Of a DNA stretch of 64,000 bases, positions 1-64,000 are shown in pieces. A program made the translations under genes and the position numbers. How positions within the stretch are numbered: position 1 is the stretch's first letter; every line of letters starts with the position of its first letter. The notes beneath the pieces were generated by a model. That model did not search any database. It saw only the letters and a program-made list of their open reading frames with translations, and had not been told where the DNA came from. The stretch spans positions 24,079 to 88,078 of the forward strand of contig JACNKX010000148.1 of the NCBI GenBank assembly GCA_014381825.1. Direction: 5' to 3'. This stretch comes from Planctomycetota bacterium. Lineage in GTDB: Bacteria > Planctomycetota > Planctomycetia > Pirellulales > Pirellulaceae.

Positions 1-1776
1 ATGGACCAACAGGTCAACGTCTTCCTGAAGCTTGAGCGAGCTGTCTAACAACTGCTTGCCGTCGGCAGTAAGTAGCTGCTTGTCAACTGTCAGCAAGGTT
101 TGTGCAGCTCCTGAGTAGTCCTGTCGAGAGAATTGCTCCTTGGCTGTCGAAAGAGTTCGCTCCGCAGCTTGTTGCTCTTGCTGCCAGCGCGCGTGCAGTG
201 CCGTCGATTGTTCGCGCGACCACTGGACGTACGGTGCAGCGAACGGCTCGGTCAACTCACTCATTCGCTGGAGCTGAAGACTGGCTTCGCGCCACTGGCC
301 GCCCGCGATCACCTGCGTGATCTGGTTCTTCTGTGCTTCCAGCCGAGCGGGTGTGAGTTGCTCGATTTGTGGCGGTGATACAACGGACGGGCTGTCACCA
401 CTCGATTTGATGAACGCGCCCAACGCTTGGGCAACTTCGCTCATGTTGGCGTGGCGGTCGCCAGGAGACTTGGCCAGCATCTTCAGGCAGAGCTTGTCTA
501 ACTCTTCCGGCAACTCAGCTCGCAGCGACGACGGGGCCGGCGTTTCGTCTCGCAGGATTTGGCCGATGACTGATGTGACAGATCCACGGTACGGCAACTC
601 GCCGGTTAGCAACTCGAACAACACGACGCCCAGACTGTAGATATCGCTCGGTCGACCAACCGCATTTAGATCGCCTTCGACCTGCTCGGGAGACATGTAA
701 CCAGGTGTTCCGATCAAAGTACCGTCCGCCGTTAGCCGATCATCGGCATGTTCAACCTGTCGGGCCAAGCCAAAGTCCATCACGACGGGTTCGTTGCGGT
801 GGTTGAGCATGATGTTTCCAGGCTTCAGGTCGCGATGGATCACGCCTTTCTCGTGCGCTTCGGCCAGTGCCACTGCGATCTTACGCACCAAGACGGCGAC
901 CGCTCGCGGGTTCAGCCCGGAACTCTCGCGGATGACTTTCGACAGCGGCTTCCCTTCGACGAAGGCCATCGTGATGAAGGGCACACCTTCGTGTGTACCG
1001 ATGTCATACACCGGGCAAATATTCGGATGATCCAAGGTTGCTGCCGCGTATGCCTCCCGGTAAAACCGCTCCATCATGCTGGCTTCTTCGCTTCCAGCGA
1101 TGCGGGGGCGCTTCAGTGCGACCTGCCGACGTAGTTCGGTGTCTTCCGCCAGATAGACCGTTCCCATCGCGCCACGCCCCAACTCCTTTACCAAGCGGTA
1201 ACGACCGAATTGGTCTTGCGGGCCAGACTCTTGTGGAGGCGATGGACCAGGTCTTCGCGAAGCCGGTGGGAGTGTCTCGCGATCCGCCGAAGCGATGGAT
1301 GCGGTCGAGCCGATCGAAGTAACTCCTGACTCGCCCGTCGCCGGTTGCCGCTTGGCACGTCGAAGGCGAGAGTGCTCGCTGCTTTCTGTCGCTGCTGCGA
1401 GCATGGACTCGACGTGTTCTGCCAGTTGAGGAAACCTCTCTTTCAATTCCTCGCCGGTGGGTGAATCGCCTGCGTGGTGCCGCAGTTCAATCTCCGCCTC
1501 AAGCAGGTGCATGACAGCGGCGTCCGATTCACGCAGCTCGGGAAACCGGTCTTGATAGAATTCAACTCCAATCTTGTCCCCCCGCTGCTGACGATACTCG
1601 AGATCGATCTTGGATAGCTCCGTCAACGCGGCAGTCCGGAACTCGTGGGTCTCACTACTAAGTTGCCCAGCTATAATACCGAGATGGTGTTCAGTCCAAT
1701 TTCGATCGAAGTCAAGCAGTAATTGTTCCAATCGAGAGCGATCGGTCGTGGAGAGCTGCGTCAGCAGTGATGTCAT
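1..1776 (-). CDS. Ser/Thr protein kinase, C-terminus cut by window edge
   Basis: This gene is missing from the ORF track because it runs off the left edge; I translated it from the minus strand, where 592 residues are open. The first ~190 residues are charged and end in a Ser/Pro-rich linker. A Hanks-type kinase domain follows: glycine loop LGRGAMGTVYLAED near residue 198, VALKRP lysine, catalytic HRDLKPGNIM near residue 313, DFGLA, and the GTPGYMSPEQ activation segment. After the kinase comes a Gln/Glu/Ala-rich, probably helical region that is still open at base 1. The ATG at 1776 follows a short AT-rich stretch without a strong ribosome site. It lies 137 bp downstream of the ECF sigma gene on the same strand, a pairing common in planctomycetes. 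The substrate is unknown. Confidence 0.9.
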   Translation of the reverse strand, partial: MTSLLTQLSTTDRSRLEQLLLDFDRNWTEHHLGIIAGQLSSETHEFRTAALTELSKIDLEYRQQRGDKIGVEFYQDRFPELRESDAAVMHLLEAEIELRHHAGDSPTGEELKERFPQLAEHVESMLAAATESSEHSRLRRAKRQPATGESGVTSIGSTASIASADRETLPPASRRPGPSPPQESGPQDQFGRYRLVKELGRGAMGTVYLAEDTELRRQVALKRPRIAGSEEASMMERFYREAYAAATLDHPNICPVYDIGTHEGVPFITMAFVEGKPLSKVIRESSGLNPRAVAVLVRKIAVALAEAHEKGVIHRDLKPGNIMLNHRNEPVVMDFGLARQVEHADDRLTADGTLIGTPGYMSPEQVEGDLNAVGRPSDIYSLGVVLFELLTGELPYRGSVTSVIGQILRDETPAPSSLRAELPEELDKLCLKMLAKSPGDRHANMSEVAQALGAFIKSSGDSPSVVSPPQIEQLTPARLEAQKNQITQVIAGGQWREASLQLQRMSELTEPFAAPYVQWSREQSTALHARWQQEQQAAERTLSTAKEQFSRQDYSGAAQTLLTVDKQLLTADGKQLLDSSLKLQEDVDLLVH

Positions 1777-1863
1777 CAGGAAATTGCCTCGATTTCGAGT
1801 CTCGCGTGAAACCATATTCGGCGTAATACCGGTCGCCTACTGTTACATGGCGATTGGCCGACG

Positions 1864-1876
1864 TTGTGTAACACAA
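1864..1876. promoter_or_regulatory. 13-bp palindrome between ECF sigma and kinase genes
   Basis: TTGTGTTACACAA (read on the minus strand) is a perfect palindrome with 6-bp arms around one central base. It sits in the 137-bp gap between the sigma gene and the kinase gene, about 90 bp before the kinase ATG. It could be an operator or part of an autoregulated promoter. This is inference from symmetry and position only. Confidence 0.3.
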
Positions 1877-1913
1877 ATCTCGCGATTTCTATTGAAAACG
1901 ATGCCTGCCGAGC

Positions 1914-2465
1914 TCAATCGCTCTCTTCGTCGCTCAGTTTACCCTGCAGTAGCTTGAGCACGCGATGAACCGTCATGCGCGACAGGTTCAATTGCTCAGC
2001 CACTTCGGTGCGCGAATACCCCTGAACGATCAACGCGCAGATTTCGCGGTGAGCTGGCGGCAGATCGGCGAGAAGTCGTTCGAGCTGCTCCGCAAGTTCA
2101 GCAGCTTCCGCCGGGCCCGGCCCGCTCGCGAGCAAGTGCTCCAAGGATTCGCCTTCCCTTCCCCCCTCCTCGCGATCGACGTTCCGCTTGTCAGCCCGGT
2201 GGTATCGGGCACGGTTGTGAACTTTTGTGATGGTGATCTTTACCAGCAATTTCCATAGATCCGTCGACTCGTCCAGCTGGAACTCCTCCATTTCGGAACG
2301 CCGAAAAAACGTTCTTAGGACCGATTGCGCCACATCCTCGCCATCGATGCGAGTTCGAAGCCGTGCACTCATGTTTTGATGCGCCAGTGCCGCAAGCCGT
2401 CGAGAATAGCGCGCGAAAATCGCGTTGGCATCCGGATTATGCTTGCCCGTTTCTTTCTCGTCCAT
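1914..2465 (-). CDS. ECF-type RNA polymerase sigma factor
   Basis: A 183-residue sigma factor of the planctomycete ECF type. Region 2 covers roughly residues 10-100 (YSRRLAALAHQNM, then DGEDVAQSVLRTFFRR, then DLWKLLVKIT). Region 4 covers roughly 125-178, with LPPAHREICALIVQGYS followed by a helix-turn-helix at EVAEQLNLSRMTVHRVL. A Gly/Glu-rich linker joins them. There is no obvious C-terminal extension or anti-sigma gene nearby. The next gene downstream is a Ser/Thr kinase, and families of ECF factors genetically linked to kinases are known, so the kinase may regulate this factor or be its target. That link is inferred from order only. Confidence 0.9.
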   Translation of the reverse strand: MDEKETGKHNPDANAIFARYSRRLAALAHQNMSARLRTRIDGEDVAQSVLRTFFRRSEMEEFQLDESTDLWKLLVKITITKVHNRARYHRADKRNVDREEGGREGESLEHLLASGPGPAEAAELAEQLERLLADLPPAHREICALIVQGYSRTEVAEQLNLSRMTVHRVLKLLQGKLSDEESD

Positions 2466-2571
2466 AGGCCAAACCGTCTTGAACAGTCCTTTCGCGAGTG
2501 CCGACTACTCAACGATTCATGTCGCCCGCGGTCTTGCTCCTGCGGCCGATATCGATGTTCGGCCCCTGAAG

Positions 2572-4410
2572 TCAATCCAACTGAAATTGCGCCAAATACT
2601 CATCAATCTCGTGTTCGGTTGCATCCGGCTGGTCTTCCTTCAGCAAGACAAACCGCTCGAGAACTAGCACATCCATATTCGTCGCTATGAAGCATCGATA
2701 GGCTTGCTCGGGCGTACACACGATCGGCTCGCCACGGACGTTGAAGCTTGTGTTTATGATCACGGGCGAGCCGGTCTGTTGCTCGAAGCTCTTGATTAAC
2801 TTGTAGTATCGACCGTGACGCTGCTGGTCGATGGTCTGGACTCGTGCGCTGTAATCGACGTGCGTAATCGCCGGGACTTCGGAGCGAATCGACTTGAGTT
2901 TATCAATGCCAACCAGCTGCTGTTCGGTTTCCGTTAGAGCCTTTCGTCGGTTATCACGCACTGGCGCAACCAACAACATATAGGGGCTCGGCTCATTCTC
3001 TCGCATCTCAAAAAGATCATGAACTCTTTCCTGTAGCACGGACGGTGCGAACGGTCGAAATGATTCGCGGAACTTGATCTTTAGATTCATTACCGACTGC
3101 ATCTTCGTGCTGCGTGCGTCGCCCAGGATGCTTCGACCACCAAGCGCCCTAGGGCCAAATTCCATTCGCCCTTGCAGCCATCCGATCACTTTGTCCGAGC
3201 CGATCAATCCCGCAACGCGATCACATAGCGACTCTTCGTCTTCGATGAACTGATACTTTGCACCCGCCGCGTCGAGAAACTCTCTGATCTCCGATTCGTC
3301 GTTGGCCGGGCCTAGGTACGACCCTCGCTGTGAGTCGGGAGTAACCGCTCGCCGCGAGTTCCCGAGCAATTGATGCCAGATGAACAGTGCCACGCCAAGC
3401 GCGCCACCTGCATCGCCTGCTGCTGGCTGTATCCACAACTGATCAAACGGCCCCTCGCGCAGGATGCGTCCATTCGCGACGCAATTTAGCGCCACCCCGC
3501 CCGCTAAGCAAAGATTCTTCATGCCCGTTGTTGCATGAACGTGGCGAGCCATCCGCAGCATGATCTCTTCGGTAACTTGCTGAATCGAAGCGGCTAGATC
3601 CATTTCACGCTCGGTCAACGGCGACTCGGGCTTGCGCGGCGGACCGCCAAACAACTTGTCGAACTTCACCGAAGTCATCGTGAGACCTTGGCAGTAGTTG
3701 AAGTACGACATGTCCATGCGGAACGAGCCATCTTCTTTGAGATCGATCAACTTCTCCATAATCAAGTCGACGTACTTTGGCTCGCCATACGGAGCCAGGC
3801 CCATCAGCTTGTACTCACCGGAGTTGACTCGAAAGCCGCAAAAGTAAGTAAACGCCGAGTAGAGCAACCCGGGTGAATGCGGGAAGTGCAATTCGTGCGT
3901 TAAGTCGATGCGGTTGCCCCGTCCGCTTCCAAAACTTGCCGTGGCCCACTCACCGACGCCATCAACCGTCAAAACGGCGGCTTCGTCGAACGGAGACGGA
4001 AAGAATGCGCTGGCGGCGTGCGACTCGTGATGTTCGGTGAATACAATTCGCTTCCGGTACGCGCCGTGTAATCCCCGTTTGATCTCTCGACGAAGATGCA
4101 ACTTCTGTTTAAGCCACACCGGAATTGCTTGTAAAAAAGAGTTGAATCCCCGAGGCGCGTACGCCAGGTAGGTTTCCAGCAGCCGTTCAAATTTTAGGAA
4201 CGGCTTGTCGTAGAAACCGACAAAGTCGAGATCTTCGGCGCGCAGACCAGCTTCCTCTAAACAATACTCAATCGCATTGATCGGGAACTCGGGATCGTGT
4301 TTCTTTCTCGTAAAGCGTTCTTCTTGGGCTGCTGCGACGATCTCACCATCAACGACCAACGCTGCGGCCGAATCGTGATAGAACGCTGAGATACCAAGAA
4401 TCGCAGTCAT
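2572..4410 (-). CDS. Carbamoyltransferase, NodU/CmcH/TobZ family
   Basis: The protein has 612 residues, full length for this family, which transfers carbamoyl groups from carbamoyl phosphate to hydroxyls of sugars or natural products via a carbamoyl-adenylate. The N-terminus reads ILGISAFYHDSAAALV. The Kae1-like metal-site histidines lie in EHHESHAAS (residues 126-134), and TVDGVGEWAT follows. The C-terminal YrdC-like half contains WLQGRMEFGPRALGGRSIL and NTSFNVRGEPIVCTPEQAY. No sugar-nucleotide, polyketide or peptide biosynthesis genes are adjacent, so the acceptor cannot be predicted. It lies on the minus strand between the small parvulin and the sigma factor, with gaps of 85-106 bp. Confidence 0.92.
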   Translation of the reverse strand: MTAILGISAFYHDSAAALVVDGEIVAAAQEERFTRKKHDPEFPINAIEYCLEEAGLRAEDLDFVGFYDKPFLKFERLLETYLAYAPRGFNSFLQAIPVWLKQKLHLRREIKRGLHGAYRKRIVFTEHHESHAASAFFPSPFDEAAVLTVDGVGEWATASFGSGRGNRIDLTHELHFPHSPGLLYSAFTYFCGFRVNSGEYKLMGLAPYGEPKYVDLIMEKLIDLKEDGSFRMDMSYFNYCQGLTMTSVKFDKLFGGPPRKPESPLTEREMDLAASIQQVTEEIMLRMARHVHATTGMKNLCLAGGVALNCVANGRILREGPFDQLWIQPAAGDAGGALGVALFIWHQLLGNSRRAVTPDSQRGSYLGPANDESEIREFLDAAGAKYQFIEDEESLCDRVAGLIGSDKVIGWLQGRMEFGPRALGGRSILGDARSTKMQSVMNLKIKFRESFRPFAPSVLQERVHDLFEMRENEPSPYMLLVAPVRDNRRKALTETEQQLVGIDKLKSIRSEVPAITHVDYSARVQTIDQQRHGRYYKLIKSFEQQTGSPVIINTSFNVRGEPIVCTPEQAYRCFIATNMDVLVLERFVLLKEDQPDATEHEIDEYLAQFQLD

Positions 4411-4495
4411 AGAGTTACAGTCGTCAAAAGTCGTCCACCGGCAAGCCTAAGTTGACTACGATACTCTCACGGAAACGCCATTGCCGTTCGACGGT

Positions 4496-4774
4496 CTATT
4501 CGGTTCGGCTCGTGACTTCGAGCAAGTGGTAGCCGAACTGCGTCTTTACAGGACCTTGGACTTGGTTCAGTTCGGCGCTGAAGACAACCTTGTCGAACTC
4601 TGGGACCATCTGGCCCGGGCCGAATTCACCCAGTGCTCCACCTTGTTTGCCGGAAGGACACTGCGAGTGTTCGGCCGCAACTTCACCGAAGTCTGTTCCG
4701 CCTTCAATCTGCTGCTTGAGTTCTTCGCACTTCGCTTCGCTGTCGACCAAGATATGTCTTGCTTTTGCTTTCAT
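4496..4774 (-). CDS. Small PpiC-type (parvulin) peptidyl-prolyl isomerase
   Basis: From the chosen ATG the protein is 92 residues, the normal size of a free-standing parvulin; the longer 123-residue ORF adds an N-terminus unlike the family. It starts KAKARHILVDSEAKCEELK and contains DFGEVAAEHSQCPSGKQGG, ALGEFGPGQMVPEFDKVVF and FGYHLLEVTSR, which together span the whole parvulin fold. No signal peptide is present, so it should act in the cytoplasm. A second ATG immediately upstream (4777) is equally possible. It sits between the AIM24-family gene and the carbamoyltransferase on the same strand. Confidence 0.88.
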   Translation of the reverse strand: MKAKARHILVDSEAKCEELKQQIEGGTDFGEVAAEHSQCPSGKQGGALGEFGPGQMVPEFDKVVFSAELNQVQGPVKTQFGYHLLEVTSRTE

Positions 4775-4895
4775 CATTGCGGCGTGTCTTTCTGTTCGAA
4801 TTGAAGGAATGGTCGGGAGCGTCCGAGCTTCGGAAAAACAGCCAGTGTTGTCAACGGGTATCGCCATCGTTCCGTCGTTGCGAACACGACCGCAT

Positions 4896-5567
4896 CTAAC
4901 TTGTGGCGGTAGGAATGCTCAATCTCATCTCGCTGAGAAGGTTGGCATATAGATTAGGCACCGGAGAGATAAGGACTCGACCGGTCCCTTCGATAATGTT
5001 TAAGAACCCTTCGCCTGAGGTCATGCTGCTGAGCAAACCTTTTGTCGCCTTTTGGACGCTGAAGTTGAGGTGAGCCTGCCGGGCGACCGCGAACTTTCCA
5101 TCGACAGCTAGTCGTTCATTTTGAAGGTCAATCGTTTCCAGGGGGCCAAGCGATTGGATCACGACCCGACCCGAACCTTCGACCTTCGTCTGAAAGAACC
5201 CTTCGCCGCTTAACAGGCCTGAGATCGCTTTGTTGGCGTAGACGCCAACATCGATCGCGATGTCTGAGCAAACGTATGCTCCCTTGTCGAGAACCCAGGC
5301 CTCGCCGTTGAGATCCATCATGGTGTACTCGCCGAACGTGGGCGGTCCATAAAAGATCTCGCCAGTTCCGGTGTAAGTTGGCCGAAATATGGATTCTTGC
5401 GTCACCATTGATTTGAGAAAACCCTTGGCTGACGGCGCCTTCGACTCAAGTTGAATTAGACCTTTCATATAGTGCAAAGCTCCAGCCTCGGCGCGAATCG
5501 TTTCGTTGTCGATTGTGGCCTTGATCATCTTCAGGCCCTGCTTCTCAATAATTTCAAATGTTGCCAC
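4896..5567 (-). CDS. AIM24 family (TIGR00266/DUF124) protein
   Basis: The conserved part begins ATFEIIEKQGLKMIKATID. I chose the GTG at 5567 because AAAGGA lies about 10 bases upstream and because the first 59 residues of the longer ORF look noncoding; this gives 223 residues. The fold is a beta-rich AIM24 domain with typical repeats: FRPTYTGTGEIFYGPP, WVLDKGAYVCSD, GLLSGEGFFQTKVEGSG and a second GLLSSMTSGEGFLNIIEGTGRVL. The family occurs in bacteria, archaea and mitochondria; the bacterial role is not settled. A gap of about 200 bp separates it from the cyclase gene, so it may have its own promoter. Confidence 0.85.
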   Translation of the reverse strand: MATFEIIEKQGLKMIKATIDNETIRAEAGALHYMKGLIQLESKAPSAKGFLKSMVTQESIFRPTYTGTGEIFYGPPTFGEYTMMDLNGEAWVLDKGAYVCSDIAIDVGVYANKAISGLLSGEGFFQTKVEGSGRVVIQSLGPLETIDLQNERLAVDGKFAVARQAHLNFSVQKATKGLLSSMTSGEGFLNIIEGTGRVLISPVPNLYANLLSEMRLSIPTATS

Positions 5568-5765
5568 GTGAATTTGTCCTTTCGAGGTGCGTTTTCTTTT
5601 GGTGGTCGTAGATGCGACTCGCGCGGTGTCCAATAATCCGTGCGAATACTCTTCGTCACATCTTGGGGAATATGCCAACAAGCGGTCAAGAAATTCCCAA
5701 CTTATCTCCGATTCACTTGTGGTTCGCCACGAAAACTGGAGCAACTGGGACAGGCTGTCCAGTGA

Positions 5766-7550
5766 CTACGGCCCGTCGCTCTGCAGACTCTCGCGACCAA
5801 GTGGCACAGTCCCGTCCCAGCCATTGGGTGGCGTGCGATTGTTTTGTGCGATGAACACAGTCAGAAAATCTTTCACACGGTCGTCGGCTGGCACCTGATG
5901 CAATAGCGAGAACGATCGTTCCCAGTCGCGCTGTGACAGCGCGTCCAACGCGTCTTCATACGCGGCAATCGCGTCGTCCGAGAGCGCGGGAAACTCGCTG
6001 ATAGGCGGCAACAGTTCGCTCACTTCCAGCGCTGTCTCCATCCCGTACGGTCGAACATTAGCGATTCGCCGAACTCTCGCGTGCGTTGCCGGAATGGCTT
6101 GTCGGACGTAGGCAGCGGTTGACTCGTCGAGCAAGATCGACGCGCGTAACGTCTTTGTCATCGTCTCTAATCGCGACGCTAGATTGACGACTGGTCCGAA
6201 TACCGTCACCTTCACCTGATCGGTCGTTCCGATCTTTCCCGCGACAGCGCGACCCGACGCGATACCGATCCCCATCCGAAAATCGGACAGCGGATGTTGC
6301 AAATCGCTCGCGGCGGCTGCGAATTCACGACGGATGGCCAGCGCCGCTTGGCAAGCGCGAGCTGCAGTATCTTCTTGGGCCAGTGGCCAGCCCCAAAACC
6401 CCATGGCCGCGTCACCATGAAAGTCTCCCACGACGCCACCGTGGGCGAGTATCTGTCGAGTCATAACGCCAAGCGCATCACTCACTCGATTCAACAGACC
6501 AAGCAAGTCATCTGCTTCTTGCTCGGTCCTGCGAGAGAAACCACGCAAGTCGCAAAACAATACAGAGACATCCGCCTCACGAGGCGCAAGTGCCAGATCG
6601 GGATCTTGATCGGCGAGCGTGTCGATGACGACTGGCGAAATGAATTGCCGCAGGCTCGCGGATTCGCGTTCGAACCGTCGCATTCCTCGCAGATGCTCAA
6701 GCGTTCGCGCCGCAAGATCGACAAACTTTACATCCTCCGTCAACAGATTCGAGGTCGGCTTCGGACCGACATTGGCGAAATTGCCAGCGACATAAACTGC
6801 TCGCGTGCAGTTTGCGTCAGTTGTCAGAGGCACGCAGAAAGCCCAATCAGCTCCGTCGTGTTGTGTAAAGCTGGACTCGGAATCGGAGGTGGCGCGTCTC
6901 CAAGTGTGAACGACGCTCTCACGATTCTCAATCGCTTGGCGAATCAGCCGCTCGCTCGGAAGGTTTGCGTCGCGTTGGAGATCGCGGCGCTCCCATGGCA
7001 TCGTGGTGATTTCGCCGCTTGAACTCGACGCTTCGGCAACGCCAACGAAATTGGCCTGCGGGATGCTCGCCAGCACGACTTCGACTAGCTTCACGGACTG
7101 ATCGTGCTCGGTCGTCGCAACGGAAAATATCTCGGGTAATTTGGACAGGGCATCGATTCTTCGATCGGCATCGCCGAAACGCAGCTGCTGCAGAAATTCG
7201 TACGAAATTGTTTCTTCAGTCACCGGAGGTGGTGCGTCGAGCGTCGCGCCGAGATTCTGTTCTACAAGCGAAAACGTCGTGCTGCCGATCACGAAGTGCT
7301 CGCCGCATCGCAACTCGAATTGCTCGCAAGCAGTTCCTTGGTAGAAGACAGGATTCAAAGAATCCGGGATTCGCGTTACGGAAAGTAGCCCCTCATCAAA
7401 ACACAAATGGGCGTGAGTCCTAGAAATCCGATCGTCCCAAGGCACTGACCAGCGACCAGCGGATCTGCCGACAGCCACGGCTTGTCCGGGCGAAAGGGTT
7501 CGCCGCCAGCGCTGCTCGGGCAAGGCTCCTTGTACGATCAGATCAGGCAT
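5766..7550 (-). CDS. FHA domain - class III nucleotide cyclase
   Basis: From ATG 7550 (AAGGAG 12 bases upstream) the protein is 594 residues. Residues 1-100 look like an FHA domain (VGRSAGRWSVPWDDRISRTHAHL), which would bind phosphothreonine. A GAF-like segment follows, then a class III cyclase domain beginning VSVLFCDLRGFSRRTE, with a second metal Asp in GDFHGDAAMGFWGWP and the Asn/Arg pair in VVNLASRLE. No membrane segment is evident. The position that is Lys in adenylyl cyclases appears to be Asp here, while the second selectivity position is Thr as in class IIIb enzymes, so the product cannot be called. It is transcribed away from the CpaF-like ATPase gene. Confidence 0.87.
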   Translation of the reverse strand: MPDLIVQGALPEQRWRRTLSPGQAVAVGRSAGRWSVPWDDRISRTHAHLCFDEGLLSVTRIPDSLNPVFYQGTACEQFELRCGEHFVIGSTTFSLVEQNLGATLDAPPPVTEETISYEFLQQLRFGDADRRIDALSKLPEIFSVATTEHDQSVKLVEVVLASIPQANFVGVAEASSSSGEITTMPWERRDLQRDANLPSERLIRQAIENRESVVHTWRRATSDSESSFTQHDGADWAFCVPLTTDANCTRAVYVAGNFANVGPKPTSNLLTEDVKFVDLAARTLEHLRGMRRFERESASLRQFISPVVIDTLADQDPDLALAPREADVSVLFCDLRGFSRRTEQEADDLLGLLNRVSDALGVMTRQILAHGGVVGDFHGDAAMGFWGWPLAQEDTAARACQAALAIRREFAAAASDLQHPLSDFRMGIGIASGRAVAGKIGTTDQVKVTVFGPVVNLASRLETMTKTLRASILLDESTAAYVRQAIPATHARVRRIANVRPYGMETALEVSELLPPISEFPALSDDAIAAYEDALDALSQRDWERSFSLLHQVPADDRVKDFLTVFIAQNNRTPPNGWDGTVPLGRESLQSDGP

Positions 7551-7743
7551 CGAGCGTGTGCTCCTTCTACGGTCTCCCAAAATAGCTGATCCCCTTGTCT
7601 CAACATTGTAACGCAATGCATCCGATGGGTGAGCATGGCCATATCTCCAACGGAGACAGGCATCACCGCCGGGAATGAGAATGCAAAGCAGTTTTCGCAG
7701 TAACGCGTTGACTGGCTCCCGTTTGAGAACGATCATAGGGGGC

Positions 7744-8889
7744 ATGACAAGGGAAGCGATCTTTGAAGCGAGCGTCGGCTACTTTCTTAGCCCGATTGCG
7801 CAGTTGCTTGATGACGAGAACGTCACGGAGATTATGGTCAATCGTTTCGATCAGGTTTATATCGAGCGTGCGGGACAGTTGTACGAGACGGAAGCTCGAT
7901 TCGGGACCGAAGATGATCTCCTCTCAGCCGTCCACAATATCGCGCAGTGGGTTGGCCGCGAGATCAACCAAGAACACCCAATCCTCGACGCGCGTTTGCC
8001 AGACGGCTCACGTGTCCATGCGATCATTCCTCCCGGCTGCCGCGCCGGGACCTGTCTGACGATCCGCAAGTTCAAGCTCGGTGGACTCTCGCTCGACGAT
8101 CTGATTCAGTTTGGATCGTTGAACGAAGTAGCTCGCGAGTTTCTTGAGATCTGCGTTCGCTTGCGAAAGAACATCATCGTCTCCGGCGGGACTGGGACGG
8201 GTAAAACGTCGCTACTCGGTGCTGTGTCGACAGCCGTTCCAGAAGAAGAACGAATCATCGTGATTGAAGACACGTCCGAGTTAAAGCTCCGTCAGAAACA
8301 CTGCGTCTACTTGGAAGTGCAGCGCCCGGATCAATATGGACGTGGCGAGCTGACGATTCGCCAGCTGTTCGTCGCTTCGTTGCGGATGCGTCCCGATCGA
8401 ATTATCGTCGGCGAGGTGCGAGGCGGAGAAGCGTTGGACATGTTGCAAGCGATGCTTAGCGGTCACTCGGGAAGCTTGACGACCGTTCATGCAAACTCGG
8501 CTCGCGATGCGGTCGTACGACTGGAGACGCTCTCGATGATGTCGGACGTCGAGATTCCGATACACGTTGCTCGGGCGCAAGTCGGATCGGCGATCGACTT
8601 GATCGTTCAACTCGATCGCTTCTCCGAAGATGGTTCCCGAAAAATCAGCCGCATCACGGAAGTCATTGGGCTTGACGAACGCGGACAGTACGACATGCGG
8701 GATGTATTCAAGTGCCATTTGACCGGCAAATCGAAGGATGGCCGGCTGTCTGCGAGTCTCGACTTCACCGGCCAGCCGCCAACCTTTGCAAACGAACCAA
8801 TCGAGCACGGGATGAACGAACGGATCAACTTGAGCCGCGAAGTGTGGCGGAAGAAAGAAAACAAAAGCCAGTCAGGAGAAGAGTTGTGA
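7744..8889 (+). CDS. CpaF/VirB11-type secretion or pilus ATPase
   Basis: The conserved protein starts at MTREAIFEASVGYFLSPIAQ, giving 381 residues; AGGGGG lies just before this ATG, although the spacing is short and the upstream ATG 7675 remains possible. The N-terminal domain contains LLDDENVTEIMVN, the usual CpaF signature. The ATPase core has Walker A GGTGTGKTSLLG near residue 148, an RIIVGEVRGGEALDMLQAM Walker B region and the histidine box SGHSGSLTTVHANS. Members of this family power Tad/Flp pili and type IV secretion. No other pilus or secretion gene is visible here. Its stop codon overlaps the GTG start of the following secreted protein, so the two are probably co-translated. Confidence 0.9.
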   Translation: MTREAIFEASVGYFLSPIAQLLDDENVTEIMVNRFDQVYIERAGQLYETEARFGTEDDLLSAVHNIAQWVGREINQEHPILDARLPDGSRVHAIIPPGCRAGTCLTIRKFKLGGLSLDDLIQFGSLNEVAREFLEICVRLRKNIIVSGGTGTGKTSLLGAVSTAVPEEERIIVIEDTSELKLRQKHCVYLEVQRPDQYGRGELTIRQLFVASLRMRPDRIIVGEVRGGEALDMLQAMLSGHSGSLTTVHANSARDAVVRLETLSMMSDVEIPIHVARAQVGSAIDLIVQLDRFSEDGSRKISRITEVIGLDERGQYDMRDVFKCHLTGKSKDGRLSASLDFTGQPPTFANEPIEHGMNERINLSREVWRKKENKSQSGEEL

Positions 8890-10160
8890 ATCGCGTGACG
8901 TTAATAGCTTTTATCTTGGTGCTTTCGCCGACTGCTTGGCTCATGGCCCAAGGGCAATCGGCACCAACCTTGAAAGCGGAAGTCGATCGACTTGTACTGC
9001 AGTTAGACGACAATCAAAAGTCACAGCGCGAAGCTGCCGAGAAGGTGCTAGTCGAACTTGGCCCAGACGTGCTCAATCTATTGCCGCCAATCACTGCGCG
9101 CACGCCGGCCGAAGTCAAAGAACGCCTGGGGCGAGTTCGCAAAACACTTGAGACAGCAACTGCGGAATCGATCGCCAAGCCGACTCTCATCACGCTCGAA
9201 GGCGAGATGTCGTTGGCTGAAGTATTGCAGGCCATGGAAGAGCAAAGCGGTAACCGAGTTACCGGTTACGAGCGTCGCGGCGGTCAAGTGAAAGTGGCGT
9301 TTGATAAGACGCCGTACTGGCAAGCCTTGGATGAAGTACTTGATCAAGTTGGGTTGAACATCAACGAGTTTGGCGGCGAAACAAATGCTCTCGTGCTAAC
9401 CGCGCGTCCTGATACTGAATTATCTCGGGCAACCACCGGCGTTTACTCCGGCGTCTTTCGGCTCGAAGTTCTGAGAATCGAAGCGCGTCGCGACTTGAGG
9501 AATCCAGCCGTCAACAGTATGCGGCTCTCGATCGGCATCGCTTGGGAACCGCGCGTTGCGCCGATTGCACTGCGTCAGCAAATGAGTGAGGTCACCGTGC
9601 AGGATGATCGTGGCGAAGCGATGGACGTGACGGGAAACCAGGGAGCGATCAACGCTTCCGCCGAGTTGGGAATGTCTGCGGTAGAGTTCGGAATTCCACT
9701 ACCGTTAGCCAGTCGCGAGGCAAAGCGAATTGGTTCGATCAAAGGCCGCTTTACTGCGCTGGTACCGGGCCGCGTCGAGTCGTTTGAGTTCGCTGGTATC
9801 GCGGATGCTCGCGATGTGGAGCAAGAGCGAGCCGGAGTCGTTGTCACATTTGAGCGACTGCGGAAGAATGTCGATTTGTACGAGGTGCGAATGGCGTTAC
9901 GATTTGATGACGCCGCCAACGCACTCGAATCGCATCGCGGTTGGGTTTATCGAAACGAAGCGTTTCTGACCGACGCCAATGGAAAGCGGCTAGAAAATGT
10001 CGGTCTGCAAGCGACGCGGCAAGGAACGAACGAAGTTGGTGTCGCTTACCTGTTTGATTTGCCAAACGGTCCAGAAGGGTGCAAGTTCGTGTACAAGACG
10101 CCTGCTCTCGTATTGCAGTTGCCCGTCGAGTACGAATTGAAAGATATCGAACTCCCGTGA
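8886..10160 (+). CDS. Secreted planctomycete protein with STN-like domain
   Basis: I chose GTG 8886 because it overlaps the previous stop (GTGA), has AGGAG about seven bases upstream, and opens directly into a signal peptide (VTLIAFILVLSPTAWLMAQG). The mature protein begins with a helical, HEAT-like segment. At residues ~100-178 (SLAEVLQAMEEQSGNRVTGY through WQALDEVLDQVGLNI) it resembles the STN domain found at the N-terminus of secretins and some TonB receptors. The remaining ~250 residues appear beta-rich and I do not recognise them. Coupling to a CpaF-type ATPase and an exported parvulin suggests an envelope role. No transmembrane barrel motif was seen. Confidence 0.72.
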   Translation: MNRVTLIAFILVLSPTAWLMAQGQSAPTLKAEVDRLVLQLDDNQKSQREAAEKVLVELGPDVLNLLPPITARTPAEVKERLGRVRKTLETATAESIAKPTLITLEGEMSLAEVLQAMEEQSGNRVTGYERRGGQVKVAFDKTPYWQALDEVLDQVGLNINEFGGETNALVLTARPDTELSRATTGVYSGVFRLEVLRIEARRDLRNPAVNSMRLSIGIAWEPRVAPIALRQQMSEVTVQDDRGEAMDVTGNQGAINASAELGMSAVEFGIPLPLASREAKRIGSIKGRFTALVPGRVESFEFAGIADARDVEQERAGVVVTFERLRKNVDLYEVRMALRFDDAANALESHRGWVYRNEAFLTDANGKRLENVGLQATRQGTNEVGVAYLFDLPNGPEGCKFVYKTPALVLQLPVEYELKDIELP

Positions 10161-10162
10161 GA

Positions 10163-11155
10163 ATGTTTACTGGTTCAGAAGTCCACCGTCGATGGATCGC
10201 ATTGGTCGGCATAAACGTCCTGTGTTCAATAGTCAGCTCGGTCATTTGCGCTGAGGACGCGGTTGGCGATCTAGAAATTGCGGCCACCGTGAACGGCGAG
10301 CCTATTTACGTCAGCGAGGTTCAACGAGAATTACGAACCGCGCTCGGCGAAAGGAAAATAGCAGACTCGGCGCTTCCCTACTTCCAAGCGAAAGCGCTCG
10401 CTCAATTGGTCGATCGTCGGTTGATCGTTCACTGGCTTCGAGCTCAAAAGCATGGTGCCGCGAAGGCCGAAATCGATCTGGAAATTAGCCGACTGAGGAA
10501 GCAGCTCCGATCGCGAGACATCACGCTCCAGAGACACCTTGAGTCGCTGCAAATCACGGAATCCGAGATGCGAGGATTGCTTGAGTGGCAGATCAGTTGG
10601 CGAAAGTTTCTGTCGCGTTACATGACCGAAGAGAATCTAGAAAAGTATTTCAACGATCATCGCCGCGAATTCGATGGCACGCGAATGCGAGTTGCTCATA
10701 TCTTGTTCAAGCTGGACGACGACGATACAGAGGAGGAGCAATTGGCCATTCAGAACGCGGCTGAGATTCGCGAGTCAATTCTCAAGGGTGAGATCAGTTT
10801 TGAAGAGGCTGCGAAAGTTCATTCCATCGCACCGACAAGCGACAAAGGTGGCGATATAGGATTCATCCAGCGAAACAAGCCGATGCACGAAACTTTCTCT
10901 CGAGTGGCGTTCGAGTTAAAGAAAGATGAAATCAGTCAACCGGTTGTGACGCCGTTCGGTGTTCATCTGATTCGTTGCCATGCGATCGAAACAGGGCAGC
11001 GGAGATGGCGAGACGCGCGCGAGCAGTTAACCACGGCCGTAACACGTTATCTCTTCAACTGGGCTGCAGAGAAAGAGCGATCAAAAGCCGAAATTGAGTT
11101 TACGGATGTCATACCGCACTTGGAGCCTGGAACCGGAGAGTTAGCTGAGGAGTAA
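10163..11155 (+). CDS. Exported parvulin-type foldase (SurA/PrsA-like)
   Basis: ATG 10163 lies two bases after the previous stop; GTG 10157, which overlaps that stop, is an alternative start. The protein has 330 residues. Residues ~9-28 form a signal sequence (ALVGINVLCSIVSSVICAED). A SurA-like N-terminal chaperone region follows (ATVNGEPIYVSEVQREL, LAQLVDRRLIVHWL). A single parvulin domain spans ~174-274, from MRVAHILFKLDDDD through FEEAAKVHSIAPTSDKGGD and GFIQRNKPMHETFSRV to TPFGVHLIRC. It probably helps fold envelope proteins, perhaps the STN-like product made from the same transcript. The gene order ATPase, STN-like protein, foldase is tight enough to call an operon. Confidence 0.88.
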   Translation: MFTGSEVHRRWIALVGINVLCSIVSSVICAEDAVGDLEIAATVNGEPIYVSEVQRELRTALGERKIADSALPYFQAKALAQLVDRRLIVHWLRAQKHGAAKAEIDLEISRLRKQLRSRDITLQRHLESLQITESEMRGLLEWQISWRKFLSRYMTEENLEKYFNDHRREFDGTRMRVAHILFKLDDDDTEEEQLAIQNAAEIRESILKGEISFEEAAKVHSIAPTSDKGGDIGFIQRNKPMHETFSRVAFELKKDEISQPVVTPFGVHLIRCHAIETGQRRWRDAREQLTTAVTRYLFNWAAEKERSKAEIEFTDVIPHLEPGTGELAEE

Positions 11156-11180
11156 CTCGTATGGCCCGAAAGCGCAACCG

Positions 11181-12074
11181 TCAGAAGCCACCAACCACTT
11201 CACCGCCATCGCGTGTAATCAGCGAGCGAAGCAGGTTCGAATCGACTGATGCAGCGATGAAGCGAACTGAGCCGTCAGCGAGTGCCGCCTGCATACCGCC
11301 CGGATGATTACTACCTGGCTCGGTCGAAGCAGCGTTGATCGCCATCTGCATTTGATCGAGCGACAAATCAGTGGGCTCCATCCAGGGAACTTGTTGACCC
11401 TCGACTTCGACGACCATAATCGTATTTGACGTTCCATCCGCTACGTCGCTGAACGCGCATGGTTTGTCGCCATCAAAGATCGCTCCCTGACCGACGATTA
11501 CCATATAGTTCGTGTATGGCATCGTCATGTCTGGATCAGAAGGGCATGTGTAGGTTGGAATCACGATCTCGGTGAGGTGCAGATTCTCGGGTGCGTCCCA
11601 CGGTTTGTCTAAATCGATTTGATCGTAGAGAGCCGCTTGCTCGATAAACGGGAGAAGGAGTGTTCGCCAGCTATGAAGCTTGTTACCGTCCGCATCGACC
11701 GTATACGCTGGCGGAAGCGAATTGTATGTATCGTGATAGTTGTGCATCGCAATCGCTACTTGTTTGAGATTATTCGAGCATTGCATTCGGCGAGCCGCTT
11801 CCCGTGCCGCTTGTACGGCGGGCAATAATAACGCAACGAGTACGCCTCCGACGGTGACGGTTCCGATCACCGCGATTAACGCGACGACGACAATAATGGT
11901 TCCGGTCGACGACGACGAGTGAGTTGGAACTGGCGCAACTTTTCCCGTTTGGGCAGACGGGAACGGAACGGTGATCGTGTTGCCACATGACTTACACGGG
12001 CCGCTTTGCCCAGCGTATTGATCTGCGACTTGGGTCGAAACACCACAATGTGGGCAGTTGAACGAGATAGGCAT
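11181..12074 (-). CDS. DUF1559 type II pseudopilin-like protein with zinc ribbon
   Basis: The start is ATG 12074, six bases after a strong AAGGAGG, giving 297 residues. The N-terminus is a zinc ribbon (Cys7, Cys10, Cys27, Cys30) of the kind planctomycetes place before membrane segments. A Ser/Pro linker and one hydrophobic helix follow (IIVVVALIAVIGTVTVGGVLVALLLPAVQAAREAARR), a pseudopilin-type stem continuing into MQCSNNLKQVAIAMHNYHD, the DUF1559 signature. The C-terminus has NHPGGMQAALADGSVRFI, the H-X9-DG type motif. Planctomycetes carry many paralogues of unproven function. It is convergent with the parvulin gene. Confidence 0.9.
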   Translation of the reverse strand: MPISFNCPHCGVSTQVADQYAGQSGPCKSCGNTITVPFPSAQTGKVAPVPTHSSSSTGTIIVVVALIAVIGTVTVGGVLVALLLPAVQAAREAARRMQCSNNLKQVAIAMHNYHDTYNSLPPAYTVDADGNKLHSWRTLLLPFIEQAALYDQIDLDKPWDAPENLHLTEIVIPTYTCPSDPDMTMPYTNYMVIVGQGAIFDGDKPCAFSDVADGTSNTIMVVEVEGQQVPWMEPTDLSLDQMQMAINAASTEPGSNHPGGMQAALADGSVRFIAASVDSNLLRSLITRDGGEVVGGF

Positions 12075-12254
12075 TGCCAAGCCTCCTTCGGATGAACGGT
12101 CTGCCATGCGACCATTGAATAACGGGTCTGCGTACTTCGCACTCTATCCACTTATCTTGGTGTTGAATAGCAGAAGCCGCGAAAACTGGTTCGATACGGT
12201 TCGGTAAGATATCTTCAGCGTCTCCCAACAAGCCTTTGTGATCGGAACAGAATT

Positions 12255-13487
12255 ATGGATCGCCGCAGGTTTCTCAGCAACGCGGGATCTTCTTTAGCAG
12301 CGTTGGCCCTCCTTCCGGAGCCGCTCACGTTAGGCGACGAGTCGCCTTCGTCGCTGCCAGTTGCCGGGATCGTCACGACGTATCGCAACAACACACACGC
12401 CGATGTCATCCTCGGTAAGATCCTCGAAGGATTCGATCAGCAGGGTGGATCGGGGCCGGCATTGAAGCTTGTCGGGCTCTACACCGATCAGGTTCCGGAT
12501 GGCGACCTAAGCCGTCAGCTTGCTGATAAGCATGGATTCTCGATCGCCTCGACTATCGACGAGGCGTTGACCGGTGGCACGGATCAGTTGCGAGTCGCGG
12601 GCGTCATTAGCATCGGCGAGCACGGGGACTATCCGCAAACGCCCGTCACTCAGCAGAAGATGTACCCGCGTCGGCGTTTCTTCGATGGAATCGTCGACAC
12701 CTTTCGTCGCGTCGGCGCGGTCGTTCCCGTGTTTAGTGACAAACATCTCGCGTTCAATTGGAACGACGCGTCGCATATGTACAAGACAGCTGCAGCGATG
12801 AACATTCCATTCATGGCGGGATCCTCGTTACCCGTGACTTGGCGGAAGCCGCCATTGTCATTGCCGTTCGGATGCGAGATCGAGGCAGCGTTGGCGATCG
12901 GCTACGGTGGGTTCGAGGCGTATGGGTTTCATGCGATCGAAATGCTTCAGTGCATGGTCGAGCGGCGGAGCGGTGGTGAAACCGGCATTAAACACGTCAG
13001 CGCGTTGCAAGGCGATTCGATTTGGAATGCTCGCGATGCTGGTGCATGGCAAGACGATTTGCTGCAAGTGGCGTTGGCGGGGATGCCGGGCGTTCGACCA
13101 GGCGATCCGCGTGTGCTGATGAAGGATCGGGCCGCTTTCTATCAATTGGAATATCGGGACGGATTACGAGCGACAGTGGCAATGGCAAATGGACTCGCTT
13201 CTCAGTTCGGGTTCGCCGCCAAGTTGCGGGGCCGTGAGAAGCCCGTTGCTACTTGGTTTGAGCTGCAGGAAGTGAAGCCGTTCGGCCATTTCACATATCT
13301 AACGCAGGCCATCGAGAGCATGATTCACACCGGTAAACCCGCCTACCCCGTGGAGCGAACGCTGTTGACGACTGGCATACTCGATCGTGTGATGCACAGT
13401 CTCGCTGAAGGTGGCAAGCGATTTGATACACCGGAACTTGCAATCAGTTACGAGCCCGTCGCGTGGCCGTTTGCGAACGGCGAATGA
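12255..13487 (+). CDS. Tat-exported oxidoreductase-like planctomycete protein
   Basis: The 410-residue product starts with a twin-arginine signal (DRRRFLSNAGSSLAALALL). The mature part opens with VAGIVTTYRNNTHADVILGK and reads ISIGEHGDYPQTPVTQQKMY and FSDKHLAFNWNDASHMYKTA. The overall look, including the C-terminal GKPAYPVERTLLTTGILDRVM, recalls Gfo/Idh/MocA-like proteins of planctomycetes. I cannot see a convincing GxGxxG dinucleotide-binding motif, so catalysis is uncertain. The gene ends one base before the convergent CPBP protease gene. Its neighbours give no pathway clue. Confidence 0.65.
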   Translation: MDRRRFLSNAGSSLAALALLPEPLTLGDESPSSLPVAGIVTTYRNNTHADVILGKILEGFDQQGGSGPALKLVGLYTDQVPDGDLSRQLADKHGFSIASTIDEALTGGTDQLRVAGVISIGEHGDYPQTPVTQQKMYPRRRFFDGIVDTFRRVGAVVPVFSDKHLAFNWNDASHMYKTAAAMNIPFMAGSSLPVTWRKPPLSLPFGCEIEAALAIGYGGFEAYGFHAIEMLQCMVERRSGGETGIKHVSALQGDSIWNARDAGAWQDDLLQVALAGMPGVRPGDPRVLMKDRAAFYQLEYRDGLRATVAMANGLASQFGFAAKLRGREKPVATWFELQEVKPFGHFTYLTQAIESMIHTGKPAYPVERTLLTTGILDRVMHSLAEGGKRFDTPELAISYEPVAWPFANGE

Positions 13488-13488
13488 C

Positions 13489-14100
13489 TCAGGAATCTTT
13501 GGGTGAAGACCGACGAGTCATATAGACCAATGCAATAAAGTCGTACAGCGCATGAGCGACGAGCGGCGCGAGCAGGCTCTCCGTAATCAGAAAGAGCAAG
13601 CCAAAATAAGCACCGGCCAACGCCGCGAGCGCTGCGTAGGTCGGGGTGATCCAATGACACGCTCCGAACAACACGGAAGCAACGACGACGCTCAGTACGA
13701 TTCCGCCCGGCCCGTCCCACCATTGGGCGATGCCAGTTTGCAACAACCCCCGAAAGAGCACTTCCTCCCCGAATCCAGCCGCGAACGATATCGAGCCGAG
13801 TTCGAATATCGACATGGGCTTGAACAATGGAACGATTCGCGAATCTACAAATCGACGGATTCGTGCGACGGCTGGTAGCCCGAGTCGGTTGACAAGAATC
13901 AATCCGAATAGAAGTGGAACAGTTGCCGCGACTCCCCAAAGCGTCGCGATCATGTGTTGATTGATCGAATCTTTCGCGACGGGGATCGACGCGAGCGGAT
14001 CAACTCCGACTAACCAGCCCACGCACAAAGCCCCAACGCCAAGTGACGCCTCCACGAAGAAGGCCGTCACTACAAACGAGTCAGGTTCGTTCGATTCCAT
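13489..14100 (-). CDS. CPBP family intramembrane metalloprotease
   Basis: About 203 residues from ATG 14100; GTG 14106 would add two residues. Several hydrophobic helices are visible. The family signature EEVLFRGLLQTG lies near residue 112, followed by the histidine motifs FGACHW and APLVAHALYDF, which together form the presumed metal site of CPBP (type II CAAX prenyl protease-like) proteins. Bacterial members process or protect against peptides, but the substrate here is unknown. Its stop lies one base from the stop of the oppositely oriented oxidoreductase-like gene. Confidence 0.88.
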   Translation of the reverse strand: MESNEPDSFVVTAFFVEASLGVGALCVGWLVGVDPLASIPVAKDSINQHMIATLWGVAATVPLLFGLILVNRLGLPAVARIRRFVDSRIVPLFKPMSIFELGSISFAAGFGEEVLFRGLLQTGIAQWWDGPGGIVLSVVVASVLFGACHWITPTYAALAALAGAYFGLLFLITESLLAPLVAHALYDFIALVYMTRRSSPKDS

Positions 14101-14473
14101 CGTCACGAATGTTTCGAGCCAGTGTCAGATAAGTGTTAAGAATAAATACGACCGCGCTTCGAGTACCCCTAGCTCGCTTAAACCGAGTCAATAGTCTTCT
14201 CAAATCGCCCATCCAAGGGGTTCCGACTCCAATCCGGTGGTTCATTGACGGTCCGAATCGTCACTGCTAGACTTTCCCGTTTATCTACGCCTCGCAGCCT
14301 CCCGGCAGGGGGACTCTATCAGTAATCCGGCTGGTGGAGAATCGGTTCGCGGGTGGCTGCCCGCTGATTTACTGTGCCTTGATTTCATGGATCGAGCAAT
14401 ACGGTTCTGTCGGCACACTCAGACTGGCTTTCAAAACAACACACCGAATTCTCACAATAGAAAGTACTCGATA
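14101..14473. other. Intergenic region upstream of ppdK
   Basis: This 373-bp gap separates the divergent CPBP protease and pyruvate phosphate dikinase genes. It holds the promoter candidate at 14245-14273 and a small hairpin at 14349-14364 (GCGGG and CCCGC arms). The transcript leader would be about 195 bases long. I see no riboswitch consensus that I can name and no small ORF with a ribosome site. Confidence 0.5.
14245..14273 (+). promoter_or_regulatory. Predicted sigma70-type promoter for ppdK
   Basis: TTGACG at 14245-14250 and TAGACT at 14268-14273 are separated by exactly 17 bases, close to the housekeeping consensus. It points at the pyruvate phosphate dikinase gene about 200 bases downstream. 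Confidence 0.5.
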
Positions 14474-17149
14474 ATGGCAAAGAAATCTTCCAACAAGATG
14501 GTTTACTACTTCGGGCAAGCTCGCTGCGATGGGCGTGGAAAGTCGAAAATGCTCCTCGGCGGCAAGGGCTTGAACTTGGCCGAGATGACAGCGATCGGGC
14601 TGCCCGTTCCTCCTGGATTGACGATCACGACGGAAATGTGTGCCGGATACTACACCGAAGGTGGTAGGCTTCCGAAGGGCCTGATGGACGAAGTTCATGC
14701 AGGTGTGAATAGACTCGAGAAAGAACTCGGAAAGAAGTTCGGTGCCGACAAGTCTCCGTTGCTTGTGTCCGTTCGATCGGGCGCCGCAGTCTCGATGCCG
14801 GGCATGATGGACACGGTTCTCAACCTCGGCATGACTGATAAATCGGTCAAAGCTTTGGCGGTCGCGACAGGCAATGAGCGTTTCGCTTACGACGCCTATC
14901 GTCGGTTGATCAACATGTTCGGCGATGTTGTCATGGAGATTGGTCACGAATATTACGAAGCCGAGTTCAACAAGATCAAGAAGAAGTACAAGGCCAAGCT
15001 CGACACGGACGTACCGGCCGCAGGACTGGTAGAGCTGTGCGAAGCTTACAAGAAGGTCTATAAGAAGCACACGAAAGAGGACTTCCCACAAGATCCGTAT
15101 AAGCAACTCGCGCTGGCGATTGAAGCGGTGTTCAAGAGCTGGCAAACGCCCCGAGCGATTCGATACCGCGAAGTCGAAGGCATCTTCGGACTTGCCGGAA
15201 CGGCGGTCAACGTTCAGTCGATGGTGTATGGCAATATGGGCCTCGACAGTGGCACGGGCGTCGCCTTCACACGCAACCCATCAACCGGCGAGAACAAGTT
15301 CTACGGCGAATTCCTCATCAACGCACAAGGCGAAGATGTCGTCGCCGGCATTCGTACGCCACAGCCTGTGGACGAGATGCCGGAATGGTCGACAGAAGCA
15401 ATGCCGAAGCTCGGCAAGACGGTCCACAAGCAATTGCTCGATATCAAGAAGATCCTCGAGCAACACTACAAGGACATGCAGGATATCGAGTTTACCATCG
15501 AAGGCGGCAAGCTCTTCATGCTGCAAACGCGCAATGGTAAACGGACGGGTGCCGCCTCTGTGAAGATCGCTTGCGACATGGTTCGCGAAAAGTTGATCGA
15601 CGAGAAGACGGCGGTCAAGCGAATTCCGGCAAACGATCTGACGCAACTTTTACTGCCAAGCTTCGATCCGGCTGCCAAGGTAAAAGCCAACGTGCTGACA
15701 TCTGGGCTGCCTGCTTCGCCAGGAGCATCGGTCGGGAAGCTTGCGTTCACGGCTGAAGAGGCGGTTGAACGAAGTGCCGCTGGCGAAAGGGTTCTGTTAG
15801 TTCGTAACGAAACGAGCCCTGAAGATGTCGACGGCATGCACAGTGCCGCTGGAATTCTGACCAGCACGGGCGGAATGACGAGCCACGCGGCGGTTGTTGC
15901 TCGCGGTTGGGGTCGTTGCTGTGTTGCAGGTGCCGGTGACGTTCACATTGACGAAAAGGGTCGCAAGATCAAAGTCGGTGGCAAGACGTTCACCCACAAG
16001 GACACGATCTCGCTTGATGGTTCGACGGGCCAAGTCATGGCTGGCTCGATCGCGACTGTGTCGCCAACGCTATCTGGCGACTTCGCCAAGGTGATGAAGT
16101 GGGCCGACAAGTATCGAATACTCGGCATTCGTACGAATGCCGACTCGCCTGAGGATTCGCAGCGGGCTCGTGAGTTTGGTGCCGAAGGGATTGGCCTTTG
16201 TCGCACCGAGCACATGTTCTTCGAGGGTGATCGCATCACCGCGATGCGTGAGATGATTCTCGCCGAAGACGTCAAGTCGCGTCGCAAGGCGTTGAAGAAG
16301 CTTCTGCCGTTTCAACGCAAGGACTTCATCGGCATCTTCACTGCGATGAAGGGATTGCCTGTGACGGTTCGTTTGCTCGATCCGCCACTGCATGAGTTCC
16401 TTCCGCACGAGAAGAAGGCTCAGGGGGATATGGCCAAGTTGCTCGGTCTCAAAGCCAGCGACGTCGAGACTCGCGTCGAGCAACTGCACGAAGCCAACCC
16501 AATGCTTGGCCATCGTGGTTGCCGGTTGAGCATCACGTACCCAGAGATTCTCGAGATGCAGGTAACCGCGATCGTCGAAGCAGCGATCGTTTGTAAGGGC
16601 AAGAACGTGAAGGCTCATCCCGAGATCATGATTCCGCTTGTCGGAACGGTCGCGGAACTCTCGACGCTTCGTGAATTGGCTGAAGCGACGATCGAAAAGG
16701 TCAAAGGAGCGAAGAAGTTCAAAGGCAAGCTCGATATCTCGATCGGTACGATGATCGAGATCCCACGAGCTGCTCTGACGGCCAATCAAATCGCCGAGCA
16801 CGCTGATTTCTTCAGCTTCGGTACGAACGACCTGACCCAGATGACATTCGGGTACAGTCGCGACGACATCAACTCGTTCCTGCCCGACTACTTGAAGCAA
16901 GAGATCTTGCAGGTCGATCCGTTCCAATCATTGGATCAGACCGGCGTTGGCCAACTCGTCGAGATGGGTGTTCAAAAAGGTCGTGCCACTCGCAAGGACT
17001 TGAAAGTCGGCATCTGCGGAGAACATGGCGGCGATCCGTCGTCAATCGACTTCTGTCATCGCGTTGGCTTGAACTATGTCAGCTGCTCGCCATTCCGAGT
17101 GCCAATCGCTCGACTGGCCGCAGCTCAAGCTGCATTGAACAACGAGTAG
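14474..17149 (+). CDS. ppdK: Pyruvate, phosphate dikinase
   Basis: From ATG 14474 the protein has 891 residues, the standard PPDK length. It interconverts pyruvate, ATP and phosphate with phosphoenolpyruvate, AMP and pyrophosphate. The nucleotide-binding N-terminus carries [21 protein letters not shown] and [20 protein letters not shown]. The swivelling domain has the catalytic His471 in [20 protein letters not shown]. The PEP/pyruvate barrel has [38 protein letters not shown] and a C-terminal [10 protein letters not shown]. The upstream ATG at 14387 adds 29 residues without family resemblance. A Rho-independent terminator follows. The gene stands alone, so it may act in glycolytic or gluconeogenic PEP balance. 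Confidence 0.97.
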
Positions 17150-17489
17150 CGAAGCACGACGTTTGAAGCATACCGAGCCCTGATGGTCGATCGAGATCAT
17201 TGGGGCTTTTTTCGTATTTGTTGTGATCGCACGAGCATCGCCCGCCATTGACTGGCAAAGCGCGCGGTCCGCGCGCGCGATCCGAATCTGCAGCTCATAG
17301 ATCAGCTCGCCCGCACAGTTTCACAGAGTGACGCAGTCGCCACCTTAATCTTTGCGAATCCCAGTGGCGCAGGCTCTTGGGCCAGTCGAATCAATCAAGA
17401 GTAGGCGAACGAGGCATCAGTGTTCCGTCCTCGCAGGCGGTCGCACCAGATTGGGTGAAACTAACCAATTACATAGGATCAATTCAGAG
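17150..17489. other. Intergenic region between ppdK and porin gene
   Basis: A 340-bp gap. It contains the ppdK terminator (17176-17212) and a GC-rich hairpin-forming run near 17260-17278 (GCGCGC arms around GGTCC). The remainder is presumed promoter and leader of the porin gene. I found no clear -35/-10 pair and no supported small gene. Confidence 0.4.
17176..17212 (+). terminator. Rho-independent terminator after ppdK
   Basis: A ten-pair stem (AGCCCTGATG against CATTGGGGCT, two G-T pairs) with a 12-base loop is followed immediately by a run of T. It starts 27 bases after the ppdK stop. Confidence 0.85.
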
Positions 17490-19118
17490 ATGTGTTACCG
17501 CAAATTGCTTCTCTCGTTTGTCACCGCGTTGGCGTTCACCACTGGCACAACGGCCATCGGTCAGCAGGCAATCACTTTCAGCGAGGATGCCTCCACTCCA
17601 ACGACTCTGAGTTCGTCAATCGTGGGCCTCGATGCGGATGATTCCTCAATCCATGAAGCTAGCGTCATGATCGGCATCTTTGACGCCGTTGAAGCTGGCG
17701 GCAAAGAGGGCCGTGCCAAAGGATGCGATTGCGATTCGTGCCCGGGCGGGAAAGGAGATAGCAAGGGCGGTTGCTCGGCGGTTCGCAAAGCCGCGTCGTC
17801 GTCGCACAAGGGCGTCTTCTATGCGAACGATTTCAGCTATCTATGTAACTCAGGGTGCTGCGACACTTACTTTGGCGACTCGTTAAAGCGATTGGCCGTC
17901 GGTAATTGCTGGACCGTGGATGTCGGTGGCCAGTATCGCATGCGTTTTCACAACGAGCAGAACATCAACAACTCGGGAATCCCGAACAACCTTGGGTTGA
18001 CGGGTGACGACGACAACTTCCTTCTTCACCGGACACGACTCTACGTGAACGCCGAATATGGTAGCCATTTTCGCTTCTACGGCGAGATGCTTGACGCGCT
18101 GAGCGAGCTGGGAAGCGGTCCTCCCAGACCGATCGAAGAGAATCGAACGGAGCTGCAAAACCTGTTCATCGAGTTCAAGGGAGTTGATGTCGGACGGGGC
18201 GTCGTCGGAGCCAGAATTGGGCGGCAAGAGATCGTGTTGGGTGCCCAGCGGATGGTCTCGCCGCTCGATTGGGCGAATACGCGCCGAACGTTTGAGGGCG
18301 CTCGTGTCATGTGGAAAGGCGACAACTGGGATGTTGATGGCATTTGGTTGCGTCCGATGAAACGTGATTTCTCCGGCCTCGACGCTCCAAATCTAGATCG
18401 TCAACTGTACGGCATGTACGGTACTTACAAAAACCTGTGCCGCGACCATCTTGAAGCCTACTGGTTGGCCTTGGACTATGAAGATGTTGGAGTGAACGGA
18501 ATCCGCTACGACACGGTCGGTGCGCGATACTGGGGCAACGATGGTGACTGGCTTTACGAACTCGAAGCGTCCGCGCAATTTGGGGCCAATTCGGATAATA
18601 CGGACCATTCGGCGGGAGCAGTTACGGCGGGACTTGGTCGCAAATTCCCTTGCACCGTGTTCTCGCCGACGCTTTGGGCTTACTACGACTGGGCTTCCGG
18701 TGATGATACGGTCGGCAACGGCTATCATCACTACGAGCCGCTGGCTCATAAGTACTTAGGCTTCATGGACCTGTTCGGTCGCCGCAATATACAGGACATG
18801 AACCTTCAGCTCACGGCGAATTTAACTGACAAGGTCAAGTTCCTCTGCTGGTATCACTACTTCCGACTCGCCGATGGTGACGACGTACCCTACAACGTCA
18901 CGATGAGCAACTTCAATGGACAAGCTGCCGGAACAAGTGGCAGCAAGGATCTAGGGCACGAGCTTGACTTTGCCATAACGCACAACATCACACCGCGCGT
19001 GAGTGTGCTTTACGGCTACTCGCACTTCTTTGCGGGCGATTACTACACGACGACTGCTGGTGTTCCCCATAGCGGCGACGCTGATTTTGCCTACTTGCAG
19101 TGGCATGTAAACTTCTAG
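17490..19118 (+). CDS. Outer-membrane porin, alginate-export type
   Basis: From ATG 17490 the protein has 542 residues and begins with a signal peptide (KLLLSFVTALAFTTGTTAIGQQ). Residues ~70-130 form an odd segment rich in Cys, Gly, Ser and Lys (KGCDCDSCPGGKGDSKGGC, then LCNSGCCDTYF). The rest is a beta-barrel of the alginate-export-like family: NCWTVDVGGQYRMRFHNEQN, HRTRLYVNAEYGSHFRFYGE, GARIGRQEIVLGAQRMVSP, and a C-terminal strand ending DADFAYLQWHVNF, an aromatic end typical for barrel insertion. The substrate is unknown, and no polysaccharide genes are adjacent. It is monocistronic, bounded by a terminator-like palindrome. Confidence 0.82.
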   Translation: MCYRKLLLSFVTALAFTTGTTAIGQQAITFSEDASTPTTLSSSIVGLDADDSSIHEASVMIGIFDAVEAGGKEGRAKGCDCDSCPGGKGDSKGGCSAVRKAASSSHKGVFYANDFSYLCNSGCCDTYFGDSLKRLAVGNCWTVDVGGQYRMRFHNEQNINNSGIPNNLGLTGDDDNFLLHRTRLYVNAEYGSHFRFYGEMLDALSELGSGPPRPIEENRTELQNLFIEFKGVDVGRGVVGARIGRQEIVLGAQRMVSPLDWANTRRTFEGARVMWKGDNWDVDGIWLRPMKRDFSGLDAPNLDRQLYGMYGTYKNLCRDHLEAYWLALDYEDVGVNGIRYDTVGARYWGNDGDWLYELEASAQFGANSDNTDHSAGAVTAGLGRKFPCTVFSPTLWAYYDWASGDDTVGNGYHHYEPLAHKYLGFMDLFGRRNIQDMNLQLTANLTDKVKFLCWYHYFRLADGDDVPYNVTMSNFNGQAAGTSGSKDLGHELDFAITHNITPRVSVLYGYSHFFAGDYYTTTAGVPHSGDADFAYLQWHVNF

Positions 19119-19146
19119 TGCAACTACGCTATCAGCGCCCAAATTG

Positions 19147-19178
19147 CGAACGGCTCTGGGAATTCCCAGAGCCGTTCG
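19147..19178. terminator. Perfect 32-bp palindrome, likely bidirectional terminator
   Basis: Two 16-base arms (CGAACGGCTCTGGGAA and its exact complement) meet at a central GAATTC. It lies between the convergent porin and Gfo/Idh genes, and a short T run follows on the plus side. A shared terminator for both genes is the simplest reading. Confidence 0.75.
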
Positions 19179-19207
19179 ATGTTTTGCCACCCTACGAGTA
19201 AGACGGA

Positions 19208-20716
19208 CTAAACCTTATCTGCCGTTGGACAAACAAAGCCCTCGCGATATTGGCGAGAGCACAAAGCAGTCGCTTCGTCGGAATCTGGGAAGACTTCGCG
19301 TTCTGGATCGAACTTCAGGTGCGGGCCAATCGCGAGCGGATACTTGCTCAGATCAACCTTGTTGTCCTTCAGATGCTGGACCGTTCGATCAAGAGTCTTG
19401 TCGTTGTCGTCAAGACTCTTGATGCTGCTCAGCGTTTGTCGTGCTTCCTCAAGCGAGACGGAATTCTGCTCGCCAACTTCAAACGAGATATTGCCGAGAT
19501 GGCTGAGGCCGGCCGACAAGTGGCCTTCGCGGACATCGGCGTTTAGGTCCTCCGACTTGCGGCTGATGCAAGCGTCGAGGAAGTTCCCGAAGTGGTCGCC
19601 ACCACCCTTAAACTGCTTGATCTCGTTGAAATCCTTGTCGTAAGCGATGCAGTCGGAGTAAGTCCGCTGGACGACATATCCTTCGCTGCCGTAGAAAACG
19701 ACGCCGATCTTATTTCCTTTCGTGCTTTGGAAAATCCGATTCAGCTCTTCGTCAGCGGAATTGTCAACGCCTAAGCCACGCGTCTCGAAGACGATGCACT
19801 TCTTACCGTAGTCGTAGATTGAAACTTGCGTGTTCGGCGTGTCGCCCGCATCCACATAACTGCGATCGTTCCGTTCGGCTTGATAGCCCAGACGACCGCC
19901 GTAGCTCACGACACTGTTGGGATGCGAGTCGATGCCAAGTCCCCATCGAGCGATGTCGGTTTGGTGAGGGCCTTGGTTACCGCTATCGCCATTCCCGTAC
20001 AGTCGTTGCCAGTGCCAATCGTAGTGGAAGCGGCTGCGAGTGACGCGCGGATCTGTATAAGGAGCAGGACCGCTCCAGAAATTGAAGTCGACCGACGACG
20101 GCACTGGATAGTCACCTTTCGCACCGATCGACTTACGTCGCTTGTAACACAAGCCGCGAGCGAAGTTCACTTCACCGATGCCGCCATCAGCAATAAATGC
20201 AACCGCGTCTTGAACGGCTTTACTCGAACGACATTGCGTGCCGACTTGGCAGATCTTCTTGTACTTGCGAGCTGCTGCGATCAGCGCGCTGCCTTCTGCA
20301 ATGTTGTGGCAAACGGGCTTCTCGACGTATGCGTCCTTTCCTGCTTGCATCGCCCACACGCCACACAGTGCGTGCCAATGGTTCGGCGTTGCCGTGCTGA
20401 TGAGGTCGACGGACTTGTCGTCGAACGCTTTACGCATGTCCTTGACGAACGTCGGGCGCTTTCCTTGCTGCTTCTCGATCGCGTTGCAGCGTTTTTCGCC
20501 AGCGTCTTCATCGACATCGACGACGTAGAGGATTCTGGTGCGAGGATCGCCCAACCAAGCGGCGATGTGCGAACCGCCACGACCACCAGCCCCGACAACG
20601 GCCACTCCAAACTTCTCGTTGGCCGATTGTGCTCGACTCAGCTGAGGAGCTACAGCTACAGCGGCGGACGCCGCCAATGAGCTTTGAACAAAACTACGAC
20701 GGGTGATTTTAGACAC
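19208..20716 (-). CDS. Tat-exported Gfo/Idh/MocA family oxidoreductase
   Basis: The start is GTG 20716, with AGGAG eight bases upstream; length 502 residues. The N-terminus is a Tat signal (ITRRSFVQSSLAASAAVAVA). The NAD(P)-binding Rossmann part has VAVVGAGGRGGSHIAAW near residue 38 and the family TPNHWHALCGVWAM and DAYVEKPVCHN motifs, whose Lys is usually catalytic. The C-terminal half has the typical FWSGPAPYTDPR and HYDWHWQRLYGNGDSGNQGPHQ segments of the planctomycete branch. Such proteins are presumed to oxidise sugars or cyclitols in the periplasm with a cofactor folded in before export. Substrate unknown. It is divergent from the PSCyt1/DUF1501 pair. Confidence 0.92.
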   Translation of the reverse strand: MSKITRRSFVQSSLAASAAVAVAPQLSRAQSANEKFGVAVVGAGGRGGSHIAAWLGDPRTRILYVVDVDEDAGEKRCNAIEKQQGKRPTFVKDMRKAFDDKSVDLISTATPNHWHALCGVWAMQAGKDAYVEKPVCHNIAEGSALIAAARKYKKICQVGTQCRSSKAVQDAVAFIADGGIGEVNFARGLCYKRRKSIGAKGDYPVPSSVDFNFWSGPAPYTDPRVTRSRFHYDWHWQRLYGNGDSGNQGPHQTDIARWGLGIDSHPNSVVSYGGRLGYQAERNDRSYVDAGDTPNTQVSIYDYGKKCIVFETRGLGVDNSADEELNRIFQSTKGNKIGVVFYGSEGYVVQRTYSDCIAYDKDFNEIKQFKGGGDHFGNFLDACISRKSEDLNADVREGHLSAGLSHLGNISFEVGEQNSVSLEEARQTLSSIKSLDDNDKTLDRTVQHLKDNKVDLSKYPLAIGPHLKFDPEREVFPDSDEATALCSRQYREGFVCPTADKV

Positions 20717-21035
20717 TGCTTGGTCTCCTGCTAAATTGAACGAGCGGAATGCTATTCGGTGGGGCTGTATTGTGCTTCCAGGGGCGGCTTACTACGCCCA
20801 GGTGGGTCACGTCGAGTTTAATATCTTGGCGCTCAATAACCCAGCCTTCTCTCCGTTTTCTTGCCGCTTTCTCAGCAATCACTCGCCGCCGCCTTCAATT
20901 GCCGATGCCTTCGAGTCGACCTCCGAACGGGCGGAGGAAGCATTTCACTCAATGGCGAAGAGTGGTTAAGATAGTGGTATTCCCGCCACGCTTCACACCT
21001 CCCCGAACCCTTCATTCTTCGGATTGTCCGTCATC
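20717..21035. other. Divergent intergenic region, Gfo/Idh and PSCyt1 genes
   Basis: This 319-bp gap must hold the promoters of two divergent genes. I see only the GTG ribosome site for the minus-strand gene and no convincing -35/-10 pair, repeat or small gene. Confidence 0.3.
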
Positions 21036-24000
21036 ATGCGTTTATTTACGGCCTGCTCGAGCCTTCTCCTTGTTGCGATGTTTTTCCCCAGCAGTCGTGA
21101 TGCGAGTGCCCAGACCGTCCGTTTCGACCGCGACATCCGACCGATCCTGTCCGACAAATGCTTCCATTGCCACGGACCTGGCGAAGAACAACGAAAAGCC
21201 GACTTGCGGCTTGATCTGGAAGGCGCTGCCAAGGAGTCGGCGATCGTTCCGGGAAATGCCGACGAAAGTGAACTCGTCCGCCGGGTCCTCTCGCAGGACG
21301 TGGACGAAATGATGCCGCCTCCTGATGCCAAAAAACCGCTCAAGCTCGAAGAGATCGACCTTCTGAAACGCTGGGTCGAGCAAGGTGCCGAGTGGACCGA
21401 CCACTGGGCGTTCTCGCTACCATCGCGTCGCGAAGTCCCCAATGCAGCTGCGGCACTCGGTGACGCAGACTCGAACCGACTCGAACACTGGACAAACAGC
21501 TCCATCGATCAGTTCGTCCTCGCTCGCCTACTCGCCAATGATCTTACACCGAACGACGAATCCGATCGCCGCACGTTAATTCGCCGCGTGACATTTGATT
21601 TGACTGGCTTGCCACCAACGGCGGCGGAAGTCGAGATGTTCGTAAACGACAAGTCCGCGAACGCCTATGAGAAGGTTGTCGATCGACTGCTGAAGTCTCC
21701 GCATTACGGCGAACGCATGGCGCTGATGTGGCTCGACGCAGCGCGTTACGGCGATACGAGCGTCTTTCACGCCGATGGCCCTCGCGACATGTGGGCGTGG
21801 CGCGATCTCGTCGTGAAATCGTACAACGAAAACAAACCGTTCGATCAGTTCTCGATCGAGCAACTAGCCGGTGACTTGCTTCCTGATGCGACGATCGAGC
21901 AGATGGTGGCTTCTGGCTTCAATCGCAACAACGGTACGACCGACGAAGGCGGAGCAATTGCGGAGGAGTATCGCGTTGAGTACGTCGTTGATCGAGTGAA
22001 GACGACATCGACCGTTTGGCTTGGATTGACGATGGAGTGTGCCCAATGTCACGATCACAAATACGATCCGATCTCGCAGGCAGACTACTACCAGTTCTAT
22101 TCATTCTTTAATGTTAGCGCCGACGGAGGCATGCAGACTCGCAATGGGAATGCCGAGCCCACTGTGAAAGTTCCTGATCCGGAGAACGAGGCCAAACTGC
22201 CGGCGACTCGTGAGCAACTTGCGTCGACTGAGCAACAACTGGAGGACCACGTCGCAGCCGTGGAACCGGCGTTTCAGACGTGGACAGCCACCAAAGAGTC
22301 AGAGGCAAAAGCGGGCAAGCTTGATATGGTTCCAACGGACGCGTTACTTCACTTTGCGTTGGACGAAGGTAAAGGCAAGCAGACCGCCGACACGATCGAT
22401 GCGCAACGCAAAGGAAACATCAAGGGCAAGGAGCAGTGGGTCGCAGCTCATTTCAACCAGGGACTTAATCTCGACGGAAAGACCTATGTCGACCTGGGAA
22501 ATCTCGGCGACTTCGAGCGGACTGACAAGTTCTCCTACGGCGGTTGGGTGCGTCCTGCCGGAAAAGCTTCCGGGGTGGTGCTGGCTCGAATGGACAATGC
22601 CGACAGCTTCCGTGGCTACGACATGCTGTTGAGTGATGGCTATGTCACTGTTCACATTGTCAACAAGTGGCCTGAGAACGCGATCAAGGTGCAAACGAAG
22701 AAGCGACTTGAACCAGCCAAATGGCAGCACGTCTTTGCAACCTACGATGGCTCGTCGAAAGCAGCAGGGATTAAAATCTATGTAAACGGCGAATCGTGGG
22801 ATTGGGATATCCAGCAAGACGGATTGAAAGACACCATCCGTACGAAGAAGACGCTGTTGATCGGTAGCCGCCATTCCGATGCACGTTTCAAAGGAGTGAT
22901 CGACGATTTACGAATGTATGGTCGCGAGTTGGTTGCCGCAGAAGTGCAATCCTTGGCGGGTTCAAACCCCATCACGCCGATCCTGCAACTCGCAGCCGAC
23001 AAGCGTTCCGACGAGCAAGTAACGCAGCTCCGCGACTACTATCTGAACAATGCCGACGTCAAGTATCAGGAGCTGGCGCAGCAACGCGACAAACTGAAAG
23101 CGGAGGAGACCGAGCTGCTTAAGCCGTTGACAACGGTCATGATGATGCGCGACGGCCAACGCGACACCTTCATCTTGAATCGCGGCGCGTATGCCGCACC
23201 AACCGATCGCAAAGTGACCCAAGGCACACCTGCCATCTTGCCACCGATGGCTTCCGATGCACCAACGAATCGCTTGGGACTTGCTCGCTGGTTATTTCAA
23301 CCGGATCATCCGCTGACCGCTCGCGTTGCCGTGAATCGTTACTGGCAGATGCTGTTCGGTACCGGATTGGTCGTGACGCCGGAAGACTTTGGTTCGCAAG
23401 GCGACTACCCAAGTCATCCCGAACTTCTCGATTGGCTCGCGGTCGACTTCCGCGAGAGCGGTTGGGACGTAAAACGGATGATCAAGCAACTCGTGATGTC
23501 AGCCGTATATCGACAGAGCGCCAAGGTATCCGCCGAGTTATACGCCCGCGATCCGAACAACCGGTTGCTGGCACGGGGCCCACGGTTTCGCTTACAAGGC
23601 GAGTTCATTCGTGACAATGTGTTGATGATCAGCGGGTTGCTCAACAGACAGATGGGTGGCGCAGGTGTGAAGCCGTACCAGCCGCCAGGATTGTGGGTAG
23701 AAGTAGGGCTAAGTGGTAAACCTAACTTCGTTCAGGACCACGACGACAAACTCTATCGACGGAGTATCTACACGTACTGGAAACGTTCCGCACCTCCACC
23801 GTCGATGCAGATCTTCGACGCACCGACTCGCGAGAAGTGTACGATCCGTCGGGCGCGAACCAACACGCCGCTGCAAGCTCTTGTGACGCTGAACGACGTA
23901 CAATTTGTCGAAGCATCTCGCAACTTTGCGCAGCGGATGATGCTCGAAGGAGGTGAGTCGTCGGACGAGAGATTGGCATTCGCCTACTTGCAAGCGATGG

Positions 24001-24212
24001 CTCGCGAGCCCAGCCCATCCGAACGTGAGGCACTGCTGAGCGTGTTCGCTGCAGCGACAGAACACTTCAAGAGTGATCCAGAAGCCGCGAAGCAACTGTT
24101 GGGCTTCGGCGAGTCAATACGCGACGAAGCACTTGACATCGCCGAACACGCTGCTTGGACAATCGTGGCGAGTTCCATCTTCAACCTAGACGAAACACTG
24201 ACAAGAGGATGA
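21036..24212 (+). CDS. PSCyt1-DUF1549-LamG-DUF1553 protein
   Basis: From ATG 21036 the protein has 1058 residues with a signal peptide ([23 protein letters not shown]). Domains in order: PSCyt1 cytochrome-like region at ~30-110 with one CxxCH-type site inside KCFHCHG; DUF1549 at ~150-360 ([51 protein letters not shown]); a LamG/concanavalin-like insert at ~435-635 ([54 protein letters not shown]); and DUF1553 at ~745-1030 ([20 protein letters not shown]). The family is an expanded planctomycete group linked to surface redox or polymer use, without a proven reaction. The LamG insert suggests carbohydrate or protein binding. The next gene is the usual DUF1501 partner, overlapping or abutting it. 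Confidence 0.93.
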
Positions 24213-24217
24213 TTCGG

Positions 24218-25681
24218 ATGAATCCGATTGGACCACACGAACTGCAATTGACCCGGCGACAGTTGCTATCAAAAGGCCGCAGCTGCATTGGTGCAGCGGC
24301 CCTTGCGGGTTTACTGAGCGGTGAAGCTCAGCCCGCGGCGGGGTATTCGTCGGAGGCGATCGGCGGATTGCCTTCGCTGCCGCACTTCGCTCCAAAGGCG
24401 AAGCGAGTGATCTATCTCTTCATGGCCGGTGGCCCGAGCCACATCGACTTGTTCGACTACAAGCCGGCGATGCGAAAGTTCCACGGCTCGGAACTGCCCG
24501 AATCGATTCGACAAGGCCAGCGGCTGACGGGTATGACAAGTGGTCAGAAGTCGTTTCCCTGCGTCGCTCCGATGTTCAAGTTCACTCGTCACGGTGAACG
24601 CGGCACGTGGGTGAACGCCGAGCTAATGCCACATATCGCGTCGATCGTCGATGATCTGGCCATCATCCGGACGATGAACACGGAAGCGATCAATCACGAC
24701 CCAGCGATTACATACATTAACACGGGCACGCAGCAACTAGGTCGGCCGAGCATGGGAGCGTGGCTTAGCTATGGGCTCGGCAGCCCGAGCAAGGATCTGC
24801 CCGCTTACGTGACAATGATCTCCGTTGGTAACGCGCCGGGCCAAGCGCTTTACTCGCGTTTGTGGGGCAGCGGCTTCTTGCCATCGCAGCATCAAGGCGT
24901 TCAATTTCGCAGCGGCAAGGATCCGGTTCTGTATTTGACGAATCCGCCTGGCGTCCCTGCACGCCTCCGTCGCAAGATGCTCGACGGTATCGCCAAGATT
25001 AACGAGGAGCGGTTCGCCGATCTTGGCGATCCCGAGATCCAAACGCGAATCGCCCAGTACGAAATGGCTTATCGAATGCAGACTTCGGTGCCCGGCTTGA
25101 TGGATACGTCCAAGGAGTCAGCGGCGACGTTCAATCTTTACGGGCCAAACGCAAGCAAGCCGGGTACGTTCGCGTCGAACTGTGTTCTGGCACGGCGGAT
25201 GGCCGAGCGTGGCGTTCGCTTTGTGCAGTTGTTCCATCGCGGTTGGGATCAACACGGCAGCCTGCCAGCAGGAATCAAGAATAACTGCAACGGCGTCGAT
25301 CAACCGGTCGCTGGTTTGATCAAAGATCTGAAGCAGCGCGGCATGCTTGAAGACACAATCGTCATCTTCGGAGGGGAGTTCGGTCGCACGATCTACAGCC
25401 AGGGCTCTCTCTCCGCAACCAACCACGGACGCGATCATCACGGTCGTTGCTTCACGACTTGCGTAGCAGGCGGTGGCTTCAAGCCCGGCATCGACTACGG
25501 CCAGACCGACGACTACAGCTACAACATCCTCGAGAACCCGGTTCACATAAACGACCTCAACGCTACCATCCTGCACAACCTCGGCATCGATCACCAGCGG
25601 TTTACTGTGAAGTACCAAGGCCTCGATGCACGCTTGACCGGCGTGGAAGGGGCGCACGTCATTAAGGACCTGCTTGCCTAG
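24218..25681 (+). CDS. DUF1501 family (sulfatase-like fold) Tat protein
   Basis: The conserved protein starts near [21 protein letters not shown] prefer ATG 24218 because AGAGG lies nine bases upstream; ATG 24209, overlapping the previous stop as ATGA, is the alternative. About 487 residues with a Tat signal ([20 protein letters not shown]). DUF1501 motifs: [20 protein letters not shown] near residue 62, a central [12 protein letters not shown] segment, [22 protein letters not shown] and NHGRDHH with [19 protein letters not shown]1501 proteins have an alkaline-phosphatase/sulfatase-like fold, but the catalytic role is unproven. It is the partner of the PSCyt1 gene upstream. Confidence 0.92.
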
Positions 25682-26021
25682 CGGGCTTAACCACTGATCT
25701 TCGCCAATCGACACTAACAGAATTGAGTCAAGAGAATTGAGGAGCCGAGGGCCTCAAGATGGTTTTTCGCTTATCGCCTCGTTCGATTAGTGTCAGTTAG
25801 CGCTCACTAGTGGTTCCCCCGTTCTCACCTTCCAAGTCTTCCACGTACTCCGACACGCTCACCCGATTCGACCGGCACATCCGGCTTCTTTCAACGCGTC
25901 AGCGACGGCTTAATCTGCGCAGAGTTTGCTGGCCGATGGTTAGGGAATGTCCGCTGAGTCTGCGCGGTGATTGCGTCAGGAGCGACGATCCAATTGGTCC
26001 CCATCTGCGTTTGAGCCCAAC
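25682..26021. other. Intergenic region with inverted repeat, before pntAA
   Basis: A 340-bp gap holding the imperfect inverted repeat at 25689-25817. The remaining ~200 bp upstream of the transhydrogenase operon must contain its promoter, but no strong -35/-10 pair is visible. No small gene is supported. Confidence 0.4.
25689..25815. repeat. Imperfect inverted repeat, 29-bp arms
   Basis: Left arm: AACCACT, 14 bases, GACACTAA. Right arm: TTAGTGTC, 14 bases, AGTGGTT. The conserved blocks are exact complements with identical internal spacing, and about six of the 14 spacer bases also match. The arms enclose roughly 70 bp. It could be a short non-coding repeat element or a degenerate mobile remnant. 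No flanking target duplication was identified. Confidence 0.5.
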
Positions 26022-27302
26022 ATGATGAAGGTTGCAGTTCTTAAAGAGACGTGCCCGACAGAGCAACGAGTGGCCTTGGTGCCCGCCAATGTGCCGCAGC
26101 TTGCCAAGGCTGGGATCGAAGTTGTCGTCGAGGGCGGCGCGGGGGAAGCCGCTGGGTTCCTGGATGCTCAATATGTCGAGAAGGGCGCGAAGATCGTCGC
26201 CCGCGACGAACTCTTCAGCGCGGACATCATCGCACAAGTTCGGACGCTTGGCGCGAACAAAGACTCTGGGCGTGATGACCTCGGGAAATTCCGAAACGGA
26301 CAGATCGTCGTCGGGATGTGCGATCCGTTGGGCGAGCCTGGTTCGGCCGTCGAGATTGGGGAAACTGGTGCGTCGCTGTTTGCCTTGGAGATGATCCCTC
26401 GGATAACGCGGGCGCAGAGCATGGATGTCCTCTCGTCGATGGCGACGATCGCAGGCTACCGTGCTGTGCTGCTCGCGGCGATCGAGCTGCCAAAGATCTT
26501 TCCGATGCTGATGACTGCGGCGGGGACATTGACGCCGGCGCGAGTCTTCATCGTTGGTGTCGGTGTTGCGGGATTACAAGCGATCGCGACGGCTAAACGC
26601 TTGGGCGGTGTCGTTCATGCCTACGACGTGCGGCCGGCGTGTCGGGAGCAAGTCGAAAGCCTGGGCGGGAAATTCGTCGAGCTTGAACTGCAAGCTGGCG
26701 AAGCCGAAGACAAAGGCGGTTACGCCAAAGCGATGGGCGAAGAGTTCTATCGAAAACAGCGCGAGCTAATGGCAAGCGTTGTTGCTGAAAGCGATGTGGT
26801 GATTACGACCGCGGCCATTCCCGGTAAACAATCGCCGTTGCTGATTACGGCTGACGCCGTGAAGGGCATGGCACCGGGTGGGGTCATTGTGGATCTCGCG
26901 ACTGAACGCGGTGGCAACTGCGAGTTGAGTCAGGCCGACACGCGTGTGGTCGAACACGGAGTCACCATTCTTGGGCCGACGAATCTGCCATCGGAAATAC
27001 CCAACCACGCCAGCCAGATGTACTCGAACAACGTCACCAAGTTCCTGCTGAACTTGATCAAAGATGGCAATGTCGAGCTGAATCTCGAAGACGAGATCAT
27101 ACGCGACACGCTCGTGGCTCACGAAGGCCAACTGCTTAACGCGAGGATGCGCGACATTCTAGGAATGGAACCGCTACCTGTGCCAGAGCCGATGCCGGAA
27201 CCAGAAGAAACAGACTCGCCGTCTCAGGATGCAGAGGCGAATTCAACGGACACGGACGTAGATGATGACAGTGGCGAAAAAGCCAAGGAAGCTGACGAAT
27301 GA
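26022..27302 (+). CDS. pntAA: NAD(P) transhydrogenase, alpha subunit part 1
   Basis: From MMKVAVLKETCPTEQRVALVP the protein has 426 residues; the upstream ATG at 25971 is unlikely. This is the NAD(H)-binding domain I of the proton-pumping transhydrogenase. Visible signatures are VVVEGGAGEAAGFLDAQY, ALEMIPRITRAQSMDVLSSM, the dinucleotide motif IVGVGVAGLQAIATAKRLGG, AYDVRPACREQVESLGGKF and MAPGGVIVDLATERGGNCE. After the usual end there is an acidic tail of ~45 residues rich in Pro, Glu and Asp that is not part of domain I. Its stop overlaps the next gene's start (ATGA), and pntAB and pntB follow, so the three subunits form one operon. Confidence 0.95.
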   Translation: MMKVAVLKETCPTEQRVALVPANVPQLAKAGIEVVVEGGAGEAAGFLDAQYVEKGAKIVARDELFSADIIAQVRTLGANKDSGRDDLGKFRNGQIVVGMCDPLGEPGSAVEIGETGASLFALEMIPRITRAQSMDVLSSMATIAGYRAVLLAAIELPKIFPMLMTAAGTLTPARVFIVGVGVAGLQAIATAKRLGGVVHAYDVRPACREQVESLGGKFVELELQAGEAEDKGGYAKAMGEEFYRKQRELMASVVAESDVVITTAAIPGKQSPLLITADAVKGMAPGGVIVDLATERGGNCELSQADTRVVEHGVTILGPTNLPSEIPNHASQMYSNNVTKFLLNLIKDGNVELNLEDEIIRDTLVAHEGQLLNARMRDILGMEPLPVPEPMPEPEETDSPSQDAEANSTDTDVDDDSGEKAKEADE

Positions 27303-27883
27303 GTCAATCTCCATCGACGTTCAAAGTGCTAGGGCTGGTTATCATCGCGACGCTGCTAGGCGGCTTGTTGTTTGCACAAGACGATGCGGTCGAAGAGGCG
27401 AAGCCGGAGACGTCCTCGGAAACTCCTGCCGCCGAAGGCCTTGTAACTGAGGAAGCTGCTGATCCAGTAGCCGAACCAAAAGCAGATCTGGAAGCGGTAC
27501 CCGCGGAAGCAGCGCCCGAGGTCAAGTCGGCTCCAACGCCTGCACCCGTAGAGACCGCACCGGCGACCGCGAAAGGCACGATTCGCAAGGCCGATACCAA
27601 CCACGCTGCGTGGGCTCGTGTGATCGCAAGCCTGACAGTATTCGTGTTGGCCGTCTTCGTGGGATTCGAAGTGATTACAAAGGTCCCGCCGACGTTGCAT
27701 ACACCTTTGATGTCCGGTTCAAACGCCATCAGCGGAATCACGTTAGTCGGTGCTGTGATTGTTGCGTGCAGCATGAGCTTCTCCGGCTTTGTGGGATTCA
27801 TTGCGGTGACGCTCGCGACAGTGAACGCCGTCGGAGGATTCATGGTGACTCACCGCATGCTTGCGATGTTTAAGAAACGTTAA
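27299..27883 (+). CDS. pntAB: NAD(P) transhydrogenase, alpha subunit part 2, extended
   Basis: The last ~90 residues are the familiar small membrane subunit: helices at ASLTVFVLAVFVGFEVI, SGITLVGAVIVACSMSFS and VGFIAVTLATVNAVGGFMV, ending THRMLAMFKKR. Unusually, ~95 residues precede them. These are a signal-like helix (FKVLGLVIIATLLGGLLFAQD) followed by ~65 residues of Ala, Pro, Glu and Val. Stand-alone PntAB proteins are normally near 100 residues, whereas this one is 194. The start overlaps the pntAA stop (ATGA), which supports the long reading frame. The extension may be cleaved after insertion or may hold the acidic linker outside the membrane. Confidence 0.88.
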   Translation: MSQSPSTFKVLGLVIIATLLGGLLFAQDDAVEEAKPETSSETPAAEGLVTEEAADPVAEPKADLEAVPAEAAPEVKSAPTPAPVETAPATAKGTIRKADTNHAAWARVIASLTVFVLAVFVGFEVITKVPPTLHTPLMSGSNAISGITLVGAVIVACSMSFSGFVGFIAVTLATVNAVGGFMVTHRMLAMFKKR

Positions 27884-27897
27884 GGCAATCGCGTAGC

Positions 27898-27912
27898 GTG
27901 AGCTGTGCTCAC
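27898..27912 (+). repeat. Hairpin in pntAB-pntB spacer
   Basis: GTGAGC-TGT-GCTCAC is a perfect six-pair stem with a three-base loop in the 83-bp spacer before pntB. The surrounding sequence (GCTCACCAATCC and GGTGGGCCCAGCCTACC) resembles a widespread intergenic element from memory of planctomycete genomes. Translational coupling or mRNA stability control is possible. Confidence 0.4.
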
Positions 27913-27966
27913 CAATCCGTTCCGGTGGGCCCAGCCTACCCTACAAAACATGAAGAGAACGAAGCA

Positions 27967-29382
27967 ATGCTTTATCCGCTAGTCCAAATCAGCTACATCG
28001 TCGCGTCGATCCTTTTCATTCTTGGACTCAAGCAGATGGGGAGGCCAAAGACCGCAGTCCGCGGCAACTTGCTGGGTGCCTCCGGGATGTTGCTTGCCGT
28101 CGTGATGACGCTCGTCTGGATTGCTAACGGCGGCGTCTCTGACCAAGCGGCGAGCTTCTGGTTCATCGGTGCTGGCGTGATCATCGGTGCAGCAGTGGGT
28201 GCTACTTTAGCGCTTCGCGTGCAGATGACTCAGATGCCGCAATTGGTTGCGTTGTTCAACGGCTTTGGTGGAGCCGCCTCTGTCTTTGTCGCCGCAGCGG
28301 AGTTATTCAGTCGGGCGGGCGGCGAAGCGATGACTAGCGACGTCTTGCTTGCCACAGCCGTCTCCGGAACGATCGGTGCTGTCACGTTCTGGGGCAGTCT
28401 TGTCGCTTTCGGAAAACTGCAAGAGCTCAGTTGGATGAAAAAACCTTTCAAAGTGCCGATGCAGCACTTCGTGAACGGTGGACTAACATTGATTGTCATC
28501 TTGTTGACTGTGTTGATGGTCACCAGTAGCAGCATAGGCATTCACATCACGCTGTACGTTTTCATCGCGTTGATTGCCTCGGCGCTTGGCGTCCTGCTAA
28601 CAAATCCAATTGGCGGTGCTGACATGCCCGTCGTGATCGCCCTGCTGAACTCCTACTCGGGTCTCGCCGCCGCCGCGACCGGATTCGTCATTGATAACAA
28701 CGTGTTGATCATCGCTGGTTCGTTAGTCGGTGCCTCGGGCGTGATCCTGACGCAGCTGATGTGCAAAGCCATGAATCGGTCCATCGTGAATGTGCTTTTC
28801 GGCGTCATGGACGCCGGCGGCTCCGTTGGCGATGCGGACGAGATCTATGCCAATGTTCGCAGCACATCAGCCGACGATGTCGCCTTGATTTTGGAAACGG
28901 CGCAACGAGTCGTCTTTGTGCCGGGTTATGGGATGGCGGTGGCTCAGGCTCAACACGCTGTTCGTAACCTCGGTAAGATGTTGGAAGAGAATGGCGCGAC
29001 CGTCGAGTATGCAATCCATCCTGTTGCTGGTCGTATGCCGGGACACATGAACGTGTTGCTGGCCGAAGCCGACGTTGACTACGACAAGCTGATGGAAATG
29101 GACGCGATCAACCCGACGATGGACACATGCGACGTTGCGATTGTGATTGGTGCGAACGACGTCGTGAATCCCGTCGCCAAGACCGATCCACAGAGCCCGA
29201 TCGCCGGGATGCCGATCATCGATGTCGACAAAGCTCGGACGGTAATCGTCATTAAACGAAGCCTAAGCCCCGGCTTTGCAGGTATCCCAAACCCTCTATT
29301 CGCCGCCGACAACACGATGATGCTGTACGGCGACGGCAAAGTCGCCGTGCTTGAAATCGCGGCCGCGATGCGAGAAGGCTAA
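27967..29382 (+). CDS. pntB: NAD(P) transhydrogenase, beta subunit
   Basis: From ATG 27967 (preceded by GAAGAGAACG) the protein has 471 residues. The N-terminal half is membrane domain II with about eight or nine helices (VQISYIVASILFILGLKQM, FWFIGAGVIIGAAVGATLAL, GLTLIVILLTVLMVTSSSIG). The NADP(H)-binding domain III at the C-terminus carries VPGYGMAVAQAQHAV, HPVAGRMPGHMNVLLAEA, IGANDVVNPVAKTDP, GMPIIDVDKA and the KRSLSPGFAGIPNPLF loop. It couples hydride transfer between NADH and NADP+ to proton flow. It is the last gene of the pnt operon. Confidence 0.96.
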   Translation: MLYPLVQISYIVASILFILGLKQMGRPKTAVRGNLLGASGMLLAVVMTLVWIANGGVSDQAASFWFIGAGVIIGAAVGATLALRVQMTQMPQLVALFNGFGGAASVFVAAAELFSRAGGEAMTSDVLLATAVSGTIGAVTFWGSLVAFGKLQELSWMKKPFKVPMQHFVNGGLTLIVILLTVLMVTSSSIGIHITLYVFIALIASALGVLLTNPIGGADMPVVIALLNSYSGLAAAATGFVIDNNVLIIAGSLVGASGVILTQLMCKAMNRSIVNVLFGVMDAGGSVGDADEIYANVRSTSADDVALILETAQRVVFVPGYGMAVAQAQHAVRNLGKMLEENGATVEYAIHPVAGRMPGHMNVLLAEADVDYDKLMEMDAINPTMDTCDVAIVIGANDVVNPVAKTDPQSPIAGMPIIDVDKARTVIVIKRSLSPGFAGIPNPLFAADNTMMLYGDGKVAVLEIAAAMREG

Positions 29383-29385
29383 GCG

Positions 29386-29399
29386 TTCGGCTGGCCGAA
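29386..29399 (+). terminator. Weak hairpin after pntB
   Basis: TTCGG-CTGG-CCGAA forms a five-pair stem four bases after the pntB stop. There is no T run, so an intrinsic terminator is doubtful; mRNA end protection is possible. Confidence 0.25.
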
Positions 29400-29478
29400 G
29401 CACGCGAGTGTGACGGATTCAGCGGGCCTGCGTGCGAAATCGCCACAGAATTTGCCTGGTTTAGCGGCCAGGTTTCAA

Positions 29479-29507
29479 TTGTCTTGCGGCTCGCGTCGAA
29501 GTATAAC
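29479..29507 (+). promoter_or_regulatory. Predicted sigma70-type promoter for DUF1501/PSCyt1 operon
   Basis: TTGTCT (29479-29484) and TATAAC (29502-29507) are separated by 17 bases, a good housekeeping promoter about 105 bases upstream of the DUF1501 start at 29614. Confidence 0.55.
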
Positions 29508-29613
29508 AAGGGGCAGACTCCGCATGCCGTTATCGAATCGCGACGAGCGAACGAACGCGGTCCAAGCCCCCCCGACTATCCCGCCTTATTCACGCCGCTG
29601 GAGACCGACGACC

Positions 29614-30990
29614 ATGTTTCAAATCGAAGCAGGCAAGACGGGCCGCTACTGTGATGGAATGAACCGACGAAGCTTCGTTCAGCTCGGTGTTGCCGGGATG
29701 GCCAGCGTTGGTCTGTCCGGTGTCATGCGGGCTCGCGAGGCCTCGGCGTCGAGCGACAAGAAGAAGACGTCCGCAATCCTGATCTGGTTGGACGGCGGAC
29801 CGGGGCACATGGACACGTACGATATGAAGGTCGAGGCACCTTCAGAATATCGCGGCTTGTGGCGACCGATTCAGACGAATGTGCCTGGGTTCGAGATGAC
29901 GGAGTTGTTCCCGAAGCAGGCGAAAGTGGCCGACAAGTTCTCCATTGTTCGCTCGCTGCATCATGACACGGGCGATCATTTCGCCGGTGGCCATCGGATG
30001 TTGACGACGAAGAATATGGGAGTCAGCGGCGCGAACAACGTAGGGAAGTTCCCATCGATCGGTGCGGTCGTCGCCCATCAACGCCAGCACTTGCCATCGA
30101 CAGTTCCGCCCTACGTCTCCGTACCCGTTGCTTCGAGCATCGGGCTGCGTCCCGGTTACTTCGGCGGCGACTTGCTGGGTGTTCAGTTCAACCCGTTCGA
30201 GACGGGGGGCGATCCGAACAACGCCAACTTCAAAGTCCAAAACTTGCACCTAACGTCCGGACTGTCGGTGGATCGACTCGACGATCGGAAAGGTTTGCTG
30301 TCGCGGTTGGATCAGATTCCGCGAGCGGTGGAGGATCGTGGCGAGTTCAATGCAATCGATAGATTCGATCAACAGGCGTTGTCATTCGTCTCGGGTGAAG
30401 AAGCTCGCACCGCATTTGATATAGCAAGCGAAGACGATGCGACACGTGACATGTACGGACGACAAAACTGGGGACAAAGCACGCTGCTCGCTCGACGATT
30501 GGTCGAGTCGGGGGCTTCGTTCGTGACGGTTCACTTCGGCGGCTGGGATCATCACTGGAACTTGCAATCTGGAATGGACAATTATTTGCCGAAGGTTGAT
30601 TCCGCGGTCTCGGCGCTGTTTACGGACCTCGATCGACGCGGGTTGCTTGATACGACGCTCGTGATCTTGTGCGGCGAGTTCAGCCGCACGCCTCGGATGA
30701 ATAACGGCGGCAATGGTGGACCACCGCTGAGTAAAGGAACACCGGGTCGCGATCACTGGGGCAACTCGATGTTCTGCCTGCTCGGTGGCGGCGGTGTGAA
30801 GGGAGGACAGATCGTTGGATCGACGGACAGTCGCGGTGAGCGACCAGCGACGCGCCCCGTCCGCCCAGAGAATATTCATGCGACGATCTATCGTTGTCTT
30901 GGCATCGACCCGACGCTTCAAATCCTCGATCACAGCGGTCGGCCAACGAATGTCCTTGATGACCCGACTCCGATCGAGGAATTACTTTGA
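29614..30990 (+). CDS. DUF1501 family (sulfatase-like fold) Tat protein
   Basis: The first family-like residues are MFQIEAGKTGRYCDGMNRRS, so I start at ATG 29614 (GGAGA ten bases upstream), giving 458 residues; the upstream 68 residues of the ORF look noncoding. A Tat signal is present (NRRSFVQLGVAGMASVGLSG). DUF1501 motifs include AILIWLDGGPGHMDTYDMK, GLWRPIQTNVPGFEMTELFP, FVTVHFGGWDHHWNL, LCGEFSRTPRMNNG and GRDHWGNSMFCLLGGGGVKGG. Unlike the other three copies it precedes, rather than follows, a PSCyt1 gene, 45 bp away. Function unproven. Confidence 0.92.
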   Translation: MFQIEAGKTGRYCDGMNRRSFVQLGVAGMASVGLSGVMRAREASASSDKKKTSAILIWLDGGPGHMDTYDMKVEAPSEYRGLWRPIQTNVPGFEMTELFPKQAKVADKFSIVRSLHHDTGDHFAGGHRMLTTKNMGVSGANNVGKFPSIGAVVAHQRQHLPSTVPPYVSVPVASSIGLRPGYFGGDLLGVQFNPFETGGDPNNANFKVQNLHLTSGLSVDRLDDRKGLLSRLDQIPRAVEDRGEFNAIDRFDQQALSFVSGEEARTAFDIASEDDATRDMYGRQNWGQSTLLARRLVESGASFVTVHFGGWDHHWNLQSGMDNYLPKVDSAVSALFTDLDRRGLLDTTLVILCGEFSRTPRMNNGGNGGPPLSKGTPGRDHWGNSMFCLLGGGGVKGGQIVGSTDSRGERPATRPVRPENIHATIYRCLGIDPTLQILDHSGRPTNVLDDPTPIEELL

Positions 30991-31035
30991 CGCACGGATG
31001 CTTTGGTCGGTTGAACGAAGAAGAGGAATCACATC

Positions 31036-34000
31036 GTGCGCAAACTCTCGACCGCGCTGTTTCTCTTCGCATTTGTTACGTTCGCGGCTAAAGCGGAAGA
31101 AGTGGACTATCTTCGTGAGGTGAAGCCGGTCCTTCACGAGCGGTGCTTCGCATGCCACGGAGCGCTAAAGCAGGAAGGCGGGCTGCGACTCGATACCGGC
31201 GCATTGATTCGGCAAGGCGGCGATAGCGGCGTGTCGATCGCGCCCGGAAAGTCGTCCGAGAGCTTGCTGCTTGAGCGAGTCGCTGCCGATTCGGAAGATG
31301 AACGGATGCCGCCTGAAGGGAAGCCGCTGACCCAAGAGGAGATCGAGTTGCTTCGAAGGTGGGTCGACGCTGGGGCGATCTCACCGCCGGACGAACAACC
31401 CGACGAAGATCCTTCGCAACACTGGGCCTTTCAACAGCCCATGCAAAGTGATTTGCCTCAACCTGTAGATTCTCGTTGGAGCCGCAACCCCGTCGACGCT
31501 TTTATCGCCGCACAACGAGAAAGCCACAACCTCAAGCCCGTCCCGTTTGTCGATCGACAACTGTTATTGCGGCGAGTTTATCTCGATTTGATCGGACTGC
31601 CACCGACTCGTTCGCAGATGCAAACATTTCTCGACGACCCAAGTGAAGATGCGTATGAGCGTGTGGTTGGCGAGTTGCTCGACAGTCCTCACTATGGCGA
31701 GCGTTGGGGGCGTCATTGGATGGATGTCTGGCGATACTCAGATTGGTTCGGACTCGGTGCGCAACTTCGCTATAGCCAAAAGCACATCTGGCATTGGCGC
31801 GATTGGATTGTCGAATCGCTCAACGAAGATGAAGGCTATGACCAGATGATTGTCGAGATGCTGGCTGCCGATGAGGTCGCACCGACCGACCGCGATGCGC
31901 TCCGCGCCACGGGCTTTCTCGCTCGCAATTATTTTCTATTCAATCGTACGACTTGGCTTGATAACACGATCGAACATACGTCGAAGGCATTCCTCGGCTT
32001 GACAATGAACTGTACGAAGTGCCATGACCATAAGTACGATCCGATCACACAAGTCGATTACTATCGGATGCGAGCGTTCTTCGAGCCCCATCAGGTGCGG
32101 CTAGACGCAGTGCCCGGCCAAACCGATTTTGAGAAGGACGGATTGCCACGCGTCTTCGATGCTCATCCAGAGGAACCGACGTACCTCCACATCCGAGGCG
32201 ATGCAGCAAATCCGGACAAAGATCTCGTCATCACGCCGGGCGTCCCCGCGATTCTGGCTTCGGACGAACGTACGATCGAACCGATCGAGTTACCCGCCGA
32301 GTCGCATAATCCGGCGCTTCAGTCTTTTGTGCTTGAGGATCATCTGAAAGTCGCCGAGCAAGCGATTGCGGTTGCCAAGAAGTCGGTAACGCAGTCGCGA
32401 GAAGCCTTGGCCACGTTGGAGTCTGCTTCGGTCGCGGCGGTTACTTCGGCGAAGGTCGACAAATTGGAGGCACCGAAGTGGTTCCTGAAGGATGACTTCA
32501 GCAAGCTATCGGAGGAGCAATGGGAGATCGGGGCGGGTGAGTGGAAGATTGAAGGTAGTGTCCTGATTCAAACACAGATCGGAGCAAAGCGAGCTTATCT
32601 TCGTACATGTCGCGAGCATCCAGCCGACTTTCAAGCAACCTTAAAGTTCACGACAACCGGAGGTGAAAAGTGGCGTTCTGTTGGGTTGGCATTCGATGTG
32701 GATGGTAATCACGAAAAGATGGTCTATTTGAGTGCCGTCATGCCGGGTTCGAAGGTACAGGTTTCGTACAAGACGGGCCCCGACCAGACGTATCCCTTGA
32801 ACGGCAAGACAGACTTACCCGTCTCAATCGGCACACCGTACGAGATGTCGATCCGCATTCGCAAACAGCTCGTAAATGTTTCGCTAAACGGGCAACCTAT
32901 TCTTGCATACGAGCTGCCGATCGGACGTCACGCCGGACGGATGGATCTTGTCGCGTTCGACGCGGCCGTGCATTTCGATTCGATCGAGGTCAAAGAACTC
33001 GCAGCAAATGTCAAATTGATACAGCCCGCTCCGAGCGGCTCTGCACCGAAGAAGCCGATGACGGTTGAGCAAGCGAGATTCGCGGTCGTAGTGGCAGAAC
33101 GAGTGTTGGCGTCGACCGAGGCTCGGCCCGCGGCGCTACAGGCTGCACACGCGGCAGATGTTGGCAAACATCAACCCACTCCGCCAAAGAATTTACCTCA
33201 GCTGGTTCATGCAGCCGCGGTCGCAGCGCGAGCTGTTGAACTAGCACAAGCCGAGCAGGCGGTTGCCGTTGCGCAGCAGAAACTGGCCGATGCGACCGAG
33301 AAAACGAAGATGAAGGCCGAACAAGAGTTCAAGACGGCGAAAGCGAATTCTGAAATGGCGCGAACTGCCCACGAGCAACCCGGCGAAAACTATACGTCCA
33401 TCCGAGCTTCGCTCAAAGCGCTCGAAGGACCAGCCGAGCAGGAACCTTCACGGTTCGCTCCACATCCGACGACTAGCACAGGGCGTCGTACGGCGCTGGC
33501 CCGTTGGATCGCCGACTCGAAGAATCCTCTCACAGCGCGTGTCGCCGTTAATCACATCTGGACGCGACACTTTGGCCATCCGCTCGTTGAATCGGTCACA
33601 GATTTTGGTCGTCGTGCGCCAAAGCCGACACAGCACGCCTTGCTCGACTGGTTGGCGGTTGATTTCATGTCACACGATTGGAGCATGAAGCATTTACATC
33701 GCACGATTGTCACATCGCAAACTTACCGACTGAGTACATCGACTGCAGTTGCCGATCCGTCTAGTCAGGTCATCGATCCGAACAACGACTACTACTGGCG
33801 GCGCACTCCAATGCGGATGGAATCGCAAGTCGTGCGCGATAGCTTGTTACAGCTGGCGGGGGTCATGGATACGACGCTCGGTGGTCCGACAATCAATCCC
33901 AAGAACGAAGACACGGCGTATCGTCGCAGTTTTTACTTCACTCACTCGCGTGACGATCAAAGTAAGTTCCTGACGATGTTCGACGACGCAGACATCATTC

Positions 34001-34326
34001 GCTGCTATCGCCGCGACGAAAGTATCGTTCCGCAGCAGGCTTTGACGCTGGCCAACAGCAAGCTATCGCTGACGTTGGCGCGCAAGATGGCCGAGAAGTT
34101 GGAAAGCGAATTGGGCGAGGTGAGCGACGAGCAATTTGTGGCCGAAGCATTCGCGTTGATTCTTGCGACTGCACCCAGCGAGGATGAAACCTCCTCGTGC
34201 CTCGATGCGCTAAAGCAAACGAGAGAAGTTCTGACAGCAGCCGATCACTCGCACATTGATTCACGCGCTCGCGCCGATCTAGTGCATGCCTTACTTAATC
34301 ACAACGACTTCGTAACGATCCGGTGA
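31036..34326 (+). CDS. PSCyt1-DUF1549-DUF1553 protein with sugar-binding-like insert
   Basis: The start is GTG 31036, preceded by AAGAGGAA; 1096 residues with a signal peptide ([19 protein letters not shown]). Domains: PSCyt1 at ~28-115 ([40 protein letters not shown]); DUF1549 at ~150-345 ([55 protein letters not shown]); a beta-sandwich insert at ~480-655 ([35 protein letters not shown]) resembling DUF1080/concanavalin-like domains; an Ala/Lys/Glu-rich probable coiled coil at ~670-790; and DUF1553 at ~818-1090. The insert differs from the LamG of the paralogue at 21036, suggesting a different target. DUF1501 genes lie on both sides. Confidence 0.92.
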
Positions 34327-34333
34327 AAGAATA

Positions 34334-35794
34334 ATGCTTCCTAACTCTTCCACTCGCCGCTCCTTTCTCTCGACTGCCGGACTGGGCCTCACTGCCGGAC
34401 TGGGCCTCTCCGGAATTGCTCTATCGGCGATGCTCCAGCGAGAAGGCTTTGGAGCTACTGGTAGATCGCATCAACCGCCTGACGGCAATCCACATTTTAC
34501 GCCAAAGGCAAAGAGTGTGATCTGGCTGTTTATGCGCGGCGGCTTCAGCCATATGGAAAGCTTCGACAACAAGCCGATGCTGACCAAGTACGCTGGCAAG
34601 ACGATCAACGAGACGCCGTGGAACGGTGTGCAAGATCCTGAACGACTCAAGAAAGTTCGTGTCGTTGTGGTCAATGATGCCAATGGCCAGCAACGCAACG
34701 AACTCTATCCGCTACAAATCGGCTTTAAGAAGTATGGTGAAAGCGGTATCGAGGTAAGCGACTGGTTCCCGCACATTGGATCTTGTGTCGACGACATCTC
34801 GGTCGTTCGCTCGATGTGGACCACCGATGATAATCATGGCGCTCAAGTTCAGTTTCATTCCGGTCGCCACATGCTCGATGGCCGTTACCCGACGATTGGT
34901 GCGTGGGTAAAGTACGGGCTCGGAACGCTGAACGACAACCTGCCTCAGTTCATCACGATGGGCCCTCGCTTCTTTGACACGCGCGATGGCCACTACCTCG
35001 GCCCAGCCAACGATGCCGTTCCCCTGAAAGTCGATCCGAACGATCCTCTGCCATACGCCAAGCCCGAAATCGATCTTTCTGCCGACGAACAAAAGATCGA
35101 GTTCGATCTGATCAATCGGCTGAACCGATTGAACGAAGCAAAGTATCCAGACGATGAAGCGATGCGCGCTCGCATCAAATCCTATGAACTCGCCTTCCGC
35201 ATGCAGGCTGCCGTTCCCAGCGTCATTAACTTTGACGACGAGACAAAAACGACGCAAGACTTGTACGGGTTCGACGATGCGAAGACGAAGCCGTTCGGGA
35301 TGCAGCTGTTAGCCGCTCGTCGATTCGTCGAGAAGGGAGTTCGCTTCATTCAGATCATGCACGGCGACGGCGCGGCGGGTGCTTGGGACGCGCATTCAAA
35401 TTTAAAGTCGAATCACACCAATCTCGCTGGCCAGGTGGACAAGCCGGTCGCTGGATTGCTAAAGGATTTGAAGCAGCGTGGTTTGCTGAACGAAACGATC
35501 GTCGTATTCGCCACTGAGTTCGGTCGCACGCCCGGTTCGCAAAGCGGCAACGGTCGTGATCATCACCCGTACGGTTTTTCGATTTGGATGGCGGGCGGCG
35601 GCTTAAAAGGCGGTATCACACACGGAGCGACCGACGAGATCGGCTTTCACGCCGATGAACATCCTCACTATGTCACCGATGTCCACGCCACGATCATGCA
35701 GTTGCTCGGTCTCGACGCGCGTCGTCTTGAAGTTCCCGGGCACAAACGGCTTGAGATCGATTTTGGCCAGCCGATCGAGCAGATCATTGCGTGA
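34334..35794 (+). CDS. DUF1501 family (sulfatase-like fold) Tat protein
   Basis: 486 residues starting seven bases after the PSCyt1 stop. The Tat signal ([13 protein letters not shown]...) contains a perfect tandem duplication of TAGLGL. DUF1501 motifs: [20 protein letters not shown] near residue 55, [52 protein letters not shown] and [21 protein letters not shown]. It forms the standard PSCyt1-DUF1501 pair with the gene upstream and closes the three-gene run that starts at 29614. Confidence 0.92.
34373..34408 (+). repeat. Tandem 18-bp duplication in Tat signal
   Basis: ACTGCCGGACTGGGCCTC occurs twice in perfect tandem (34373-34390 and 34391-34408), duplicating six residues of the hydrophobic core of the DUF1501 signal peptide. 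It looks like a recent slippage event kept in frame. Confidence 0.9.
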
Positions 35795-35869
35795 ATGTGA
35801 ACACGCCTCGCTGTATCGAAACCGGAGTGAATCTGAGTTAAACGAGCAGGTAGCAAATCTTCGGATTTC

Positions 35870-37519
35870 CTACATACCGCTCGTCGCGAAGACTTCCTGA
35901 TCCAGAGCTTTCTTATTGGGACAACCGAAGCTCTCCCACCACAAACGCGCGTGTTCGCGAGTCCAATTGCCGGCGTCCTGGCAATCGGCCAATGCTTCTC
36001 GCAAGCTCTCTGCGTTTTGGAATCGATCTTGGGGCTCTTTCAACAGGCACCGCATTACGATATCGCTTAAGTCTTCTGGGACCGAAGCGTTTCGTTCGAT
36101 GAGCGGAGTTGGCTCTTTGCTAATGTGCGCGACCATCACTTTCATTGCGTTTGTCCCACCGAAAGGAGGTTCTCCCGCGAGCAAATAGTACGCAACAGCA
36201 CCAAGTGAATAGATGTCGCTGCGAGCGTCGGGCTGGCCGTCTCCGGACGCTTGTTCTGGCGACATAAACAGCGGCGAGCCAGTAATCGATCCATCTTGCG
36301 TTAGTCCCGAATCATCCAATTCGACCAATGGTTTCGCTAGCCCAAAGTCGAGCAGCTTCGTGACGTCGTACACGCCACCACGGTTTGCAGCAAAGATGTT
36401 GCCTGGTTTGATATCTCGGTGGATCAAGTTCTTGTGATGGGCTTCGCCGAGCGCTTCGCAAGTTTGCATCATCAAGTGAATGACTCGCTCGGGCGGCAGT
36501 GCGCCATGCATCTCGACGAGTTGACCTAGGTTTAAGCCCGGAAGATACTCCATGACGTAATAGAATGTTCCGTCATCGGCTCGACCGTAATCGAAGATCT
36601 CAACCGTGTTCCAGTGCGTCAGCTTCGCAGTCGCTTTGACTTCGCGCTCGAAGCGAGCCAATGACTTCGCATCGCCCGCCTTCTCAGGTCGAATCAACTT
36701 GATCGCGCACGGTCGTTTAAGCAGTACGTGCTCGGCCAGATACACTTCCCCCATCCCACCCTGGCCGATCTGCTGCTTCAGGCGATACTGGCCCAGTTGT
36801 TTCGCTTCGAAGGCGACGCGTCGCAAAGTTCCAATCGTATGCACGCCCCACACGGCGATTGTGGCGCACAGCGTCATCAGCATCGATACTTCGATCGGGT
36901 AGGCTCGAAAATGGCGGTTCTCGCGAAGGATCTCTGGCGACATAAACCAGAATCCGATCACCAACAGAATTGGTGCGGTCGCCATCGAACCGATCACTAA
37001 TGCGGCTCGCCACCACGTATTAGGAACGAACAAGGCATAAGTAAATATCAGGATCAACCAGATTGGCGCGATGGACCGAACGTAGCCTTCTGAAGCCGTT
37101 TCCGCGAGCAAGACACAGCTGACCAGAAAGAAGAACACGGCCGAGCCGCCGAAAACCATCACCTCAGCGAGCCGGAGGTGTCGTTGCATCGCGGGACAAT
37201 CCGTACACAATCGAATCCCAACCATTCCCGTTATAACCGTGATCGCGGCGTGGTCGACAAAGAGAATCCAATCGAACATCGTCTCGTTGTCGCTGAGAGT
37301 AAACATGTTCTTAACGAAGAAGGCCAAAAATCCGGCAAAAAGTAACAACGATGCAAGTCGTAATCGATCCCGCAGCAAATCGTTCGTTTCCGCAGAAAGC
37401 TCGGGAGTGCTCCCCTCGACCAAAGCAACTGCATGTTTAGGCTTTGGCGGATTGAGGACATCGGACGGCGAAGCGTCGATGGTCGGGTCGAAGGGCGTTG
37501 CTTGCTTCGGCGTGTTCAC
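35870..37519 (-). CDS. Membrane Ser/Thr kinase, N-terminal membrane domain
   Basis: Start GTG 37519 with AGGA eight bases upstream; 549 residues. After ~50 polar residues come about six hydrophobic helices (LASLLLFAGFLAFFVKNMF, AAITVITGMVGIRLC, VMVFGGSAVFFFLVSCVLLA, SIAPIWLILIFTYALFV, VIGSMATAPILLVIGFWFM). A Hanks-type kinase then fills ~245-520: IGQGGMGEVYLAEHVL, CAIKLIRPEKAG, HRDIKPGNIF, LLDFGLAKPL and TGSPLFMSPEQASGDG. This order (membrane part first) is the reverse of the divergent neighbour. The kinase faces the cytoplasm; the membrane part may sense a signal. It is divergent from the 37756 kinase. Confidence 0.92.
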   Translation of the reverse strand: MNTPKQATPFDPTIDASPSDVLNPPKPKHAVALVEGSTPELSAETNDLLRDRLRLASLLLFAGFLAFFVKNMFTLSDNETMFDWILFVDHAAITVITGMVGIRLCTDCPAMQRHLRLAEVMVFGGSAVFFFLVSCVLLAETASEGYVRSIAPIWLILIFTYALFVPNTWWRAALVIGSMATAPILLVIGFWFMSPEILRENRHFRAYPIEVSMLMTLCATIAVWGVHTIGTLRRVAFEAKQLGQYRLKQQIGQGGMGEVYLAEHVLLKRPCAIKLIRPEKAGDAKSLARFEREVKATAKLTHWNTVEIFDYGRADDGTFYYVMEYLPGLNLGQLVEMHGALPPERVIHLMMQTCEALGEAHHKNLIHRDIKPGNIFAANRGGVYDVTKLLDFGLAKPLVELDDSGLTQDGSITGSPLFMSPEQASGDGQPDARSDIYSLGAVAYYLLAGEPPFGGTNAMKVMVAHISKEPTPLIERNASVPEDLSDIVMRCLLKEPQDRFQNAESLREALADCQDAGNWTREHARLWWESFGCPNKKALDQEVFATSGM

Positions 37520-37755
37520 TGCGAGGGTCCTGTGTCGCGGAGGTTATCTAAGCATCATATCGCATTGTCGATGAGAGGCCACTGGCGCTCAATTTCTTGA
37601 CAGTGACTGCATATCACCGGTAGAGTCATCGGAAGCGATGCCGTGCGAGTACAGGGTCGATTGCATTCGGTCTGATTCGTTTTCATTTCTTTTCGTCGAC
37701 CAAACTTGGTCACTCTGCTCTTGGCTTGCCGCTCGCCGAGAGAGGACTCTGTACC

Positions 37756-40422
37756 ATGGTCGTCGTCTGTCCACATTGTGGGCATCGCTCGAAGCTGCGC
37801 GAAGCGAAGCCCGGCAACTACAAGCCGAAGTGTTCAAAGTGTCAACAACGCTTTGAATTGGAGGTATCGCACGATGGCAGCGCGGAGCCGATCGTGCGAC
37901 TTCCTCCGTCAGACCAGCCGCTTGCTGTACAATCGCAACCTACAGTGGAAAAGACAGTCACCAACCTTGATGCGACTGTCGTCTCAACCGGGGAACTTGC
38001 GTCGGTCGATTCCTTCAGCGAACAGCCGACCGTTGGGGATGCGCTGCCCAAAGGCGAGCCAACTGGAAACGAGGCGACTGCGTTTGAAGAGACCGTTCCG
38101 GCCCATCGGTCAATGGCACCCGAACGTCTAGGTGGTTACCGAATCGTCCAAGAGTTGGGCCGAGGCGCCATGGGAGCCGTTTACCTCGCGAAGCAACTTT
38201 CGCTTGATCGGCTTGTCGCGTTAAAGGTAATTCAGCAGCGATTTGCAACGGATCCAACGTTTCTTGCGCGCTTCACGCGTGAAGCGTACGCTGCGGCTCA
38301 GCTCACACATCACAATGTCGTACAGATCTATGATCTCGGCACGGATGGGCAAACGAACTTCTTCAGCATGGAGTACGTTCGTGGGCAGTCGCTCGCCGAA
38401 CTCTCGGAAGACCAGGGGCCGATGGATCCAAAGGTGGCGGTGGGCTACCTCCTGCAAGCCACTCGCGGACTCGAGTTTGCTCACAATCACGGCATGGTCC
38501 ATCGCGATGTGAAACCGGCAAACTTGATGCTGAACGAGCAAGGTGTCGTGAAGGTCGCGGATCTCGGATTGGTGAAGACGCCTGATCTGGATTCGGAGCA
38601 ACTGGACTTGGCGGACCTCGACGCTCCGGACGCGTCGTCGCTGGCGGCATCTCGATCCAACGTCACGATGCGAAATGCCGTCATCGGCACGCCGAATTAC
38701 ATGGCTCCGGAGCAAGCCAAGAACGCATCGAAAGTGGATCATCGCGCCGACATCTATTCGCTGGGATGCACATTGTATTCGCTACTCACGGGACGCCCAC
38801 CGTTCGCGGGTGATACGGTCATGGAAGTGATCTCCAAGCATCGTGTCGAAGCGATGGTTCGTCCCGAGCTAGTAGTGGATAAAGTGCCCGCTGAGCTATC
38901 GGACATCGTGATGCGAATGGTGGCGAAATCCCCCGATGAACGCTATGCGAGCGCGGGCGAACTAGTTGCTGACTTGGAGCAATTTCTGGGCATGGGGCAG
39001 GGAGGATTCAAGCCGACCGAACAACAAGTCGTAGCGCTTGAAACAAGTATCGCTCAGTTCAACGGCTCTCTCGCGGCGCGGGCTCGCGGATTGGGAGCGT
39101 TAGCGTTCGTCGCGATTTGTCTTCTACTTAGCATTGCGAGCCTCCCATTTAGTCTTGCCGCCGCCGTCGGATTTTCTGCGTTGCTCGTTTCCACAATCAA
39201 CTCCTACTTTGTCACGAGCGGTAGCCGTCAGCAAACTTATCTCTTCGAGAAGATACGCCAATTCGCTTTTCAAAGTTCGTGGAGCGATCGTCTGACCGGA
39301 GTGTTCTCGGTGCTGCTGGTGGCAGCCATCTTGTTTGTCCTGGGATGGCTGTGGATATGCGGCACCGCGATCATAATCGGCATAGTCGTAGGTATTCTCT
39401 TTCACTTGGTCGTTGATCAGAAAGTGACAACTGAACGCAACGTTGCGATCGAGCCTGTCGAAACGCTGCTCAAGAAACTGCGAGTCGAAGGTGTCGACGA
39501 ACTGTCGCTGCGCGAATTTGTCGCTCGATTCAGTGGCGATTCGTGGGAAGAGTACTTTGAGTCCTTGTTTGGTTTCGAGGAAAAACTCGAGGCTCGAATG
39601 TTTCGCCAACAAGAAGGTATTCGAGTTGGAAAACGCTTTCGCGCGTGGCGCGAGCCCTTGTTGAATAGGCTTGACGCTCGTCTCAAGTCTCACCAATCGA
39701 AAATAGCACGTGAGCATTTAGCGCAAGTGGAGCAAGAAGGTTTACAAGCACAGGGTGTTTCGGCGGCCGAGGCACAGGCTCAGGCTCGACGCTTGGCGGC
39801 CGCGATGGTCGAACAATCCGCCGCATCGGCTCACATTCGTCCTGAAGAACGCGGAAGCGATCCCGTCGTGGCGGCAGCAGCGAAACGAGCAAGGATTAAG
39901 GCGATGCTCGCCGAAGCTCGTGGCGGCAAGGAGCCTTCACGCATCCTGCTCCGTGACACAATTAACGGCTGGTTGAACTACTTCTTTGGCCCGCGCGTTA
40001 GGTTCCTGCTCGGAGCTTGTTTGACGATCGGTTGTGTGTTGTGGATGCAACAGAATGACGTCGTGTCCGGCATTCAACTCCGCGATGCGGCCGCCCAGGC
40101 GTTAGAAAATCGGCAACTCGACGATCTTGGTGAAGTGAAGCTCGACGTTCAGCAAACCGTGGCGCTAAAGATTCCGATCATCGGACGTTTCTTTAACAGT
40201 TTGAACGCCGGTCTTGCCGGCGGATTGTTACTTGCCAGCGCGCTCTTTCGCGGATGGCGCATGACGCTTTTTCTATTTCCGGCTGCGACGACTGCAATGT
40301 TTGGGCCGGCGTTGGGAGTGCCGGGCATCGCTGCACTAGGTGGTGCGCATGCAACGAGTGCGTCTTTGGCAGTCGTCTTGGCGCTTGTTGGCTTTATCTT
40401 TGGTCGAAGCAGTTCGGACTGA
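37756..40422 (+). CDS. Zinc-ribbon Ser/Thr kinase with C-terminal membrane segments
   Basis: ATG 37756 follows GAGAGGA by nine bases and opens a zinc ribbon (Cys5, Cys8, Cys26, Cys29 in VVVCPHCGHRSKLRE and PKCSKCQQRF). The total is 888 residues. A Thr/Ser-rich linker, likely autophosphorylated, leads to the kinase at ~125-410: LGRGAMGAVYLAKQLSLD, VALKVIQQRF, HRDVKPANLMLN, KVADLGLVK (DLG in place of DFG) and GTPNYMAPEQAKN. After it come paired hydrophobic helices (~450-560), a long Gln/Ala/Glu-rich cytoplasmic helix region, and more hydrophobic segments at the C-terminus. The FHA-EAL gene lies 156 bp downstream on the same strand, a plausible phospho-partner. Confidence 0.92.
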   Translation: MVVVCPHCGHRSKLREAKPGNYKPKCSKCQQRFELEVSHDGSAEPIVRLPPSDQPLAVQSQPTVEKTVTNLDATVVSTGELASVDSFSEQPTVGDALPKGEPTGNEATAFEETVPAHRSMAPERLGGYRIVQELGRGAMGAVYLAKQLSLDRLVALKVIQQRFATDPTFLARFTREAYAAAQLTHHNVVQIYDLGTDGQTNFFSMEYVRGQSLAELSEDQGPMDPKVAVGYLLQATRGLEFAHNHGMVHRDVKPANLMLNEQGVVKVADLGLVKTPDLDSEQLDLADLDAPDASSLAASRSNVTMRNAVIGTPNYMAPEQAKNASKVDHRADIYSLGCTLYSLLTGRPPFAGDTVMEVISKHRVEAMVRPELVVDKVPAELSDIVMRMVAKSPDERYASAGELVADLEQFLGMGQGGFKPTEQQVVALETSIAQFNGSLAARARGLGALAFVAICLLLSIASLPFSLAAAVGFSALLVSTINSYFVTSGSRQQTYLFEKIRQFAFQSSWSDRLTGVFSVLLVAAILFVLGWLWICGTAIIIGIVVGILFHLVVDQKVTTERNVAIEPVETLLKKLRVEGVDELSLREFVARFSGDSWEEYFESLFGFEEKLEARMFRQQEGIRVGKRFRAWREPLLNRLDARLKSHQSKIAREHLAQVEQEGLQAQGVSAAEAQAQARRLAAAMVEQSAASAHIRPEERGSDPVVAAAAKRARIKAMLAEARGGKEPSRILLRDTINGWLNYFFGPRVRFLLGACLTIGCVLWMQQNDVVSGIQLRDAAAQALENRQLDDLGEVKLDVQQTVALKIPIIGRFFNSLNAGLAGGLLLASALFRGWRMTLFLFPAATTAMFGPALGVPGIAALGGAHATSASLAVVLALVGFIFGRSSSD

Positions 40423-40578
40423 CGTGAGACTGGCGGCGGTGACCTGGATGTTGGTGAGCAATCCGTTTGTTCAGTTTGCATGCTAAGCTTGTTTGTGCGG
40501 TGAGCGTTCGGTCGTAGCCAATCGAGTCCTACAACCGGTGCGATCAGACCATAAGTGACGGTACAATAAGGGCATTCT

Positions 40579-41706
40579 ATGAGCATCCAGCTCGCAAACC
40601 CAACCATCCGCTGGACTTTACAGGGTCGCCCGGATCTGACCGGCCCCGTCGAGGTGGTCGACGTGACGGAATCGCTCGTGCGAGTCGGGCGATGCGGTGA
40701 CGTCGCACTACGCATCAACCGCCCAACGATTTCGAGTCTGCACGCAGAAGTGTTCGAGCGAGACGGTGAACTCTGGTTGCGAGATTTGAACAGCACGAAC
40801 GGCAGTTACGTTAATGGGACTCCAGTAACTGGCGAGATGCAGCTCGAACGAGGCGACCTCGTCCAGTTCGCGGATGTCGCATTTCGCGTTGGTCGCGTCG
40901 AAGCGGAACTCGGGCGGAACAGCGAAACAGTCCCCACATCGACCTATGACGAAGCGTTGTCGCTCGTGCAATTCGACCGATTGATGCAGCTTCGGAGTGT
41001 CATTCCACACTTTCAACCGATTGTGGCTCTCCCTAGTCTCGATGTGATTGGGTACGAAGTTCTAGGCCGCAGCCGCCATTGCGGATTGGAAACTCCCAAG
41101 GACATGTTCTTGGCGGCCTCTCAATTGAACCAGGAGGGTGAGTTGAGCGAACTTTTGCGTTGCGTCGGTATGCGCGATGGTGAAACAATTGATGGACGAC
41201 CGAATCTGTTTCTGAATACGCATCCCATCGAACTGGTAACTTGTGGCTTGTTGGAATCGCTTGGCCAACTTCGCAAGCAACATCCAAATCAAGACATCAC
41301 TCTGGAAGTTCACGAAGCGGCTGTTACGGACGTCGCCATGATGCAGACGTTGCGACAGCGATTGACCGAACTCGATATGACGTTGGCTTACGATGATTTC
41401 GGAGCAGGTGAGACGCGTCTGCTCCAGCTTGCAAACGTCAGCCCCGAGTATGTCAAATTCGATATGCATATGATCCGCGACATTCATCTGGCATCGCCAC
41501 GGCAGCGTCAATTGCTCCGGATGCTCGTCGCGATGGTACGCGATTTTGGGAGCGCGGCCCTTGCTGAGGGCGTCGAGACCGAGTCCGAACACAACGTCTG
41601 CTGTGAAATTGGGTTCAAGTTCGGGCAAGGCTACTTTTACGGCAAACCTCGACCGACGCAGCAGTTGGATGGACGACCCGTGTCGTCAGCATTTACCTGT
41701 ATCTAG
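40579..41706 (+). CDS. FHA domain - EAL-type c-di-GMP phosphodiesterase domain protein
   Basis: 375 residues; AAGGG lies eight bases before the ATG, and TACAAT at 40562 could be a very close -10. Residues ~15-115 are a complete FHA domain (VRVGRCGDVALRINRPTISS, LHAEVFE, LRDLNSTNGSYVNG), with the conserved Arg, Ser and Asn used for phosphothreonine binding. Residues ~135-365 are an EAL domain: FQPIVALPSLDVIGYEVLGR (EVL for EAL), FLNTHP, LEVHEAAV, LAYDDFGAGETRL, VKFDMHMIRD, LAEGVETESE and FGQGYFYGKP. Most metal- and substrate-binding residues are kept, so hydrolysis of cyclic-di-GMP is plausible. No signal peptide or membrane segment. Confidence 0.9.
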   Translation: MSIQLANPTIRWTLQGRPDLTGPVEVVDVTESLVRVGRCGDVALRINRPTISSLHAEVFERDGELWLRDLNSTNGSYVNGTPVTGEMQLERGDLVQFADVAFRVGRVEAELGRNSETVPTSTYDEALSLVQFDRLMQLRSVIPHFQPIVALPSLDVIGYEVLGRSRHCGLETPKDMFLAASQLNQEGELSELLRCVGMRDGETIDGRPNLFLNTHPIELVTCGLLESLGQLRKQHPNQDITLEVHEAAVTDVAMMQTLRQRLTELDMTLAYDDFGAGETRLLQLANVSPEYVKFDMHMIRDIHLASPRQRQLLRMLVAMVRDFGSAALAEGVETESEHNVCCEIGFKFGQGYFYGKPRPTQQLDGRPVSSAFTCI

Positions 41707-41717
41707 TGCGGGTCTCG

Positions 41718-42752
41718 CTAAGATGGAAGCGCTGCACGCGTGCTCGTCACTAGCTCCGTAGCCGTGGTGCAGAACATCGCGGCGATCTGTGTTTCGGATA
41801 GGCCCGTACGAATAGCAGCTTGTCGCATGGCTCGAAGCTGCTCGTAGCGAGTGAACGTCATGCGAGGATCGCAATGTGTAAGGTTCAATTGGTGGTTGGT
41901 CGGCGACAAGTAAGCCCAGCCATAACCAAACGCAATGTACTTACCGCGCAGGACGCCCACCGGCACATCGTCGCTGCCATACATGACTCGCTCGGCACCG
42001 ACCGATCGGACTAAGGCTTCGATCGCATCCGACTCGCAGACCGATGACGTATCAAACCATACATTCGGCAGCTCGGATAAACGCTTCCCCGCGCGTTCGA
42101 TCGGCCAGGCGGCATAGCTGCGAGCGCAATGGGCTAGTATCCAGTTCGCCCGCGGATAGGTTGCCGTTAGGTGTTCTAGATCCGCAAGATTTTGTTCGTC
42201 ACCGATCGCATCGGCCCGCGAAAGATGCATCATGATCAATAGCCCCAACTCGTGTGCGACTTCGATTTGGTGTTCCGGTAGGAAGTCGGTGATACGACAA
42301 TTGACCGAGTCGCCGGTTGAGGAGTAGAAGCGATAGGGCTTGAGGCCGAGGAATCCGTACTGCCGTACCGCGTTCACGATTTGGTCTGCGGTCATCTCGG
42401 GGCGAACCAACATGAGCGATCCGGAGACCGAGTCGCCAGCGGTTTGTGCGGCGACGAATTGGTTCGAGGCGTCGAAGTCGCAATGTTCGGCAAATGGAAA
42501 CGGGAATGCGAGTCGCGAGACCTGTCGACCTGGCATCAACAACTGATCGCATTCATCGAGTAATTGCCAACTCGCCTCCTCGAACGGCTTGCTGACGAAC
42601 TGACGATACGAACTCTGTTCTTTATTCGCTGCCGTGTAAAACGCAAAGCGATAGATGTGCGTGTGGACGTCGAAAACTCTTGCGGGGACAAAGTCCGCAA
42701 GCTCTTCGGCCCAGATGCGCCGATCAAGATCGTTGAGTTCGACAGGAGTCAC
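41718..42752 (-). CDS. Amidohydrolase-type (TIM-barrel metal hydrolase) protein
   Basis: 344 residues from GTG 42752, seven bases after the DUF1501 stop; no ATG is available near the family start. The barrel opens with ARVFDVHTHIYRF, the HxH metal motif. LGLKPYRFYSSTGD, ELGLLIMMHLSRADAIGD, YPRANWILAHCARSY, NVWFDTSSVCESDAIEALV and AERVMYGSDDVPVG follow, matching the Amidohydro_2 pattern with its second-metal Lys/His and final Asp. Substrate unknown; related proteins include lactonases, decarboxylases and deacetylases. It is the second gene of a two-gene run with DUF1501. Confidence 0.82.
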   Translation of the reverse strand: MTPVELNDLDRRIWAEELADFVPARVFDVHTHIYRFAFYTAANKEQSSYRQFVSKPFEEASWQLLDECDQLLMPGRQVSRLAFPFPFAEHCDFDASNQFVAAQTAGDSVSGSLMLVRPEMTADQIVNAVRQYGFLGLKPYRFYSSTGDSVNCRITDFLPEHQIEVAHELGLLIMMHLSRADAIGDEQNLADLEHLTATYPRANWILAHCARSYAAWPIERAGKRLSELPNVWFDTSSVCESDAIEALVRSVGAERVMYGSDDVPVGVLRGKYIAFGYGWAYLSPTNHQLNLTHCDPRMTFTRYEQLRAMRQAAIRTGLSETQIAAMFCTTATELVTSTRAALPS

Positions 42753-42759
42753 GAGTGGA

Positions 42760-44124
42760 TCACACTAACTCGGAAAGCGGTTGTGGCTGACCTTCGACCA
42801 GATACTGCGGTCGCCCACCAAGATCCGGAATCGTGGCTAGATTCGCATCGATCCCAAGGTTGCGATAGAGCGTCGCATAGATCTCAGGAAAGGTGACCGC
42901 GCGGTCAACCGCTTCGCCGCCAAGGCGACCCGTTGCGCCGATCACTTGCCCGGTCTTCATCCCTCCGCCGGCCATCAAGGCACAATTCACGCGAGGCCAG
43001 TGATCGCGACCGACTTGAGCGCTGATCTTTGGAGTACGACCGAACTCGCCCCAGATGATCACAGTGCAGTCTTTGTCGAGCCCGCGTTCGTGCAAGTCTT
43101 CGACCAACGCGCTAACGCACTTGTCGAACGGAGGAAAATCTTCGGCTTCGCGTTTGAAGATCGAATTGTTCGCGCCTCCGTGCCAATCCCACTTGCTGTA
43201 GTTCAATGTCACAACCCGAGCGCCGGCTTCGATCAGTCGTCGAGCTGCGAGTAAACTTTGCGGAACGCGTGGTGCACCGTTCCCGTCCATAAACTTCGTT
43301 GGGTCGCCCGTTCCATAACGCTCGACAATCTTAGGATCTTCTTTTGATAGGTCTAGCGCGTCCGCCAACTTCGACGATGTCAGCATGTCGATCGCCTGCG
43401 ACGTGAACGTGTCAATTCCTTCAAGCGTTGTCGTGTTGTCGACGTCGCGTTTTAGCCGGTCGACACTTTTTAGTAGCTGCTGTCGATCTCCAAGTCGGTC
43501 CAGTGTCACACCGTTCAGCACCATATCCTCTCGGGTTGGACCCATCGGGCGGAATGGCGAGTAAGACGTGCCTAGAAATCCGGACCCAGGCTCATTGTAG
43601 GGGCCGTGTGTACATGGATAACAAAGGCTCACGAACGGAGGAGCCGCCGCGCCGGTCGCGCCTTGTACTTTAGCGACCGATGATCCGAATTGGGGCCAGC
43701 CCCCGGCAGGCTTTGGCTTCTTCGGATCGAAACCGTTGAAGACTTGTACCGCGTCATGCCCTGACTGTGACCCGACGATGGAACGAATCGGAACGAGTTT
43801 GTCCATGATGCGGGCGAGCATTGGAAATGCTTCGCAGATCTCGATCCCTGGCACGTTGGTTTCGATTGGCCGCCACGGTCCCGCCACTTCAACGGGAGCA
43901 TTTGGTTTGAGATCGAACATGTCTTGATGCGGCGGTCCGCCGACCAAGTAGATCATGATCACTGATTTGTTTGAATTCTTAATGCCAGCTGCTGCTTCAG
44001 AACGCAACAGGCGAGGCAGCGTCAACCCGGCGACACCGAGTGACCCGATTTTCAATAGGTCTCGTCTCGATACGCGATCGCAGAATGCCGCGCTTGAGTG
44101 AGTGGGGCCTTGGATCGTTAGCAT
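42760..44124 (-). CDS. DUF1501 family protein, solitary copy
   Basis: 454 residues; GGAGGTG lies five bases before the ATG and an extended -10 sits upstream. The N-terminus has a Tat-like signal (VSRRDLLKIGSLGVAGLTL). DUF1501 motifs: VIMIYLVGGPPHQDMFDLKP near residue 55, GPWRPIETNVPGIEICEAFP, LNYSKWDWHGGANNSIFKRE, IIWGEFGRTPKISAQ and GRDHWPRVNCALMAGGGMKTG. Unlike the other three, it has no PSCyt1 partner; an amidohydrolase gene follows instead, suggesting a different pathway. Confidence 0.92.
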   Translation of the reverse strand: MLTIQGPTHSSAAFCDRVSRRDLLKIGSLGVAGLTLPRLLRSEAAAGIKNSNKSVIMIYLVGGPPHQDMFDLKPNAPVEVAGPWRPIETNVPGIEICEAFPMLARIMDKLVPIRSIVGSQSGHDAVQVFNGFDPKKPKPAGGWPQFGSSVAKVQGATGAAAPPFVSLCYPCTHGPYNEPGSGFLGTSYSPFRPMGPTREDMVLNGVTLDRLGDRQQLLKSVDRLKRDVDNTTTLEGIDTFTSQAIDMLTSSKLADALDLSKEDPKIVERYGTGDPTKFMDGNGAPRVPQSLLAARRLIEAGARVVTLNYSKWDWHGGANNSIFKREAEDFPPFDKCVSALVEDLHERGLDKDCTVIIWGEFGRTPKISAQVGRDHWPRVNCALMAGGGMKTGQVIGATGRLGGEAVDRAVTFPEIYATLYRNLGIDANLATIPDLGGRPQYLVEGQPQPLSELV

Positions 44125-44169
44125 TTATACACCTCCGAACATCGGTCGAAACGATTGAATCAAGCCCTG

Positions 44170-44178
44170 AGTATAGCA
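44170..44178 (-). promoter_or_regulatory. Extended -10 promoter for DUF1501/amidohydrolase
   Basis: On the minus strand TGCTATACT matches an extended -10 (TGnTATAAT-like), about 46 bases upstream of the DUF1501 ATG. No good -35 is seen, as expected for extended -10 promoters. Confidence 0.45.
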
Positions 44179-44329
44179 GACTGGCAATTAGGATCCTATT
44201 CGGACATTTTGTGGCTTGTTCGCCAGTTTCAGCAGTTCACGCGTAATTGCTTAACCTGCGGATGAATTGCAGGTAACATGGCACTCAGAAATGATTGGGT
44301 TACGTGGACAAGTCAACAAGGAATTATCA

Positions 44330-45361
44330 ATGCGACAAATCTCTCGTCGCCGGTTTGTCTGTTTTATGGCGGGGGTCGGTACTTCGGCTGGTGTCGTCGC
44401 CGCTCTACGCCTTGGTCGCGAGCAAGATACGTCTTCGACCTCAAGCCGTGAAGTACATCGTCTCAGTCGCACGTCATGGGCGTTGGGGTCCGATGTGTCA
44501 ATCACTCTCTTGCATCACGACAGGGCGGCTGGCGAAGCGGCGATCGATGCGGCCTTCAACGAAATAGAAGTGATTGAGGAGGTGATGAGCATCTATCGCG
44601 CGCACAGCCAGTTGTCTCGGCTGAATCGTAATGGCGTGGTCGATGATCCGCATCCGTATTTTGTTGACGTCCTTCGTGCGGCACTGGCAATGTCTAGCCG
44701 GAGCGACGGGGCGTTTGACGTGACGGTTCAACCGCTGTGGGATCTCTATGCGACGGCGCAGCGTCTGGAACAGCTCCCTTCAGATGAGGACATCGAGTCA
44801 GCTCGACATGATGTTAACTGGAAGCAATTGCACATCGAACAAGCTCAGATTCGTCTTGACGGTGAGCGTTCCGCGATCACGTTAAATGGAATCGCTCAAG
44901 GCTTTGCCGCGGATCGCGTGGCGGATGTGCTGCGAGAACACGGAGTCAACAATGCATTGATCGACACCGGCGAATTAGGAGCGTTGGGAGCGAAAGAAAC
45001 CGGTGACCCATGGAGTATCGGCATTCAACACCCGCGTGATCGCGATGCATACATTTCTGTCGCCGAGTTGAAAGGGCGATGCTTGGCAACATCGGGTGAT
45101 TATGCAACAAGGTTCAGCGACGATCACCGTCATCACCACCTGCTTGATCCTCGGACAGGCCGCTCGCCGAGCGACTTATCGAGCGTCTCGATCGCCGCGA
45201 ACACTGCACTGGAAGCGGATGCTCTGTCCACCGCAGTGTTCGTGATGGGAGCTGAGCGAGGAACGAAGCTTGTCGAACAAACACCCGGAGCTGATGCGTT
45301 GTTGGTGCTGAAGGACGGTCGTTCCGTTGCAACAGCCGGTTTCCCAAGCATCCAAGCGTGA
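44330..45361 (+). CDS. apbE: FAD:protein FMN transferase (ApbE family)
   Basis: From ATG 44330 (AAGGA seven bases upstream) 343 residues. The N-terminus carries a Tat-like signal (SRRRFVCFMAGVGTSAGVVA). ApbE motifs are SIYRAHSQLSRLNR, SDGAFDVTVQPLWDLY, LNGIAQGFAADRV (Gln where many members have Lys), LIDTGELGALG, LATSGDYATRF, HHHLLDPRTGRSP and ALEADALSTAVFVMG, the last with the conserved metal-site Asp. The enzyme transfers FMN from FAD onto a Thr of partner proteins outside the cytoplasm. The next gene encodes an FMN-binding protein, its obvious substrate, and a polyferredoxin lies further down. Confidence 0.93.
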   Translation: MRQISRRRFVCFMAGVGTSAGVVAALRLGREQDTSSTSSREVHRLSRTSWALGSDVSITLLHHDRAAGEAAIDAAFNEIEVIEEVMSIYRAHSQLSRLNRNGVVDDPHPYFVDVLRAALAMSSRSDGAFDVTVQPLWDLYATAQRLEQLPSDEDIESARHDVNWKQLHIEQAQIRLDGERSAITLNGIAQGFAADRVADVLREHGVNNALIDTGELGALGAKETGDPWSIGIQHPRDRDAYISVAELKGRCLATSGDYATRFSDDHRHHHLLDPRTGRSPSDLSSVSIAANTALEADALSTAVFVMGAERGTKLVEQTPGADALLVLKDGRSVATAGFPSIQA

Positions 45362-45372
45362 GAGGCAACGAC

Positions 45373-46713
45373 ATGCCCGACCCAGTAAGCACGCGCTGTA
45401 CTGCCTCCTTACTTCAGTCGAAGTTCGACGTTGGACGTTCGATGTTCAACGTTTGCTTTTGCTTCATCGTTTGTTTTGCTCCGGTACCGCTCTTCGCTGC
45501 CGATCTCGTCGAGTTTCTTAACGGCGCAAAGGCGACCGGATCAATGAAGCAAATTCGCAAAGAGAAGAAGGAGTTCGACTTCGAGATTCAGCTAGGCGGT
45601 CGCAGGTTGGTGAGAACTTATACCTTCGACAAAATTCATGCCGTCACGATGAAGGGTAAGCGTTATGTCCTTACTCCGATGAGCGAAGGTGCAGCGGCCA
45701 ACAGCGAATCAGGTTCGACGGTCCTACGCACCAAGGCACAGGTATTGGAGCTAATCGATACCGTCGGTCGGACGGCTCCCGATTGGTTCGATCAAGCACC
45801 GCTGGATTACCCCAAGACGCTGGAAATCGACTGGCCTTTAAAGCCGGAGGGCAAAGGTTGGGATGAAAGCAAGAATGTCGGTCAATATAAGTGGGGTGTG
45901 ATCAATCCTAACCCTGGCCGCTGGCAGTCAGGCGTGCGGTTAGTACACCACATCATGACCCTGCACCAGGCTCAACCGACTCTCTTGCAGCGTGACATGA
46001 ATGTTCTCGGCGAGATGTACTTCGAGCTGTTTCAAGATTATCCGCGAGCCGCCTTTTGGCTACGGCAAGCCAAAGTGAAGACTCCCGAACCGCAGAGTAT
46101 CCATTTGGCTGAATGCTATTGGCGCATGGGAAACAAGCAAATGGCGACCGAAGTATTGGACGCACGCAGTTTGCCATCCAACGCGATCAAGTTGCTGGGC
46201 GAATTGGGCCAAACCGATCGAGCGCTACGGCTCGCTGGCGCTTTCGCAAAGATGAATCGACCTCACGAGGCGTACCTGCTTGCGGGCGACGCATGTCGAT
46301 TGGTAAATCGTCACGAGGAAGCGATCGATTATTACCAAAAGGTCATCGACGCTCCGCAGGCCCGAAACGAGGACTACAGCAAGCGATATCGCGGGCGAGC
46401 GAAAGACAGTATCGAAGCAATTGAGTTGTCTGAGAAAGCTGACGTGTCAAAAGTCGCCGACGGAACCTACCGAGCGTCGAGCGTCGCTTACAACGGTGCG
46501 CTAGACGTCGAAGTCCGTGTCGTCGCCCATCGAATTGAACAGGTGAAGATCACCAAGCATCGCGAGAAGCAGTTCTATGCGGCCTTGACCGACACACCGA
46601 ATCAGATCATCAAGAAGCAATCGGTCAACGAAATCGACGCGACGAGTCGCGCAACGATTACTTCGCAAGCGATCGTCAATGCGACTGCGAAGGCGCTTGC
46701 TACGGGTAACTGA
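45373..46713 (+). CDS. Secreted TPR-like protein with C-terminal FMN-binding domain
   Basis: I chose ATG 45373, with AGAGG seven bases upstream (446 residues); GTG 45358 overlapping the apbE stop, and ATG 45442 at the signal peptide itself, are alternatives. The signal core is FNVCFCFIVCFAPVPLFAAD. Residues ~30-110 form a short beta domain (FEIQLGGRRLVRTYTFDKIH). Helical repeats like TPR follow (MNVLGEMYFELFQDYPRAAF, LAECYWRMGNKQMATEVL, NRHEEAIDYYQKVID). The last ~85 residues are an FMN_bind domain: DGTYRASSVAYNGALDVEV and VNEIDATSRATITSQAIVNA. The flavinylation motif keeps the acceptor Thr but has Arg where Gly is usual. It likely carries covalent FMN placed by ApbE. Confidence 0.85.
   Translation: MPDPVSTRCTASLLQSKFDVGRSMFNVCFCFIVCFAPVPLFAADLVEFLNGAKATGSMKQIRKEKKEFDFEIQLGGRRLVRTYTFDKIHAVTMKGKRYVLTPMSEGAAANSESGSTVLRTKAQVLELIDTVGRTAPDWFDQAPLDYPKTLEIDWPLKPEGKGWDESKNVGQYKWGVINPNPGRWQSGVRLVHHIMTLHQAQPTLLQRDMNVLGEMYFELFQDYPRAAFWLRQAKVKTPEPQSIHLAECYWRMGNKQMATEVLDARSLPSNAIKLLGELGQTDRALRLAGAFAKMNRPHEAYLLAGDACRLVNRHEEAIDYYQKVIDAPQARNEDYSKRYRGRAKDSIEAIELSEKADVSKVADGTYRASSVAYNGALDVEVRVVAHRIEQVKITKHREKQFYAALTDTPNQIIKKQSVNEIDATSRATITSQAIVNATAKALATGN
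45423..45453 (+). repeat. Four tandem 7-base repeats in gene start region
   Basis: GTTCGAC GTTGGAC GTTCGAT GTTCAAC GTT is a heptamer tandem array of consensus GTTSRAY. It encodes the residues just before the signal peptide (KFDVGRSMFNV) and includes a possible ATG start at 45442. Similar FDV-type heptamer arrays occur, from memory, between genes in planctomycete genomes. Confidence 0.75.
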
Positions 46714-46808
46714 TCTGAGGATACTGTTGCCCGCGCCACGAATTGTTGCCTATGATGAACTGATGTTCTGTGCATGTTAATAACGATCGTTTTACCCACA
46801 TCTGTTCA

Positions 46809-47465
46809 ATGCGTCCCATCACAGCCGATATCCTGGTCGAACAACTTGCGCTCGCCGACGCCTTGCTTGTCGGAAGGGAATCTATGCTTACACCGCAAGA
46901 GTTACCAGGACGCTACGGTCGTGTGGTTCATGCCATCGACCGCGTTTTGCAGGCGACTGAATGCGAAGCTGTTGTTGGCGGCGGTTGGGCAGTTTGGCGG
47001 CATGGCTTCGTCAATCGCGTGACCCAAGACATCGATATTCTACTTCCCTCGGATCGTATCGAAGAGTTCTTGCAGGTGGCTTCTGTCAGTGGGTTTCAGG
47101 TGCTGACGAGTGGGCCGGGACGTTGGCCCAAGCTGCTGCATAAAGAGACTGATGTTCAGGTCGACATTCTGCCCGAAGGCGAACGTCCAGGTATGTTGCC
47201 GGATCTAGCGCCGACGATGATTCCGTCACCACAACAACTCGGTGCTGTATCCGGTGCGTTAACGTACGTGGGAATTAACACCCTGGTGGAATTGAAACTT
47301 GCGGCGGCGAGATTCAAGGATAAGGCAGATGTCGTGGAAATTATCCGCGCGAACCCTGATAAGATCAGCGGTATTCGGACGCACCTCGCCGGCGTGCACG
47401 CTCAGTACGTCGAATTATTTGAATCGCTCGTGGAAGAAGCACGTAAGGCCGACGCGCAGCGCTAA
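46809..47465 (+). CDS. Nucleotidyltransferase-fold protein
   Basis: About 218 residues from ATG 46809; ATG 46770 would add 13, and no ribosome site decides between them. The core is VVGGGWAVWRHGFVNRVTQD followed by DIDILLPSD, the Gly-Gly...Asp-x-Asp pattern of the Pol-beta nucleotidyltransferase superfamily, as in AbiEii-like and aminoglycoside nucleotidyltransferases. A later KLLHKETDVQVDILPEG may supply the third acidic residue. The C-terminus is helical (VELKLAAARFKDKADVVEII). No antitoxin-like partner is adjacent. It sits between the flavoprotein and polyferredoxin genes, 21 bp before the latter, although nothing in its sequence suggests a redox role. Confidence 0.72.
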   Translation: MRPITADILVEQLALADALLVGRESMLTPQELPGRYGRVVHAIDRVLQATECEAVVGGGWAVWRHGFVNRVTQDIDILLPSDRIEEFLQVASVSGFQVLTSGPGRWPKLLHKETDVQVDILPEGERPGMLPDLAPTMIPSPQQLGAVSGALTYVGINTLVELKLAAARFKDKADVVEIIRANPDKISGIRTHLAGVHAQYVELFESLVEEARKADAQR

Positions 47466-47486
47466 CTGACTGGGGCCTCGTCCACC

Positions 47487-49694
47487 ATGCGACTCAATTG
47501 GTTCTTACCATTTCTCCGTAAGAAGAAGAAAAGTGAGTCGCTTGCGCCACCGTCGTTGATGATGCGCTGGGCGCTGATCGCCCTGCCGCGTTCTTGGTTC
47601 GCTGACCGAGTTACGGGAAAGCCGGGACGGATTCGGAAGCTCTTCAAACGCATCGGCCCTTCAGTCTTGTCGTCGCCGATACGCCGACTTGTTCAGGCGG
47701 TCTGTTTCCTGGCGTTTTTGGTCCTGTTTTTCTACGTCTGTTGGCCGTATAGCGCACGGCCCGTCGTGGATGGCCAGACGTCGGAAGGCTGGAGATTTAT
47801 CGAAGTTGAACAAGAAGCAGGGACGTTTCGCTTTGAAGCACCGGAGCGGCCCGCTTGGATCGAACGTGATGAGCAGGTCGTGCATGTGACCGGCAGCGCT
47901 GCGAGCGCTGCCTACGTTGGCGCTTTCGAAATTGCGGATTCTGACGCAAGCGGCGTGTCGCTTCGTCCGGTTGACGTTATGTCGCCCGAAGCGTTCGACC
48001 AATTGCTCCTCGCTCGCGATACGTGGTCGCTGTGCGAGACTGAGCCGAATCGATGGCCCTCGCACTATGCCGACGATCTTCAGAGAAAAGAGTTTGTTTC
48101 CGCCGAACTGTTTCTTGCGATCGACCCGCTGGTGAGCTTGTCGACGGCCATCGCATCGCGAAGTTGGGTGTGGTCGCTGACGAGTGCGGCAATCATTCTG
48201 GTCGTTTGCGTTCTGATACCGCGTGGCTTCTGTGGGTACTTGTGCCCACTTGGCACGTTGATTGATCTGTTCGATTGGAGTCTTGCGGGACGTGCGAAGC
48301 GTTTCCGTGTCGCGGACGACGGTTGGTGGGTTCACATCAAGTACTATCTACTAATTGGTACGCTTGTCGCTGCGATGTTTGGTGTGTTGGTTTCCGGTTA
48401 CGTAGCGGCGATTCCTGTGATAACTCGTGGAATGCTGTTTGTAGGCGACCCACTTCAGAGCGGTATGTCGCGCGGTTGGCATCTCGTACCTGAGATCCAT
48501 AGCGGGCATGTTTTCTCGCTTCTTCTCTTCGCGGTTGTCCTCTGCCTCGGATTCTTACAGCCGCGTTTCTGGTGCAAGTATGTTTGTCCCAGTGGCGCAG
48601 TCTTCTCTCTCGGCAGCTTGTTTCGAGTCACGGAGCGGAAGGTAGAATCGACCTGCATCAATTGCAACAAGTGCGTCGAGATCTGCCCGTTCGACGCGAT
48701 CAAGCCTGACTTCACCACTCGCACGACCGATTGCACGCTTTGCCAAACTTGCGGCGGTGTCTGTCCGACCCATGCGATTAAGTTTGTCGAGCGTTGGAAT
48801 TTGGTCGAGTTAAAGATCGAGAACGATCCGCCAACTCACGAGACATCGCTCGGCCGCCGCGGCTTTCTCTCGCTTGCGGCTGGCGGGGCCGCTGCGATTG
48901 TTGGCGGTACGGGCGTTGCTGTTGCCACACGTTCGTTCGGGGCGAGGCTCGACGATCCGACGTCTTTCCGTCCAGTTCGTCCGCCGGGAAGTGTCCCGGA
49001 GCAACAATTCTTGGAGATGTGTATTCGCTGTGGCGAGTGTTTCAAAGCATGTCCGAACAACGTGCTGCAAGTCGAAGGCTTTCAGCAGGGGCTGGAAGGG
49101 CTATGGACGCCACTAGTGAATGCAGACTGGGCAGGTTGCGAATCGAGTTGCAACGCCTGCGGTCAGGTCTGCCCAACAGGAGCGATACGCGCGCTGCCGC
49201 TTGAAGAGAAAAAGGTCGCGCGCATGGGACTCGCAATCGTCAATGAAACCACATGCCTGCCGTTTGCAAATCGAGAAGCATGTCAGTTGTGCGTCGACGA
49301 ATGCAATGCCGCTGGCTACGAAGCAATCGAGTTCGTTAATGTTCATACCGAAGTTGATAACAGTGGCATCCCTGTCGAAGGATCTGGTTTCGTCGCCCCT
49401 GTCGTACTCGCCGACAAGTGTGTTGGCTGCGGCTTGTGTCAAACTCGTTGCCATGCAATCAACGTGAAGGAAAAACAATTGCTCGCTGGCTCGGCAATCA
49501 TGATAGAAGCTGGCTTGGGCAAAGAAGATCGCATGATGACGGGCTCGTATATTCAGTTGCGAGAAAGCGAATCTCAACTCCAAAAGGCTACGCCGCCGCA
49601 GAATGAGTTCTTCGTTCCGTCACACGACGCGTCGTCAAGTGAGCCGGTCGAAGTCGAGCCGAGTGATGACGATCCCTTCGGGTTGGGATCGTGA
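47487..49694 (+). CDS. NapH-NapG-like polyferredoxin fusion, membrane bound
   Basis: 735 residues. A basic N-terminus precedes a first helix at ~69-87. Residues ~90-210 form an external domain I do not recognise. Helices at ~227-245, 286-311 and 341-358 follow, with NapH-type RGFCGYLCPLGTLID and FWCKYVCPSGAVFSLGSLFR. Two ferredoxin clusters come next (CINCNKCVEICP and CTLCQTCGGVCP at ~390-427). A twin-arginine motif, SLGRRGFLSLAAGG, at ~454 opens a NapG-like half carrying CIRCGECFKACP, SCNACGQVCPTGAIR, CQLCVDECNAAGYE and CVGCGLCQTRC. At least six Fe-S sites can be counted. It probably passes electrons across the membrane to the flavinylated protein upstream. The C-terminal 40 residues are acidic. 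Confidence 0.88.
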   Translation: MRLNWFLPFLRKKKKSESLAPPSLMMRWALIALPRSWFADRVTGKPGRIRKLFKRIGPSVLSSPIRRLVQAVCFLAFLVLFFYVCWPYSARPVVDGQTSEGWRFIEVEQEAGTFRFEAPERPAWIERDEQVVHVTGSAASAAYVGAFEIADSDASGVSLRPVDVMSPEAFDQLLLARDTWSLCETEPNRWPSHYADDLQRKEFVSAELFLAIDPLVSLSTAIASRSWVWSLTSAAIILVVCVLIPRGFCGYLCPLGTLIDLFDWSLAGRAKRFRVADDGWWVHIKYYLLIGTLVAAMFGVLVSGYVAAIPVITRGMLFVGDPLQSGMSRGWHLVPEIHSGHVFSLLLFAVVLCLGFLQPRFWCKYVCPSGAVFSLGSLFRVTERKVESTCINCNKCVEICPFDAIKPDFTTRTTDCTLCQTCGGVCPTHAIKFVERWNLVELKIENDPPTHETSLGRRGFLSLAAGGAAAIVGGTGVAVATRSFGARLDDPTSFRPVRPPGSVPEQQFLEMCIRCGECFKACPNNVLQVEGFQQGLEGLWTPLVNADWAGCESSCNACGQVCPTGAIRALPLEEKKVARMGLAIVNETTCLPFANREACQLCVDECNAAGYEAIEFVNVHTEVDNSGIPVEGSGFVAPVVLADKCVGCGLCQTRCHAINVKEKQLLAGSAIMIEAGLGKEDRMMTGSYIQLRESESQLQKATPPQNEFFVPSHDASSSEPVEVEPSDDDPFGLGS

Positions 49695-49713
49695 GGCGAT
49701 TGGAATTGGACGG

Positions 49714-50397
49714 TCATTCCGTCGTTGGTGGTGGGACGTCGAGGGGCACGGTCCAACGGTGGACGAGATGTGTCTCGCTCTTGTCTTCGAGAGGCACGTG
49801 ATAGGTGCTGTCTGGTTCGATGTACTTAATATCTCCGATGCCAAAGTCGTGCGAGACAATTCTCGATCCAGGTGGCATCTCTTGGAAACGAGGAACAAGT
49901 CGCTTGGTCATCCAGGGCAGCAAGTACATCAAGACGACATCGGTTTCGCTCAGATCGACCATGAAAACATCTTGCTCACGAATCTCAACGAGGTCCTCGA
50001 CGCCGTGCAACTTGACGTTGGCCTTCGCTTCAGCAACTCGCTCTGGTTCGATGTCAATTCCAACGCCGTGGCACCCATACTTGAGAGCAGCCGTGATCAC
50101 GAGACGACCGTCGCCGCATCCAAGATCGTACACGACGTCGTCCGACGAAATCTTCGCGACCTCTACCATCTTATCGACGATCACATCGGCGGTTGTGATG
50201 AACGGCGCGTTCAAACCGATGCGGAATTCATCGGCAGCGTGACTTTTCGGGAGTGCATCGATCCGCCGATCAACGACAACGATGGCGACGATGGCGAGCC
50301 CAATAGCCGTGGCTCCACCGAGAAGCAGTGGACTCAGGCGACGCGGTTGGGCGCGGGCATCGCTAGGGACGGGAGGATCGATAGAAGGCGAGTCCAT
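49714..50397 (-). CDS. Membrane-anchored class I methyltransferase
   Basis: 227 residues; GGAG is seven bases before the ATG. One helix at ~22-42 (PLLLGGATAIGLAIVAIVVV) anchors it. The methyltransferase core begins near residue 60 with PFITTADVIVDKMVEVAKI, then the SAM motif VVYDLGCGDGRLVITAALKY at ~89, GVGIDIEPERVAEAKANVKL, EIREQDVFMVDLSETDVVLM and YLLPWM. The pattern resembles small DLGSGDGR methyltransferases related to FAM173. Orientation of the anchor and the substrate cannot be read from the sequence. It is convergent with the polyferredoxin gene. Confidence 0.82.
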   Translation of the reverse strand: MDSPSIDPPVPSDARAQPRRLSPLLLGGATAIGLAIVAIVVVDRRIDALPKSHAADEFRIGLNAPFITTADVIVDKMVEVAKISSDDVVYDLGCGDGRLVITAALKYGCHGVGIDIEPERVAEAKANVKLHGVEDLVEIREQDVFMVDLSETDVVLMYLLPWMTKRLVPRFQEMPPGSRIVSHDFGIGDIKYIEPDSTYHVPLEDKSETHLVHRWTVPLDVPPPTTE

Positions 50398-50531
50398 AGG
50401 AGGCTCCGAGAGAAATGGACGATATGAATGGAGAGCGAAATGTTGCGTGACGCGACACGCTTGTACGGAATTGACGAGAACTTAGACTGAAGCATGTTCT
50501 TATATCAGAAGTCTGGGGAGAGTCTATCGCC

Positions 50532-52960
50532 ATGCGAGATTACGAGAAACTGGGCGCTTTCTATCTCGGCAAAATGTTCGATATGAAGGCTGGCGAGTTG
50601 CGCGACGATTTGTTGTTATATGACTCAAAAGACCTAACGACTCACGCCGTTTGCGTGGGCATGACCGGCAGTGGTAAGACAGGCCTTTGCTTAAGTCTAC
50701 TCGAAGAGGCGGCGATCGACGGCATTCCGGCGATATGCATCGACCCAAAGGGGGATATTGGGAATTTGCTGCTCACCTTTCTGATCTTGAGCCAGAACAG
50801 TTCAAGCCTTGGATCGATAGTGGTGAAGCGACACGAAAGGGATGCACCGTCGATGAGTATGCGAAGCAAGTTTCCGATCTGTGGCGCGAAGGACTCGGCG
50901 CGTGGGGGCAAGATGCGTCGCGGATCGCCAAGTTCCGGTCATCAACTGATCTGAGCATCTACACGCCGGGCAGCAACGCGGGACTGCCGTTGACGGTTCT
51001 GCGAAGTTTCTCGCCACCTTCGGCAGCCGTCATTAACGACGCAGATGCATTTCGCGAGTGCGTGATGTCCGCTGTCTCCGGCCTGTTGGCGTTGCTCAAC
51101 GTCGACGCCGACCCGATCAGCAGCCGCGAGCACATCCTTCTTTCCAACGTGTTCGATCACGCTTGGCGCGAGGGAAAGAGTCTCGATATGGCGGGGTTGA
51201 TTCGCGAGATCCAAACGCCACCGTTCCACAAGATCGGTGTGATGGATCTCGACACGATCTTCCCCGCGAAAGACCGCTTTGCACTCGCGATGAAATTGAA
51301 CAATTTGCTCGGCTCGCCCGGCTTCGCCGCTTGGATGGAAGGCGAGCCGCTCGATATTCAGCGTTTGATGTATACCACCGAAGGCAAGCCGCGGATGTCG
51401 ATCATTTCGATCGCTCATCTTTCGGATACGGAACGAATGTTCTTTGTGACGACGCTCCTAAACGAACTTGTCGGATGGATGCGCAGCCAGCCAGGAACAT
51501 CCAGTTTACGAGCGTTGCTCTACATGGACGAAGTGTTCGGCTACTTCCCACCGACGGCAAACCCACCGTCCAAACGTCCGATGTTGACACTGATGAAGCA
51601 GGCTCGAGCCTTTGGACTCGGCGTCGTTTTGGCGACTCAGAATCCCGTCGACCTTGACTACAAAGGTCTGTCCAATGCCGGCACGTGGTTCTTAGGACGT
51701 CTGCAAACCGAACGGGATAAAGGGCGAGTGCTCGAAGGACTCGAAGGTGCGTCCGCGCAAGCGGGTTCTACGTTCAATCGCGCTCAGATGGAAGCGACGC
51801 TCGCGGGTCTGGGCAACCGCGTCTTTATCATGAACAACGTCCACGACGACGCGCCCGTCGTCTTTCAAACACGTTGGGCCCTATCGTATTTGCGCGGGCC
51901 TTTGTCGCGTGGCCAGATCGAAACGTTGATGGCGGATAAGAAGCAAGCTCGACTGGAAAGCGGCGTCGCGGCCAGCGAGTCGATCACAACTGCCGAGACA
52001 CCAGGCCAGCGGCCAGTCGTACCACCGGGAATCGAAGAACTCTTCGTGGCTCCACGTCGTAATCCGCAAGGTGCCGAGCGATTGATCTATCGCCCGGCCG
52101 TGTTGGGGCTCGCGCGAGTTCACTTCTCAAAGTCAACCGCCGACGTCGATGAATGGGAAACCGTGACGTTAATGCCTGTCATTAGCAGCGACGTGCCAGA
52201 AGACATCTGGGAAGAAGCGACTTTGATGAACTACGACGATCTTGATTTCGAAACAGATCCCGATGCCGACGCAGCCTTCAGCGACCTTCCATCCGAGTTG
52301 TCGAAGCCCAAGCAGTACGCTTGCTGGAAGACGGCACTCAAGAATTACTTGTATCGCAGTCATTCGTTGATGTTGTACGAGTGTGCGATTCTGAAATTGA
52401 AGTCGCAAGCTGGCGAGACAGAAGGCGACTTCCGCATTCGCCTAAAGCAGGCCGCCAGCGAACAGCGGGATCTCGACGTCGAAAAGCTCCGGAAGAAATA
52501 CGCGCCGAAGTTAAAGTCGTTGGAGGAAAGAATTCGCAAGGCCGAGCAGACGGTTGAAGAGCAAAAGAGCCAAGTTACGCAACAGGCTGTTTCAACATTT
52601 GTTAGCTTTGGAACGACTTTACTTAGCGCATTTTGTGGTCGCAAGCTAATGAGTGCTACCAGCGTAAGCCGTGCCGCAACTTCTATGCGTTCCGCAGGTA
52701 AAATTGCGAAGGAGAAAGGCGACGTGGCGCTGGCAAAGGAGACAGTCGAGTCACATAAAGAAAAACTGCTTGCGCTGGAGGAAGAGTTCACTCGCGAGAC
52801 GGAAGAACTTCGCGAGCGATTCACGGAAGACGCCTTGGAGCTAAAGGAGTTACGGATCAAACCTCGCAAATCAGATCTGAGCGTCGATCAAGTTGCACTC
52901 GTCTGGACTCCGTGGATTCTCGACGCCGTCGGTATGGCACAACCGGCGTTTGTCGAGTGA
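50532..52960 (+). pseudogene. HerA-like (DUF853-type) ATPase with a frameshift
   Basis: Two overlapping frames make one gene. The first frame (from ATG 50532) has [20 protein letters not shown], Walker [11 protein letters not shown] and [15 protein letters not shown]. The second (to 52960) resumes with [20 protein letters not shown] and runs through FVTTLLNELVGWM, MDEVFGYFPPTANPPSKRPM, LATQNPVDLDYKGLSNAGTW and a long C-terminal coiled coil. Family members read LLTFPDLxPE at the join, so one base, probably C, is missing near 50778-50784. Repaired length would be about 809 residues. It may be a recent mutation or a sequencing error, since both halves look intact and conserved. GGGGAG provides a good ribosome site. 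Confidence 0.85.
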
Positions 52961-52980
52961 GCTAACTCGCGGAACCGTGA

Positions 52981-53748
52981 TCACGGTAATCGAACTACTT
53001 CGCTGCGAAAGATGTCGCCTTCGAGATGAAGGATTCGAAAACCGGGTGGGATGAAGTCGAGGCTGAACTCTTCTGAGTTCACGCCAAACTGCACGACGGC
53101 GGAAGGCGTCGTGAACAGTTGTAAGTTGCCGATATTCTTTTGGCGATCTTGATGCACGTGTCCGGCGCAGATGGCTTTGACTTGAGGGGCGTTCGTCGCG
53201 AGTTCCAGAAGCGACGCCGCATCACGCAAACCAAGTGCATCGACCCATGCGGAGCCGACTTCGAATGGCGGATGATGCACGAACAAGACCGTTGGTTGCC
53301 CAACGTGCAAGCGTAGTTCTTCGGCGAGCCACTCCAGCTGCCGTTGGCCGAGTTCGCCTGGGACTTCGCCGGAGATGTGCGAGTCGAGCCCGATCAGTTG
53401 CCACTCGCCAACGCGGCAACTGAATGTAAAGAAGTCCAACTCGTTCGACGCAAGTTCAGGAAACACTTCACGGATGAATGGACGACTGTCGTGATTCCCG
53501 AGCATTAATTTGCAATTAGGGAGCCAGTCACCCAACATCTCGCGGAGGACCTCGTAGGTCTCGCGCTGTTCGTCGTGAGCCAAGTCGCCGGTGATGACGA
53601 TCTGGTCGAAGTTCCACCGCCTCGCGGCAACGCCTTCGCGGATATAGGCGAAGACTCGCGTGACTTCGTCTCGCGTACAGATATCCTTGAGCGTCGCGGC
53701 AGGGTCGCTCAATAGATGCAAGTCGGTTAGTTGCAATACGCTAGGCAT
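52981..53748 (-). CDS. Calcineurin-like phosphodiesterase, CpdA type
   Basis: 255 residues. All metal motifs of the class III cyclic-nucleotide phosphodiesterase group are present: LQLTDLHLLSDP at the N-terminus, IVITGDLAHDEQ near 50, LMLGNHDSRPF near 82, VLFVHHPPFEVGSAW, and AICAGHVHQDRQKN. Like CpdA it may hydrolyse cAMP, although related enzymes cut other phosphodiesters. It is the last gene of a minus-strand run with the PQQ and TPR genes, nine bases after the PQQ stop. A cyclase gene exists elsewhere in the window (5766-7550), but no direct link is shown. Confidence 0.85.
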   Translation of the reverse strand: MPSVLQLTDLHLLSDPAATLKDICTRDEVTRVFAYIREGVAARRWNFDQIVITGDLAHDEQRETYEVLREMLGDWLPNCKLMLGNHDSRPFIREVFPELASNELDFFTFSCRVGEWQLIGLDSHISGEVPGELGQRQLEWLAEELRLHVGQPTVLFVHHPPFEVGSAWVDALGLRDAASLLELATNAPQVKAICAGHVHQDRQKNIGNLQLFTTPSAVVQFGVNSEEFSLDFIPPGFRILHLEGDIFRSEVVRLP

Positions 53749-53757
53749 GAGAACAAG

Positions 53758-56700
53758 TCACTCCGGAATGAGTTGAAGACCGGATAGTGTAGCTTCGCCT
53801 CGAACGTTGTGGAAATGGACACTGATCGTCGAATCACTTGTAATGCCAGTAAACTCTTTCACGATACCACGAAGCGCCCCTTCTGTTTCGGAAGCGATAT
53901 CGAATCCTTCGAGAACCTTTTGGCCTTGGATCGAGACGTCAAAGACGCGCTCGCCAACAGCCCGATCCTCCAACTCCGCGAATGTGAGGCGGACGGTGTA
54001 CGAACGCTTGATAGCAACGCCCAGGTCCTGTTCAATCGACTCAATGCCTACGACGCCCGACGATGCAACCCAATCGAACGCATCGCCCAACGGAACGACT
54101 TGTGACGAGTGACGAAGCAGAGGGCGCACGGAATCGCCAGAAAGCTTGATTGGTAGATCTGGAGAGCGGCCACCAATGCTCGGTTGGTCGTACCACATCG
54201 TGCCGCCGGGATCTCGATGATCGCCTGGAGCGCCAAGGTTCACAGCGAATTCCTTTGGCGATGCATCAAGATTGCTGAACGTCCACTGTTCAACATCGGG
54301 CATGTGAATCAAGGCGAGCGAGCATTGGTTCTGATAGGCGCAAACGCACGTTCGCGTGTAGTCCGGCGCGTTTAATACACCATCGGCCGCGATGAGATTC
54401 GCGGTACAACTGGAACGAAAGCCACCGATGTTTCCCGTCCCACTATCTCCCGCGAGATCACAAAAGCCGGCTGCCCCGCTACGGAACGTCAGGAGATGTT
54501 CGCTGCCGACCGCCGTGTTACATCCATACATCCGTTTGTATTTCCAGCCAGTCGTCTCGCCGGTCAGCAAGTCCAGCTCGAAACCTCCTGCGCCGTTGGT
54601 GATGATTTTGTCCCGCCACAGCAAACAAGGTCCGCTATACTTCTGCGAAAGCTCCTTCCACAAAACATTTCCGTCTTGGCCACGATAGGCGACCATTCCG
54701 GCGGATGCTTCGTCCTTGGCTCGGTCACGATAGGCGCTACCCGCTTGAAGCAAGATGTCGTGTTCGCGGGAATAGTTGAGAAACGTCCCAAAAACGTCCT
54801 CGTTCGTTGACCAAATGACTTCTCCAGTTGCGGCATTCAACGCGAATAGACGCGGCTTCGTCGGCGGTTTGAGTCCACGGCGCTGCAACGTCTGGAATTG
54901 GACGTCGGACATGCTATCGATGCAGTAGATTCGCTCGCCAGCGGCTGCAATCGCATTATGCCGGAAGCTGAATTCGGCATTTCGCGTCCAGAGTACATTG
55001 CCGGTGTGTCGATTCATGACAACGAGATGACGGCTGGACGATGAGTATTGAGCGGCTGAAAGTAGTTCCGAGATGCGATCGGCTTTCGCTGCACTCTTCT
55101 CGTCGTCGACGGCAACGGGGCTTGATGTTGCAATCAACCGGTCACCTTCGACGGCAAGATAGCCCCACGTCGGATTTGGCGAAGCAGAATCGGCATCTAA
55201 CCTGATCGTGCGAAGCGTTTCGCCGGTCACTGAATCGATGTGCAAGATCACATCGTGATACACGACGTAGACTGCATCGGGTAACGTCACATAGTTGCTA
55301 CCGATTTCGCCAGCACCAGCGAAGTGCTTTGTCGTGTCGTAGTAAGTTCCAAGCCCGGGCAAATCCTTTTCCCAAAGCATTCGGCCCGTGTAGACATCGA
55401 CGCATCGCAGCATGTCCGCTCCTTCGATTACCAATCGCCCACCTGCGACTTGCGGCGATGGGCCATGTCCGTGGCGAGGCAGCACTTTGTCATTCGGCGG
55501 TCCGCCAAACCACAGCAGCCCGAGCGGAGTCTTCACGAGCGAATCTCGCGACACAACGCTATTCGCGGCATCGGCATACTGGTGCGTCCAGTTGTCGGAT
55601 CCGGGCAGCGCTCCGATGCGTGTCAAATAAGTAAGCTCGCCGTTGCGCGAAAGCTCTGCATTGGGAATATCCCTGTCGGCGACAATGTCAGCGACCGCGT
55701 CGTGCTGCGCCGACGTCAGTTCCCAGCAGGCGAAGCCACCGTAAGGCCGTAAACTATGAAATGCGATTTGGACGAGTGCCGCGAGCTCCGTCGAGCCGGC
55801 TGCTGCCGTTACTTCACCAGTAACAACATTTGCAAAGTATGGCGGCAATGTCACGTCCGAGAGTTTGCGATTGATCGCAGCGACTCGAGAACCGTACGTC
55901 CCGATCAAACTCAAGTGGCGACGTAATGTCGCGACGCTGGTCTCATCGGAGGCGATGGCGATAACTTGCATTTCGGTTCGCGAGACCAGCTGTTCAGAGA
56001 TCTCTGGTGATCGGACGCCAAGGACGAGTGCGTACCCAGCCGGCGATGGCGCACGATCCACGATTGCATCGACGACAGCGATGGCTTTGCGCGGCATGCC
56101 AGCGGTCGCTGGAGGAAATATTCGCGGCGCGAGAGTTTTGGATTCCGAGAAACATTGAATTCGCGAATCACAGACGACAAACAACTTGTTGTCACCGGCG
56201 ATCGTGCTGCGCGGCGTGCCGTCGATGGCGGCGCTCCACGTGGGTGGCAACAGTTTGTTGGCCTTCCTGGCGGCGACAACATCGAACGCCGCGACGAGAG
56301 CTTCACGCCCCGCGTAAGCGCGCGTGCCCGCGACCATCAGAACGGGTAGATCCGGACTGGATACAGGCCACGAACTGGTTGGCTTCAGCTCGATCTTCTG
56401 GGCTTCTTTGCCCTTTCTGTCGGGCGATATGGACACGTGGATTGCCCCGCTAATATCGTGCCCCGTCGTCTTGCCGATGGCAGTTTCACCAGCGACCGCG
56501 TCAATGGGAAAAGACCCTAGTGACTTGTTGCCTTGCGTCGCGAATGCCGCGTTGTCGACAACATAGAAATCATCGTGGGCCACGACGCTCCAACCGCCAG
56601 ATCCTTTACCACCAAACTCGAAGTATTCCATCTTGCCAGTGTGTCGATCGAAGATGCCCGGCAACGAGCGACCGCCAGGAACAAATAATCGATCGCCGTT

Positions 56701-57408
56701 CACGGCGAGATAGCCTTGCGGAACAATCGATCCGAACGACGGAGCGCCGTGCGGATGAGTGACCCAGCGCGAGCCGGTCTCGCTGTTGATCCATTCTGTA
56801 CTCCCAGTCTCCGCATCCACGGCATGAATGAAGATTCCCATGAAGGGCCAAATGCCGGCGGTGAAATAAACTGTGTCATCCATCAGCACTGGTCCGCCAC
56901 GAATCGGCCACATCGATATCAGTCGATCATTGCCAACGATGCGACTGTCTTCTGGTCCGCCACGAATCTTCCAGAGCAGCGAGCCGTCATTCGCTTTGAT
57001 GCAATACAGATACCCATCGTCGCTGGCCGCATAGATTCGATCGCGAGAGGCCACAGGGGCAAATCGAACTGGGCCTTCGGTATAGAACCGCCACGCTTGT
57101 TCGCCGGACTCCGTCTTATACGCGGTGATCGAATCGTTCACGGTTGATCCGAGGATCAGCAGATCTCCAACAACGATCGGCTGATGAACGGCATCAAATT
57201 GCAGCTTCGCCTGCGACGTCGGCCAGGCTGGGCGAGTTTTCGGCAACTCCAATGTCCACGTCAGATGGAGTTCCTCGGGCAACGGATCAGGAGAAGCGTT
57301 AGATCTCGCCGCGTCGTATCGCCACATCGGCCAATCACCGGCCTGCAGCGTTCCTCTCGCGAAGAGCGTTAGAACGAGAGCAACCACGGTTAGAAATACT
57401 CGCATCAT
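53758..57408 (-). CDS. Secreted PQQ-propeller protein with decayed methyltransferase-like and malectin-like domains
   Basis: 1216 residues with a signal peptide (RVFLTVVALVLTLFARGTLQ); AGGAACAG precedes two adjacent ATGs. The first WD/PQQ-type propeller spans ~25-430 (AYKTESGEQAWRFYTEG, GYLYCIKANDGSLLWKIRGG). Residues ~455-590 resemble a Rossmann methyltransferase domain (AGYALVLGVRSPEISEQLV, MQVIAIASDETSVATLRRHL, HSLRPYGGFACWEL) without the glycine-rich SAM loop. A second propeller spans ~600-1060 (GRMLWEKDLPGLGTYYDTTK, HTGNVLWTRNAEFS). The end (~1110-1216) looks malectin-like (SYTVRLTFAELEDRAVGERV, ISVHFHNVRGEATLSGLQL), so carbohydrate binding is likely. It lies 29 bp downstream of the TPR gene. 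No catalytic PQQ dehydrogenase residues were recognised. Confidence 0.85.
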   Translation of the reverse strand: MMRVFLTVVALVLTLFARGTLQAGDWPMWRYDAARSNASPDPLPEELHLTWTLELPKTRPAWPTSQAKLQFDAVHQPIVVGDLLILGSTVNDSITAYKTESGEQAWRFYTEGPVRFAPVASRDRIYAASDDGYLYCIKANDGSLLWKIRGGPEDSRIVGNDRLISMWPIRGGPVLMDDTVYFTAGIWPFMGIFIHAVDAETGSTEWINSETGSRWVTHPHGAPSFGSIVPQGYLAVNGDRLFVPGGRSLPGIFDRHTGKMEYFEFGGKGSGGWSVVAHDDFYVVDNAAFATQGNKSLGSFPIDAVAGETAIGKTTGHDISGAIHVSISPDRKGKEAQKIELKPTSSWPVSSPDLPVLMVAGTRAYAGREALVAAFDVVAARKANKLLPPTWSAAIDGTPRSTIAGDNKLFVVCDSRIQCFSESKTLAPRIFPPATAGMPRKAIAVVDAIVDRAPSPAGYALVLGVRSPEISEQLVSRTEMQVIAIASDETSVATLRRHLSLIGTYGSRVAAINRKLSDVTLPPYFANVVTGEVTAAAGSTELAALVQIAFHSLRPYGGFACWELTSAQHDAVADIVADRDIPNAELSRNGELTYLTRIGALPGSDNWTHQYADAANSVVSRDSLVKTPLGLLWFGGPPNDKVLPRHGHGPSPQVAGGRLVIEGADMLRCVDVYTGRMLWEKDLPGLGTYYDTTKHFAGAGEIGSNYVTLPDAVYVVYHDVILHIDSVTGETLRTIRLDADSASPNPTWGYLAVEGDRLIATSSPVAVDDEKSAAKADRISELLSAAQYSSSSRHLVVMNRHTGNVLWTRNAEFSFRHNAIAAAGERIYCIDSMSDVQFQTLQRRGLKPPTKPRLFALNAATGEVIWSTNEDVFGTFLNYSREHDILLQAGSAYRDRAKDEASAGMVAYRGQDGNVLWKELSQKYSGPCLLWRDKIITNGAGGFELDLLTGETTGWKYKRMYGCNTAVGSEHLLTFRSGAAGFCDLAGDSGTGNIGGFRSSCTANLIAADGVLNAPDYTRTCVCAYQNQCSLALIHMPDVEQWTFSNLDASPKEFAVNLGAPGDHRDPGGTMWYDQPSIGGRSPDLPIKLSGDSVRPLLRHSSQVVPLGDAFDWVASSGVVGIESIEQDLGVAIKRSYTVRLTFAELEDRAVGERVFDVSIQGQKVLEGFDIASETEGALRGIVKEFTGITSDSTISVHFHNVRGEATLSGLQLIPE

Positions 57409-57437
57409 CTGTTCCTAATCATCTCTAAGTCGGGAAT

Positions 57438-60400
57438 CTATATTAGTGACCACGTAAGCACGCGAGACCATAGTGCCGCGAGCGGACGTTTGTGCTTCTC
57501 CGCAAGTCGCCAACATACGAAGTGATATAGTCTACGTTGTAGCTGGTCCGTTTGCGTTAGTCTGCGCTTTTGATTCGATTTGAGACTTGCAATCGCTTCT
57601 GAGTAGCTCGTGTTGCTATCGCTACCGAGCAGCGAACATGCCAAATGGAGGAGATCGTACATCTCCTGATAATACTCGTTCATTTCGGAACGATGGAGTT
57701 GAACGATCAACTGCGACGCTTCGTCGATGCGAGCCTTCGCCAAATGCTCCGCCACAAGCCACAGGTTGTGTAAGCACACGGTGTGGTCATTTCCCCGCTG
57801 GACAGCGTGGCGACACACGTTGGCCGCTAGAGTCGCACGGCGTTTCTGCCATAAAGCGACGACGAGCGGAAAGTACATATATGGCTCGGCGTTACGTTCC
57901 TGCCAATCCTTCATCCAGCTGATTACGTGCGCCGGTTGGAGCGCATCGAGATATGCACTGCCAACCGCCCACCACGTCTGATCGTGCTCGCGAAGCTGCT
58001 TCTTGTGCCAAAACGCGAATCCCTTCAAATCGTAATACCGGTCTGGTCTTCCGAGCAGTGTGATGTACTCAGCGGTCGCTTCCGTCCAGAGTTCCGGTTT
58101 GTCTTGGAGCTCTTGCAAGCGAGACCGACAGCGGCCGATTTTTTTCAGTTGGTCCGCAATTTGTACCCAAGCAGCAGCCACCGGCGCGGCGACCGACGCT
58201 TGGGCAAAGACCTTGTCTTCGATGATGTCCAGCGCCCGCGGTCCCCAGGCTTGCTCTTGGTATCCAGCCATCGCGATTTGAATCGGAGTGGTGGTTTCCA
58301 GTGCCTCGTCGCAAAGAGTAAGAAATGCTTCGTCCGCCTGCTTTCTGTCGCGTTGTTTGCAAAACAGACAAACGCGTTTCGCCGCGGCGTAACCGACCGG
58401 CAGATGCTCGGCAGTTCGCTCCAACGTTTGATTCGCCGCATCGAACTCGCCGTCTTCGATTTGCATGTCGAACAATGACAGCGCCCCGTAGGCGTAATCA
58501 TCCAAGGCATCAATCGATCGCTGAAAGCACTGCTTGGCCCGATCTCGCTCCGGCTTTTGCTGCAACGCATCGCCGAGCGTTCCCCAAGCTGCCGGATCGC
58601 GGGGCGCAACGCGCGCCTGCTGCTCGGCTGCTTCGATCCACGCATCGAGTTGCTCGGTCGCTTCATACCAAGCTGCGAGACGATTCCAAGCCCAGTAGTA
58701 ATCCGCATCGACTTCCACCACTTCACGCATCAGGGTGATTGCCTGATCGATGTTTCCACGTTCGGCCTCGATACCAGCGATACGTGCTCGCAACGCGACG
58801 GGAATTGCATCGCCGAAGATTTCGGGTCGGCAGATAGCGATCGCTTCGTCGTAACGCCCTTCTTCGGTGAGGTAGTATGCCTTCGTCGTATAAGCATCAA
58901 CATTCCGAGGATTCAGCGCGATTGCACGATCGATTGCCTCGAACGCTTCAGCGCGATCTTCGGGGCGAGTCAGAACGTCCGCGAGGATTAACCACGATCG
59001 AGCTTCGTCTGGTCGCTCGCGGCTCAGTTCGCGTGCGAGTTCAGTGACAATCGTCGGATCGCTTAACTCGTCGCTCCAGGTTCGCAGTTGTCCCCAGGCG
59101 AACTCGTATCCCGGTTCCATCCGAGCGGCTTCACGAAGTTGGTCGAGCGCTCCGTCTCGATCGTCGAGCTTCCATAGCAGCAGTGCCAGGAAGCCGCGAT
59201 TGCGAACTTCGCGCGGGTCGTGTTCGATTGCCAATTCGAGGATCTCGCGGGCCTTTGCTTGTTCGCCGAGCGCTTCGTAGGCCTCGGACAGCTGGCGACG
59301 CGCGTCGCTCCAAGTCGAGTTGATTTCCAACGCTCGCGTCAGCGCCGCAACTTCGCCTTCACGATCTTGCTTCGCGCGGCAAACCATTGCGAGTTCGAGC
59401 CACAGTCGCGGAAGGAGCGGAAAACGCTCGACGGCTTCGGTTGCGAGCGAGTGAGCCTCGTCGAACTGTTGCATGTCGGACAAGTGTTTCACGAGCGCGT
59501 CCCAGGCGTGCCACAAGTCCGGTCGAGCCTCCCGAGCGTCTCGCAGCACTGCCAACAGCTCAGTGTCGTCGTACGTTGTCAGTGCGTACTCGCGGAACAG
59601 CAACAATCCGTCACCGAAGGTCACTTGTTGCTTCAATTCTTCTTGCACGAATTGCAACGCTTCGACCCGTTCTGCTTTGGAATCACAAAGTGTTATCAAA
59701 GCCGAAAACGCCGGATCATAATCCACCGACAGGTGAATCGCCTCGCGACAGTGCTGTTTGGCGTCTTCGGTGTTCCCTTGAGCTTCAGCGATTCTGGCGA
59801 GAATCCACCCGGCGATAGGCGAACTTGGCTCGAGCGCGAACGCAACATCCGCTTGTTCCTGCGCTGCTTCGTACTGTTTGAGATGGCAGAGCGTAATGGC
59901 CAACTCGCGGCGGGCCCACGCGTCACTCGGGTGTTGTTCGATCAGATCTCGCAGAGCGGCTTCACCGGTCTCTGGCGAGTCGTCGTTACGCAACCATTCG
60001 ATCAACGCAACGCGCAACGAATAGCTCTTTGGGTTGTTTTCTACCGCCGATCGCAGATGAGCGATGGCCGCTTGCGGACCATCCAGCATCGCGGAAATAC
60101 TGGCCACTGCGTCGTGCGCGTCCCTGGCCAGCGGTTCGGCGGCAAGCACCTGCTTCCAAGTATCAAGAGCTGCCGGATGATCGCCGCGATAGCTGGCCAA
60201 ATGCGCCGCTGTCCGCAACCAAGCGACTCGATGCGATACTTCCTTGGCATCGGCGAGCAATTTGTCGGCGCGATCAAGAAGGTTGTACCGGCCAAAGAAG
60301 TCCGCGGCGAACAACAGCAAGTCAGGGTCTTCCCGCCGCAGGGTCAGCGCCGAGTCGATCGTTGCGATTGCCGCTGGAGTTTGTTCCAGCGTTTCATACG

Positions 60401-62411
60401 CATCGCACAGTGTTCGAGCTGGCCAGGCGGACTTTGAAGCGAACCGCGAGAATCGATCGCGCAAGAAGTCGATCGCCTCGTCGGTCTTGTGAAGATATCG
60501 TGACGCTGCAAAGTAGCTTCGCGAGCGCCGCTCGTCCTTGTCGTCTAAGCACGCGGCGATGCGATATAGCTGGGTCGCGTCTGAGCGTTGGTCCACATCC
60601 CATAGCAAATCAGCAAGAGACGCATACCCGCGACCGTCGTACGGGCGATGACGAATGGCCCGCTCCAAGACATAGCGTGCCTGTGGCTGCTCGCGTGCAT
60701 CAGCAAGTAGCTCTTGGCCATATCGAATCCAAAACAGCGGATCGCCTGGCTTGTCATAAAGCTCCTTGAGCACGCTCAGTCGATCTTCGCGACGCCCGAG
60801 CTCTTCCAAGCAATTCAACTTGCTCATGAGAAAATTGCCGTCGTCGGGATACTTCTCAAGCATGGCTTCGATCGCGCCCAGTGAACCGCCTGTGTCGGCA
60901 TCGTATCCAGCTAGATTCGCTCTCGCACGAAGTGTCAGCCGATGCGAGGAATCAGCGTTGATCATTTGCTCGTAAATGTCTTGTGCGTCCTCCCGATGAT
61001 GCTTCTCCAAAGCGACATCAAGCCGATGCAGGTGATCGAACATTTCCGTATCGGGAAGCTCCAAGTCGTCCCACAGATGGACTTGATATTTTGGGATCAT
61101 CGCCATTCCACGTGGGCCACAGCTGGCATAGTGCTCCAGCATCTTCTCGGTCAGAAACTCGCTTGTAAAGCGAACCGTCGGGTCGCGGATCAGCAGTGTT
61201 CCTCGAATTGCGTCGTAGCCGATCACTGCCTGAAGATGGGCCGAACCCACGTCGACGGTCGTCAATGTGAAAGGGATGCCACGATCGATTAGTGCGACCG
61301 CACTGTCGAGTGTCACGCGAAACTCGCGAGTCGCGAATCCGTTCTCTTCGGCCCATTGACGCTCTCGATAAGCCGGTGTGCCGTCGTAACAAATGTGCTC
61401 CGCGACTTGCAGATGGTCCGTCTGTCGCCCCCAAAATCTCGCCAAGGCCGAGATTGTCGCCGGCGCACAAGTGACATGATTCTGTCGAACGAACTCGACC
61501 GCCAATCGTCTCCGCCCCGGCAATTCATCTCGTCGCTCCATGCGATCCGCGAAGCTTGTTTGAAAGTCCTCGCCCACCTCTCGCGCGTGTCGTATGGCTT
61601 CGTCAAAGTCCCCGCAGTAATAGGCGGCATCCGCACGCATCGAGGCCAGCCATTTTGTTCGATCTTTCTCATGCTGCATCAATGGAAAGAACTGAGGTAG
61701 GCTTTCGTAGTTCGCACGCGATTCGTCGTACATCTCCAACTCATTCTGAAGCGTCGCCAGATGGCCGACTAAGTCGCCCGCTTCGAGCCGACCGATTGCT
61801 TCGGATAACAATGCTAGAGCTTCGTCGTCGCGCCCTGCTTGAACCAATTGATGCGCAACTGCTTGGACCGATGGTCGGTACCACGGTCGCAATTCGAGCG
61901 ACCGCTGAGCCGTCTCCAACGCTTCGTCTCGCCGATCTTGCATCTCCAATAAATGTGAACGCTCGACCCAGATCCAAGCACGCTCAGGAGCCAGTGCTTC
62001 AGCGCGATCGATCCACGTCTCGGCGGATTGGAAGTCGCGAGCGAGTCCGCAAATACGAGCCCGCAGGGCGAACCAGTCTGCTCGCAACGCAGGCGTCGCA
62101 TCCGCAAAGTCACCGGCCTCGACGCTGAACTTCCACATTGCCCACGGACCCCGACGGCTGACGGCGGAGAGAAGATGGTAATAACATGTCTCGATATTCC
62201 GCGGTTCATCACGCCACGCCGCGCGAAGCAAGACTCCTCCCAGTCGTGGCGAGCCCAGGTTCATCGCGAGTCGACCTGCCAGAAGTCTCGCTTCCGTTCC
62301 CTGCCAATCTTGGAGCGGACCAAGTTCCTTGCTGGCGTCGTACGCCTTGAGATACTGACCGCTCTGATACAGATCGCGGACTTGTTGAAGTTGAGATAGC
62401 GCCACCGACAT
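57438..62411 (-). CDS. Giant TPR protein with embedded C39-like peptidase domain
   Basis: 1657 residues from ATG 62411 (GGGGGAAC upstream); no signal peptide. TPR-like repeats at ~1-290 lead into a papain-fold C39-like domain at ~300-445: QNHVTCAPATISALARFWGR with Cys315, VDVGSAHLQAVIGYDAIRGT with His392, and LLIRDPTVRF with Asp410, a complete-looking triad. TPR arrays then fill ~450-1500 (HPAALDTWKQVLAAEPLARD, GEAALRDLIEQHPSDAWARR, DGALDQLREAARMEPGYEFA). The C-terminal ~150 residues are helical and basic. C39 domains normally cut double-glycine leaders or act as nucleotide-free C39-like modules; here the substrate may be held by the TPRs. It heads a run with the PQQ and CpdA genes. Confidence 0.85.
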   Translation of the reverse strand: MSVALSQLQQVRDLYQSGQYLKAYDASKELGPLQDWQGTEARLLAGRLAMNLGSPRLGGVLLRAAWRDEPRNIETCYYHLLSAVSRRGPWAMWKFSVEAGDFADATPALRADWFALRARICGLARDFQSAETWIDRAEALAPERAWIWVERSHLLEMQDRRDEALETAQRSLELRPWYRPSVQAVAHQLVQAGRDDEALALLSEAIGRLEAGDLVGHLATLQNELEMYDESRANYESLPQFFPLMQHEKDRTKWLASMRADAAYYCGDFDEAIRHAREVGEDFQTSFADRMERRDELPGRRRLAVEFVRQNHVTCAPATISALARFWGRQTDHLQVAEHICYDGTPAYRERQWAEENGFATREFRVTLDSAVALIDRGIPFTLTTVDVGSAHLQAVIGYDAIRGTLLIRDPTVRFTSEFLTEKMLEHYASCGPRGMAMIPKYQVHLWDDLELPDTEMFDHLHRLDVALEKHHREDAQDIYEQMINADSSHRLTLRARANLAGYDADTGGSLGAIEAMLEKYPDDGNFLMSKLNCLEELGRREDRLSVLKELYDKPGDPLFWIRYGQELLADAREQPQARYVLERAIRHRPYDGRGYASLADLLWDVDQRSDATQLYRIAACLDDKDERRSRSYFAASRYLHKTDEAIDFLRDRFSRFASKSAWPARTLCDAYETLEQTPAAIATIDSALTLRREDPDLLLFAADFFGRYNLLDRADKLLADAKEVSHRVAWLRTAAHLASYRGDHPAALDTWKQVLAAEPLARDAHDAVASISAMLDGPQAAIAHLRSAVENNPKSYSLRVALIEWLRNDDSPETGEAALRDLIEQHPSDAWARRELAITLCHLKQYEAAQEQADVAFALEPSSPIAGWILARIAEAQGNTEDAKQHCREAIHLSVDYDPAFSALITLCDSKAERVEALQFVQEELKQQVTFGDGLLLFREYALTTYDDTELLAVLRDAREARPDLWHAWDALVKHLSDMQQFDEAHSLATEAVERFPLLPRLWLELAMVCRAKQDREGEVAALTRALEINSTWSDARRQLSEAYEALGEQAKAREILELAIEHDPREVRNRGFLALLLWKLDDRDGALDQLREAARMEPGYEFAWGQLRTWSDELSDPTIVTELARELSRERPDEARSWLILADVLTRPEDRAEAFEAIDRAIALNPRNVDAYTTKAYYLTEEGRYDEAIAICRPEIFGDAIPVALRARIAGIEAERGNIDQAITLMREVVEVDADYYWAWNRLAAWYEATEQLDAWIEAAEQQARVAPRDPAAWGTLGDALQQKPERDRAKQCFQRSIDALDDYAYGALSLFDMQIEDGEFDAANQTLERTAEHLPVGYAAAKRVCLFCKQRDRKQADEAFLTLCDEALETTTPIQIAMAGYQEQAWGPRALDIIEDKVFAQASVAAPVAAAWVQIADQLKKIGRCRSRLQELQDKPELWTEATAEYITLLGRPDRYYDLKGFAFWHKKQLREHDQTWWAVGSAYLDALQPAHVISWMKDWQERNAEPYMYFPLVVALWQKRRATLAANVCRHAVQRGNDHTVCLHNLWLVAEHLAKARIDEASQLIVQLHRSEMNEYYQEMYDLLHLACSLLGSDSNTSYSEAIASLKSNQKRRLTQTDQLQRRLYHFVCWRLAEKHKRPLAALWSRVLTWSLI

Positions 62412-62547
62412 GTTGTTCCCCCGATTGATCTCGCTGCTCTATCGAAGATGATACTGAATCGACGCGCTGGGTTCGAATCCTCGCGATAAGATCCGTCAGA
62501 GAATTTGCCGCGTTGTACATCGCCCCGCTTTCGCGACAATATGCAAC

Positions 62548-63891
62548 ATGGCTGATCGAACCCCGAAGATCGCGTATCTGACCGCCGGTGCGGCGGGAAT
62601 GTATTGCGGCAGCTGTATGCACGACAATACGCTGGCCAGCGCATTGACGCGGCTGGGGGTCGATGTCCAGTTAATTCCCACGTACACGCCAATTCGCACC
62701 GATGAAGAAGATGTAAGCATCGACCAGATCTTCTTTGGAGGCATCAATGTCTTTCTAGAACAGAAAGTGCCCGGCTTTCGCTTTTTGCCGAGCTTTGTTC
62801 GGTCATTGCTTGATCGTCCCAGCTTGATCCGCTGGGCGACCAAAAGAGCGTCGTCGACGAGTCCAGATTCGCTCGGAGCGCTGACGGTTTCGATGCTCCG
62901 AGGCGATCAGGGATACCAAGCCGCCGAAGTGACCAAGATCTGCGACTGGTTATCAAAGACGGCGCATCCCGATCTTGTCAACTTCAGCAACGTCATGATT
63001 GCGGGTTGCGTGCCTCATCTTAAGCGAGAGCTGAATGTACCTGTCGTCGTCACGTTGCAAGGCGACGATGTCTTCCTAGAAAGCTTGCCCGAGCCGTACA
63101 AGTCACGAGCGCTCGCTGAAATTCGAAACTTGGTCCAACACATCGACGCATTCCTAGCGCACAGCCAGTACTATGCCAACTTCATGTCCAAATATCTCGG
63201 CATTCCGCCAGAGAAGTTTCGCGTCGTACCCTTGGGTATCGAGACGACAGGTTTCCGGCCAGCCGACGAATCTCCCGACGAACGCAAAGACAAACCGAAG
63301 ACGATCGGTTATCTGGCTCGTTTAGCACCGGAGAAAGGCTTGCACGTGTTGGTCGATGCGTTTATCGAACTGAGTAAGCGCGACGCGACTCAAGATGTGC
63401 GGTTGGAGATCGCCGGATGGCTCGGCGAGAACAATCGCCAGTACGCAGAAGCCGAATTCGCGAAACTGCACGAGGCCGGATTGCGAGACCGCTTTCACTA
63501 TGCAGGTTCGATCAGTCGAGACGAGAAGGTCGCCTTCTTACACCGACTCGATGTGCTCTCCGTCCCGACGACTTACTGCGAGCCAAAGGGCTTGTTCGTC
63601 TTGGAGGCGTTAGCGGCGTGTGTCCCCGTCGTCTTGCCATCGCACGGCGCGTTCCCCGAGTTGATCAAAGCGACCGGTGGTGGTCGGCTTGTCGAACCGA
63701 ACAATCCGATCGCGCTCGCCGATGAATTGGAAAGGACGCTGCTCGATCCGTCAGCTTGTCGCCGCTTGGGCCACGAAGGTGCCAAGGTTGTTCACGAGCG
63801 ATATAACGCACAAGTCATGGCGCGAGCGACGCTCGACGTGTTATCTGAGTTCGTCCCCGCAGGCAACTTCGCGTCCGAAGACGGTCGATAG
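62548..63891 (+). CDS. GT4-type glycosyltransferase
   Basis: 447 residues from ATG 62548; no strong ribosome site. The N-terminal donor-side fold starts IAYLTAGAAGMYCGSCMHDN, a variant typical of planctomycete relatives. VPVVVTLQGDDVFLESLP and HIDAFLAHSQYYANFM follow. The C-terminal GT-B half has FRVVPLGIETTGFRPADES, IGYLARLAPEKGLHVLVDAF, RFHYAGSISRDEKVAFLHRL, SVPTTYCEPKGLFVLEALAA and VVLPSHGAFPELIKATGGGR; the EPKGLFVLEAL stretch matches the GT4 EX7E motif. Retaining transfer from a nucleotide sugar is expected; the acceptor is unknown. It is divergent from the giant TPR gene; the last 109 bases of the window hold no visible gene. Confidence 0.92.
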   Translation: MADRTPKIAYLTAGAAGMYCGSCMHDNTLASALTRLGVDVQLIPTYTPIRTDEEDVSIDQIFFGGINVFLEQKVPGFRFLPSFVRSLLDRPSLIRWATKRASSTSPDSLGALTVSMLRGDQGYQAAEVTKICDWLSKTAHPDLVNFSNVMIAGCVPHLKRELNVPVVVTLQGDDVFLESLPEPYKSRALAEIRNLVQHIDAFLAHSQYYANFMSKYLGIPPEKFRVVPLGIETTGFRPADESPDERKDKPKTIGYLARLAPEKGLHVLVDAFIELSKRDATQDVRLEIAGWLGENNRQYAEAEFAKLHEAGLRDRFHYAGSISRDEKVAFLHRLDVLSVPTTYCEPKGLFVLEALAACVPVVLPSHGAFPELIKATGGGRLVEPNNPIALADELERTLLDPSACRRLGHEGAKVVHERYNAQVMARATLDVLSEFVPAGNFASEDGR

Positions 63892-64000
63892 TCAACTGCG
63901 ATAACACTGTAGCAGCCATCGACGCCCTGCAAATGTAGAATGTCCCGAATGGCATTAACTTATCTCAACTCATGTGCTGGTCGATGTTAAGGCTTGCTGC

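Follow-up and report, generated by a model that had tools for sequence, protein, structure and literature searches.

A conserved planctomycete gene set pairing a TPR-FMN_bind protein with a NapH-NapG fusion, and its possible role in flavin-based extracytoplasmic electron transfer

In a planctomycete genome, genes for an FMN transferase, for a predicted exported TPR protein with a C-terminal FMN_bind domain, and for a NapH-NapG-like polyferredoxin lie close together within a 64,000-nucleotide stretch of DNA (hereafter the window, meaning the whole stretch analyzed). This locus raises the question of whether these genes form a set that is conserved beyond this genome, and, if so, which way electrons may flow through it and whether its FMN_bind domain is likely to be flavinylated.

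Gene layout and predicted protein architecture

Family profile matches that passed their cut-offs confirmed the place, the plus strand, and the order given for these three genes in the initial annotation. The row described there has the correct members but omitted one gene, which lies between the second and third. The features are as follows:

44330..45361, + strand: ApbE (FAD:protein FMN transferase); PF02424, 259.5 bits (cut-off 25.6)
about 45442..46713, + strand: TPR protein with C-terminal FMN_bind, predicted exported; PF04205, 42 bits (cut-off 22), and TPR matches
46636..46656, + strand: flavinylation motif D-A-T-S-R-A-T; from the sequence, an alignment of 34 relatives, and the consensus in PMC12052999
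46770..47465, + strand: nucleotidyltransferase-like gene, 231 aa; PF10706, weak match, 27.5 bits
47487..49694, + strand: NapH-NapG fusion, 735 aa; 4Fe-4S families and PF12801, 43.5 bits (cut-off 22)
47757..48035, + strand: extra extracytoplasmic domain of NapH-NapG (about residues 91-183); from an alignment of relatives

The nucleotidyltransferase-like gene is probably a local insertion outside the module. It separates the TPR-FMN_bind and NapH-NapG genes only in the window, a homology search of the related loci found no homolog in any of them, and the gap between its two flanking genes is 773 nt here and does not exceed 254 nt in the remaining direct-neighbor pairs. Upstream, a DUF1501 gene (42760-44124) is divergent from the ApbE gene and is kept in two related loci (L008 and L009). 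In the same genome as the window, a second TPR-FMN_bind gene (G000:C75; L084:6026-7408), whose product is 44% identical and has the motif D-A-T-A-S-A-T, also adjoins a DUF1501 gene and has no NapH-NapG or ApbE gene nearby.

The ApbE has a Tat-like N-terminus (MRQISRRRFVCFMAG), and its alignment to solved ApbEs contains equivalents of the catalytic Ser/His/Asp triad (SGDY, HLLDPRTG, and EADALST). The TPR protein probably starts at ATG 45442 (or 45373), and its N-terminus is hydrophobic and signal-like in the window and in relatives, as judged from hydropathy. TPR matches are located at about residues 278-332, followed by FMN_bind (PF04205) at residues 378-447. An AlphaFold model (pLDDT 74) predicts an FMN_bind fold at the C-terminus, preceded by an N-terminal beta domain (absent from many relatives) and an array of TPR helices. 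The modeled FMN_bind part matched the crystal structure of CbFMN4 domain 1 (8p2b) with a TM score of 0.79 by target length and an rmsd of 1.6; the Foldseek E-value was 0.08, so the FMN_bind assignment rests on the Pfam match.

In the fusion protein, profile comparison placed a NapH-like part at residues 212-438 and a NapG-like part at residues 453-667. Hydropathy peaks were found at residues 68-86, 226-244, 294-312, 339-357, and 461-479, with an additional weak peak at 204-222. Apart from two CX3CP motifs, the cysteines form two [4Fe-4S] motifs at residues 390-426, between segments 4 and 5, and four at residues 512-655, after segment 5; because they give two plus four clusters, the earlier description of a six-cluster polyferredoxin was right. 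A twin arginine (residues 457-458) directly precedes segment 5 and is kept in all aligned NapH-NapG relatives, including the distant ones (with a one-column shift in L081). Segment 5 has a hydropathy peak of 1.68, versus 2.17-2.43 for the four main segments, and is followed by Arg residues. We infer from this layout that the NapG half and its four clusters lie on the extracytoplasmic side, with the other two clusters on the cytoplasmic side.

The extra domain between segments 1 and 2 is present in the window and in three related loci (L008, L010, and L013) and is missing from the other aligned copies. It is beta-rich, with a local pLDDT of about 75 within a poor overall model (pLDDT 42), and had no family match and no convincing fold match. 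We also considered a hidden FMN_bind domain in this loop, which was unsupported, as the poor structure model gave no recognizable match; a profile search likewise found no PF04205 in the NapH-NapG protein.

Conservation in Planctomycetota and proposed electron path

The TPR-FMN_bind and NapH-NapG genes form a conserved module in Planctomycetota that occurs together more often than expected by chance. Among 294 Planctomycetota genomes, 14 encode TPR-FMN_bind, the same number encode the close NapH-NapG form (defined as >400 bits), and 13 encode both (hypergeometric P about 1e-20, a value that ignores the kinship of the genomes). The one genome counted as having NapH-NapG only (G056) has a more divergent TPR-FMN_bind gene adjoining NapH-NapG (L101). 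In a search with named organisms, all full-length relatives belonged to Planctomycetota. Across many planctomycete families, with genes missed in ORF picking at related loci recovered by tblastn, the two genes are mostly direct neighbors on one strand with short gaps or overlaps. Both are present in a cultured planctomycete, strain TBK1r (L013). The gene-neighborhood check suggested for the TPR-FMN_bind protein thus came out positive: NapH-NapG is conserved beside it, often together with ApbE. A linked ApbE is common and not universal, being absent from many loci, and three loci (L009, L011, and L084) have TPR-FMN_bind without NapH-NapG nearby. Across loci, the three proteins have correlated identity matrices (r = 0.87, 0.97, and 0.85; none of 2000 permutations reached these values), a pattern that shared species history alone can also produce.

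Variants of this arrangement were also observed. At L092, two TPR-FMN_bind and two NapH-NapG genes alternate in one apparent operon with a single ApbE gene. More distant NapH-NapG fusions at L078, L080, and L081 belong to a different recurrent set, with DUF362 beside them at L078 and L080, and a DUF6599 gene beside the fusion at L078 that has a homolog at L081.

Among the annotated neighbors at many loci, no other gene, including any for a reductase, dehydrogenase, or detoxification enzyme, recurs beside the set across lineages. A conserved partner enzyme was rejected as a candidate: the neighbors are mutually unrelated (peptidases, GyrB, PPK2, Mur ligase, porin, GH97, RhuM, and others). Two recurrent neighbor clusters (c10 and c11) are probable antisense ORFs over the NapH-NapG or TPR gene.

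The families, the topology, and the conserved neighborhood give good support to the initial reading of the locus as a set for flavin-based electron transfer outside the cytoplasm. In our judgment, the set is likely a NapH-like flavinylation system in a planctomycete form, moving electrons from the membrane to a periplasmic TPR carrier with covalently bound FMN. The NapH half, with four helices, two CX3CP motifs, and two cytoplasmic-side [4Fe-4S] clusters, would take electrons from menaquinol or a cytoplasmic donor. The NapG half, placed outside by the internal twin-arginine helix, would pass them via its four [4Fe-4S] clusters to the TPR-FMN_bind protein, which may be soluble or envelope-bound. 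The ApbE, encoded in the same operon and presumably exported, would attach FMN to the Thr of D-A-T-S-R-A-T, and the TPR part may serve to dock this carrier, either to the NapG domain or to a separate partner encoded elsewhere. This explanation is favored by the families, the cluster motifs, the neighborhood, the 13 of 14 co-occurrence, the correlated identity matrices, the predicted FMN_bind fold match, the invariant Thr and Ala of the motif, and published precedents for each half. Against it stand the Gly-less motif, the TPR-FMN_bind loci without NapH-NapG, the many loci without a linked ApbE, and the lack of a linked terminal enzyme.

The direction of flow bears on the first alternative, an inward chain in which an extracytoplasmic dehydrogenase reduces the TPR-FMN protein and NapH-NapG returns the electrons to the quinone pool. 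NapH-like proteins adjoining an ethanol oxidase were proposed to run inward (PMC8238504), and no reductase is linked at the loci examined; on the other side, NapGH is a characterized quinol dehydrogenase (PMC5449189, which cites Brondijk 2004 and Kern and Simon 2008), and dehydrogenase genes are likewise not conserved next to the set. We regard an inward chain as unlikely. The distribution bears on the second alternative. The set is patchily distributed within the class, where 22 of 298 genomes have TPR-FMN_bind; this patchiness, the TPR domain, and the absence of a linked terminal enzyme would suit a role of NapH-NapG and the TPR protein in envelope redox upkeep or cofactor maturation, with the TPR part as an assembly scaffold, instead of respiration or catabolism. 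Such a role appears rather improbable, given that no maturation gene is conserved nearby and that the covalent-FMN domains of known role are electron carriers (reviewed in PMC12052999).

It is very improbable that the set belongs to a standard Nap, Nos, or dehalogenation chain with its reductase elsewhere in the genome, as might be supposed from the NapH/NapG homology. For Nap, the neighborhood contains no NapA, and a molybdopterin oxidoreductase search of the genome found none by the curated cut-off. The highest-scoring NapA-like protein found in the genome, at 340 bits where the cut-off is 930, matches the models for formate dehydrogenase and assimilatory nitrate reductase more closely. Searches of the genome for nos_propeller and Dehalogenase gave no matches; the controls were also silent, so both absences are weak.

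Flavinylation motif and type of ApbE

ApbE recognizes the consensus D-x-x-[ST]-G-A-[ST] (PMC12052999). The motif in the window, D-A-T-S-R-A-T (residues 427-433 counted from GTG 45358), keeps four of the five specified positions and has Arg at the Gly, such that it departs from the full consensus, a point missed in the earlier interpretation. Its last Thr is the predicted FMN acceptor. In another protein, a change from Gly to Ala alone cut flavinylation to about 50% (PMC12052999); because of this effect and the replaced Gly, FMN attachment in the window protein is not assured. Among the 34 aligned relatives, the Ala and Thr are invariant (34/34), and the Gly position has Gly in 12, Asn in 7, Ser in 6, Arg in 5, Ala in 3, and Gln in 1.

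The ApbE of the window falls in a distinct clade. When all ApbEs of 35 genomes were compared with it, they formed two groups with none between, one with at least 50% identity (>300 bits) and the other with at most 40% identity (up to 165 bits). The close-type ApbEs share replacements at sites that are near-fixed in the generic type, for example E94Q, V107P, S108H, G134Q, K190Q, and P279S (numbering of the window ApbE, generic residue first). Generic ApbE copies (C70 and C68) are also encoded in the genome of the window.

The state of the Gly site is associated with the type of ApbE. Non-Gly residues were found in 17 of 19 loci with a linked ApbE versus 8 of 29 without. By genome, with one residue entered for each multi-copy genome (G145, with one Gln and one Gly copy, counted as non-Gly), Gly was lost in 11/12 genomes with a close-type ApbE versus 4/23 without (Fisher p = 3e-5). 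By rows, excluding four long-branch loci and the unlinked contigs of unsurveyed genomes, the loss was 21/22 versus 4/21 (p = 2e-7). Because rows and genomes share ancestry, these Fisher values cannot be read as if the events were independent, and the first count of the association came from the data that had brought it to notice. Of the four exceptions, three have Ser, a mild change from Gly. On the tree, the Gly site changed six to seven times, giving too few independent pairs for significance; the independent pairs that differ (1.6 on average) all do so in the same direction and none in the opposite one, and for the linked-ApbE count the corresponding numbers are 2.6 versus 0.1. Among the surveyed genomes, Arg and Asn at this site are confined to those with both ApbE types. 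A prediction of the co-evolution idea is that non-Gly genomes without a linked ApbE carry a close-type ApbE elsewhere; of four single-copy genomes, one (G130) bore this out and three (G399, G517, and G564) did not.

For comparison, 14 other FMN_bind stretches from some of these genomes were examined; 12 have a motif of this type, all with Gly, and no motif of the flavinylation type was found in the stretches at L176 and L004. The comparison shows that Gly is the rule for other FMN_bind proteins in the phylum; because a close-type ApbE is present in the source genome of only one of these 12 (L001, from the same genome as the window), it is not a side-by-side test of the ApbE types.

These patterns suggest a co-evolved pair of ApbE and substrate, for which the independent events are too few to constitute proof. 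It is conceivable, and we put it forward only tentatively, that the operon ApbE and the TPR-FMN_bind protein form an insulated pair with the altered code D-x-x-[ST]-X-A-T (X = Arg, Asn, Ser, or Ala), which the ordinary ApbEs of the same cell would modify poorly; lineages lacking the special ApbE mostly carry the ordinary Gly. The association between motif and ApbE type is a lead and not a demonstration. If the motif change is a real change of code, then ApbE specificity can be rewired, which would bear on flavin-tagging methods.

Comparison with known systems

The combination seen here had been described as unusual, and this holds only in part. Fused NapH-NapG proteins have been published (PMC5449189), as have NapH-like proteins with a separate FMN_bind protein (PMC8238504), such that each part is of a known kind, while the combination with a TPR-FMN_bind partner was not found described in these two papers. 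The main text of PMC8238504 mentions neither TPR nor Planctomycetes, and such clusters may be in its supplementary tables. Among the NapH-like flavinylation systems, the two-gene form with a separate FMN_bind protein accounts for 539 of 2465 gene clusters (Meheust et al. 2021; PMC8238504). Like these, the window has a gene for a membrane Fe-S protein of the PF12801 family next to genes for an FMN_bind protein and an ApbE, with PF12801, PF04205, and PF02424 in one cluster; the differences are that the FMN_bind domain is carried by a TPR protein and that NapH is fused to NapG.

The fusion protein closely resembles the polyferredoxin Q1NSB0 of the delta proteobacterium MLMS-1 (Tooke et al. 2017), a NapH-NapG fusion that was Tat-dependent by reporter fusions and whose first segments were taken as Sec-inserted (PMC5449189). 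Both have five membrane segments, a twin arginine directly before segment 5, positive charges after it, and four outer clusters. The sequence of the window protein, with about five segments in one chain, the twin arginine, a segment 5 of low hydrophobicity, and the positive charges that follow, is consistent with the same dual Sec/Tat layout. It differs in the number of predicted inner [4Fe-4S] clusters, two against three in the MLMS-1 protein (CX3CP counted apart), in the additional beta domain that some planctomycete copies have after segment 1 and before segment 2, and in its operon with TPR-FMN_bind.

In NosR and PceC, a NapH-like membrane protein is likewise linked to covalent FMN, whereas the FMN_bind domain is fused to the membrane protein there and separate here. 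The genome of the window also encodes a NosR-like protein with two FMN_bind domains and Fer4_5 (G000:C140; L085:8396-12449), located beside FAD_oxidored/Golvesin_C proteins, which is possibly another flavinylated system. CbFMN4 and other multi-flavinylated proteins share the FMN_bind fold (8p2b) but contain several tandem FMN_bind domains, in contrast to the single domain on a TPR array found here. Few of the published NapH-like flavinylation systems have a known reaction, and the set described in this work extends them by a conserved planctomycete module.
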